DNA of 31,644 nt. Source: a virus. The notes under the pieces are model-generated. The model was not told the DNA's origin, did no database searches, and saw nothing but the letters and a program-made list of their open reading frames with translations. This document shows positions 1 through 31,644 of this stretch, piece by piece. The stretch lies in IMG/VR virus record IMGVR_UViG_3300048121_000522, positions 1 through 31,644 of that record; one strand, written 5' to 3'. Both the position numbers and the translations under genes were made by a program. Each line of letters begins with the position of its first letter. Position 1 is the stretch's first letter.

Positions 1-57
1 GATGGTGCAGTCGTAGAGGCGAACTGCTTGAATGATAAATTATTTGAATTAAACTAA
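1..57 (+). CDS. 3' fragment of small DGG-motif tail-associated protein
   Basis: The first 19 codons, including the TAA stop, are identical to the last 19 codons of the complete 100-aa gene at 30211-30513. This is a gene end cut by the start of the window. It belongs to the exact 127-bp repeat shared with 30457-30583, so it most likely is the same gene seen again on a circular or circularly permuted genome. The next gene starts one base after the stop. Confidence 0.85.
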   Translation, partial: DGAVVEANCLNDKLFELN

Positions 58-127
58 TATGGCAACGACTTACGACAAAGCGAGTCTGGTAATGATACCG
101 AGTGGTGTCAAGGAAAGCAAATTGTAT
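1..127. repeat. Exact 127-bp terminal direct repeat, copy 1
   Basis: Bases 1-127 are identical to 30457-30583; the first mismatch is at 128 (a) against 30584 (t). The repeat spans the end of the small DGG-motif gene and the first 23 codons of the adhesin gene. Its length equals a k-mer size commonly used in metagenome assembly, which points to an assembly-graph overlap at a branch rather than a packaged terminal repeat. Confidence 0.9.
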
Positions 128-1876
128 AGCATCAAGCCTACGGACGGCGATGGTGATTTCACCTTTAGTAGAGGTACGGACACGGCAACGAGGGTGAATA
201 GTAGCGGACTGATTGAGAAGGAGAGAGGGAACTTTGTTTCTTGGTCAAACGATTTTTCAAAAGCATCTTGGCTTAAAATACAATCTTCAATATCCGCTGG
301 ATTTAGTGGGTATGATGGTAGTTCAAATGCTTGGAAAGCGGTAGAAAACACCGCTAATAGCAATCATTATTTTTATCAAAATGCCTTGAATAGTAATGTC
401 AGCACATTAAGTTTATATGCAAAGACTAATGGTAGAGATTTGCAATTACGAGTAGATGGTGTTGGTACAAATAAGGCATTTGTAAATTATGACTTATCTG
501 CTGGTTCTATTGGTTTATCGGGTGGTACTGGACTAATTGATTCTAATATTGAATCAGTAGGAGGCGGATGGTATAGATGTTCATTTGCAGTAAGTGATTC
601 GGGGACTTATGGTATGGGTATCGTTATGATTACTGATGCCGCAACATCTACCGAATTATCATCATACATTGGTGATGGCGTAAGTGGAATTTTTATCCAA
701 GATGCACAATTGGAACAAGGTTTAGTAGCCACAGATTACATTGAGACCTCTGCTCCCGTTTATGTAGGCATTACGGACAACCTACCGAGATTGGATTATC
801 ATAATCCAGATTCACCGACTCCTAATTCGTGTCCGTCTTTGTTGCTTGAGCCGAGTAGGACGAATCTTGCGGTACATAGCGAGTATTTCAACTCATATAG
901 CGCGGTGCGTTTAAATAGGAATGCAAATAGCGCAACTTCACCAGAAGGCGTAACAAACGCCACAAAATTAGTTCCTACGGCAGTATTGGGTACGCACTAC
1001 TTTGTGCAAACAAACGCAGTAACAAGTGGACAAAAAACGACTATTTCGTTTTATGCAAAAGCAGACGGATACAATTTCATTCGTGCCGTATTTAGTTCAA
1101 TAAACGGAGCGTATCCCGATTACTACCAATCCTTTGATTTAAGCGATGGAAGTCTTGATGATAGTAGCGGTATTGATTCTGCTGACATAGAACCAATGGG
1201 AAATGATTGGTATAGATGTACGGCAACGGCAACGGCAGCAGCAAGTGTTTCAAGTGCAAATTATTTCTTTTTGTATGAAACAAGTAACACGCCTACATTT
1301 ACGGCCGATGGCACAAGCGGTGTTTTGATTTACGGATTACAAGTAGAGACAAACGCAAGTTACCCCACCTCCTACATCCCCACCTACGGAACGAGTGCGA
1401 GTAGGGCGTTAGAATATGGTATTTCAGATATTTCTTCACTACTTACATCTAACGAGGGTACATTGTTAATTCATTTGAATGATGATGCTAATTCTGGAGG
1501 ATATGGTAGTGGTGCTTTATCTATTGGTTTACAAGCAATAGGTGGTGCTAATTTTGTTGGATGGGCATCAAATTCCCCAGCAGATACTGAATTGAGGGGT
1601 ATTTACAAAGTAAGCGGTTCTACTTATTATTTAGGTTCATCTACTGCCGTTAATACAGAATGTAAGATTTTGATAAAATGGGATTCGGGTTCTGCTTCAT
1701 TCTTTAAGGATGGCGCATTAGTTAATACGCAATCAGTCGGAGGTTTTAGCGGTCAGCCACTTGATGAATATCTATTGCCTAATCAATACAGAACGGGTAA
1801 TTTCCCGATGAAGCAAACACTTGTTTTCCCAACTGCTCTAACTGATGCCGAGTGTATCGCCCTAACAACTATTTAA
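59..1876 (+). CDS. Putative tail adhesin / receptor-binding protein (allele A), 605 aa
   Basis: I infer a tail fibre or receptor-binding protein. Residues 1 to about 55 form a head segment almost identical to the gene at 30515. Two beta-rich modules follow, at about 58-230 and 265-440. Each starts with a hydrophobic NxF/EYF segment and carries a WYRC motif near its end, as in carbohydrate-binding jelly-roll modules. Between them is a conserved block with LPRLDY and CPSLLLEPSRTN. Residues from about 450 to the end resemble a LamG/concanavalin-A-like sandwich (GTLLIHLND, then FFKDG). ATG 59 lies one base after the upstream stop. The protein has no signal peptide, as expected for a virion protein. 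The sequence after residue 55 differs strongly from the copy at the other end of the window, the usual pattern for host-range determinants. The adhesin role rests on architecture and position. Confidence 0.7.
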   Translation: MATTYDKASLVMIPSGVKESKLYSIKPTDGDGDFTFSRGTDTATRVNSSGLIEKERGNFVSWSNDFSKASWLKIQSSISAGFSGYDGSSNAWKAVENTANSNHYFYQNALNSNVSTLSLYAKTNGRDLQLRVDGVGTNKAFVNYDLSAGSIGLSGGTGLIDSNIESVGGGWYRCSFAVSDSGTYGMGIVMITDAATSTELSSYIGDGVSGIFIQDAQLEQGLVATDYIETSAPVYVGITDNLPRLDYHNPDSPTPNSCPSLLLEPSRTNLAVHSEYFNSYSAVRLNRNANSATSPEGVTNATKLVPTAVLGTHYFVQTNAVTSGQKTTISFYAKADGYNFIRAVFSSINGAYPDYYQSFDLSDGSLDDSSGIDSADIEPMGNDWYRCTATATAAASVSSANYFFLYETSNTPTFTADGTSGVLIYGLQVETNASYPTSYIPTYGTSASRALEYGISDISSLLTSNEGTLLIHLNDDANSGGYGSGALSIGLQAIGGANFVGWASNSPADTELRGIYKVSGSTYYLGSSTAVNTECKILIKWDSGSASFFKDGALVNTQSVGGFSGQPLDEYLLPNQYRTGNFPMKQTLVFPTALTDAECIALTTI

Positions 1877-1877
1877 G

Positions 1878-2258
1878 ATGGAGAAATTTCGCAAATATGT
1901 ATATGCCTCACAAGAGGCGTGGGAAACTCAAAAAGCCCTAATCGTACAAACCGATGAAGAAGGAAACGAATCATACAATGAAAGCGTTGTTATGGTCGTA
2001 GAACTTGGACACATCGTAGAAACCCCAGCCGTACTTGATGAAGATGGCGAGATAGTAAGCGAAGCCGTACTATCTACGGACTACTGCGTGGATATCCTAT
2101 GGCGTAACGAACCACACGCTGACTTTGTGCCGACTTGGGTTGTGCCAGTAGGCATACATACCTTCGGTTCTAAACACGCTGCGGAATATGCAAAGGCGTA
2201 TTGCGAGGCGAACCCCGAAGCGGAGTATTGTAACCCACCTGAACCGGAGGAATTATAA
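1878..2258 (+). CDS. Conserved phage protein of unknown function, 126 aa
   Basis: I do not recognise a functional family. The protein is acidic, with no membrane segment or signal peptide. It starts one base after the adhesin stop and ends in the acidic, proline-rich tail PPEPEEL. Its centre contains a WRNEPHADFVPTWVVPVGIHTFG segment followed by an Ala/Glu-rich helix and cysteines at the C-terminus. Position between the adhesin and the lysis cassette makes a tail accessory role, such as adhesin attachment or folding, plausible but unproven. Its stop overlaps the next start (TAATG), so the two are probably translationally coupled. Confidence 0.75.
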   Translation: MEKFRKYVYASQEAWETQKALIVQTDEEGNESYNESVVMVVELGHIVETPAVLDEDGEIVSEAVLSTDYCVDILWRNEPHADFVPTWVVPVGIHTFGSKHAAEYAKAYCEANPEAEYCNPPEPEEL

Positions 2259-2410
2259 TGAAGGAAGATAATAAAACACCAAGTCGGACTTCCCCAAAGG
2301 GGAGTCGCAGAGCTTGTTACTGCAAAGAAACCAATACATACAGCCGCAAGTGCTGTGATGGTAGTTTGTGGGCACAAGGTATTGGTACTATTTATTTGAT
2401 TGAAGAATGA
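2258..2410 (+). CDS. Small Cys-rich conserved protein, 50 aa
   Basis: This 50-aa gene overlaps the upstream stop (TAATG) and ends in the ATGA that starts the endolysin gene. The core reads RRACYCKETNTYSRKCCDG followed by LWAQGIG. Small proteins with this Cys cluster and WAQGIG-like end recur, as I recall, beside adhesin and lysis genes of Bacteroidota phages. The CxC and CC pairs could bind metal or form disulfides. Function is unknown. Coupling on both sides and the recognisable core make it a real gene despite its size. Confidence 0.7.
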   Translation: MKEDNKTPSRTSPKGSRRACYCKETNTYSRKCCDGSLWAQGIGTIYLIEE

Positions 2411-2865
2411 GGCTAAGCGAAAATCTAACAGTAAAGGAAGTTACCAAGAGTCAGACGGCAACGTCTCACGGCCTCTCTAACGAGCCAACTATTGAACACT
2501 TGGAAAGCCTTCGGGCCGTAGCTGAAAACATCTTTCAGCCTATTAGAAAACGCTTTGGAGTGCCTATTGCAGTCACGTCCGGTTATCGTTCGGAAGAATT
2601 GAACCGTATTTTAAGAGGAAGTACGAGTTCACAGCATTGCAAAGGAGAAGCCCTCGACCTTGATGCTGACGTTTATGGTGGTGTAACCAACGCTGAGATA
2701 TTTAATTTCATCTTGGACCATCTTGAGTTTGACCAACTTATATGGGAATTTGGCAACGAGGAGAATCCAGCTTGGATTCATTGCTCGTATACAAGAGGTA
2801 GAAATAGAGGGGAAGCCTTAGCTGCATACAAAGCAGAAGGCAAGACTCAATACAAACGATTATGA
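2407..2865 (+). CDS. Peptidase M15 endolysin
   Basis: Predicted zinc peptidase of the M15A family (D-Ala-D-Ala carboxypeptidase / L-Ala-D-Glu endopeptidase type) that cuts peptidoglycan peptides at lysis. The family motif SxHxxGxAxD appears as SSQHCKGEALD (residues 74-84), with H77 and D84 as zinc ligands, and the third ligand H125 in WIHCSY. The upstream VTSGYRS segment (about 56-62) is also typical. At 152 aa it matches single-domain phage M15 enzymes, and no cell-wall-binding domain is attached. There is no signal peptide, so release needs a holin; two membrane proteins follow directly. The start overlaps the preceding stop (ATGA), as does its stop with the next gene. Confidence 0.9.
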   Translation: MRLSENLTVKEVTKSQTATSHGLSNEPTIEHLESLRAVAENIFQPIRKRFGVPIAVTSGYRSEELNRILRGSTSSQHCKGEALDLDADVYGGVTNAEIFNFILDHLEFDQLIWEFGNEENPAWIHCSYTRGRNRGEALAAYKAEGKTQYKRL

Positions 2866-3023
2866 AAATGGATGCTACGGATATAAAAGTACTTCTAATG
2901 AACGCCTCTACGATGGCGTTATCTTTCTCAAATATAGAGGCAACTCTTAAGATTACCTTGCTTATAGCTTCTATTGGCTATACTGCACAGCGCTGGTATC
3001 TAATGAATAAGAAAAATGATTGA
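2862..3023 (+). CDS. Small single-span membrane protein, holin-like
   Basis: 53 aa with one candidate membrane helix, about residues 30-41 extended to 20-45 (ITLLIASIGYTA), followed by a charged C-terminus NKKND. It starts in an ATGA overlap with the endolysin stop and overlaps the next gene by 8 nt. A short membrane protein next to an endolysin suggests a holin or holin accessory protein. The hydrophobic stretch is modest, so the role is an inference from size and location. Confidence 0.65.
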   Translation: MKMDATDIKVLLMNASTMALSFSNIEATLKITLLIASIGYTAQRWYLMNKKND

Positions 3024-3192
3024 TAGAGTTTTTAAGAATACCAAGACAACAATCGTTGGAATTGCGTTATTTGTAACGGGCATTGTCCTTGTTGCTTTGG
3101 AAAAAGCAACCTTGACTGAAGCCGGAGCGTTCTTCGGTGTAGCCTTTGCATTATTCTTCTCTAAAGACACTATCAATGGAAAACGACTTTGA
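3016..3192 (+). CDS. Two-span small membrane protein, probable holin
   Basis: 58 aa with a short basic N-terminus (DRVFKNTK), a first hydrophobic helix at about 11-28 (TTIVGIALFVTGIVLVAL), a short charged turn (EKATLTEAG) and a second helix at about 37-48 (AFFGVAFALFFS). The end is polar. Two short transmembrane segments separated by a tight turn fit a class II-type holin, and the gene sits between the M15 endolysin and the u-spanin candidate. It overlaps both neighbours. Of the two small membrane proteins here, this is the better holin candidate. Confidence 0.7.
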   Translation: MIDRVFKNTKTTIVGIALFVTGIVLVALEKATLTEAGAFFGVAFALFFSKDTINGKRL

Positions 3193-3277
3193 CGATTTCA
3201 TCAAAGAATTAGCTGAAAAAGAACAGCCAACTTGTAATTTAGAAAATCCGGACGAATGCGAGGCTTGTGGAAGTTAA
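3176..3277 (+). CDS. Tiny acidic protein in lysis cassette, 33 aa
   Basis: A 33-aa acidic ORF with three cysteines near the end (TCNLENPDECEACGS). It begins inside the probable holin gene (17-nt overlap) and ends inside the start of the lipoprotein gene (22-nt overlap). No family is recognised. Support comes from its place in an unbroken chain of overlapping starts and stops; by itself the coding evidence is weak. Confidence 0.45.
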   Translation: MENDFDDFIKELAEKEQPTCNLENPDECEACGS

Positions 3278-3678
3278 AAGTAGGGATTATACTATTAACG
3301 CTGACAAGTTGTTCTGCATCATATCACCTGAAGCGTGCGATTGCAAAAGACCCAACGATTGTAAAAAGTCAACCGGTAATAATAGACACAACGGTAATAA
3401 CGGAAATAAGGGTTTCTAAGGGCTCCTTTGTTATTGACCGAGACACCTCCCTCCTTTTCGAGCAAAAAGGCGTTAGAACGCAAATAAAAGTGGTTAGCGA
3501 TACGTTTTGGGTTGAAACTATCTGCCCTCCCGATACTATACGCATCCAAAAAGAAATTCTTGTACCAAAACTTGTGTACCAAGAAAAGTTGTCTAACTTT
3601 GACCTTGTTAAGCTTATATTAGTTATTATAATTATACTAAGTTTAATAGCTTTCTTTAGAAAGCTAATTAAAACTTAA
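3256..3678 (+). CDS. Probable u-spanin (N-terminal lipoprotein plus C-terminal TM)
   Basis: 140 aa. Residues 1-19 are a lipoprotein signal: basic MRGLWKLK, hydrophobic VGIILLTL, then lipobox LTSC with C19 as the acylated residue. Residues about 40-105 are rich in beta-strand-forming Val/Ile/Thr. A strong transmembrane helix follows at about 117-134 (LVKLILVIIIILSLIAFF) with a basic cytoplasmic end. An outer-membrane lipid anchor and inner-membrane helix in one chain, joined by a beta-rich periplasmic domain, is the architecture of unimolecular spanins such as T1 gp11, which fuse the two membranes in the last step of lysis of Gram-negative hosts. The gene directly follows the endolysin and holin-like genes, which supports this. 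No sequence homologue is claimed. Confidence 0.72.
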   Translation: MRGLWKLKVGIILLTLTSCSASYHLKRAIAKDPTIVKSQPVIIDTTVITEIRVSKGSFVIDRDTSLLFEQKGVRTQIKVVSDTFWVETICPPDTIRIQKEILVPKLVYQEKLSNFDLVKLILVIIIILSLIAFFRKLIKT

Positions 3679-3682
3679 CTAA

Positions 3683-3862
3683 ATGGGAATAGTAGATACA
3701 CTTCTTGCGATTGATACTTCAATCCACGCTAACTTTAATGACTCATCGGCAACAGCCGAGATGAAAGACAACATTAGAAGCGTAAGTAAGCATATCTACA
3801 AGCTCATTGGTAAGTACGATATTGAAAAAAGCAACCGTTTGTTAGATGCAATGGACAGATGA
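3683..3862 (+). CDS. Small helical protein of unknown function, 59 aa
   Basis: 59 aa, mainly helical, polar and without a membrane segment. It starts 4 nt after the spanin-candidate stop and overlaps the RusA-like gene by 17 nt. No family is recognised. It is placed between the lysis and recombination genes and may belong with either. Confidence 0.6.
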   Translation: MGIVDTLLAIDTSIHANFNDSSATAEMKDNIRSVSKHIYKLIGKYDIEKSNRLLDAMDR

Positions 3863-4202
3863 AATTGAAATCGTTGTTGGTAAAGTACCTTCCCTTAACG
3901 CCTTTTACTCCAGTAAGCATTGGACGTTTAGAAAACAGCAAAAGGATAGATTCAAGGCAGAAATTAACAACGAACTTAACCGTTATGAGATTGTTTCTTA
4001 TAGAGCTGCTAAAGTCCATATCAAGTGCAATTATCGTTATGACCTCGATAACTGTATTATGGTTTCAAAGTTTGTTTGTGATAGTTTGGTGGAGCTTGGA
4101 TTTCTTCCTAATGATTCCCCTAAATATATTGGAGAGATTAAACTCACGTTTGATAGCTCGATTGAAAAAGATACTTCACTAGTTAAAATATATCTACGTT
4201 AG
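3846..4202 (+). CDS. RusA-like Holliday junction resolvase
   Basis: Predicted RusA-family crossover-junction endonuclease, which resolves branched DNA during recombination and before packaging. The family features visible are the N-terminal strand with the GKVPSLNAFYSSKHW segment (about 12-26) and the core YDLDN (65-69) followed by a helix containing D79 and a GFLPND turn (85-90), matching the RusA pattern of acidic residues in DxDN and before the final strands. At 118 aa it has the normal family size. The gene ends just before a strong terminator, closing the lysis/recombination transcription unit. Catalytic assignment is by pattern only. Confidence 0.72.
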   Translation: MQWTDEIEIVVGKVPSLNAFYSSKHWTFRKQQKDRFKAEINNELNRYEIVSYRAAKVHIKCNYRYDLDNCIMVSKFVCDSLVELGFLPNDSPKYIGEIKLTFDSSIEKDTSLVKIYLR

Positions 4203-4229
4203 TTCCCTTAGTAGATTAGTTGGTTGGAT

Positions 4230-4260
4230 AGCCCCACTTCGGTGGGGCTTCCTTTTTTTT
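4230..4260 (+). terminator. Rho-independent terminator with UUCG tetraloop
   Basis: Perfect 7-bp stem GCCCCAC (4231-4237) / GTGGGGC (4242-4248), extended by an A-T pair, closing a TTCG loop, then CC and a run of eight T. It lies 28 nt after the RusA-like stop. Confidence 0.93.
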
Positions 4261-4270
4261 GAGCTTTTTT

Positions 4271-4302
4271 TTTGCTTGAGTACTAACTTTTTTTTAACAT
4301 TG
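4271..4302 (+). promoter_or_regulatory. Putative Bacteroidota-type promoter (T-tract + TAACATTG)
   Basis: TTTG at 4271-4274 lies 20 nt upstream of TAACATTG at 4295-4302, which sits at the end of an 8-T run. This approximates the Bacteroidota -33 TTTG / -7 TAnnTTTG promoter. It is downstream of a terminator and 25 nt upstream of the next start codon. AACCAACT follows at 4311-4318. Similar elements occur at 5354, 6458, 8872 and 10855. Confidence 0.55.
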
Positions 4303-4327
4303 CTTTGTTCAACCAACTTAAAGTAAT

Positions 4328-4495
4328 ATGAAAGAAGAACTAATCAAGGTTTACGAGGCTGAAATACAAGCGCTCCGAACCGAACTTGCAATGACTCGGC
4401 ATTACATCTACCGAGACTACGAACTTCAAAGAGGTATTTCCAACCAAGCGACTCAAGATTTGATTGACGAGTTTATTAAAAGCCACAAGGTATGA
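4328..4495 (+). CDS. Small coiled-coil-prone protein, 55 aa
   Basis: 55 aa, strongly helical and charged, with no recognised family. It is the first gene after the terminator and putative promoter at 4230-4302 and so probably the first gene of a new transcript. Its leader carries AACCAACT ten nt upstream of the ATG. The stop overlaps the next start (ATGA). Confidence 0.65.
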   Translation: MKEELIKVYEAEIQALRTELAMTRHYIYRDYELQRGISNQATQDLIDEFIKSHKV

Positions 4496-4623
4496 CACTA
4501 AGCGAGGAACAAATCAAATTACTGATAGACCAAGCTGACCCGTTAGCAATTTGGCATCTATTTACCGACCAAGGGCTTCGTGAGGAAGCCAACTTTGTAG
4601 AATCTAAATACTTTGAACTATGA
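4492..4623 (+). CDS. Small protein of unknown function, 43 aa
   Basis: 43 aa, acidic and helical. It is coupled by ATGA overlaps to both neighbours. No family is recognised; the evidence is the gapless chain of start/stop overlaps. Confidence 0.6.
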   Translation: MTLSEEQIKLLIDQADPLAIWHLFTDQGLREEANFVESKYFEL

Positions 4624-4844
4624 TTAAGATTCTATCAGCACAACACCTGAAGGACGTAGACCTTAACCCGTACAATGCCGGGGGATATGTTTTTAACGAC
4701 TTTGGCGATGTTTTTTGTGTTGAGGAGGCCCTATGGTCGTATGATGATTTATACGAGCAAGGAGCACCTTTATTTTACGCCATTCATTGGGAGGGCGATG
4801 CCCTCGTTTCCGACAACGGAACTATTATTAACTCTGTATATTAA
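4620..4844 (+). CDS. Hypothetical protein, 74 aa
   Basis: 74 aa, aromatic-rich and acidic, with several Tyr/Trp and Asp residues and no membrane segment. No family is recognised. It begins in an ATGA overlap and is followed after 11 nt by the SSB gene, so it belongs to the early replication transcript. Confidence 0.65.
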   Translation: MIKILSAQHLKDVDLNPYNAGGYVFNDFGDVFCVEEALWSYDDLYEQGAPLFYAIHWEGDALVSDNGTIINSVY

Positions 4845-4855
4845 ACAAAACAATT

Positions 4856-5308
4856 ATGAAAACAGCAACTATCAAGGACGTAATGTTCGAATCCAAGTGG
4901 AACGACTTCAACATTTACAAACTATCGTTAGACAACGGTCAAAGCGGTTCAATCTTTACCAAGACTTGGGAGCCTAAGGCCGGTGATGAGTTTAACTACA
5001 CTTACGATGTAGAGAAGTCTCGATTCAAGCGAGTGAATCCTAATGCAAACTACTCCGGAGGCGGAGGTAGCTACAAACCTTCCGGAGGTGGGGGTGGTTC
5101 CAAGGACAAGTTAATCGTCCGTCAAGTAGCGCTAAAAGCTGCTGTGGAGTTCTCTACCGGTATGAACCTCAAGGCAAATCAAGTACTTCAAGTTGCCGAC
5201 ATCTTCAACGATTGGGTAAACCAAGAACCTAAACAAGAAGAAAAGCAAGAAGCATCTACGCCACCACCGGCCCAAGTGCGAGAACAAGAGGACGATTTAC
5301 CGTTCTAA
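4856..5308 (+). CDS. Single-stranded DNA-binding protein
   Basis: Predicted SSB that coats single-stranded DNA during replication and recombination and recruits partners through its C-terminal tip. Residues 1 to about 62 look like a small beta-barrel OB domain. Glycine-rich linkers follow (67-71 and 77-81), then a helical segment (about 83-122) and a Gln/Glu/Pro-rich tail ending EDDLPF. This last motif is nearly the canonical SSB tip (DDDIPF), the strongest evidence. The helical insertion between the Gly linker and acidic tail is unlike bacterial SSB. The gene ends the transcript that starts near 4300 and is followed by a terminator. Confidence 0.8.
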   Translation: MKTATIKDVMFESKWNDFNIYKLSLDNGQSGSIFTKTWEPKAGDEFNYTYDVEKSRFKRVNPNANYSGGGGSYKPSGGGGGSKDKLIVRQVALKAAVEFSTGMNLKANQVLQVADIFNDWVNQEPKQEEKQEASTPPPAQVREQEDDLPF

Positions 5309-5324
5309 AATAAATATCCAAAGG

Positions 5325-5354
5325 GGTCGGGTCGAAAGCCCGACCTTTTTTTTT
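5325..5354 (+). terminator. Rho-independent terminator after SSB gene
   Basis: Stem GGTCGGG (5325-5331) / CCCGACC (5339-5345) with a 7-nt loop, followed by nine T (5346-5354). Its T-tract runs straight into the TATAATTG promoter-like element, so terminator and promoter share bases. Confidence 0.92.
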
Positions 5355-5361
5355 ATAATTG
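5354..5361 (+). promoter_or_regulatory. Putative -7 element TATAATTG
   Basis: TATAATTG follows the T9 tract of the SSB terminator and precedes ATG 5365 by only 3 nt. The same string (T-tract, TATAATTGG, one variable base, TATGGAA) recurs at 10849-10870. If used, transcription would begin at or near the start codon, giving a leaderless message. No TTTG -33 box is visible because that stretch is the terminator stem. Confidence 0.45.
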
Positions 5362-5364
5362 GGT

Positions 5365-5538
5365 ATGGAAGATTTAGAGAGATTTTTACAAGAAGCATTA
5401 TGGCGCAAGGATTTGGCATATAGAGACCTTGCTTCCGATTATTACCGGTTGCAGATTGAATATGCCGAGCTCCGAGAACAGTACGAAATGATGATTCGAA
5501 GATTAGATATAGGGAACGACGATGAAGAATACGATTGA
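5365..5538 (+). CDS. Small helical protein upstream of helicase, 57 aa
   Basis: 57 aa, almost entirely helical and charged, with heptad-like Leu spacing and an acidic end (NDDEEYD). It overlaps the helicase-like gene by 17 nt, which suggests coupled translation. No family is recognised. The start lies only 3 nt after a putative -7 element, so it may be translated from a leaderless or very short leader. Confidence 0.6.
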   Translation: MEDLERFLQEALWRKDLAYRDLASDYYRLQIEYAELREQYEMMIRRLDIGNDDEEYD

Positions 5539-6442
5539 TTTTAGCAAACTACACGAAGATTTATTAGCCGTCCGCGAAGGACGTGTCAAAGAAGGCTACA
5601 AGTTCGGCCACGAAGCGATAGATGAATTTCTACGTTTCAAACCAAAGAACTTCAACATAATACTTGGCCACGCCAATGTGGGGAAAACAAGCCTCACTAT
5701 ATACCTTATGCTTGTGCTTTCATTGAAGCACAACATTAAATGGCTTATATATTCCAGCGAGAACGAGCCATACAGCATAATGAAAAAGCTGATTGAGTAC
5801 TACAACGGTGAGGTGCTTGAGAAACTACCGCATATGAAGTTTGAAGCAAGTCTTACTTTCTTGCAACAGTTTTTTGTCATTATGGACATATCTGAACTGC
5901 TTACTTACAAAAGCCTTTTACAGCGTGCACAAGAGGTCTACGATGAGTGGCCCTTCCAAGGGTTCCTAATTGACCCGTACAACTCTCTAGCGAAGGATAA
6001 AGATGCTCTATCGGGCCTTACCGGCCACGACTACGATTACCTTGCCGCAAGTATGATGCGTATGTTCTGCTCCAAGAACAATGTTAGCATATGGCTGAAC
6101 ACTCACGCTGTTACAACGGCACTCCGAAGCCTAAATAAGAGAGGTCAAAACTATGAAGGCTTCCCAAGCCCACCTATGGCTGCGGATTCTGAGGGTGGTG
6201 GTAAGTGGGTAAACCGTGCATCAGACTTTATGGTCATACACCGGTACAGTCAGCACCCTACGGATTGGATGTATTCCCACCTACACGTCCGCAAGGTCAA
6301 AGAGATGGAAACGGGTGGCCGTCCAACCCCGATGCAAGAGCCTATTGTTCTGCGTAGTCAAGCCGGAAACGTAGGTTTTAGTATCGCTGGTGTTGACTTG
6401 GTGAAGGAATTACGAGGAAAAGATGAGCAAATGACGCTGTAA
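5522..6442 (+). CDS. RecA-fold ATPase, DnaB-like replicative helicase candidate
   Basis: 306-aa RecA-fold P-loop ATPase, most like the C-terminal domain of DnaB-type helicases or their RepA/KaiC-like relatives. Walker A is GHANVGKT (49-56), a small-residue-rich P-loop typical of the DnaB/RepA group. SSENEP (78-83) fits the motif H1a glutamate region, Walker B is GFLID (147-151), and NTHAV (193-197) fits the sensor-like strand. SDFMVIHR (234-241) and a late basic segment match the remaining core strands. There is no DnaB N-terminal collar or primase domain. Together with the SSB and the DnaA-like protein it suggests host-assisted replication. No DNA polymerase or primase gene was found in the window. 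Confidence 0.78.
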   Translation: MKNTIDFSKLHEDLLAVREGRVKEGYKFGHEAIDEFLRFKPKNFNIILGHANVGKTSLTIYLMLVLSLKHNIKWLIYSSENEPYSIMKKLIEYYNGEVLEKLPHMKFEASLTFLQQFFVIMDISELLTYKSLLQRAQEVYDEWPFQGFLIDPYNSLAKDKDALSGLTGHDYDYLAASMMRMFCSKNNVSIWLNTHAVTTALRSLNKRGQNYEGFPSPPMAADSEGGGKWVNRASDFMVIHRYSQHPTDWMYSHLHVRKVKEMETGGRPTPMQEPIVLRSQAGNVGFSIAGVDLVKELRGKDEQMTL

Positions 6443-6449
6443 GTCGTAA

Positions 6450-6465
6450 TTTTTTTTTAACATTA
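6450..6465 (+). promoter_or_regulatory. Putative promoter element (T-tract + TAACATTA)
   Basis: A run of nine T (6450-6458) leads into TAACATTA (6458-6465), 25 nt upstream of ATG 6491. This is the same spacing as between TAACATTG (4295-4302) and ATG 4328. AACCAACT follows at 6475-6482, again as in the 4300 leader. No clear TTTG -33 box is seen. Confidence 0.5.
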
Positions 6466-6490
6466 AGTAATAATAACCAACTTTTCTATT

Positions 6491-6949
6491 ATGAACATTT
6501 TCTATTTAGATTCTTGTCCGGACAAATCAGCCCGACTTATGTACAACAAGCACGTTGTCAAGATGATTCTTGAGTCAGCTCAACTATTGTGTACTGCACA
6601 TCGTGAGTTAGGCAACGAAAACGTCCCTTACAAGTCTACACACAAGAACCACCCCTCAGCGGTGTGGACTCGTAGCGATGCAAACCACTACGTATGGGTA
6701 TATCTTCATATGATGGCCCTAGGAGAAGAATACACTCGTAGGTATGGTCGCAAACATATGACCATTACAAAGTGTGAGAAGGTTCTTGCTGACCTTCCTC
6801 CTAACATTCCGGTCAACAACTTTGAGCAACCACCACAATGTATGCCACAAGAGTACAAAGCTGACTGCTCAATCAAGGCTTATTGGAATTATTACCACGG
6901 TGCCAAGCGCAGCATCGCAACCTCAACCGATAAACTACTTTCCTTATGA
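6491..6949 (+). CDS. Conserved phage protein of unknown function, 152 aa
   Basis: The N-terminus MNIFYLDSCP, then KHVVKMILESAQLLCTAHR (20-38), HKNHPSAVW (51-59) and CMPQEYK (117-123) are blocks I recognise from a family found in many marine phages, some annotated loosely as DNA-repair proteins without support I can confirm. The conserved His/Lys/Asp residues in the first 60 positions could be catalytic. It is probably an early or middle gene because it follows a T-tract promoter candidate and lies in the replication block. Function is left open. Confidence 0.7.
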   Translation: MNIFYLDSCPDKSARLMYNKHVVKMILESAQLLCTAHRELGNENVPYKSTHKNHPSAVWTRSDANHYVWVYLHMMALGEEYTRRYGRKHMTITKCEKVLADLPPNIPVNNFEQPPQCMPQEYKADCSIKAYWNYYHGAKRSIATSTDKLLSL

Positions 6950-7122
6950 GAACAAGAGAAGAACTACTCGATTACATTCAAGACCGTCTCAGTGGGATAG
7001 GTCAATGCGATTGGGCTACGCCATTAACCTTTACGGAGGAGATGAGAAGCCTTGTACACCACGAACGTAAAAAGGATATACCCGGATTTGAGGGTACTTG
7101 GGAACAACTTGACAACCTATAA
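6946..7122 (+). CDS. Small protein of unknown function, 58 aa
   Basis: 58 aa, charged and helical at the N-terminus (RTREELLDYIQDRL). It is joined by an ATGA overlap upstream and a TAATG overlap to the HNH gene downstream. No family is recognised. Confidence 0.62.
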   Translation: MRTREELLDYIQDRLSGIGQCDWATPLTFTEEMRSLVHHERKKDIPGFEGTWEQLDNL

Positions 7123-7367
7123 TGAAAAAGCATACCAAGCTATACCTTGATTATTTTAACTATGGCCTTGAGGACTATATACCTTGCGAGGTATGTGGTT
7201 CCAAAGCCGTAGATATTCACCATATCGAGGCACGAGGTATGGGCGGCTCGAAAAAAGCCGATGTTATTGAGAACCTTATGGCCGTTTGTAGACCGTGCCA
7301 CGTAAAATACGGAGACGTTCCGAGCAAGAAGGAATGGCTCAAGAAAATACACAATAGACTATTATGA
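7122..7367 (+). CDS. HNH endonuclease-like zinc protein
   Basis: 81-aa small HNH protein. CEVC (22-25) and CRPCH (56-60) form two zinc knuckles around HHI (33-35), and N51 in VIENL is the central Asn, followed by the third His of CRPCH. It therefore has the full HNH signature. Stand-alone HNH proteins of this size act as DNA nicking or cutting enzymes. It is not beside the terminase genes, as the packaging HNH proteins often are, but inside the replication block, next to a DnaA-like DNA-binding protein. Homing activity is possible but it interrupts no gene here. Confidence 0.82.
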   Translation: MKKHTKLYLDYFNYGLEDYIPCEVCGSKAVDIHHIEARGMGGSKKADVIENLMAVCRPCHVKYGDVPSKKEWLKKIHNRLL

Positions 7368-7897
7368 TGATTTTGGAATATCAGCTATCTGTAAAGCAAG
7401 TATGGGAAAACGCAAAAGCAGAGTTTAACATAAAGCCTACACGTGATAGAAGAAACGTTATATATCGCCACGCTTTCTCCGTTGCTTGTTTGGACAATAC
7501 AAATCTTTCAATGAAAGTTATTGGAGCGATTACCAATCGCGACCACGCTACGGTTATTCACGCAAGGAAGAACCATAGCTGGAACTTGATTCACGAAAAG
7601 TCTTACTCTCAAGCATACTGCTTTTTTAGCGAGATATTGTCGAAACAAAGCGATGAGCAAGATGAAGTTATACAAACTCTGTTGCGTACTACTGCACTAC
7701 CCAACCCAAACAAGGATATTGTACAAAGATACACGGACATCTATGAGGCTAAAATAAAGCGCATAGAGCGCAAATACGAACAAGAGCTTGAAACCCTTCG
7801 CTTTGAACACAAAGCGCTCTCTAAAGCGCTTAAAACGGCTCAGAAAAGAAACGAGGTACTAAACAAAGAATGCTTACGATTAAAAAACCTACTATGA
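7364..7897 (+). CDS. DnaA domain IV-like DNA-binding protein with C-terminal coiled coil
   Basis: 177 aa. Residues about 5-95 resemble the DNA-binding domain IV of the initiator DnaA: an arginine-rich helix (TRDRRNVIYRHAFSVAC, 26-42) and the DnaA signature NRDHATVIHA (58-67; bacterial DnaA has GRDHTTVLHA). The AAA+ domain and N-terminal domain are absent. Residues about 120-177 are a long charged coiled coil for oligomerisation. It probably binds specific sites, perhaps the phage origin or host DnaA boxes, and could recruit or compete with host DnaA. It overlaps its neighbours by ATGA and lies two genes from the helicase. Confidence 0.8.
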   Translation: MMILEYQLSVKQVWENAKAEFNIKPTRDRRNVIYRHAFSVACLDNTNLSMKVIGAITNRDHATVIHARKNHSWNLIHEKSYSQAYCFFSEILSKQSDEQDEVIQTLLRTTALPNPNKDIVQRYTDIYEAKIKRIERKYEQELETLRFEHKALSKALKTAQKRNEVLNKECLRLKNLL

Positions 7898-8031
7898 CAC
7901 AAATGGAACAATTCCTTCGCATAGCGAAGGCAAGGCTAAAAGAAAGTTACTGCAACAAAAGGCAGCGTGATGCTATTGCAGCAAAGATGTATGTAAGATG
8001 GATGAGCCGTAAATCGGCTCAAAACCTTTAA
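7894..8031 (+). CDS. Small basic protein, 45 aa
   Basis: 45 aa, very basic and helical, with many Arg/Lys residues. It starts in the ATGA overlap with the DnaA-like gene. It may bind nucleic acid, but no family is recognised. Confidence 0.6.
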   Translation: MTQMEQFLRIAKARLKESYCNKRQRDAIAAKMYVRWMSRKSAQNL

Positions 8032-8043
8032 CACCAAAGAGAG

Positions 8044-8160
8044 ATGAAAGAACACAAACCAAATCGACGTCGCAGACGAGCGATGCAGAGAATTGGAGAT
8101 AAGATTGCTGAAAGGATATTCAAGGATAAGCTGATTAAAAAAGTAGAAAAAGATGCATAG
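8044..8160 (+). CDS. Small Arg-rich protein, 38 aa
   Basis: 38 aa, with an arginine run (RRRRR at 8-12 with flanking basic residues) and a second Lys-rich part. It lies 12 nt after the previous stop and overlaps the next start by 8 nt. It is too short for a family assignment; the composition suggests nucleic-acid binding. Confidence 0.5.
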   Translation: MKEHKPNRRRRRAMQRIGDKIAERIFKDKLIKKVEKDA

Positions 8161-8329
8161 ATATTTTGACATTGAGCTATTTGGGTATCAGCATATTGAT
8201 TCCGAATGGTGGAACATAACGTTCTTCCGTATTGCATTCGGAAGAAGCAGTTGGCACCTATTTATGATTGAGCAAAACCGTGATGCTTTTTTTGTGCAGT
8301 TTGCCACATTCAGCAAGACCAATGAATAA
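8153..8329 (+). CDS. Small aromatic-rich protein, 58 aa
   Basis: 58 aa, unusually rich in Phe, Trp and His (SEWWNITFFRIAFG in the centre). There is no clear transmembrane helix. It overlaps both neighbours by 8 nt. The composition resembles small conserved phage proteins, but I cannot name the family. Confidence 0.6.
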   Translation: MHRYFDIELFGYQHIDSEWWNITFFRIAFGRSSWHLFMIEQNRDAFFVQFATFSKTNE

Positions 8330-8465
8330 GGCCGGTACTGAATTGATGCTTATCAACAAGAGTAACTACAAGGCGTTGCTCGATATTCTTATTCAAGTGC
8401 GTATGAGAGGCCAGCTATCAAGAGACGAGATACAAATCTTAAGCAACTTTGTAGATGGAATATAA
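8322..8465 (+). CDS. Small helical protein, 47 aa
   Basis: The ATG at 8322 is chosen because it overlaps the previous stop by 8 nt, as its neighbours do; an in-frame ATG at 8268 would overlap the upstream gene by 62 nt. The 47-aa product is helical, with an SRDEIQILSNFV end. No family is recognised. It overlaps the next gene by 11 nt. Confidence 0.6.
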   Translation: MNKAGTELMLINKSNYKALLDILIQVRMRGQLSRDEIQILSNFVDGI

Positions 8466-8856
8466 CGGAGACTTTAAATACGACTTGGCCCTTGGCCAAC
8501 TCGGAGAAGGTTGGCTTGGTTACCTTCTATCTTCCAAAACCATAGAGGTCAAGTTTGACTTTGGCTGTTACCGAACCGGTAACTTTTACATTGAATACGA
8601 GTCAAGGGGTAAGCATAGTGGTTTGGCCACTACCCAAGCAGACTATTGGTTTCTAATAGCAGCAAGTGAAAAAGGTCAAAGGCTAAAAAGCGATATGGCT
8701 AATGTAGATGGAAGCGACATATTACACGGCATTCTCATACACACAGATAGACTGAAGGAATTGTGCAAGACAAAGTTCTATCGCATTGGTGTAGCCGGAG
8801 GCGACAACAATACCTCAAAGGGAGTTCTAATAAAAGCAAGGGATTTATTAGCTTGA
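8455..8856 (+). CDS. PD-(D/E)XK-type nuclease candidate, 133 aa
   Basis: The pattern KYDLALGQLGE (8-18) followed by IEVKFD (30-35) gives a PD-(D/E)XK-like core: D10 and E18 in the first helix region, then the E31-V-K33 strand. The TGNFYIEYESRGK block (41-53) and SGLATTQADYW (55-65) match small phage nucleases that sense branched or foreign DNA, as I recall the family. It is a plausible recombination or host-DNA nuclease. The gene ends just before a T-tract promoter candidate, so it closes the 6491-8856 unit. Confidence 0.65.
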   Translation: MEYNGDFKYDLALGQLGEGWLGYLLSSKTIEVKFDFGCYRTGNFYIEYESRGKHSGLATTQADYWFLIAASEKGQRLKSDMANVDGSDILHGILIHTDRLKELCKTKFYRIGVAGGDNNTSKGVLIKARDLLA

Positions 8857-8865
8857 CTCGAAACC

Positions 8866-8879
8866 TTTTTTTATAATTG
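8866..8879 (+). promoter_or_regulatory. Putative promoter (T-tract + TATAATTG)
   Basis: T7 (8866-8872) leads into TATAATTG (8872-8879), 16 nt before ATG 8896, with AACCAACT at 8888-8895 directly abutting the start codon. TTGACT at 8853-8858 is upstream but at a short spacing of 13 nt. No terminator hairpin is seen here. Confidence 0.5.
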
Positions 8880-8895
8880 ATAAAATAAACCAACT

Positions 8896-9255
8896 ATGAA
8901 GGATTTACTAAAACTATTGCAAGACTATCGTGAGATGCACGGGCACATTGAAATGATGCAGAAAAACGGAGACTATATCTTTTCGGAGATATATGATATT
9001 GTCAACGACTATGCTGCCGAGAAACTATTCAAAGAAACAATCGCAAGGAGAGGCCTACGACATTTTGAGGTCGGAGGCGTTGATTGGTATGTTCAGGTTG
9101 ACTTCCACCAAGGACAAGAACAAACCTACGACCTTCCACACATTGACGACCAATGGGAAATCGGTGATATCTATACTTCCAATATGGAGAAGTTAGATAC
9201 GAGCTGCGACTTGTGGCAGTTCATTGCTGACGAGGTGGAGAACTTTCATCTTTAA
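8896..9255 (+). CDS. Hypothetical protein, 119 aa
   Basis: 119 aa, acidic, with a helical first half and a beta-prone middle (HFEVGGVDWYVQVDFHQG, about 56-73). No family is recognised. The ATG directly follows AACCAACT, a string shared with four other leaders, and a T-tract promoter candidate, so it is probably the first gene of its transcript. Confidence 0.7.
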   Translation: MKDLLKLLQDYREMHGHIEMMQKNGDYIFSEIYDIVNDYAAEKLFKETIARRGLRHFEVGGVDWYVQVDFHQGQEQTYDLPHIDDQWEIGDIYTSNMEKLDTSCDLWQFIADEVENFHL

Positions 9256-9261
9256 TGAGCG

Positions 9262-9537
9262 ATGAATGGTTTTGCTACTTATGCTCTACGGGAGCAGTTG
9301 ATTATTATCGGGGAGATGATAAAAGACAACTCAGACAACCTTACTGCGGTACTACAACTCGAGGCAATGTACACGGCAATCAGCTTTTGTATGACTTCCA
9401 TAGAAAAGGTTGAGTCTCGCATACTTCAAGCGCAGATTGACAACGGTCATCTTAAGATTGACATACAACAATTAAAGGAGGAAATCAAGGAACTTCGTAA
9501 AAAAAACGAAGAACTTCTTGAGCGTATAGAAATTTAG
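9262..9537 (+). CDS. Coiled-coil protein, 91 aa
   Basis: 91 aa, helical throughout. The last 35 residues are a strong charged coiled coil (KEEIKELRKKNEELLERIEI). It begins 6 nt after the previous stop. An overlapping 52-codon frame starting at 9255 is considered a shadow because this frame is longer and shows the heptad pattern. Function is unknown; it may oligomerise with or regulate neighbouring early proteins. Confidence 0.65.
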   Translation: MNGFATYALREQLIIIGEMIKDNSDNLTAVLQLEAMYTAISFCMTSIEKVESRILQAQIDNGHLKIDIQQLKEEIKELRKKNEELLERIEI

Positions 9538-9568
9538 TGTATATTCCAAGCGATGAACCGCTTGATGA

Positions 9569-10084
9569 ATGGACCTTCTTGAGAAACTATCTGAACGTGA
9601 TGCCGATTGGATTCGGATGGCCAAGTCCTTTGGCCTAAACGATGAATGGGCAAGGGAGCTTGTCCAAGATATGTATATCCGGCTGTATGAGAAAACGACT
9701 TATGCAAAAATCAAGTACGGAGACGATGACGTGAACACTTTCTACGTTTACATTACATTACGAAATCTATACTACGACCAATGTCGTACAAGGCAGACCT
9801 TCTTGCAGATACAAGAAGGGTTACCTTATGATGCCGATGACAACGAGAACTGCAAGGAAACGCTGGAAGAATTGCTGGAGGATATAAACGAAACCTTGAG
9901 TTCTATGCATTGGTATGACCAAAAGATATTTGAGATATACTATGGCGATGGCGAAACGATACGAGAGTTGAGTGACGGAAGCCGGATAAGCACGAGCTCT
10001 ATATTTAATACATTAAAAAATGTCAGAACGAAAATCAAGAAAAAGCACCAAGAAAAGTACAAAACGTTCCGCAAAGGCGAGTAA
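9569..10084 (+). CDS. Sigma-factor-like protein, 171 aa
   Basis: Resembles a reduced sigma-70/ECF-like factor. Residues 23-72 match region 2 in outline: ARELVQDMYIRLYEK corresponds to the core-binding DLVQE...L helix, and NTFYVYITLRNLYYDQCR to the -10 recognition helix. Residues 112-155 look like region 4, with YDQKIFEIYYGDGETIRELSDGSRISTSSIFNTLKNVRTKI giving a helix-turn-helix. A phage sigma could direct host RNA polymerase to the unusual T-tract/TAnnATTG elements or to late promoters. Alternatively it is a small DNA-binding regulator related to terminase small subunits. It overlaps the next gene by 65 nt. Confidence 0.62.
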   Translation: MDLLEKLSERDADWIRMAKSFGLNDEWARELVQDMYIRLYEKTTYAKIKYGDDDVNTFYVYITLRNLYYDQCRTRQTFLQIQEGLPYDADDNENCKETLEELLEDINETLSSMHWYDQKIFEIYYGDGETIRELSDGSRISTSSIFNTLKNVRTKIKKKHQEKYKTFRKGE

Positions 10085-10448
10085 AGGTCTAGGTGATGAT
10101 ATTGAAAAGATAACCAAGGCCACCGGTATTAAAAAGGCTGTGGAATGGTTTAGCGAAACCACCGGAGTCGATTGCGGCTGTGAGGCTAGAAAGGAAAAGC
10201 TGAACAAACTGTTTCCAAAGCGAAGTAAAACGCTATGCTTGGAGTCTGGTGAGTATGAAACGCTGAAACAATTCTTCGGTCAGTTTGACGGAAGGAAAGT
10301 AGATGAGAAATACCAAGAACCCTTGTCAAGAATACACGCCCGTGTCTTTACGCATAAGTTTGCTATTCCGTGCAGTTGTTCGCCAAAGGAATGGAAAGCC
10401 CTTATAAACGACCTAAAAGGCGTTTATACCGCCTATGAGAGAGATTGA
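10020..10448 (+). CDS. Conserved Bacteroidota-phage protein with Cys motif, 142 aa
   Basis: Starts with a Lys/Ser-rich basic tail (residues 2-22), then GLGDDIEKITKATGIKKAVEW (23-43) and DCGCEARKEKLNKLFP (51-66). As I recall these blocks are common in phage and prophage proteins of this bacterial phylum near replication or terminase genes. CGC plus later CSCS (118-120) may bind zinc. The basic tail suggests DNA binding. It overlaps the sigma-like gene by 65 nt, an unusually long overlap, and the next gene by 14 nt. Function is unknown. Confidence 0.68.
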   Translation: MSERKSRKSTKKSTKRSAKASKGLGDDIEKITKATGIKKAVEWFSETTGVDCGCEARKEKLNKLFPKRSKTLCLESGEYETLKQFFGQFDGRKVDEKYQEPLSRIHARVFTHKFAIPCSCSPKEWKALINDLKGVYTAYERD

Positions 10449-10827
10449 CCTATTCAATATAATAAAGGCAACGTTTGTTATTGACTTGCAGAAAAGCGAC
10501 CATCAATACTCAAGGTTTGACTGTTATTCTCTAAAGTACAAAATGGACATTGAGTTGAAGTGCCGCAACAAGCACTACGATGAGCTGCTTATAGAGAAAG
10601 ACAAGTACGATGCTCTTATCAAAAGAAGTAAAGAGTTTGGAACGACTCCTATGTACATAAACAGCACTCCTAATGGCATATTTGTATTCAACCTAGGCAA
10701 GGTGCCGGAACCACAATGGGAGGACAAGGGTGGCCTTCCTACGACTTCTCACTTTAGCGATAGAAGAAAGATAGTTAAGACGGTAGGCTTTCTGCCTACC
10801 TATCTTGCTAACAAAATAAACGAGTAA
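10435..10827 (+). CDS. PD-(D/E)XK-fold nuclease candidate, 130 aa
   Basis: Residues 27-42 give RFDCY...DIELK, with D29, E40 and K42 spaced as in PD-(D/E)XK nucleases. These are followed by HYDELLIEKDKYDAL (47-61), a segment I associate with small restriction-endonuclease-like phage proteins. The second half is beta-prone. It could cut host DNA or process phage DNA ends. It ends just before a T-tract promoter candidate. Family assignment is by motif only. Confidence 0.65.
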   Translation: MREIDLFNIIKATFVIDLQKSDHQYSRFDCYSLKYKMDIELKCRNKHYDELLIEKDKYDALIKRSKEFGTTPMYINSTPNGIFVFNLGKVPEPQWEDKGGLPTTSHFSDRRKIVKTVGFLPTYLANKINE

Positions 10828-10831
10828 TCTT

Positions 10832-10862
10832 TTTGTAAACAACTAAAGTTTTTTTATAATTG
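10832..10862 (+). promoter_or_regulatory. Best match to Bacteroidota promoter (TTTG-N19-TATAATTG)
   Basis: TTTG at 10832-10835, a 19-nt spacer containing a T-tract, then TATAATTG at 10855-10862. This fits the known Bacteroidota arrangement (-33 TTTG, 19-21 nt, -7 TAnnTTTG) apart from A in place of the first T of TTTG. ATG 10866 lies 3 nt downstream and ATG 10893 30 nt downstream. Confidence 0.6.
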
Positions 10863-10892
10863 GCTATGGAACTAACTAAAAAACAACCAACT

Positions 10893-11051
10893 ATGAATTT
10901 CCAAGACAAAGTTTACCAAGTGTTAGTAGGAGGACTCATTGACTTTGAGTCTCTTGAATACCAAGAAGCTAAAAACTGGATGAAGTATTTGAGAACAATG
11001 GGCTACGAATACAAGTTCACTACAAGACGTAGAGACGAATCAGAATATTAA
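10893..11051 (+). CDS. Small basic protein, 52 aa
   Basis: I choose ATG 10893 because AACCAACT (10885-10892) abuts it exactly as at ATG 8896, and the putative promoter ends at 10862. An in-frame ATG at 10866 (61 aa) is the alternative and would imply an almost leaderless transcript. The product ends TTRRRDESEY. No family is recognised. Confidence 0.6.
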   Translation: MNFQDKVYQVLVGGLIDFESLEYQEAKNWMKYLRTMGYEYKFTTRRRDESEY

Positions 11052-11070
11052 TACCCAAAAACCAACTACT

Positions 11071-11397
11071 ATGAATACAAGAGAACACTTTATCAGCAGA
11101 ATGGAGGACATCGAGGTAATGATGATTTCCCAAGACCACGATGGTCTTAACCACTACGGGCTTGAGCTTCAGTACAAGCCGGAACAAGAAGAATTTCATT
11201 GGATGCTTTCGTGGGGTGGCCCACAAGAAACAATCATAATGCGAGGGCTTGGTAAGCAAGCTCGTTTCTTTTTTGAGTACAAGCATTGGAATGAGTACGA
11301 TGAGTTTGAGATTACTTCTCCGCTTGAGTGCGTTGCGTTGCAAACGCTTTTTATGGATTGGTTTAACGTAGCGGAGATGTACGATGTTTTACAGTAA
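11071..11397 (+). CDS. Hypothetical protein, 108 aa
   Basis: 108 aa, acidic and aromatic-rich (HWMLSWGGPQETI near residues 43-55, and a C-terminal MDWFNVAEMYD). No membrane segment is seen. I do not recognise a defined family, although the WGGP block resembles small mobile-element proteins. AACCAACT (11060-11067) stands 3 nt before the ATG, which supports this start. It overlaps the exonuclease gene by 14 nt. Confidence 0.7.
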   Translation: MNTREHFISRMEDIEVMMISQDHDGLNHYGLELQYKPEQEEFHWMLSWGGPQETIIMRGLGKQARFFFEYKHWNEYDEFEITSPLECVALQTLFMDWFNVAEMYDVLQ

Positions 11398-12178
11398 CAA
11401 GGAAATACTAATGCTCGATGGCATCTACCACGAGGTAGGCCATCTTGAGCAACTCGCAAAGGAAGATGAGCATTACTATGGGTACTTGGGACAAGCAGCC
11501 TTGTCCTCAAGCTCTATCAAGATGCTACTCAATTCTCCAAAGACTTACCATTACGTTAGCAAGTACGGAGGCAACAATAACTCAAAAGCCTTACTGATTG
11601 GAAAGCTGTTTCACTTGTCGGTTCTCGAACCGCACAAGATGGATGCTGTTGTTGTTGTTGACGTTCAGTCAAGAGCGACAAAGAAGTTCAAGGAAGCAGT
11701 CGAGGCTAACGAAGGTGTGGACGTTATAACTGCAAAGGAAGAAAAGGACGTAAGGAGGCTTCAAGACCATATGCTTCGTAACGAGAAAGTGCTTGGATAT
11801 TTGAAAGATGCACAGTTTGAGATACCTCGTGTTGATATGCTTGACGGTATGCCCTTCCGTGCGAAGGCTGACATTCTGCAAGGTAACCATATCATTGACC
11901 TCAAAACGACAAGCGACCTCAACGCCTTCAAGTATTCAGCATACAAGTACGGCTATGATATTCAAGCCTACATTTACTGCAACCTATTTGGTATACCACC
12001 GGAGAACTTCCACTTTGTCGCTATCGACAAGGGCAGTCTTGACATTGGAGTGTATCACGTTAGCGAGGAGTTTTACGAGAGTGGTAAGAAGCGAACGCAA
12101 AAAGGTATAGATTTGTACCGTAAGTTCTTTCAAGAAGGTATAGACTTAGATAGTTATTATATAGAAGAAACGTTATGA
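11384..12178 (+). CDS. RecE / exonuclease VIII-like PD-(D/E)XK nuclease
   Basis: 264 aa. LSSSSIKMLLNSPKTYHY (about 40-57) and GKLFHLSVLEP (73-83, with H77) match the N-terminal part of the RecE-like PDDEXK family. The catalytic core is FRAKADIL (158-165, D163) then IIDLKTT (170-176, D172 and K174), and Q194/Y198 in DIQAYIY complete the usual motif. It should resect dsDNA 5' ends to give ssDNA for annealing. No RecT/Erf/Redbeta annealing partner is recognised in the window, although an SSB is. It may alternatively support DNA replication or degrade host DNA. It overlaps the sugar-transferase gene by ATGA, so the modification cassette is coupled to it. Confidence 0.85.
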   Translation: MFYSNKEILMLDGIYHEVGHLEQLAKEDEHYYGYLGQAALSSSSIKMLLNSPKTYHYVSKYGGNNNSKALLIGKLFHLSVLEPHKMDAVVVVDVQSRATKKFKEAVEANEGVDVITAKEEKDVRRLQDHMLRNEKVLGYLKDAQFEIPRVDMLDGMPFRAKADILQGNHIIDLKTTSDLNAFKYSAYKYGYDIQAYIYCNLFGIPPENFHFVAIDKGSLDIGVYHVSEEFYESGKKRTQKGIDLYRKFFQEGIDLDSYYIEETL

Positions 12179-12885
12179 TACCAAAGAAGATACATCAGAT
12201 TTACTTTCCGTGGAATGGGCCTTTCGAGGCCATTCCTATTTTTGTTAAGAGCAGAAAGCTATTCCAAGAAGTGCACCCCGATTGGGAGTACAAGCTGTGG
12301 GGTGAGGAAGATGCTATGCAATTAGTAGAGGAACACGCACCCGACTTGCTTCAGTTCTACAAGGATATGAGGTTCAACATACAGCGAGTGGACTTCATCA
12401 AGTTTCTTATACTCAAGGTTCACGGTGGCTTTTACTGCGACTTGGATTCGCATTGTATTCAGTCTTTCGAGCCTCTGCGAAGCAAGAGGTTCATACTACA
12501 TACTTTGAAGCACCTCATACCTAATCACCACGAGTATGTTCAGAATGACTTTATGGCATCAGAACCCGGCTTCAAGTTTTGGGACATTATATTTACTGAA
12601 CTTCCGATGAACTACAAGGAGAAAAAGGCAAACCCTATATACGAGCAATGGAAGGGCCGTTTTGTTTTACAAACCACTGGCCCGGCTTTCTTATCAAGAG
12701 TCGTTAAAGCAGCTCTAAGCACGTATAAGCCGCAGAAGGTAGCGTGGACCAAATGGAAAAACGATAATTGGGAACGCTTTGATAGAAACGACTATTACTT
12801 TGAATCATATCAAACGGCCTCGTGGGCCTTGGATGTGAGCCCTAACTTGAAACCTAATAAAATCTTCACTAAAAATGAAAACTGA
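12175..12885 (+). CDS. GT32-type DXD sugar transferase, probable DNA-modification enzyme
   Basis: 236 aa. The N-terminus IPKKIHQIYF, PDWEYKLW (35-42), RVDFIKFLIL (71-80) and GGFYCDLD (84-91, with D89 and D91 as the DXD metal site) identify the Gly_transf_sug/GT32 family. These enzymes transfer a sugar from a nucleotide sugar to an acceptor. The gene is locked by overlaps into the run ending in a TET/JBP dioxygenase, so the likely acceptor is a hydroxylated base in phage DNA. A protein or cell-surface glycan acceptor cannot be excluded. It overlaps the ParB-like gene by 11 nt. Confidence 0.85.
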   Translation: MIPKKIHQIYFPWNGPFEAIPIFVKSRKLFQEVHPDWEYKLWGEEDAMQLVEEHAPDLLQFYKDMRFNIQRVDFIKFLILKVHGGFYCDLDSHCIQSFEPLRSKRFILHTLKHLIPNHHEYVQNDFMASEPGFKFWDIIFTELPMNYKEKKANPIYEQWKGRFVLQTTGPAFLSRVVKAALSTYKPQKVAWTKWKNDNWERFDRNDYYFESYQTASWALDVSPNLKPNKIFTKNEN

Positions 12886-13462
12886 AAAAGTATCTATAGG
12901 TAAGGTACACCTATCTGCAAGCAATCCAAGAGTTATTAAGAACGATAAGTTCCGTAAGCTAGTAAACAGCATCAAGGAATTTCCGGAGATGCTCAAGGTA
13001 AGGCCTATTGTTGTTGACGACGAGATGACTGTTCTCGGAGGTAATATGAGACTGAGGGCTTGTTTGGAGGCTGGGCTCAAGGAGGTTCACATTATCAAGG
13101 CTTCCGAGTTCAGCGAGGAGCAGAAGAAGGAGTTCGTTATAAAGGACAACAGTTCGTTCGGAGAATGGGATTGGGACTTACTTGCTAACGAGTGGGAGAT
13201 TGAAGAATTGAGCGATTGGGGTTTGGACATACCGGCCTCGTACTTTGACGAGGACGTTGAGCCTGACTTTGATATGGACGAGCTTGACAAGGACCTCGAC
13301 ATCTATATCAATTCCAAGGTCAAGCAGATAACGCTGTACTTTGACAACCAACAGTACGAGTATGTACTCGCCAAGTTAGATGAGATTATGGAGGAGCGTC
13401 AGCTTGAAAGCAACACAGATGTAGTATTAGCCTTATTAGAAGAATATGAACCTCAAGCATAA
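12875..13462 (+). CDS. ParB/Srx-fold protein of DNA-modification cassette
   Basis: 195 aa. Residues 1 to about 95 form a ParB N-terminal-like domain: SASNPR (14-19), RPIVVDD (43-49) and VLGGNMRLRA (53-62), which corresponds to the nucleotide-binding GxxR box of ParB CTPases. The WDWDLLANEW segment (98-107) and WGLDIP (115-120) occur in ParB domains linked to phage and mobile-element DNA modification. Residues 145-190 form a small C-terminal domain (KQITLYFDNQQYE). There is no ParB helix-turn-helix centromere-binding domain, so plasmid partition is unlikely. In published surveys ParB domains accompany TET/JBP oxygenases and glycosyltransferases. It may guide or power the modification enzymes on DNA. 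Confidence 0.82.
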   Translation: MKTEKVSIGKVHLSASNPRVIKNDKFRKLVNSIKEFPEMLKVRPIVVDDEMTVLGGNMRLRACLEAGLKEVHIIKASEFSEEQKKEFVIKDNSSFGEWDWDLLANEWEIEELSDWGLDIPASYFDEDVEPDFDMDELDKDLDIYINSKVKQITLYFDNQQYEYVLAKLDEIMEERQLESNTDVVLALLEEYEPQA

Positions 13463-14177
13463 GTGGTTGGCCCTTGTACCAAGCAAGGGCAGACCGGAAG
13501 AATTTGCCAAGAGCTGTAAGCCATTACTTGATACGCTGCCGATTGACTCGGCAGTTCTTCTTGAACAAAGCGACTACGACAAGTATGACTACCCGAACAA
13601 GATTCTACTTGACAAAGAGAACCAAGGCATTGGGTACGCTATACACTTTGCAAGGGTATGGGCAGAGGAGAATGGCTATGACGTTATATTTAAGATAGAC
13701 GATGACGTAACCAAGATAGGAACCATACACGAGGACTTGGAAACTATTGACCGTTACCTATACAAATATGAGGACTTGGCCGGTGTGAGCTTCCCGTATT
13801 CTTTTGAATTTTACGACATTACCGAAAAAAAACTGTTCAGCCACATAAATAAACGGTTCCAAACTTGTTATATAATAAAGACAAAGTTCTTTCAAACGAC
13901 TACAAGGCTGAAGCAGATTGAGGATTTCTTCTATTATATGATGGCCATTAGGCAGAACGGTTGGGTACTTCGATGCAGCAAACACCCGATGCACACCGCA
14001 CCGGTGGGCAGCAATTCGGGTGGCGCTCAGATGTTTGACCGAGCAGCATTATATTTAGAGGACATAAAACTATTCAAAGAGATAGACCCTTCTATTGAGA
14101 TAATACACAAGCCGGATAAGAACTGGAAGTACGAGCCTAAACTTACCGACATAATGTACAAGTCAAAACCTATATGA
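13446..14177 (+). CDS. TET-associated-type GT-A glycosyltransferase
   Basis: 243 aa. The N-terminal strand and loop LALVPSKGRPE (8-18), ENQGIGYAIHFAR (58-70) and FKIDDDV (82-88, IDDD as the DXD-like metal site) give a GT-A fold nucleotide-sugar transferase. This arrangement and the immediate coupling to a TET/JBP gene match the TET-associated glycosyltransferase group. It is a second, different glycosyltransferase from the GT32-type gene at 12175, so the two could build a disaccharide or act on different substrates. It starts within the ParB-like gene (17-nt overlap) and its stop overlaps the dioxygenase start by ATGA. Confidence 0.83.
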   Translation: MNLKHKWLALVPSKGRPEEFAKSCKPLLDTLPIDSAVLLEQSDYDKYDYPNKILLDKENQGIGYAIHFARVWAEENGYDVIFKIDDDVTKIGTIHEDLETIDRYLYKYEDLAGVSFPYSFEFYDITEKKLFSHINKRFQTCYIIKTKFFQTTTRLKQIEDFFYYMMAIRQNGWVLRCSKHPMHTAPVGSNSGGAQMFDRAALYLEDIKLFKEIDPSIEIIHKPDKNWKYEPKLTDIMYKSKPI

Positions 14178-15073
14178 AAGAACTACACCTAACTCGTAAG
14201 GACATAGACATAGATAAATACAAGAAGCGCACGGCATTGCGCTCTGATGTATCTACCCTCATAAAAGAGGATGTGATTATTTATGTAGATAACCAACCGG
14301 TGTTGTTGTATAAGAAGCTCGAGGAAGATACCTCAGCCCTTCGCTGGGCCGTTAAAAATATCCAATACGCCACGGGGAAGCGTTCAAGGGGTTTGGTCTC
14401 TACAAGCGCTATATTTGGTTACTCGCCTCGCATAGCGATGCGCCACGATTATTGCACAGTAACGGCAATGGCTGTGAACCAAAAGAAACAGCACCACGTT
14501 ATTACTGAATTTGCCAAAGACCTCGTAGGATACTACAGAAAAAACTTCCCAGAACGCTATGAGTTCCACAACAAGTTAGTAGAAGAACGAGTAATGCAAG
14601 ATTGGACTATCGGAGGTAGTCCCTTCACATCGGGTATTGTAAACAAGAACAACCAACTGAACTATCACTATGACGCTGGAAACTTCAAAGGCGTATTATC
14701 CAATATGGTGGTATTCAAGAAAGACGTAGCAGGAGGGTATTTAGTAATACCCGAACTTGATATTGCACTAGAAGTAGCAGACAAGACACTAACTATATTC
14801 AACGGACAAGAAATACTACACGGAGTAAGCACCATAGAATACGACAACGAACACGCATATAGATATTCTGCCGTATATTACTCACTTGAGCAAATGTGGA
14901 AGTGCGAACCGTTAGATGATGAGATAGCAAGAATACGCAAGGTGAAAACCGAGCGTGAAAAGAAAAGGTTAGACCCTGAGCATCTTGATAGTCTACGAAA
15001 AAGAAAGGAACAACTGCAAGAACACAGCATAAAAGAGATGCTGACAAGCAAAAAGAAAAATGACAAAAACTGA
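14174..15073 (+). CDS. TET/JBP-family 2-oxoglutarate/Fe(II) DNA-base dioxygenase
   Basis: 299 aa. The dioxygenase core is visible: H165-Y-D167 for iron binding in NYHYDAGN, GGYLVIPEL (187-195) as the strand before the distal loop, H216 in EILHGV as the third iron ligand, and R230 in HAYRYS as the 2-oxoglutarate-binding arginine. Residues 70-96 (GLVSTSAIFGYSPR then RHDYC) resemble the region N-terminal to the core in phage TET/JBP proteins. Such enzymes oxidise the methyl group of 5-methylcytosine, or of thymine in JBP, in DNA. Residues 245-299 are a charged helix. Coupled to two glycosyltransferases and a ParB-like gene, it should create hydroxymethylated bases that are then glycosylated. It overlaps the terminase small-subunit gene by 14 nt. 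Confidence 0.85.
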   Translation: MKELHLTRKDIDIDKYKKRTALRSDVSTLIKEDVIIYVDNQPVLLYKKLEEDTSALRWAVKNIQYATGKRSRGLVSTSAIFGYSPRIAMRHDYCTVTAMAVNQKKQHHVITEFAKDLVGYYRKNFPERYEFHNKLVEERVMQDWTIGGSPFTSGIVNKNNQLNYHYDAGNFKGVLSNMVVFKKDVAGGYLVIPELDIALEVADKTLTIFNGQEILHGVSTIEYDNEHAYRYSAVYYSLEQMWKCEPLDDEIARIRKVKTEREKKRLDPEHLDSLRKRKEQLQEHSIKEMLTSKKKNDKN

Positions 15074-15407
15074 CATAAGTAAAAAGGCAATGCTCAAAGC
15101 ACTTGAGAAGTCTCTAGGGGTGGTTACCAGCGCTTGTAAGAGCGTTGGAATATCAAGGGAAACACATTATAAGTGGCTACGAGAGGACGAGGCTTATAGA
15201 GGTGCAGTATCTGACTTTGAGAATGTAGCTTTGGACTTTGCAGAATCACAACTGCATCAGCAGATAAAAAAGGGAATACCTACGTCAACGATATTCTACC
15301 TCAAGACGAAAGGAAAGAGTCGTGGTTATGTTGAGCGTCAAGAAATCCAACACGACGGAGGCGAAGGCCTACGCATTGAGATTATAGATGGCAACACTTC
15401 AGACTAA
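15060..15407 (+). CDS. terS: Terminase small subunit
   Basis: 115 aa. Residues 8-40 form a helix-turn-helix (KAMLKALEKSLGVVTSACKSVGISRETHYKWL) like the DNA-recognition domain of small terminases. A helical oligomerisation segment (about 48-75) and a polar tail follow. It directly precedes and overlaps by 20 nt the large-subunit gene, which is the normal order. Its role is to recognise phage DNA for packaging. Its start lies inside the dioxygenase gene, so packaging and modification genes are on one transcript. Confidence 0.85.
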   Translation: MTKTDISKKAMLKALEKSLGVVTSACKSVGISRETHYKWLREDEAYRGAVSDFENVALDFAESQLHQQIKKGIPTSTIFYLKTKGKSRGYVERQEIQHDGGEGLRIEIIDGNTSD

Positions 15408-16551
15408 TGTTGTATTTAGACACCTACAAAACAGCGAGAGTAGGATAGTTGTAGAGCAAGGCGGTACACGTTCCGGCAAAACCTACAATATCCTTATATG
15501 GCTTATGACCTATTGCCTTGCACCGGAGAACAACGGTCAAGTAATAACGATATGTCGTAAAACCTTTCCGGCTGTCCGTGCTTCCGTGATGCGTGACTTC
15601 TTTGAGATACTTGAACGTGCCGGTCAGTACAACCCCGATAGCCACAACAAGAGTAGCAGCGAGTATTATCTTGGTGGGAATATGATTGAGTTCATATCCC
15701 TTGACCAACCTCAAAAGGTACGTGGTAGAAAGCGTGATTTGCTTTATATAAACGAGGCCAACGAGTTGCACTTTGAGGACTGGCAGCAGCTTATTATGCG
15801 TACCTCTGGTCGCATTGTTATTGACTACAACCCTTCGGACGAGTATCATTGGATATACGATAGAGTGATACCAAGAGATGATGCAGAGTTCTACAAGACT
15901 ACATACCTTGACAACCCGTTCCTATCTACGGCTATCATATCAGAGATTGAGAGGCTACGTCAAACGGACGATAACTATTGGCAAGTGTATGGCCTCGGTG
16001 AACGAGGACAAAGCAAGTCGGTAATCTTTACCCATCAAGAAGTAGAGAAGATACCGGAAGGTGCATCGCTTATTGCAGCAGGGATGGACTTTGGGTTTAC
16101 GAATGACCCCACTACTTTGGTGGTTGCCTATCGCAAGGACATAGACTTGTACTTTGAGGAGCTTGTATATGAAACGGGATTAACAAACCGAGATATACAC
16201 AAGAGGCTGCAGTCGCTTGGCTTCGACAAGCGTACTGAGATATTCGGAGATAGTGCCGAGCCGAAGTCTATCAAGGAGCTTCAGCTTTTTGGTTGGAACA
16301 TAAAGCCAACAGCCAAAGGTAAGGATAGCGTTATGGCTGGTATTGATATGCTGAAACGATATAGGCTGAACGTAACCAAGTCAAGCACAAACTTGATTAA
16401 GGAACTAAGAAACTATAAATTCGTAGAGGACTATAACGGCAAGGTACTGAACAAGCCGGTAGATGCTTTTAACCACGCCATAGATGCTGTGAGGTATGCT
16501 ACATACAATAGAATGAGCAGACCAAACTACGGAAGGTACGCAGTAAGGTAA
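15388..16551 (+). CDS. terL: Terminase large subunit
   Basis: 387 aa, Terminase_3-like packaging motor. The ATPase half has Walker A GGTRSGKT (25-32) and Walker B LLYINEA (118-124) with E123 catalytic. The nuclease half has GMDFGFTNDP (232-241) with D234, FGDSAEP (286-292) with D288, and NHAIDAVRY (362-370) with D366, forming the RNase-H-like metal site. Length is on the short side of the family. The gene is followed after 15 nt by the tail-chaperone gene rather than by the portal, which is an unusual order. The assignment is firm; whether packaging is headful (pac) cannot be judged from sequence alone, although the circular assembly hints at it. Confidence 0.96.
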   Translation: MATLQTNVVFRHLQNSESRIVVEQGGTRSGKTYNILIWLMTYCLAPENNGQVITICRKTFPAVRASVMRDFFEILERAGQYNPDSHNKSSSEYYLGGNMIEFISLDQPQKVRGRKRDLLYINEANELHFEDWQQLIMRTSGRIVIDYNPSDEYHWIYDRVIPRDDAEFYKTTYLDNPFLSTAIISEIERLRQTDDNYWQVYGLGERGQSKSVIFTHQEVEKIPEGASLIAAGMDFGFTNDPTTLVVAYRKDIDLYFEELVYETGLTNRDIHKRLQSLGFDKRTEIFGDSAEPKSIKELQLFGWNIKPTAKGKDSVMAGIDMLKRYRLNVTKSSTNLIKELRNYKFVEDYNGKVLNKPVDAFNHAIDAVRYATYNRMSRPNYGRYAVR

Positions 16552-16566
16552 AATCGTTATTTAGAT

Positions 16567-17235
16567 ATGGATATAGACATTGTTGTTCCGGAAGGCCTAC
16601 AAGATATTACACTTGAACAATATCAGAGGTTCCTCGCATTGAAGAGCGAGGACGAAACCTTTCTATCGCAAAAAGCGGTAGAGATATTCTGCCACGTTCC
16701 GTTAGTGCTTGTAGATAGAATGCCGTACAATACAGTCCAGCGCCTTGCTAAGCGTGTCTTTAGTTATTTCGAGGGGAAGCCTTCGCTGATAATGAAAAAG
16801 GCGCTTAAAAAGCGTTTGTTTGGCTTTGTGCCTAACCTAGAAGAAATAACCCTTGGGGAGTATGTTGACCTTGATGCCAACATAGCTGATTGGAAGAATA
16901 TGCACCGAGCAATGGCTGTACTCTATCGGCCCGTTGTAACGGAAGCCGATGAGTACTATGACATAGAGGAGTATGACGGTACAAACAAGTATGCGGAAAC
17001 TATGAAGGAGATGCCGCTTGACGTAGTGCTTGGAGCGCTGGTTTTTTTTTATCGTTTAGGAATCGACTTGTCGATAGCTATGACAGCTTATTTGGAGGAG
17101 GACAAGAAGCTGACCTCTCATCAGAAGCCAACTTCGGAAGAAAGTGGGGGTGGTACGGAAGTTTTTATCAACTCGCTCAAGGAGACCCTACAAGGTTTGA
17201 AGCAGTTAGCCGACTCGCCATTCACAGCGCTATGA
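16567..17235 (+). CDS. Tail assembly chaperone, frame-0 product (gpG-like), 222 aa
   Basis: 222 aa. The N-terminal half is helical and acidic, with TLGEYVDLDANIADW (95-109) and HRAMAVLYRP (113-122). The MPLDVVLGALVFFYRLG block (149-165) is a segment I recognise from Bacteroidota phage proteins near tail genes. A T9 tract at 17042-17050 places the heptamer T-TTT-TTT in frame. From 17022 the -1 frame is open to 17294, giving a product that adds the FGRKWGWYGSFYQLA block. This is the arrangement of lambda-type G and GT tail chaperones, which wrap tail tubes and tape measure during assembly. The unshifted product ends at 17235 with ETLQGLKQLADSPFTAL. Confidence 0.78.
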   Translation: MDIDIVVPEGLQDITLEQYQRFLALKSEDETFLSQKAVEIFCHVPLVLVDRMPYNTVQRLAKRVFSYFEGKPSLIMKKALKKRLFGFVPNLEEITLGEYVDLDANIADWKNMHRAMAVLYRPVVTEADEYYDIEEYDGTNKYAETMKEMPLDVVLGALVFFYRLGIDLSIAMTAYLEEDKKLTSHQKPTSEESGGGTEVFINSLKETLQGLKQLADSPFTAL

Positions 17236-17294
17236 TGTACCTTGAATTTGAGAAAGAAAAGACAGAACTAGAACGTAAAATGATTAAAAAATGA
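17049..17294 (+). CDS. Probable -1 frameshift extension of tail chaperone (gpGT-like)
   Basis: Reading on after a -1 slip at T-TTT-TTT (17043-17049) gives 81 further residues, for a 242-aa fusion. The extension contains NFGRKWGWYGSFYQLA and ends MMYLEFEKEKTELERKMIKK. The WGWYxSxYxLA and YLxFEKEK blocks are recognisable from separately annotated Bacteroidota phage tail proteins. Only the last 21 codons (17232-17294) could be read as a separate ORF with its own ATG, overlapping the gene on each side by ATGA. The slip site is inferred, since the -1 frame is open from 17022. Transcript slippage on T9 is an alternative to ribosomal frameshifting, and an assembly homopolymer error must be excluded. 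Confidence 0.72.
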   Translation, partial: LSFRNRLVDSYDSLFGGGQEADLSSEANFGRKWGWYGSFYQLAQGDPTRFEAVSRLAIHSAMMYLEFEKEKTELERKMIKK

Positions 17295-17758
17295 CGGGTT
17301 ACTACGACATATTAGAAAAGCTACGGGTATCGCTGGAAGCGAACCCTAGCGTGAACACTGTAACGGAAGGCGACTTGCTTGAGGTAGACTTATCAAAGCA
17401 GACTATCTTTCCCTTGTCGCACATTATTGTGCAGAACGCTACATTCGCAGAGCGCACGATAACCTTCAACCTCAATATCTTGTTTATAGACATTGTGGAC
17501 TTCAACAAGGACGACCCGAAGGCAGATATACCTTTCCGTGGCAACAACAACGAGCAAGATGTTCTCAACACAATGCTTCAAGTAGCCAACAAGTTATGGA
17601 GCGACCTATCAAGGGGCGACCTATATACGGACAAATACCAAATAAACGGTACACCTTCAGCAGAACCGTTCGTAGACCGGTTCGATAACCAAGTAGCTGG
17701 GTGGGACTTGACTCTATCTATATCAATACCAAATTCAGAAATTAGTGTTTGCGTTTGA
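17291..17758 (+). CDS. Putative tail terminator / tail completion protein, 155 aa
   Basis: 155 aa with alternating beta-strands and a helix (NEQDVLNTMLQVANKLWSDL, about 87-106). The N-terminus YYDILEKLRVSLEANPSVNTVTEG fits the first helix and strand of tail-terminator folds, as does a final beta-strand (GWDLTLSISIP). It overlaps the frameshifted chaperone reading frame by ATGA. Structural role inferred from fold-like pattern and position among tail genes. Confidence 0.6.
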   Translation: MTGYYDILEKLRVSLEANPSVNTVTEGDLLEVDLSKQTIFPLSHIIVQNATFAERTITFNLNILFIDIVDFNKDDPKADIPFRGNNNEQDVLNTMLQVANKLWSDLSRGDLYTDKYQINGTPSAEPFVDRFDNQVAGWDLTLSISIPNSEISVCV

Positions 17759-18275
17759 AGCTAAATATCTCAAGGAAACGTTTGAGACGTTCGGTAAGTA
17801 CGTTATTCAACAAGCTCGGGCCAACCTAACCAAAAAGAAAAAGAACGCCAGTAAGACGCTCTATGAGAGTTTAGCATACAAGTTCAGAGAAAGCAAAAGC
17901 GGAGCATCATTCTCTTTTGACTTCCTAATGGAGGACTATGGCGAGTTCCAAGACAAAGGGGTAAGCGGTGTTAAGAAGAAATACAACACCCCTTATAGCT
18001 ATAAAAACAAATACCCTCCCCGTGGGCCGCTTGACAAGTGGGCAGTCCGTAAAGGGCTGCAAGGCGTTCGTGATGAAAAGGGTAGGTTCATATCTCGCAA
18101 GAGTCTAATCTACCTAATACAACGTAAGCTGTACTACAAAGGTATCAAGCCTAGTTATTTCTTTAGTAGAGCATTCAAACTTGGCTTCGATAGATTACCG
18201 GTAGATGTACGCAGAGCCTTCAAGTTAGATGTTGAGGAATTTATGAAATTTACGCTTAAAGATATATTTAACTAA
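17745..18275 (+). CDS. Putative head-tail or tail completion protein, 176 aa
   Basis: GTG start at 17745, overlapping the previous gene by 14 nt. 176 aa, strongly basic. The central segment FLMEDYGEFQDKGVSGVKKKY and PPRGPLDKWAVRKGL recall HK97 gp10-type neck/tail completion proteins found in many siphophages, which sit between portal and tail tube. The closeness to tail genes supports this. Alternative assignment is a minor tail component. Its stop overlaps the next start by one base (TAATG). Confidence 0.6.
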   Translation: MFAFEAKYLKETFETFGKYVIQQARANLTKKKKNASKTLYESLAYKFRESKSGASFSFDFLMEDYGEFQDKGVSGVKKKYNTPYSYKNKYPPRGPLDKWAVRKGLQGVRDEKGRFISRKSLIYLIQRKLYYKGIKPSYFFSRAFKLGFDRLPVDVRRAFKLDVEEFMKFTLKDIFN

Positions 18276-19576
18276 TGGCACTAAATACACTACAAGGCTT
18301 ATACGGAACACGTTCACCAATCTATGTAACTTGGAGTGGTACAAGCGTTACTGCTATCAACTCGGTAGAGCTTGAGGTCTATGTTTGGACGGGTGCGAAA
18401 GCATCCCGACCAGCATCTCCGCATATAACCATCAATCGTACTACGGGCTTTTCATCAGATACCCATACAACGGATATTGCTCCGCTGATAGCGGACCAAC
18501 TCAACACCACAATCGCAAAGCTATTCAATGATAGCATCTTGAGTGAGCAGAACGGCAGAGTGGCTTGGGTGCAAATAGACTACGACGTTACCTACAACAC
18601 CTCAAGTAACGATACGGGAAGCAGCGACACCTTCCAAGTGATAGAAGGGTACTCTTACTTTGCCGAGGGCGCTAACTATGTATTTAATCAAACGATACTA
18701 TCACCTGATAGTGAGCAGAACACCTACGAGTACAACGTAGAGATGATGCCGGTTTATTTAGGTGAGTACGGGCAAGGGCTGGACATTGCTTACTCATACG
18801 AGGATAGAGTTCTTGCAGATGGGGGAACCATAGAGAGCCTACAATGTGCAAACATAGGCTGGAAAACCCTACGCATATTGCTTGATGACGGAACAAAGTA
18901 CGACTACGCTGTGCCGGAGTCGGTAATATATAACAGCGACCAAGCGGAAGCAAGAATAAAGCTAATACCTTCCGGTGTAGCCAACCTCAAGAACTGGCTT
19001 CTTAATCAAGGCAGTAGCCTTAACATAGTAAACAGCGATTGGTACAAGATGCAACTGTTAGATACTGCCGAGAACATTATAGACGAGCGTAAGTTCTACC
19101 CAACTTGCGAGGTAAAGTATGCTCCCGTTCAGTTGGCTTACATAAGCAAGTACGGAACTTGGAACTACGCTACGTTCTTCAAGCGCAGCGAAGAAACGAT
19201 AAACAAGACCTCAGAGCAGTATAGAACTATTACGGGTAACGCTAATACGGGTGCTTGGTCATACGGTCTACACAACCCCGTATACAAGAAATACAATACA
19301 AATGCAAAGCGTCAGCTTTCTATAAACTCTGGCTTTGTAGCTGAGGAGTTCAAGGAGGTTATGGAGCAGATTCTTTTGTCGGAGTATGTGTTGGTTGTCG
19401 CTGACTCTACGGTTGCAAAGAATGGAAGTGCCTATACCTATACAGCAGCCAATGGAGCTGTTGCTGCTAACGTAGCAACAAGCTCTATAACAAAACGCAA
19501 GTCTGTAAACGAAAAGCTAATCAATTACAGCCTAGAGATAGAATACGCATTTGACGAACTAAACTCTACTCTTTAA
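18275..19576 (+). CDS. Putative tail-tip/distal tail protein, 433 aa
   Basis: 433 aa, beta-rich throughout with few helices. The N-terminal 140 residues look like an immunoglobulin-like or tail-tube-like beta domain. At residues 174-191 it carries SYEDRVLADGGTIESLQC, sharing the R-x3-DGG-x2-E...C pattern with two copies in the small gene at 30211-30513. It is likely a tail-tip or baseplate component, and it starts in a TAATG overlap and ends in another with the 682-aa gene. Precise role not assigned. Confidence 0.6.
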   Translation: MALNTLQGLYGTRSPIYVTWSGTSVTAINSVELEVYVWTGAKASRPASPHITINRTTGFSSDTHTTDIAPLIADQLNTTIAKLFNDSILSEQNGRVAWVQIDYDVTYNTSSNDTGSSDTFQVIEGYSYFAEGANYVFNQTILSPDSEQNTYEYNVEMMPVYLGEYGQGLDIAYSYEDRVLADGGTIESLQCANIGWKTLRILLDDGTKYDYAVPESVIYNSDQAEARIKLIPSGVANLKNWLLNQGSSLNIVNSDWYKMQLLDTAENIIDERKFYPTCEVKYAPVQLAYISKYGTWNYATFFKRSEETINKTSEQYRTITGNANTGAWSYGLHNPVYKKYNTNAKRQLSINSGFVAEEFKEVMEQILLSEYVLVVADSTVAKNGSAYTYTAANGAVAANVATSSITKRKSVNEKLINYSLEIEYAFDELNSTL

Positions 19577-21624
19577 TGAACAAGGTAGACTTATATATTG
19601 ACGGCACTCTTTCCGATGCCTTCACCGATGAGGCGATTGAGATTAACCTAACGACTCAAAACATACAAGATATTGGAGCCGTCTTTGGAGACTACTCAAG
19701 GGGCTTTAATCTTCCAGCTACCAAGGTCAACAACGGGATATTTAAACACTACTACAACGTGGATATAAGCGGTGGTTTTGACGCTAACGTTCGGGTTGAT
19801 GCCTTCATAGAAGTAAATACAATCTTGTTCCGTGAAGGAAAGATAGAACTTGAGGGAGTGCAGTTCAAGAATGGAGAGCCATACGCATACAGCGTAACCT
19901 TCTATGGTAAGACTGCAAGCCTTAAAGATGAGTTCGGTGAGGACCAACTCACCGACCTTGACTTGTCAATAGGAGACCATTCTTACAACGACTTAAATAT
20001 CAAGAATGGATTAGATGGTTATGTGGGTGGCACTGGCGACAACATCATATACCCACTTATCAGTTCATCTTACGATTGGTTCTACAACTCAAGTGGTAGT
20101 AGCCACGAGGCGAATAACATACACTACCATAGTGGACATAACGAACACGGAGTATTCTACTACGACCTTAAACCTGCTATCAAGCTCAAGGCTATCTTGG
20201 ATGCGATAGAAACGGACTATGGTGTAACCTTCAATAGCGACCTATTTGATTCTACGGACTTTGCAAAACTCTTTATGTGGTGTCACCGAAAGGAGGGGTA
20301 TATGTTCAAAGACCAAAGAGACTCTTACCCATCGCAATACATCAACTTCATTACGGGTACAAACTTTAACTTGCTTAAAGACTACTACCAAGCAACTTTT
20401 GTGGTAAATTCTTATGGAGGTCTTACAATAGAATACAATCTAAACTTTGTATCGGGCAACGAGTGTGAGTTGTATGTTATCCGTGAACGCACGGCAGCTA
20501 AAGCTAAAGACTTTGGTGGCGAAGGGATAATGAAGATTGCTACAATACCTATAACGGGCAACACAACGGCATCATACTTCCAAGACGATGTTGTAAGTAC
20601 AGACAAACTATACTTCGCCTTTGCGCCTAAACCTAATTGGGGTGGCGGTGCATTAGAGGTAGAAATAAATGTTGAGGGGCTTACTCCTGCTACAACACCG
20701 GTAAGTTTATTTGATGCTCAAACTTCGGGGACACTACAAACCTTTACAACAGAGGTGGTCATTGCTGACCAAATGCCGGAGCAGAAGATTATAGACTTTC
20801 TACGTGGCCTAATTAAGATGTTCAACCTCGTAGTCATCTACGAGGGGAACGACACCTACAAGATAGACCCTCTTGACGATTGGTATTCCGAAGGAAACAC
20901 TTTGGACATAACAAGGTATATAGACACCACAGAGTTCAACACCAAAAGACCGGACTTGTATAGACGTATTGAGTTCAATTACCAAGAAACCGGAGCCATA
21001 GTAGGTGAAACATTCCGTAATACAAGTGGTGGTGGTGTAGGATATGGAGACTTAAGGGCAGACTTTTCTTTTGATGGTGGTGAGTTTAAAACGGAAAACG
21101 AGTTTGAACACTTTCTCTTTGAGCGTTTGGTAGATTTAGACGACAGCATACAAACAGAGTTTGCCGTGGGCAAGGCTATAGATAAAGATTCTAAGCCCTA
21201 CATAGGCGCTCCTTATGTGTTCTATGCGCCTACCTTAACCCCAACTCTAACCAAAACCGTAGCGTATATAAACACAGCAGATACCGAGGAGGAGATAGAA
21301 CAATTTTGGTTGGTGAGCAACTGCAACGATTTGAGCGGAGAGGACATAACCAAGACAATAAACTACGGAACGGAGATAGACCCTTATACGGGTACTAATC
21401 AAACTGGAGGTTTATACCAAAGTTACTGGCAAGACTACATTACGGACTTGTACTCGACTGCAAGGCGAGTGTACAGTTATAGTGCTATCTTCCCACTTGA
21501 CGTTATATTGAAGTTGCAGACAAACGATAAGCTAACCATCACGGATAGAAACTACATTATCAACAGCGTTACGTTGAACTTGACCAACGGTCAAACAACA
21601 CTTGAACTATTAAACGATGTGTAA
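19576..21624 (+). CDS. Putative large tail/baseplate protein, 682 aa
   Basis: 682 aa. The N-terminus (MNKVDLYIDG, then IEINLTTQNIQDIGAVFGDYSRGFNLPAT at about 22-50) is a beta-rich domain I associate with distal tail or tail-tip proteins of Bacteroidota phages. The middle (about 385-450) reads like a domain I cannot name, with QMPEQKIIDFLRGLIKMFNLVVIYEG. The C-terminus is beta-strand-rich. There is no enzymatic motif. Overlap with the 433-aa gene and the position before the tape-measure gene suggest that the two form the tail tip. Confidence 0.6.
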   Translation: MNKVDLYIDGTLSDAFTDEAIEINLTTQNIQDIGAVFGDYSRGFNLPATKVNNGIFKHYYNVDISGGFDANVRVDAFIEVNTILFREGKIELEGVQFKNGEPYAYSVTFYGKTASLKDEFGEDQLTDLDLSIGDHSYNDLNIKNGLDGYVGGTGDNIIYPLISSSYDWFYNSSGSSHEANNIHYHSGHNEHGVFYYDLKPAIKLKAILDAIETDYGVTFNSDLFDSTDFAKLFMWCHRKEGYMFKDQRDSYPSQYINFITGTNFNLLKDYYQATFVVNSYGGLTIEYNLNFVSGNECELYVIRERTAAKAKDFGGEGIMKIATIPITGNTTASYFQDDVVSTDKLYFAFAPKPNWGGGALEVEINVEGLTPATTPVSLFDAQTSGTLQTFTTEVVIADQMPEQKIIDFLRGLIKMFNLVVIYEGNDTYKIDPLDDWYSEGNTLDITRYIDTTEFNTKRPDLYRRIEFNYQETGAIVGETFRNTSGGGVGYGDLRADFSFDGGEFKTENEFEHFLFERLVDLDDSIQTEFAVGKAIDKDSKPYIGAPYVFYAPTLTPTLTKTVAYINTADTEEEIEQFWLVSNCNDLSGEDITKTINYGTEIDPYTGTNQTGGLYQSYWQDYITDLYSTARRVYSYSAIFPLDVILKLQTNDKLTITDRNYIINSVTLNLTNGQTTLELLNDV

Positions 21625-21627
21625 AAT

Positions 21628-21765
21628 ATGAGTTACTTACGTTATTTGATAGAAACCCTTCCGGAGGTTGAGGCGAAAACAGACAATATAGCGATAGCCA
21701 AAGGCCGTTATCAAGAGCCTAAAAACTGGAAGCATTACCTAAAGAAACTGAAGAATGGCCATTAA
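21628..21765 (+). CDS. Small protein before tape measure, 45 aa
   Basis: 45 aa, basic C-terminus with lysines (KNWKHYLKKLKNGH). It begins 3 nt after the 682-aa gene and overlaps the tape-measure start by 11 nt. No family is recognised. Confidence 0.6.
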   Translation: MSYLRYLIETLPEVEAKTDNIAIAKGRYQEPKNWKHYLKKLKNGH

Positions 21766-23665
21766 GGAAACCGTACAGATTGACGTAGAAACTAATGCGG
21801 ACAAGACGGCAGACGACCTAACGTCTGCGGTAAGAGACTTGCAGAAGGCTATTGAAGCAATGACCGGTTCTATGAATGATGGCTTTTCAGAGGCCAACAA
21901 CAACATAAACAAGGTTGACGAGGGTGTACAAGATATAGGCACAAGCGCAAAGAACAGTGAGAAAGGAGTAAAGACACTTTCCACCGGCTTTAGAGGTATG
22001 GGAGCTGCTATGAAAGCAGCCGGTATCGGCCTTGTAATAGAGGGCTTAAATATCCTTAAAAAGCTTCTTGGTGAAAACCAAGTTGTAGTTGATGCTTTCA
22101 ACACAGCGTTTGAGTTTGTTTCTATTGCCTTTAACGACTTTGTAAACTTCATTCTTGCTAACTCAGAAGCAGTAACCGGCTTCTTCAAGGGTATTTTTGA
22201 GGACCCAAAACAAGCGTTGCTTGATTTTGCTGATGCATTCAAGAGAAACATACAAGAGCGTTTTGAATCATATCTTGATACGCTCGGTTATTTAGCGAGT
22301 GCCGTTAAAAAGGTGTTTAGCGGAGACTTTGCCGGTGCTTTGGAAGATGTAAAATCAGCCGGTAAAGAGTCGCTTGACGTTCTTACTGGTGTTAACAACA
22401 CCTTTGACAAGGGCAAGGAAGCCATAAGCAAGGTTGCTACGGCAACCAAAGACTATGTGGTTCAAACGGGCAAAGCTGCAAAAGAAACTGTTGAGCTTAA
22501 CAAACAAGCCGAGTTATCAGATGCTATACGTCAAGGGTTGCTTGAAAAGTACGACTTGGAAGCAGAGAAACTGCGCCAAGTGCGAGACGATGAGCGTGTA
22601 ACAATATCCGAACGTATAAAAGCCAACGAGGACCTCGGTGCTGTGCTTGACAAGCAAGAGAAAGAAATGATGGCTGCAGCCAACTTGAGGCTTGTTGCCG
22701 CCGAGCGTGAGGCTGCGAAGAAAAAGGGCAACCTTGAGGCTGAAAAGGCCCTTATAGAAGCAAGGAACGAGGTTGCTGGTGTAGAAGCGCAAATCGCTGG
22801 GCTTCGCTCAGAGCAATTAACCAATGAGGCTTCTTTGCAGCGTGAGCTTGTTGAAATTGAGAACGGCAAAAAGGAAGCTGCGATTGAGGCCAACGAGATT
22901 GAGAAACAAGCAGCTATTGAAAAGGAGATAGACGTACTTAAGCGACTACAACTAGAGAAAGAATTAGCCGAGGAAACTAAAGTAGCAAGGCTTGACATTA
23001 TAGAGAGTGAACTTGCCAGCGTCAAGGAAGGTACTGCACGATACCAAGAACTATTGAATGAGAAGCTGCTCCTTGAAAAGGAAGCAGCCGCAGAAAGCAA
23101 GAGGATAGAAAGAGAAACGGAAGAAGAAAAGCTGCGCATAAGAGAAGAAAGCAACAAGGCTGTATTTGCTATGACTATGCAAGGCCTTGAGGCTGTATCT
23201 GCGCTTACGGAAGCGTTCGCTGGACAAAGCGAAGCGCAACAGCGTAGAGCATTCCAAGTGCAAAAGGCTTTATCAGCAGCAAGTACAGTAATGAGTACGA
23301 TTGAGGGTGCACAAAGTGCCTTCACAACAGCAAATAAATCACCTATTACTGCAGTATTCCCAGCTTATCCGTATATTCAAGCCGGACTTGCTACGGCTTT
23401 TGGTATTGCAAAGCTGCAGCAGATACGCACACAGCAGTTCTCACCGGATGGTTCGCCTTCTCCGCCAAGCACCTCAACGGGTGCACCGGCATCGGCTACT
23501 TCAGCACGTTCTTTTAGTCCGGACGTGAATGTTGTAGGAGCAAGTGGGGTTAATGTTCTTGCTGAAAGCATAAGTGGCCGTCCCGTGAAGGCCTATGTAG
23601 TAGGAGGCGATGTATCGACACAACAAGAATTAGATAGAAAACGAGTTAAAAACGCAACGGTGTGA
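21755..23665 (+). CDS. Tail tape measure protein
   Basis: 636 aa, almost wholly helical. There is a hydrophobic segment near residues 85-110 (FRGMGAAMKAAGIGLVIEG), a common tape-measure feature, and long Ala/Glu/Lys coiled coils from about 240 to 480. The C-terminal 100 residues become Pro/Ser/Thr-rich and then end RKRVKN. With the usual 1.5 angstrom rise per residue, a helix this long would imply a tail of roughly 90-100 nm. It is preceded by tail-tip genes and followed by the protease gene, which is not the canonical order. Its stop overlaps a GTG start. Confidence 0.85.
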   Translation: MAIKETVQIDVETNADKTADDLTSAVRDLQKAIEAMTGSMNDGFSEANNNINKVDEGVQDIGTSAKNSEKGVKTLSTGFRGMGAAMKAAGIGLVIEGLNILKKLLGENQVVVDAFNTAFEFVSIAFNDFVNFILANSEAVTGFFKGIFEDPKQALLDFADAFKRNIQERFESYLDTLGYLASAVKKVFSGDFAGALEDVKSAGKESLDVLTGVNNTFDKGKEAISKVATATKDYVVQTGKAAKETVELNKQAELSDAIRQGLLEKYDLEAEKLRQVRDDERVTISERIKANEDLGAVLDKQEKEMMAAANLRLVAAEREAAKKKGNLEAEKALIEARNEVAGVEAQIAGLRSEQLTNEASLQRELVEIENGKKEAAIEANEIEKQAAIEKEIDVLKRLQLEKELAEETKVARLDIIESELASVKEGTARYQELLNEKLLLEKEAAAESKRIERETEEEKLRIREESNKAVFAMTMQGLEAVSALTEAFAGQSEAQQRRAFQVQKALSAASTVMSTIEGAQSAFTTANKSPITAVFPAYPYIQAGLATAFGIAKLQQIRTQQFSPDGSPSPPSTSTGAPASATSARSFSPDVNVVGASGVNVLAESISGRPVKAYVVGGDVSTQQELDRKRVKNATV

Positions 23666-24558
23666 AAATAGTAGAACTTATACTTGACGAAGAACAACTG
23701 CTGAGTGGCGTACAAGCCATCAGTATTGTTGAGCATCCGGCCATAGAGTCGGACTTTATTACCTTGAGCAAGGAGCAAGAAATTAAACTTGCAGAGGTAG
23801 ATAGCGAGAAGCGAATCCTAATGGGCCCAGCACTCATTCCTAACAAGACTATCTTCCGCAAAAGCGGAGAAGAAGAATACTACATATACTTCTCAAAGGA
23901 AACCGTGCGTAAAGCATCGGAGCTTTTCCTTACCAAAGGCAATCAAAACAAAAGCACTCTTGAGCATAACTTCGAGTTGGAAGGATTGAGTGTTGTTGAG
24001 AGCTGGATTGTTGAAGGTCAACAAGACAAAAGCCAAGCATACGGACTAAGCGTTCCCGAAGGAACGTGGATGGTTAGTATGAAAGTCTACAACGATGAGG
24101 TTTGGGACAACTACGTTAAGACCGGCAAGGTCAAAGGCTTTTCTATCGAGGGTTACTTTGCCGATAAGGTGAATATGGCTTCTCACGAAGATGAGGAAGC
24201 AGAGGAATTGCTTGAGGCAATTATGGAGGAGTTACAGCGCACCGAACTTGAGAGTTACAGCGACTACGGAAGCGGAGTAAGAAACAATGCCAAACGAGGC
24301 ATTGAACTCAACAAGAAGGTGAACAACAAATGCGCTACGCAAGTAGGCAAGGTCAGAGCACAGCAGTTAGCCAATGGCGAACCAATCAGCGTTGCTACAA
24401 TCAAGCGTATGCATTCGTATCTTTCTCGTGCCGAGGAATACTATGACGAAGGCGACAGCAAAGCGTGTGGCACTATCTCCTACTTGTTGTGGGGAGGCAA
24501 GGCTGGAAAGCGCTGGGCAGAGTCCAAGCTCAAAAGCCTTGGCGAGATACCAAAATGA
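23662..24558 (+). CDS. Prohead protease (XkdF-like) with extra C-terminal domain
   Basis: 298 aa, GTG start overlapping the tape-measure stop. Residues 1 to about 170 resemble the XkdF-type capsid maturation protease: H102 in STLEHNF and S161 in KGFSIEGYF are the likely catalytic His and Ser. The C-terminal part (200-298) has GVRNNAKRGIELN (205-217) and ACGTISYLLWGGKAGKRW (268-285), a domain frequently attached to proteases and portals in phages of this phylum, as I recall. It should clip scaffold and capsid termini. The acidic scaffold-like gene follows after 34 nt and the capsid gene is two genes on. Confidence 0.8.
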   Translation: MKIVELILDEEQLLSGVQAISIVEHPAIESDFITLSKEQEIKLAEVDSEKRILMGPALIPNKTIFRKSGEEEYYIYFSKETVRKASELFLTKGNQNKSTLEHNFELEGLSVVESWIVEGQQDKSQAYGLSVPEGTWMVSMKVYNDEVWDNYVKTGKVKGFSIEGYFADKVNMASHEDEEAEELLEAIMEELQRTELESYSDYGSGVRNNAKRGIELNKKVNNKCATQVGKVRAQQLANGEPISVATIKRMHSYLSRAEEYYDEGDSKACGTISYLLWGGKAGKRWAESKLKSLGEIPK

Positions 24559-24592
24559 AACAATAGAACCCTAAATAGTTAGTTTATTAGTT

Positions 24593-25201
24593 ATGAATGC
24601 GAAAGAAACAATTAGCAAGATTGCAAACCTACTGAATGTAGAGCTTGCAGAAGAAACCCAAAAGGTAGCCTTAGAGGCTATGAAATTGGAAAACGGTACG
24701 GTGCTTGAGGCAGAGAAGTTTGAGGCTGGAGAGAGCGTCTTTATCTCTACTGAAGATGACAACGTAGCGTTACCCATTGGCGAGTATGAACTAGAAGATG
24801 GTCGTGTACTTATTGTAGCAGAGGAAGGCGTTATTGCTGAACTCCGTGAAGCCGGAGAAGAAGAAGCTCCAGCGCAAGAAGAAGAAATGGCCGAAGAAGA
24901 AGAAAAACAAGAGATGGAGTACGCAACAAAAGAAGAACTTGGAGCAGCAATGGACGAACTCAAAGGAATGATTGAGGAAGTCAAGTCTATGATGAATCCA
25001 AAGGAAGAAGAAGAAATGAGTGCAGACGAGCAAGTGAGCGAAGAAGCAACTGAACAAGTTGAAATGAGCGCACAAGAACCGGCTGCCAAACCTATCAAGG
25101 CAAATCCGGAAGAATCAGTACAGAAGGATATGATGAAGTTTGCGAACAATGGTCGCAAATCTACCCTTGACCGTGTACTTAATAAAATATCTCAACGCTA
25201 A
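24593..25201 (+). CDS. Probable acidic scaffolding protein, 202 aa
   Basis: 202 aa, very acidic, with long Glu-rich runs (about 88-103 and 135-143) and a coiled-coil-prone middle (ATKEELGAAMDELKGMIEEVKSMM). A basic C-terminal end (NNGRKSTLDRVLNKISQR) would be the capsid-binding part, as in scaffolding proteins. It sits between the protease and capsid genes, where scaffolds usually lie. A further tract (residues 40-75) is beta-prone. Not a certain assignment, since acidic scaffold proteins lack conserved motifs. Confidence 0.7.
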   Translation: MNAKETISKIANLLNVELAEETQKVALEAMKLENGTVLEAEKFEAGESVFISTEDDNVALPIGEYELEDGRVLIVAEEGVIAELREAGEEEAPAQEEEMAEEEEKQEMEYATKEELGAAMDELKGMIEEVKSMMNPKEEEEMSADEQVSEEATEQVEMSAQEPAAKPIKANPEESVQKDMMKFANNGRKSTLDRVLNKISQR

Positions 25202-25617
25202 TGAAGAAAGTAGAAAACATTTGGGCTGAGCTTTCTGCAAACAAAACAAAAAGCGTTGAGCTTTCTGCTGTTGAGGACATTAAGCAAGCGGTTCAAAAGG
25301 TACGTTCTATTTTCGGTGATTTAGAAGGATTAGATGTAGACCTTGCCATTAAAGAGGTGAGAAGTGTAACTTCTGATTTAGAACAAATCGAGAATGAACT
25401 ATCAAGAAGCACGGGATTGCTTTATGACGTTCTTCAGGATGCCGCACTTGCTGCAGATTCACTAGGTCTTGAAGCTTCTGATATTCCGGGATACGACCAA
25501 GCTGAAAGTGTTTCTGAACAAGTTGAAGAAACTTTATCTCAAATAGGAAGAAAAATCCGTGTTGCTGAAGAAGCTCTTCAGAGCTTGAACGATTTACAAA
25601 GAGGCGGATTCTTTTAA
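25201..25617 (+). CDS. Helical protein before major capsid gene, 138 aa
   Basis: 138 aa, helical and acidic with heptad-like spacing, no cysteine and no membrane segment. It overlaps the scaffold-like gene by one base (TAATG) and precedes the major capsid gene by 33 nt. It could be a second scaffold or capsid accessory protein. No family is recognised. Confidence 0.6.
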   Translation: MKKVENIWAELSANKTKSVELSAVEDIKQAVQKVRSIFGDLEGLDVDLAIKEVRSVTSDLEQIENELSRSTGLLYDVLQDAALAADSLGLEASDIPGYDQAESVSEQVEETLSQIGRKIRVAEEALQSLNDLQRGGFF

Positions 25618-25650
25618 ACAAAAAATAAATTAAAATTAAATAAACGAAAG

Positions 25651-26577
25651 ATGGCTACAACTACATCAATCACTACCACTTATGCTGGTGAATTTGCTGG
25701 GAAATACATTTCCGCAGCATTGTTGAGCGCTGATACAATCGAGAATGGTGGTATCACCGTAAAACCGAACGTAAAGTTCAAGGAAGTAATGAAGAAAATC
25801 GCTACTGATGCAATCGTAAAAGATGCATCTTGTGATTTCGCTGATACTTCTACGCTTACTTTAACTGAGCGCATTCTACAACCTGAGGAGTTCCAAGTGA
25901 ACCTCGAGCTTTGTAAGAAAGACTTCCGTTCAGACTGGGAGGCAATCCAAATGGGTTACTCTGCATTTGACAACTTACCTCCAGCATTCGCTGACTTCTT
26001 GGTAGGTCACGTTGCTGCAAAGGTTGCAGAAAGAATGGAAACAAACATTTGGCAAGGCGCTAACGCTACTGCTGGACAGTTTGATGGCTTCGAAGTATTG
26101 TGGGCTGCAGATGGAGACGTACTTGACGTAACCGGTACAACGGTAACGGCTGCAAACGTAATCACTGAAATGGGCAAAGTAGTAGATGCTGTACCAAGTG
26201 AGGTTTACGGAAAAGAGGACTTGTACTTATACGTATCTTCTAACGTTGCTCGTGCTTATGTACGTGCTTTAGGTGGATTTGGTGCTTCAGGTCTTGGTGC
26301 TAATGGTGTTAACAATCAAGGTACTACTTGGTTCAATGGTGGAGACTTGGCTTTTGACGGTGTCAAAATCTTTGTTGCTCCGGGTCTATCTGACAACACT
26401 ATGGCTGCTGCTCAAAAATCAAACTTGTTCTTCGGTACTGGTTTGTTGAGCGACCAAAACGAAGTGAAGGTATTGGATATGGGCGACTTAGACGGAAGTC
26501 AAAACGTTCGTGTGATTATGCGCTTTACTGCTGGTATTCAGTACGGTATTGGTTCTGAAATTGTATTGTACTCTTAA
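25651..26577 (+). CDS. Major capsid protein
   Basis: 308 aa, single-domain HK97-type capsid protein judged by size, location after protease and scaffold, and composition. Features include an N-terminal arm rich in Thr/Ser, a central helix with FQVNLELCKKDFRSDWEA, and a C-terminal RVIMRFTAGIQYGIGSEIVLY beta-strand as the final core strand. Residues 116-130 (LVGHVAAKVAERMETNIW) fit the long spine helix. The gene has an AT-rich leader (25618-25650) with no Shine-Dalgarno sequence and ends before its own strong terminator, suggesting a high-expression transcript. Confidence 0.85.
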   Translation: MATTTSITTTYAGEFAGKYISAALLSADTIENGGITVKPNVKFKEVMKKIATDAIVKDASCDFADTSTLTLTERILQPEEFQVNLELCKKDFRSDWEAIQMGYSAFDNLPPAFADFLVGHVAAKVAERMETNIWQGANATAGQFDGFEVLWAADGDVLDVTGTTVTAANVITEMGKVVDAVPSEVYGKEDLYLYVSSNVARAYVRALGGFGASGLGANGVNNQGTTWFNGGDLAFDGVKIFVAPGLSDNTMAAAQKSNLFFGTGLLSDQNEVKVLDMGDLDGSQNVRVIMRFTAGIQYGIGSEIVLYS

Positions 26578-26603
26578 TAGAGCAATAGTTTAGTATAAAC
26601 GAA

Positions 26604-26637
26604 AGGGTAGGTGGGTGCAATCTGCCTACCCTTTTTT
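26604..26637 (+). terminator. Rho-independent terminator after major capsid gene
   Basis: Stem GGGTAGG (26605-26611) / CCTACCC (26625-26631) with a 13-nt loop, followed by six T (26632-26637). It lies 27 nt after the capsid stop. Confidence 0.9.
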
Positions 26638-26650
26638 AATAAAATATAAT

Positions 26651-27208
26651 ATGGCGTGTGATTTAACAAAAGGACGTATTCTTCCTTGTCGTGAAAGCGT
26701 TGGCGGTATCAAGGAGGTTTACTTCGTAGACTATGGAGACTTGGGTGCGGTTACTGTATCAGCGGACGAGGTTACGGATATGGGTGGTACGTTCAATGCG
26801 TACCAATACAAGCTGAAGGGCAATTCTTCACTTGAACAAAATGTTAATGCTTCTCGCGAGAACGGAACGGTTTTCTATGAGCAAGTATTAAATTTGACTT
26901 TGCCTCGTTTGAGCAAAGAGGACAACAAAGAGTTGAAGTTGTTGGCTTATGGTCGTCCACATATTGTGGTTGTAGACTATAATGGCAACGCTTTCTTGAT
27001 GGGCCGTGAGCACGGTGCTGATGTTACTGGTGGAACAGTTGTTTCAGGTGCAGCGATGGGGGACTTGAGTGGTTACACCCTATCCTTTACTGCGCAAGAA
27101 ATGACTCCTGCTAATTTCATTGACTCACCGGCTGAAGGAGACCCGTTTGACGGTATGAGTTCAGCTACGGCTACTGTTGTAGTTGGTACAGACAGTTGGG
27201 CAGCTTAA
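26651..27208 (+). CDS. Major tail tube protein candidate, 185 aa
   Basis: The ATG at 26651 is preferred; an upstream in-frame GTG at 26615 falls inside the terminator hairpin. The product is 185 aa, beta-rich, starting MACDLTKGRILPC and followed by VGGIKEVYFVDYG (18-30), a pairing I recognise as typical of tail tube proteins in this phylum's phages. The size is in the usual range for siphophage tail tubes. A second terminator follows, so it may be expressed on its own like the capsid gene. Its distance from the other tail genes (tape measure, tip) is notable. Confidence 0.75.
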   Translation: MACDLTKGRILPCRESVGGIKEVYFVDYGDLGAVTVSADEVTDMGGTFNAYQYKLKGNSSLEQNVNASRENGTVFYEQVLNLTLPRLSKEDNKELKLLAYGRPHIVVVDYNGNAFLMGREHGADVTGGTVVSGAAMGDLSGYTLSFTAQEMTPANFIDSPAEGDPFDGMSSATATVVVGTDSWAA

Positions 27209-27228
27209 TTGCTCAAAGCAGTTATTAT

Positions 27229-27258
27229 AAGGGGAGGCTACGGCTTCCCCTTTTTTTT
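27229..27258 (+). terminator. Rho-independent terminator with UACG tetraloop
   Basis: Eight-pair stem GGGGAGGC (27231-27238) / GGCTTCCCC arm (27243-27250) with one G-T pair, loop TACG (27239-27242), and eight T (27251-27258). It lies 21 nt after the tail tube stop. Confidence 0.9.
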
Positions 27259-27289
27259 GCAAAAAGAAATCGCAATTCGTTATTTAGGT

Positions 27290-27622
27290 ATGCACATAGT
27301 AAGTACAACGAACAAGCAGATTAAGTTTGCTCCACGCATAGTAGAAACCGGAGCGTTATCGCTCAAGGTAACGGACGAGCAAACAAACAAGTCTACAACG
27401 GCTTCAGTTACCGCTACGAAAAGCGGTAATTTTGTGAGCGTTACGCCAACATACACATTCAAAGAAGGAAGATTTTACTATATTGTCATCACCGGAACGT
27501 CAGAGCTGTATCGTGGTAAGGTGTTTTGCACCGACCAAACGGACTACGATAAGTACACTACGAACGAAAACGTCTATACTGAACACGACAAGGCAGATGC
27601 CAATGAATACATAATTATATGA
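27290..27622 (+). CDS. Beta-rich hypothetical protein, 110 aa
   Basis: The ATG at 27290 is chosen over an in-frame TTG at 27209, because the terminator lies between them. The product is 110 aa, beta-strand-rich, with no enzymatic motif, and ends NEYIII. It overlaps the portal gene by ATGA. It could be a capsid decoration or tail-associated protein. No family is recognised. Confidence 0.6.
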   Translation: MHIVSTTNKQIKFAPRIVETGALSLKVTDEQTNKSTTASVTATKSGNFVSVTPTYTFKEGRFYYIVITGTSELYRGKVFCTDQTDYDKYTTNENVYTEHDKADANEYIII

Positions 27623-29640
27623 AACTACACGCTATAAATCTTGCGAGTTACACGAAGCCCGAAATCATTGAGAAGAAGAATCGTGATTGGGTTGAGTATG
27701 GTGCGGACAATAACTACTATCAGTATTTGATAGACCGTTTCAACGGTAGTCCGACCAACAACGCTATTATAAACGCTGTTAGCGACCTTGTTTTTGGTAA
27801 AGGTATAGACGCTACCGATAGCAATAAAAAGCCCGAAGATTACGCTAAGATGCGTTCCCTTGTCCACGAGGACTGCTTACGCAAAGTAACAAGTGATTTG
27901 AAGCTGATGGGTCAAGCAGCATTCCAAGTCATCTATACGAAGGCTGGTAGACAAGTGGCTCAAGTAGAGCATATGCCTATTCAGACACTTCGTGCTGAAA
28001 AAATGAGTTCAGAAGGTGATATTGATGGATATTACTATTGTGCGAATTGGAGCAACCTAAAGCCAAGCGAAAAGCCGGCACGCTACCCAGCGTTCGGAAC
28101 AAGCAAAGAGCCAATCGAGATATTAGTAATCAGACCTTATCGTGCTGGGTACTATTACTACTCACCGGTAGACTACCAAGGTGGTTTGCCTTATGCGGAG
28201 CTTGAGGAGGAAGTAGCAAACTACCATATCAACAACATCAAGAATGGCTTGTCGCCTTCAATGATGATTAACTTCAACAACGGTGTACCGGACGAGGAAG
28301 AACGTATGGAGATTGAGCGTAAGATACGTGATAAGTTCTCCGGCAGTTCGAATGCTGGTAACTTCATTCTTGCATTCAACGAAAGCAAGGAGCTTTCAGC
28401 GACTATTGATGCCGTGCCTCTTTCAGATGCACCGGCCCAATACGAGTTCCTATCCGGAGAGGCAATGCAGAAGCTAATGGTGTCTCACAGAGTTACCTCG
28501 CCTATGTTGCTGGGTATCAAGGACAATAGTGGGCTAGGAAACAATGCAGAAGAAATAGAAACAGCCACTTTATTGTTTGATAATACGGTCATTAGACCGT
28601 TCCAAAACTTGATTATCAAGGCGTTAGACCAAATCCTTGCTGTAAACAGCATTAGCCTTGACTTATACTTCAAGACTTTGCAGCCACTTGAGTTCACGGA
28701 TAGAGGTGCAGCGGTTACGAAGGAAGAAACGGAGAAGGAAACGGGAGAAAAGCTGTCTGCTCACGACTGCGGATGCGAAAAAGTAAGTTTAGCAAGTAAG
28801 CAAATTGATGGTAGAGCCGCATTTGACACAAAAGAAGAAGCGGAATTGGTTGCAAAGGAAATGGGTTGTGAGGGTTATCACACTCACGACCTTGATGGGC
28901 AGACTTGGTATATGCCTTGCGACTCTCACGAGCTGCAAAAGCTAAAAGAACCTTGCTGGGACGGCTATGTTATGGTCGGATTCAAGATGAAAGACGGCAA
29001 GAAAGTACCTAATTGCGTACCGGAAGATAGTTTGTCAGCAACAGCCGAGGCCCTTATTGAGATGGGCGAGGACGAGGACCTTGAAAATTGGGAATTGGTA
29101 GACGAACGTGAGGTAGATTATAACCAAGAGGAAACTCTTGACAAGATGATAGGCCTTGCAAGTACGGGAACGGCTCGACCAAACGCTTCTAGCGAACAAG
29201 ATGGAGAGAATAAAGCCGGAGAAAAGTTCCGTGTACGCTATCAGTACTCCCCTCTGAAGGCCGGTAACAACTCTAGAGACTTCTGCAAGAAGATGGTAAG
29301 CGCTAAAAAGATTTACCGGAAGGAAGATATACTAGCAATGGAGAACCGTGCTGTAAACGCTGGATTTGGGCCTAAGGGTGCAGATACATATTCAGTATGG
29401 TTGTATAAAGGTGGCGCAAGATGCCACCACAAGTGGATTCGCAAGACTTATATGTGGAAAGATGGCGTAAAGCCGGACGTAAAAAGCCCAAATGCTAAAA
29501 CAATTAGCACGACAAAAGCTCGTGGAAAAGGTTTTAAGGCACCGGCAAATCCAAATAAGGTAAGTATTGCTCCAAACAAGATGAAGAACAAGGGTTTCAT
29601 CAACCCACCAAGTGAAAAAGATAAACAAGGAGGAATCTAA
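27619..29640 (+). CDS. Portal protein with C-terminal MuF-like extension
   Basis: 673 aa. Residues 1 to about 360 are portal-like: an N-terminal wing, stem helices (EIERKIRDKF, LMVSHRVTSPMLLGI, and LLFDNTVIRPFQNLIIKALDQIL at 318-340). Residues 380-500 hold Cys/His-rich segments (HDCGC, YHTHDLDG, PCWDGYVMVGFKMKDGKKVPNC), and about 535-612 give FRVRYQYSP, SRDFCKKM and KGGARCHHKWIRKTY. The last block resembles the C-terminal Cys/His signature of minor head (MuF/SPP1 gp7-like) proteins, so the gene may be a portal-minor-head fusion. Typical portals are 400-550 aa. It is downstream of the capsid gene, which is unusual. Confidence 0.8.
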   Translation: MKLHAINLASYTKPEIIEKKNRDWVEYGADNNYYQYLIDRFNGSPTNNAIINAVSDLVFGKGIDATDSNKKPEDYAKMRSLVHEDCLRKVTSDLKLMGQAAFQVIYTKAGRQVAQVEHMPIQTLRAEKMSSEGDIDGYYYCANWSNLKPSEKPARYPAFGTSKEPIEILVIRPYRAGYYYYSPVDYQGGLPYAELEEEVANYHINNIKNGLSPSMMINFNNGVPDEEERMEIERKIRDKFSGSSNAGNFILAFNESKELSATIDAVPLSDAPAQYEFLSGEAMQKLMVSHRVTSPMLLGIKDNSGLGNNAEEIETATLLFDNTVIRPFQNLIIKALDQILAVNSISLDLYFKTLQPLEFTDRGAAVTKEETEKETGEKLSAHDCGCEKVSLASKQIDGRAAFDTKEEAELVAKEMGCEGYHTHDLDGQTWYMPCDSHELQKLKEPCWDGYVMVGFKMKDGKKVPNCVPEDSLSATAEALIEMGEDEDLENWELVDEREVDYNQEETLDKMIGLASTGTARPNASSEQDGENKAGEKFRVRYQYSPLKAGNNSRDFCKKMVSAKKIYRKEDILAMENRAVNAGFGPKGADTYSVWLYKGGARCHHKWIRKTYMWKDGVKPDVKSPNAKTISTTKARGKGFKAPANPNKVSIAPNKMKNKGFINPPSEKDKQGGI

Positions 29641-30140
29641 TGGCGACAGCATTATTTATTACACGCAGCGACCTTGTCCGTAACACGTTTCTATCGGGAA
29701 ACGTAGATACTGATAAGTTTATTCAGTTCATAAAGATAGCTCAAGAGGTCCACGTACAGCAGTATCTTGGTACAAGGCTATACGAGAAGATAGGTGAAGA
29801 TATTATTGCCGGAAACTTGACGGGAAACTACGAGAGTTTGGTAAATGACTATGTACAACCAATGTTGATACATTGGGGTATGGTTGAATATTTGCCGTTT
29901 GCAGCCTTTACAGCTTCCAACGGGGGGGTATATAAGCGAACAGTAGAAAACGGTGAAACTGCGTCTCGCAACGACCTCTCTTTCCTTGTTGAAAAGGAAA
30001 GAAACCTTGCAGAATACTATACTCGTAGGTTCATAGACTATATGGCGTTCAACAACAATCTATTTCCGGAGTACAACAGCAACCAAAACAATGATATTCA
30101 CCCAATAAAAGACAGCACTTTCAACGGATGGGTAATATAA
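29640..30140 (+). CDS. Head-tail connector protein, 166 aa
   Basis: 166 aa, helical with a C-terminal loop. The first 60 residues (MATALFITRSDL..., IKIAQEVHVQQYLGTRLYEKI) and YVQPMLIHWGMVEYLPF (about 75-91) fit the helical gp6/DUF6712-type connectors that dock under portals. It overlaps the portal gene by a single base (TAATG). The role rests on sequence blocks I recognise plus direct adjacency to the portal. Confidence 0.75.
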   Translation: MATALFITRSDLVRNTFLSGNVDTDKFIQFIKIAQEVHVQQYLGTRLYEKIGEDIIAGNLTGNYESLVNDYVQPMLIHWGMVEYLPFAAFTASNGGVYKRTVENGETASRNDLSFLVEKERNLAEYYTRRFIDYMAFNNNLFPEYNSNQNNDIHPIKDSTFNGWVI

Positions 30141-30214
30141 AGCAGACATACAAGCCCAAGGTCAAGAACATAAAGAGGCTAAAAAGTTATTTATTAAAGA
30201 AAGACAAAAAATGA
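30128..30214 (+). CDS. Tiny Lys-rich protein, 28 aa
   Basis: 28 aa, with 10 lysines. It overlaps the connector gene by 13 nt and the next start by ATGA, so the overlap chain supports translation. No function can be assigned. Confidence 0.5.
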   Translation: MGNIKQTYKPKVKNIKRLKSYLLKKDKK

Positions 30215-30513
30215 GTAATTGGGGTAAGATATATTGTGAGACTTATTGGGGTAAGCGTAGCCTAACTACGCTCTCTATACAGAATGAGGCGGCTATTGCT
30301 TGTTTTGCTCCAGCAGATGATTATGTAGACCAATTTACTACGAGGTTAGAGGCTGATGGTGGTTCTATTGAGGGATGTGCTGTTAAGGGCTTACAAGGGT
30401 TAGGGATGTTGAATTACTATGATGTGTTCGCTTCCTACGAGGATAGAATGGTAGAAGATGGTGCAGTCGTAGAGGCGAACTGCTTGAATGATAAATTATT
30501 TGAATTAAACTAA
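30211..30513 (+). CDS. Small DGG-motif tail-associated protein, 100 aa
   Basis: 100 aa with two copies of a motif: FTTRLEADGGSIEGC (42-56) and YEDRMVEDGAVVEANC (76-91). Both fit R-x3-DG-(G/A)-x2-E...C, and the 433-aa tail-tip candidate at 18275 has a third copy (R178 to C191). It stands before the adhesin gene and its 3' end is the sequence at 1-57. It may bind or cap the tail tip or link the adhesin to it. Its function is unknown. Confidence 0.75.
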   Translation: MSNWGKIYCETYWGKRSLTTLSIQNEAAIACFAPADDYVDQFTTRLEADGGSIEGCAVKGLQGLGMLNYYDVFASYEDRMVEDGAVVEANCLNDKLFELN

Positions 30514-30583
30514 TATGGCAACGACTTACGACAAAGCGAGTCTGGTAATGATACCGAGTGGTGTCAAGGAAAGCAAATTGTAT
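30457..30583. repeat. Exact 127-bp direct repeat, copy 2
   Basis: Identical to bases 1-127, ending at the same point in the adhesin gene. Homology continues beyond it, with nearly identical sequence up to codon 55 of the adhesin genes, before the two versions become different. Confidence 0.9.
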
Positions 30584-31644
30584 TCAGTAAAGCCTACGGA
30601 CGGCTCTGGTGATTTCACCTTTAGTAGAGGTACGGACACGGCAACGAGGGTGAATAGTAGCGGACTGATTGAGAAGGAGCGGATGAATCTTTTGCTTCAG
30701 TCAAACACTTTTGATACTACTTGGGTTGCTACTGGAACAAGTGTAACGGGAGGACAAAGCGGGTACGATGGCTCAAGTGATGCTTGGTTGCTAAATGTTA
30801 CTGCTACGGGTGCTTATAGCAGAATTACTCAATCAACGGGGGGCTCTTCAATTGTTACTAATTCAATATATGCAAAGGCTGGGACCACTGATTTTATAGC
30901 GGTTTCCGATGTTGGTGGCGGAGGTGCTGCAAATGTGTGGTTTGATTTAGGTGCTGGAACAATCGGCACAATTTTCGGAAGTCAAATTATAGATGCTAAC
31001 ATTGAAAGCGTAGGCGGTGGATGGTACAGATGTTCTGTTGCACATCAAGGTGTATCGCCAAGTTATGCTTTATGGTTTGTTGCCGATGCAGATAACACAA
31101 CGACTGGAACTATTGGCGCAAATGTATATATTCAAGACGCTCAACAAGAAGAAGGTTTAGTCGCTCAACCTTACATAGAAACGACAACTGCGGCAGTCTA
31201 CGAAGGCATTACGGACAACCTACCGAGATTGGATTATTCGGGTGGTGCTTCGTGTCCTTCTTTGTTGCTTGAGCCGAGTAGGACTAACCTTGTGCCACAT
31301 AGTGAATACTTTGGTGCGTGGAATAATACAACATACCCCGTAACAATTACAAGTAATGCTGCAACATCTCCCGATGGAAATACAAACGCTACCTTGATAA
31401 CACCAACATCTGGTAGTGACAGACACGCAACAAGGGATTTAAATGTCTCTGGTTCAAGTGGTACTACTTATACATTAAGTGGGTTTTTCAAAAGGGCGGG
31501 TTCAAGATATGTGGTTTTAGGAGATAGTGGGGATAGTTTATGGCGGCTTGTAACTGCTGATTTAGACGAAGGCACTATTACTAACGAAACAAATGCTACT
31601 GGGACAATAGAACCTTACGAAAATGATTGGTATAGAGTTACTTG
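30515..31644 (+). CDS. Putative tail adhesin, allele B (3' end cut by window)
   Basis: An open frame of 376 codons without a stop, running off the window end. Residues 1 to about 55 match the adhesin at 59 almost exactly. The following module has its own NLLLQSNTFDTTW start, GGGWYRC and a long variable body. It then rejoins the conserved GITDNLPRLDY and CPSLLLEPSRTNL blocks, and the next module begins with SEYFGAWNN and ends ENDWYR at the edge. Conserved connecting blocks with divergent modules show a mosaic adhesin. It is either an allele of the same gene in another strain or a second gene copy. Confidence 0.75.
   Translation, partial: MATTYDKASLVMIPSGVKESKLYSVKPTDGSGDFTFSRGTDTATRVNSSGLIEKERMNLLLQSNTFDTTWVATGTSVTGGQSGYDGSSDAWLLNVTATGAYSRITQSTGGSSIVTNSIYAKAGTTDFIAVSDVGGGGAANVWFDLGAGTIGTIFGSQIIDANIESVGGGWYRCSVAHQGVSPSYALWFVADADNTTTGTIGANVYIQDAQQEEGLVAQPYIETTTAAVYEGITDNLPRLDYSGGASCPSLLLEPSRTNLVPHSEYFGAWNNTTYPVTITSNAATSPDGNTNATLITPTSGSDRHATRDLNVSGSSGTTYTLSGFFKRAGSRYVVLGDSGDSLWRLVTADLDEGTITNETNATGTIEPYENDWYRVT

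Follow-up and report, generated by a model that had tools for sequence, protein, structure and literature searches.

A phage cassette of a ParB-like protein, a TET/JBP oxygenase and two glycosyltransferases that probably builds a sugar-bearing thymine derivative in DNA

A viral DNA stretch of 31,644 nt (positions 1-31,644 of IMG/VR record IMGVR_UViG_3300048121_000522, hereafter called the window) carries a four-gene cassette that very probably oxidises a DNA base, to which sugars are then predicted to be attached. Judged from its genes, the best reading of the cassette is a TET/JBP oxygenase and glycosyltransferases that act on DNA. We consider it fairly probable that the cassette works after replication, with a ParB-guided TET enzyme hydroxylating thymine, a TET-associated glycosyltransferase (TAGT) and a GT32-type enzyme glycosylating the hydroxylated base, and the sugars varying between phages. 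The most likely product would be glycosyl-5-hydroxymethyluracil.

The cassette and its conserved core

The four genes lie on one strand, with an exonuclease gene on one side and terminase genes on the other (Table 1). They overlap one another by 11, 17 and 4 nt, and the flanks overlap as well: exonuclease and GT32 by 4 nt, TET and small terminase by 14 nt, and the two terminase subunits by 20 nt. The upstream exonuclease is outside the modification pathway. An original prediction, made from the sequence, had described an overlapping four-gene cassette at 12175-15073, and the open reading frames (ORFs), their overlaps and the family matches bear this out; its motifs, too, lie at the positions claimed. 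The profile searches that it proposed placed the GT32, TAGT and Tet_JBP matches over the Pfam cut-offs and ParB_N under its cut-off, and PHROGs supports the ParB assignment.

Table 1. Features of the cassette and its flanks, with family matches and motif positions (residue numbers).
Feature	Coordinates	Strand	Length (aa)	Evidence
PDDEXK exonuclease (exonuclease VIII-like)	11384..12178	+		DUF3799 1.2e-19; phrog_412 4.8e-38
GT32-type glycosyltransferase	12175..12885	+	236	Pfam PF04488 (Gly_transf_sug) 53 bits, cut-off 23, 5.6e-14; DxD present as DLD 89-91
ParB N-terminal-domain protein without methyltransferase domain	12875..13462	+	195	Pfam ParB_N 23.8 bits, under cut-off 26.3, 4.7e-5; phrog_498 (ParB-bearing DNA methyltransferase family) 4.4e-26; phrog_620 (ParB-like) 6.5e-25; GGNMRLRA from 55
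TET-associated glycosyltransferase (TAGT)	13446..14177	+	243	Pfam PF20691 29.2 bits, cut-off 27.5, 1.1e-6; IDDD from 84, D86 (invariant in a 15-row alignment), G192-G193
TET/JBP 2OG-Fe(II) DNA oxygenase	14174..15073	+	299	Pfam PF12851 (Tet_JBP) 47.4 bits, cut-off 34.9, 1.6e-12; H165-x-D167, H216 (Fe), R230 (2-oxoglutarate)
Terminase small subunit	15060..15407	+		phrog_309 1.3e-6; phrog_4044 2e-6
Terminase large subunit	15388..16551	+		PF04466 5.2e-20; phrog_2 5.1e-48

The last cassette gene encodes a protein with a predicted TET-type double-stranded beta-helix fold. Its AF2 model (pLDDT 70; residues 61-107 below 50) reached CcTet (1.3e-8), NgTet1 (5.6e-7) and TET2 (1.6e-6) in Foldseek, and in VIA-align it scored Z 15.5-15.9 with TET2, NgTet1 and CMD1, 13.4-14.0 with CcTet and 12.5 with the best AlkB-type row; the superposition on TET2 (Z 15.9) has an rmsd of 3.6-4.0 across 202-207 residues. 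A JBP catalytic structure was not among the matches when JBP and TET were compared by sequence. CMD1 was also reached, weakly (E 0.11), by the window-clade profile alone, and a single actinophage TET used as query found no viral contigs. The Tet_JBP match and the TET-like model thus agree with the original assignment to the 2OG-Fe(II) oxygenases, and neither profiles nor structures placed the protein elsewhere. The iron- and 2-oxoglutarate-binding residues are invariant in 73/73 phage TETs, the rows left after proteins shorter than 240 aa were set aside and the remainder was dereplicated at 88% (257 to 73 rows).

Related loci were compared as the best 80 of 86 relatives; a further search was likewise limited to its best 80, of 166. 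In the best 80 of 86, ParB, TET and terminase form a constant core around which glycosyltransferase genes have been exchanged. Cultured relatives have similar layouts: ParB-TET-TAGT-like-deacetylase in Arthrobacter phage Bolt007 (host A. globiformis B-2979) and ParB-TET-terminase in Mycobacterium phage KayaCho (host M. smegmatis mc2 155). Counted over loci that include near-copies, and that are not independent because the clade records are fragments and many of them near-copies, a ParB homologue is found in 72 of the 80, on the same strand as TET and upstream of it in 72/72, and a small terminase homologue in 69, of which 64 lie at most 50 nt from the end of TET. Since the catalytic residues and the ParB-TET order are kept across relatives, the motifs and the cassette are not due to chance, and the retention of the core while glycosyltransferases were swapped supports sugar hypermodification of DNA.

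The base that would be hydroxylated

To judge from sequence comparisons, the substrate is probably thymine and not 5-methylcytosine. Thymine is favoured because the clade holds no C5-methyltransferase over the cut-off and because genes for an amino acid:DNA transferase (ADDT) and a P-loop protein occur in two related lineages. The original prediction had led with 5-methylcytosine and named thymine only in passing. Its proposal that an oxygenase and glycosyltransferases hypermodify DNA is upheld by gene content and by the context of the 80 loci (best 80 of 86); the ranking of the two bases is now reversed.

In the 5-methylcytosine route, which we regard as unlikely, a C5-methyltransferase of the host, or one of the phage that escaped detection, would make 5-methylcytosine, TET would convert it to 5-hydroxymethylcytosine (5hmC), and both glycosyltransferases would glycosylate 5hmC. 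It has precedents: phage systems of C5-methyltransferase, TET and glycosyltransferase yield glycosylated cytosine, according to PMC12730594, and the TAGT of T2 and T6 works on glucosylated hydroxymethylcytosine, adding sugar to sugar, according to PMC13216743 and PMC13390438. The search for the required methyltransferase speaks against it. None of the 81 clade records, window included, had a PF00145 match over the Pfam cut-off in a six-frame search; the positive control, another phage TET clade (Melnitz), had a C5-methyltransferase in 45/45 tested records (of 71), and a group of cyanophage and Nonlabens records had it in 2 of 46 tested, both cyanophage. One clade record, that of L026, does hold a divergent C5-like DNA methyltransferase (phrog_757 1.2e-29; 15.5 bits against a Pfam cut-off of 22), which favours the route; it is absent from the other 79 clade records searched, and as a query it found nothing in the window. 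Host 5-methylcytosine is usually limited to short motifs, which also counts against it.

Within the window, the proteins run through Pfam and/or PHROGs gave no methyltransferase besides a partial phrog_1530 match; seven + strand ORFs of 119-166 aa (starts 1878, 3256, 8896, 17291, 25201, 27209 and 29640) and shorter ones lay outside these family scans. The protein with the partial match (23662-24558) was rejected as a DNA methyltransferase and is read as a prohead protease, because it matches three head-maturation/protease families and sits among structural genes. As the window ends nearly close on themselves, a missing C5-methyltransferase gene beyond them would be unlikely.

The ADDT genes beside related TETs argue against 5-methylcytosine as well; ADDT would act on 5-hydroxymethyluracil (5hmU). 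ADDT was found in 4 of the 80 clade records searched (81 available), in 3/13 isolates and in 0/45 Melnitz-clade records, and its occurrences inside the clade represent two lineages, L050-L052 and L076. In L052, whose TET is 68% identical to that of the window (L050 and L051 are alike), the order is ParB-ADDT-FAD oxidoreductase-P-loop protein-TET; in L076 (TET 56% identical) it is ParB-TET-GATase-GNAT-like-ADDT-P-loop protein; and actinophage Tonitrus has ParB-TET-ADDT (9.4e-23)-P-loop kinase (3.6e-50). Ploopntkinase3 finds the P-loop protein only weakly in L052 (0.0061) and L076 (0.0036), and the one in a Siphonobacter locus has no good match to any kinase family. Such ADDT and P-loop (possibly kinase) genes point to thymidine hypermodification. 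The window itself gave no match to ADDT, nor did any window protein scanned with Pfam match Ploopntkinase.

The oxygenase sequences also speak for the thymine reading. In a tree of 63 TETs (the 73 rows less ten further window-clade rows), ParB-linked TETs of window, actinophage and cyanophage types cluster together (100/100), and the C5-linked TETs stand separately (100/100), with long branches meeting. Position R+8, which aligns with a His in TET2, is Leu in 27/27 rows of the window group, 3/3 bacterial-contig rows and 9/9 cyanophage-type rows, and Asp in 15/16 of the C5-linked group. This residue and ParB are imperfectly linked, because HTVC112P has ParB yet carries Arg at R+8, the residue that is also found in enzymes of the Cr30 type.

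Exchangeable glycosyltransferases and the ParB partner

The TAGT position between ParB and TET is a swappable slot. The DDD motif is conserved in 29/29 TAGT relatives. In loci gathered through ParB, TAGT relatives also adjoin ParB without TET in the examined stretch, which counts against the proposed pathway. The GT32 gene is a variable upstream sugar slot whose product probably adds or extends the glycan; where a GT32 homologue occurs, DLD is conserved in 13 of 14 relatives and replaced by DMD in the remaining one.

The scarcity of GT32 (14 of the 80 loci, best 80 of 86), its PDB match to an alpha-1,6-mannosyltransferase (9n3s, 4.6e-6) and the presence of other sugar- or small-molecule-type genes in the upstream slot of other loci would also suit an arrangement, improbable in our view, in which the oxygenase and ParB modify DNA while the glycosyltransferases, chiefly GT32, have another target, such as a protein of the virion or glycans on the host surface, and lie beside the other genes through chance or co-expression. 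Yet 50 of the 78 ORFs between ParB and TET in the best 80 of 86 loci are of TAGT type, and where TAGT is lacking the slot can carry ADDT, FAD and P-loop genes, whose enzymes would use a hydroxylated base. Both observations argue for DNA as the target.

We infer that the ParB-like protein likely partners the modifying enzyme, reading the DNA or loading the enzyme onto it. Among PDB chains, a profile of 12 ParB-like relatives reached Spo0J/ParB/Noc (best 5e-11). Sulfiredoxin did not come up in the Pfam, PHROGs or PDB profile searches, so the additional 'Srx' label once given to the protein is unsupported. The best 80 of 389 ParB relatives, counted without dereplication, comprised 2 known loci and 78 new stretches, eight of which (L270-L274, L276-L278) come from elsewhere on contigs that the TET set included before. 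TET is present in 30 of the 78, those eight included, and in 22 of the 70 on new contigs. Another 15 of the 78 are long ParB proteins with an N6/N4-methyltransferase-type motif, one of the 15 confirmed by Pfam as a methyltransferase fusion, and 33 have neither TET nor methyltransferase type, two of these ending within 200 bases past ParB. Partners of ParB relatives include ADDT, TAGT, Mom, QueC and the N6/N4 methyltransferase fusion; a DpdA-type label for the L337 protein was dropped, as Pfam gave no support. Because relatives adjoin or fuse to several DNA-modifying enzymes, also without TET, ParB as a TET-specific partner was rejected, and of the loading or guidance role first suggested only a general one is retained.

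That the TET-like enzyme is an anti-defence or RNA-directed 2OG oxygenase, with ParB serving packaging or partition, is very improbable. In its favour, the ParB gene and the rest of the cassette border directly on the terminase genes, and ParB relatives lie near terminase even where TET is absent, but the TET-type fold of the model, the catalytic residues and the DNA-modifying partners found elsewhere all oppose it.

Proposed pathway and known systems

In the thymine pathway, the ParB-like protein would put the oxygenase onto phage DNA, and the oxygenase would convert the 5-methyl of thymine in the polymer to give 5hmU; no methyltransferase would be needed, because thymine is already methylated. 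TAGT and GT32 would then load one or more sugars onto the new hydroxyl, in an order of transfers that we infer, and the end product would be a base-J-like glycosyl-5hmU that may protect the phage, in the original prediction against host restriction. As glycosyltransferases are exchanged between related phages, the sugar would vary and the hydroxylation step would stay.

A broader proposal, which we offer tentatively and at somewhat less than even confidence, is that a large and ecologically diverse phage group makes glycosylated 5hmU in situ, a virus base J with exchangeable sugars, by means of a thymine hydroxylase of the TET/JBP kind whose methyltransferase partner was lost or never existed, and that ParB beside terminase is a DNA-targeting module shared by TET, Mom, deazaguanine inserters and N6/N4 methyltransferases. 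PMC6449724 has base-J-type chemistry in phages as not reported as of 2019. If the proposal is true, such chemistry is present in phages as a viral counterpart of trypanosome base J, and the base becomes predictable from genome context, cytosine for C5-methyltransferase-linked TETs and thymine for ParB-linked ones. These phages would also supply thymine hydroxylases and 5hmU glycosyltransferases for use as tools, and the puzzling ParB-like genes adjoining phage terminases would gain a testable role. Nor would a phage 'TET' then have to mean 5hmC.

Iyer et al. in 2013 reportedly predicted clusters for TET/JBP modification in phages, together with their specificity for a base, and both the pairing of ParB with TET and the prediction of thymine may already have been put forward there. 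Burke et al. in 2021 and Pyle et al. in 2024 are said to have described phage cytosine hypermodification by C5-methyltransferase, TET and glycosyltransferase. The window resembles those systems in clustering a TET/JBP oxygenase with TAGT-type glycosyltransferases; unlike them, its clade has ParB in place of an over-cut-off C5-methyltransferase, stands apart in the tree and has Leu, not Asp, at R+8.

Kinetoplastid base J is made by the thymine hydroxylases JBP1/JBP2 and a glucosyltransferase, as given in PMC6449724 and PMC12730594. The proposed chemistry is alike, with thymine hydroxylated in DNA by a TET/JBP enzyme and 5hmU then glycosylated; the window enzymes differ in being phage-encoded, with a ParB partner, two glycosyltransferases and probably varied sugars. 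The trypanosome base J glycosyltransferase belongs to a different family from the window's two. Phage thymidine hypermodification (ViI, M6, phiW-14) employs a 5hmU kinase, an amino acid:DNA transferase, and FAD and other tailoring enzymes, and is echoed by the ADDT, P-loop and FAD oxidoreductase genes beside TETs 56-68% identical to that of the window. In phiW-14, 5hmU is made as a nucleotide by hydroxymethyl-dUMP synthase, according to PMC5977210, whereas the 5hmU of the window would arise in the polymer through TET/JBP, and the window carries glycosyltransferases in place of ADDT.

Conservation of the cassette and the oxygenase fold

All four genes of the original prediction, with every motif named for them, were found where they had been placed. 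Their overlaps measure 11, 17 and 4 nt. Upstream, an exonuclease gene joins the overlapping chain by 4 nt; downstream, terminase genes do so by 14 and 20 nt. Profile searches recovered the GT32, TET-associated glycosyltransferase (TAGT) and TET/JBP oxygenase (TET) families, while the ParB assignment fell below the Pfam cut-off and draws instead on PHROGs, which groups the protein with ParB-like and ParB-methyltransferase families, and on a profile built from this protein and 11 relatives, which matched Spo0J, ParB and Noc structures.

Located features in the window and in the record of one relative (L026)
Feature	Position	Strand	Match or remark
GT32-type glycosyltransferase	12175-12885	+	PF04488, 5.6e-14
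ParB-like	12875-13462	+	ParB_N, 4.7e-5, below Pfam cut-off
TAGT	13446-14177	+	PF20691, 1.1e-6
TET/JBP oxygenase	14174-15073	+	PF12851, 1.6e-12
Pyrimidine-dimer DNA glycosylase-like gene	6491-6949		PF03013, 1e-5; similar protein in L026's record
Window start and its repeat	1-256/30457-30712		92% identity, first 127 bases identical
Tail-protein gene	59-1876		second, diverged copy, interrupted by contig end
Diverged parts of the tail gene	745-799/31183-31237; 826-888/31249-31311		copies beyond 30712
Divergent C5-like DNA methyltransferase (L026's record)	L082:1138-1794	-	flanked by a DnaA-like gene and one resembling pyrimidine-dimer glycosylase

The oxygenase was modelled with AlphaFold2 from 19 sequences of the window clade (mean pLDDT 70, residues 61-107 predicted poorly), and the top Foldseek rows for the model were CcTet, CMD1, NgTet1 and TET2. 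VIA-align Z was 15.5-15.9 for TET2, NgTet1 and CMD1 and 13.4-14.0 for CcTet, with the best AlkB-type row at 12.5 and the best FTO row at 11.8. Both comparisons therefore place the model with the TETs and not outside the 2OG oxygenases, and the predicted oxygenase identity, as judged from this model, stands.

The window clade was sampled as the best 80 of 86 IMG/VR loci, and over the best segment their TETs are 55-89% identical. A ParB gene was recognised in 72 loci (71 in a stricter search), always upstream of TET on the same strand (72/72), and a small terminase gene in 69, of which 64 have it no more than 50 nt from where TET ends. Between ParB and TET, 78 ORFs longer than 110 aa were found: 50 fall into nine TAGT-type clusters (two assigned by similarity to the window TAGT, seven by a Pfam match above cut-off of one representative each), 15 into three clusters whose representatives lack a glycosyltransferase family match, nine are genes for amino acid:DNA transferase (ADDT), FAD and P-loop proteins in three loci (L050-L052), and four are others. 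A GT32 gene lies upstream of ParB in 14 of the 80 loci; elsewhere the genes at this position include some that match GT2 and GT4 weakly, one for a hexapeptide acyltransferase and one for a methyltransferase of the small-molecule type. Thus, the fixed core is the oxygenase and ParB, and the sugar genes are the variable part. The cassette is real and conserved, and very probably serves DNA hypermodification. Some relatives may bear complex glycans on their DNA: upstream of ParB, L073-L075 have small sugar-pathway clusters (GT4- and GT2-like proteins, hexapeptide acyltransferase and a methyltransferase weakly resembling FkbM).

The probable target base

Three lines, namely the absence of a C5-methyltransferase, the partner genes, and the enzyme residue and tree, make thymine a likelier target than 5-methylcytosine. 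No C5-methyltransferase exceeded the PF00145 cut-off in the window or in any record from the 80 loci (0/36 and 0/45), in a search that gave matches in 10 of 14 control genomes. Another phage TET clade, gathered with the Melnitz-3 TET, served as positive control: the enzyme was present in 45 of 45 records tested (of 71); by BLAST it lies within the fetched stretch in 66 of 71 loci, and ParB in none of the 71. It was also found in two of 46 cyanophage- and Nonlabens-type records tested (35/80 and 11/19 taken; both cyanophage) and in one of 13 isolate genomes, Melnitz-3. The exception is L026's record, where a 219-aa protein matches phrog_757 (DNA methyltransferase, 1.2e-29) with a Pfam score below cut-off; none of its type was found in the other 79 records searched, window included.

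ADDT acts in thymidine hypermodification. It exceeded the cut-off in four of the 80 window-clade records searched (81 exist), in none of 45 Melnitz-clade records, and in three of 13 isolates (Tonitrus, MossRose and Cr30). In L052 (TET 68% identical) the order is ParB, ADDT (1.5e-8), FAD oxidoreductase (4.7e-6, just below cut-off), P-loop protein and TET; L050 and L051 share this gene set and the ADDT match. In L076 (TET 56%), ParB and TET are followed by GATase, a protein that by eye resembles GNAT, ADDT (1e-20) and a P-loop protein. A contig of a Siphonobacter genome carries ParB, a P-loop protein whose family matches are weak, TET and, by reading, terminase-like genes. Among isolates, Tonitrus combines ParB and TET with ADDT and a P-loop kinase (3.6e-50), Kharcho with a kinase (1.4e-39) and terminase, and Bolt007 with a TAGT-like gene (22.7 bits, below cut-off) and a PIG-L deacetylase. 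A 5hmdU DNA kinase has been described (PMC7653180).

Eight residues beyond the 2-oxoglutarate-binding Arg (R230 in the window), a set of 73 dereplicated phage TETs has Leu in all window-clade (27/27), bacterial-contig (3/3) and cyanophage-type (9/9) rows, Asp in 15 and Gly in one of 16 C5-linked rows, and Arg in five of five Nonlabens-type rows; the 13 isolates have Leu (6), Arg (5), Ile (1) and Asp (1). HMMER aligned this position with a His (whole-sequence E 4.5e-4, segment alone 0.75) that contacts the base in TET2. A tree built from 63 of the 73 TETs, subject to a long-branch warning, has ParB-linked window-type, actinophage and cyanophage TETs as one group (100/100) and C5-linked TETs as a separate one (100/100). 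HTVC112P, with ParB and Arg at this position, groups with the Arg rows, so ParB linkage extends beyond the main group. Caulobacter phage Cr30 (L095) has an Arg-type TET with a strong ADDT gene (Pfam 1.3e-52) about 1.7 kb downstream, and thymidine hypermodification may therefore extend to Arg-type TETs.

ParB outside TET loci and the genome ends

ParB relatives also occur without TET. Among 78 new stretches, 30 have TET (eight from contigs in the TET set), 15 encode long ParB proteins that carry a motif of N6/N4 type (one Pfam-confirmed, 4.7e-19), and 33 have neither; in these 33, one representative matches Mom (1.2e-45), one QueC (2.5e-58) and four TAGT. From this context, we read ParB as a shared DNA-binding module of phage base modification. 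At the TET-less loci L285, L305, L294, L288, L296, L302 and L331, ParB stands beside Mom, QueC or further genes of the deazaguanine type, TAGT alone or an N6/N4 methyltransferase fusion, with a terminase gene close by in most.

The virus record is classed as linear. The window start recurs near the far end, where diverged tail-gene copies follow it, which makes a nearly complete genome of about 30.5 kb probable. The contig almost closes a circle of that length, then enters a second form of the tail gene, either a variant allele or a paralogue.

Relation to known systems

Mycobacteriophage records, KayaCho gp2 (L089) among them, label the TET/JBP gene 'queuine tRNA-ribosyltransferase' or, in one case, 'DpdA-like'; the former name is also given to phrog_6059. 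On phage TET/JBP genes this naming looks like a propagated misannotation. In the open-access literature, no ParB-TET-glycosyltransferase pathway for thymine appeared in titles or abstract beginnings among the matches listed, and ParB together with 2OGFeDO gave no matches. Phage systems of C5-methyltransferase, TET and glycosyltransferase have been described (PMC12730594), and the TAGT of T2 and T6 adds a second glucose to glucosyl-hydroxymethylcytosine (PMC13216743, PMC13390438). The distinctive claim of the present cassette is a base-J-like modification in phage.

Follow-up and report, generated by a model that had tools for sequence, protein, structure and literature searches.

A conserved T9 run at which a phage gene forks into two predicted tail-assembly chaperones, probably through transcriptional slippage

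Introduction

The G/GT chaperones of phage tail assembly are a standard example of ribosomal frameshifting. Precedents for a ribosomal slip in genes of this kind have been described in lambda (PMC5009743), in P2, where it takes place at TTTTTTG without a downstream structure (PMC3091744), and in two chaperone genes of HK97 type, which display 6-7% frameshifting (PMC3711429).

Slippage by RNA polymerase offers a second way of joining two frames. Bacterial RNA polymerase, which holds a hybrid of 9-10 bp, slips efficiently in vivo on nine As or Ts (PMC5009743), and on A/T runs single-base insertions prevail (PMC5574713). The E. coli enzyme is biased toward poly(T) and slips detectably from seven Ts on, so that nine Ts are not a sharp limit; the mxiE gene uses a run of nine (PMC6260861). 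In the open-access papers searched, no account was found of transcriptional slippage in a tail chaperone, nor of the frame fork in the phage family considered here.

The window analyzed in this work, 31,644 bases long, spans an IMG/VR virus record from end to end. One of its genes is proposed to give rise to two chaperones through a fork at a T9 run, with the slip most likely occurring during transcription, and the probability of this explanation as a whole is put at roughly 0.58. As envisaged, one gene would supply two tail-assembly chaperones with a common N-terminal part of 161 aa. Plain reading would give the shorter product, G (222 aa), while slippage at the T9 run would give GT (242 aa), in which a T domain encoded in the -1 frame takes the place of the G tail. 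RNA polymerase would add one U at the nine-T run, such that a fraction of the mRNAs carries U10, and plain translation of these mRNAs would run on in the T frame. If the parallel with lambda holds, the tape measure protein would be coated by G, while recruitment of the major tail protein would fall to GT.

Results

The features of the locus are collected in Table 1. Around the T run, the codons of the 0 frame are GTT TTT TTT TAT CGT TTA and those of the -1 frame are GGT TTT TTT TTA TCG TTT AGG. The predicted GT has the junction ...GALV-FF-LSFRNRL... and a total length of 242 aa, and the polymerase and the ribosome would produce the identical protein, so that protein data alone cannot separate the two mechanisms. 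The -1 frame is open from 17022 to 17294 and holds the blocks WGWYGSFYQLA and YLEFEKEK, and the sole piece of it that starts with ATG is 20 aa long (17232-17294). The initial annotation had reported this frame and its blocks, the T9 run with an in-frame T-TTT-TTT, the 20-aa piece as the only one of its kind and the 4-nt overlap with the next gene, and all of these coordinates are right, the heptamer being in phase with the ATG at 16567. The overlap between the -1 stop and the next start (ATGA in the window) is found in 104 of 116 clusters of relatives. Conceivably, it could couple translation of the T frame to that of the next gene.

Table 1. Positions of the forked gene, its parts and selected neighbors in the window
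Feature	Position	Strand	Remarks
Terminase large subunit	15388..16551	+	Directly upstream of the 0-frame ORF
0-frame ORF, G-like product, 222 aa	16567..17235	+	Match to phrog_32199 (unknown function), E 2.5e-16
Parts of the 0-frame ORF	within 16567..17235	+	N domain, aa ~1-161, then a 61-aa 0-frame tail
T9 run, putative slippage site	17042..17050	+	Never fewer than nine Ts in relatives
T_TTT_TTT heptamer inside the T9 run	17043..17049	+	In phase with the ORF whose ATG is at 16567
-1-frame T domain	17049..17294	+	Fused to 16567-17049, predicted 242-aa GT
Two-frame overlap	17051..17235	+	Apparent selection on both frames
Next gene, phrog_30964 (unknown function)	17291..17758	+	4-nt overlap of its start with the -1 stop
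Helical 636-aa virion protein, probable tape measure	21755..23665	+	phrog_21537 virion structural protein, E 7.7e-18

The gene order in this part of the window comprises the small and large terminase subunits, the forked gene, four genes of unknown function, the 636-aa virion protein, a protease, genes that likely encode a capsid protein and a major tail protein (the latter near 26615), and a portal gene. The capsid, major tail and tape measure assignments are putative. The forked gene is thus situated in the structural module, after the terminase and upstream of the tape-measure-like gene, with the likely major tail gene elsewhere. Upstream, at 13446-15073, a TET-associated glycosyltransferase (PF20691) adjoins a TET/JBP-type 2OG oxygenase (PF12851), which is likely a pair for DNA base hypermodification.

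Structures were predicted from alignments that left out the P12024S row. The AlphaFold model of the 222-aa product (mean pLDDT 87.8) has a confident N domain, a long helix that runs through the slip point and a less certain 0-frame tail, and the model of the T domain is helical (mean pLDDT 85.2). Searches of Pfam, PDB sequences and PDB folds gave no identification, and such a missing match excludes nothing. A fold search of BFVD returned mostly uncharacterised phage proteins; three of the matches, all weak, bear the name tail assembly chaperone (E 0.07, 1.1 and 1.7). The two-product architecture, in which one start serves both products and the longer one acquires a C-terminal domain from the -1 frame, is kept in 311 readable relatives, as read from sequence alone. 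From this architecture, the gene position and the weak fold matches, rather than from any curated family, we infer that the gene is best read as encoding a G/GT-type tail chaperone. A remote fold match was also noted to gp10 of Flavobacterium phage 6H (L322, 10000-10930, minus strand), which has no T9; it is followed by a long open stretch in another frame that ends in ATGA at the next gene.

A search with the -1-frame protein found 334 encoding stretches in viral contigs. Eighty of these were kept, and in all 80 the 0-frame N domain is followed, across T9 or T10, by a T domain in the -1 frame. Additional contig scans enlarged the -1-domain set to 318 loci, representing 269 distinct 400-nt contexts, and in these the junction was located with an HMM that omits the slip codons, so that the T run itself was not selected for. 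All 318 loci have a run at the junction, T9 in 276 and T10 in 42, and at none of the 318 junctions placed by this HMM is there a run of seven or eight Ts or an interrupted run. The N domain is readable in the 0 frame and in -1 relation to the T domain at 311 of the 318 loci, which form 125 clusters at <80% identity, 57 at <60% and 27 at <50%. A separate scan by the N domain only gave at least nine Ts at 80 of 80 loci, one of which (L329) has an extra frame break downstream. Conservation at the T9 fork is far beyond chance. The comparison of both frames across relatives, which the initial annotation had proposed as a check, bears out the -1 relation in the 311 readable relatives and also reveals selection on the 0-frame tail, a point that the annotation had missed. 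Where it had allowed for an unconserved -1 frame or one continuous ORF, the -1 frame proves conserved, and the same frame relation recurs in hundreds of independent assemblies.

The family includes the cultured Nonlabens phages P12024S and P12024L, whose N domain is ~26% identical; the T9 recurs in P12024S, where the annotation shows two hypothetical genes (38 and 39) at this position. Among 395 genomes sampled from one phylum, that of the query, a single one had a prophage relative, and genome contigs gave four matches; the family looks to consist mainly of free phages. An uncultured Dysgonomonas contig (L166) holds a divergent copy, in which T9 is shifted by one codon position and the 0-frame tail is 86 codons long.

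In most lineages, the junction has the layout xTT TTT TTT Txx. A shifted layout, xxT TTT TTT TTx, is found at six loci from five clusters; here the 5′ T is gone, an additional T is present on the 3′ side, and a Gly, Ser or Tyr codon stands ahead of the two Phe codons. The extra 3′ T occurs in 5 of the 5 clusters without the 5′ T versus 22 of the 120 others (Fisher p 3.4e-4; 125 clusters at 80%), and the association is also seen with clustering at 60% (p 6.0e-5) and at 50% (3/3 versus 2/24; p ~0.003, calculated by hand). Both junction Phe codons are always TTT, and the share of TTT among the Phe codons of the same N domains is 74%. Within the other ORFs of the same contigs, runs of at least nine Ts number 0 versus 8.7 expected under synonymous shuffling, and T8 runs number 3 versus 13.4 expected. 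The window has three other T9 runs (4265, 5346 and 6450), all of them between main genes. Judging from these patterns, the feature that is kept appears to be a run length of at least nine, beyond the heptamer alone. As a separate observation, positions 5325-5354 carry a perfect GC-rich hairpin followed by T9 in an intergenic gap (GGTCGGG...CCCGACC TTTTTTTTT), a textbook intrinsic terminator.

A classical programmed -1 ribosomal frameshift at T_TTT_TTT, in which two tRNA-Phe would move back by a single nucleotide in a few percent of translation events to give the same GT, is a possible account of the fork, though one that we rather doubt. The heptamer is in phase in all relatives, and the ribosomal route is always available as well, since any T9 contains an in-phase T_TTT_TTT. 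Seven Ts would suffice for such a slip, whereas all relatives have nine or more; moreover, there is no ribosomal reason for the compensating 3′ T, and U_UUU_UUU is a weak site in E. coli. A conserved stimulator is likewise lacking. Single-sequence folding gave no family-wide downstream pseudoknot or stem-loop (mean z -0.19 and -0.25), RNAalifold gave no conserved structure across 98 clusters, a small hairpin (ATCGACTTGTCGAT) is limited to close relatives, and Shine-Dalgarno-like tetramers occur in merely 17 of 125 clusters. Among the hallmarks of a -1 frameshift site, an in-phase X_XXY_YYZ heptamer is thus present and stimulators, which are not required in every case, are absent.

The 0 frame does not end at the fork, and in the window it runs for 61 codons beyond the T run. 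Across the family, it stays open after the slip for a median of 57 codons versus ~12 under synonymous reshuffling of the -1 frame (mean per-lineage P 0.03). At fourfold sites of the -1 frame, the share of differing comparisons inside the overlap is 16% in the first 12 codons and 30% in the rest, and outside the overlap this share rises to 44% past the 0-frame stop and to 58% across the N domain. In distant pairs, the 0-frame residues are more alike than the -1 constraint by itself predicts in all three sections tested, a result used for its direction alone, as its z-scores are inflated by shared ancestry. The 0-frame tail itself appears from these patterns to be under selection, such that the gene forks into two overlapping C-termini. 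Given the open 0 frame, the reduced fourfold change and the 0-frame likeness, both tails therefore seem to be products, one belonging to G and the other to GT. The third (+1) frame has a stop 2-3 codons past the run (17051-17060 in the window) in 116 of 125 clusters. Transcripts with U8 or U11 would yield a truncated G with no junk tail; the +1 stop may merely follow from dual coding.

It is very improbable that the T domain is expressed unfused, as an independent gene from a start codon of its own. P12024S has an ATG at the 0-frame stop, which opens a 55-aa T piece annotated as a gene. However, the WxWY core is without a preceding ATG in 116 of 125 clusters and without any ATG, GTG or TTG in 64 of 125, and an independent start was rejected for most lineages on account of these too few start codons. 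In addition, conservation of the -1 frame sets in at the slip itself (FFLSFR), the frame opens at most five codons ahead of the slip in 19 of 125 clusters, and the window offers only the 20-aa piece mentioned above.

Least credible is the idea of one truly continuous ORF whose T run was altered by assembly error, mutation or phase variation. Homopolymers are generally error-prone, but every readable relative has the same -1 relation, with T9 or T10 at 318 of 318 loci, the changes from T9 to T10 are substitutions rather than indels because the frame is kept, and the 0-frame tail is under selection; for the family, sequencing error and phase variation are thereby refuted. One-frame versions may exist in distant phages, where several BFVD proteins of 226-267 aa (A0A516L611, A0A516L5A8, A0A6J5SVK3, A0A6J5N0W0 and A0A6J7WJY4) match both the G and the T models and are possibly one-frame G-T fusions. 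No such fusion was found in the contig scans by the N domain.

Discussion

Direct support was obtained here for the way in which the two frames relate, for the conservation of this relation, for the rule on run length and for selection on the two overlapping tails. Polymerase as the agent of the slip, the proportion of the two products and their function as chaperones are inferred. Slippage by RNA polymerase is favored as the mechanism, and is reasonably probable, because of the length rule, the avoidance of runs of at least nine Ts elsewhere, the lack of a conserved stimulator and the published behavior of the polymerase. The locus also has the sequence feature expected of a programmed transcriptional slippage site, namely a kept, uninterrupted run of at least nine Ts that joins two conserved frames. 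For the phage family as a whole, whose relatives are in Bacteroidota, the balance leans slightly toward a tail-chaperone ratio set by polymerase slippage, with the run held at the length of the RNA:DNA hybrid and with two selected, overlapping C-termini.

Several points run counter to polymerase slippage. Protein constraint explains part of the run, in that the residue before it is in most cases Val, Leu, Ile or Phe and a Leu is generally required next in the -1 frame, and the shifted run is found in 3-5 independent lineages only. Furthermore, the well-studied tail chaperones use ribosomal frameshifting.

Two proposals of the initial annotation are retained in part. Its slippery site at T-TTT-TTT stands as an in-phase heptamer, but the kept run of at least nine Ts points to RNA polymerase rather than to the ribosome. 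Its lambda-type G/GT chaperone in a Bacteroidota phage agrees with the G/GT-like architecture and with relatives in Bacteroidota, but finds no match to a curated chaperone family.

If the preferred reading is true, the locus would achieve by transcription what the lambda G/GT switch achieves by way of the ribosome, and polymerase slippage would mean that the conserved thing is the ratio of two products and not the machine that makes it. The selected 0-frame tail would imply that the products differ by two evolved C-termini. For annotation, a T9 located behind the terminase gene can serve as a marker; the T domain is missed or mis-annotated in relatives, as in P12024S, where it figures as a separate hypothetical gene.

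The described systems resemble this locus in different respects. Genes 38 and 39 of P12024S are homologous to it (26% identity in the N domain), with T9 in the same place, a T domain in the -1 frame and a position directly after the terminase. In that phage, however, the products are annotated as two hypothetical proteins, the 0-frame tail is shorter, with 25 codons, and an ATG is present for the T piece. With lambda G/GT, the locus shares two products from one start in -1 relation, a T domain that occurs solely as a fusion and a tape-measure-like gene downstream. Lambda differs in that its slip is ribosomal and takes place at G_GGA_AAG near the end of G, whereas the present gene has a T9 run, a long and apparently selected 0-frame tail and a place right after the terminase, and no sequence homology was detected between the two. 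The P2 E/E+E′ pair likewise has a T-rich site, a -1 frame and no downstream structure (PMC3091744), but its site is T6G, described as one of translational frameshifting, in contrast to at least nine uninterrupted Ts here, and again no homology was detected. In Shigella mxiE, a T9 run joins two overlapping frames and one added U leads to the longer product; mxiE is a bacterial regulator gene for an unrelated protein, and its slippage has been shown experimentally, whereas slippage in the phage gene is proposed. In its products, the phage gene would work as lambda G/GT or P2 E/E+E′ do, and in its slip site as Shigella mxiE does.
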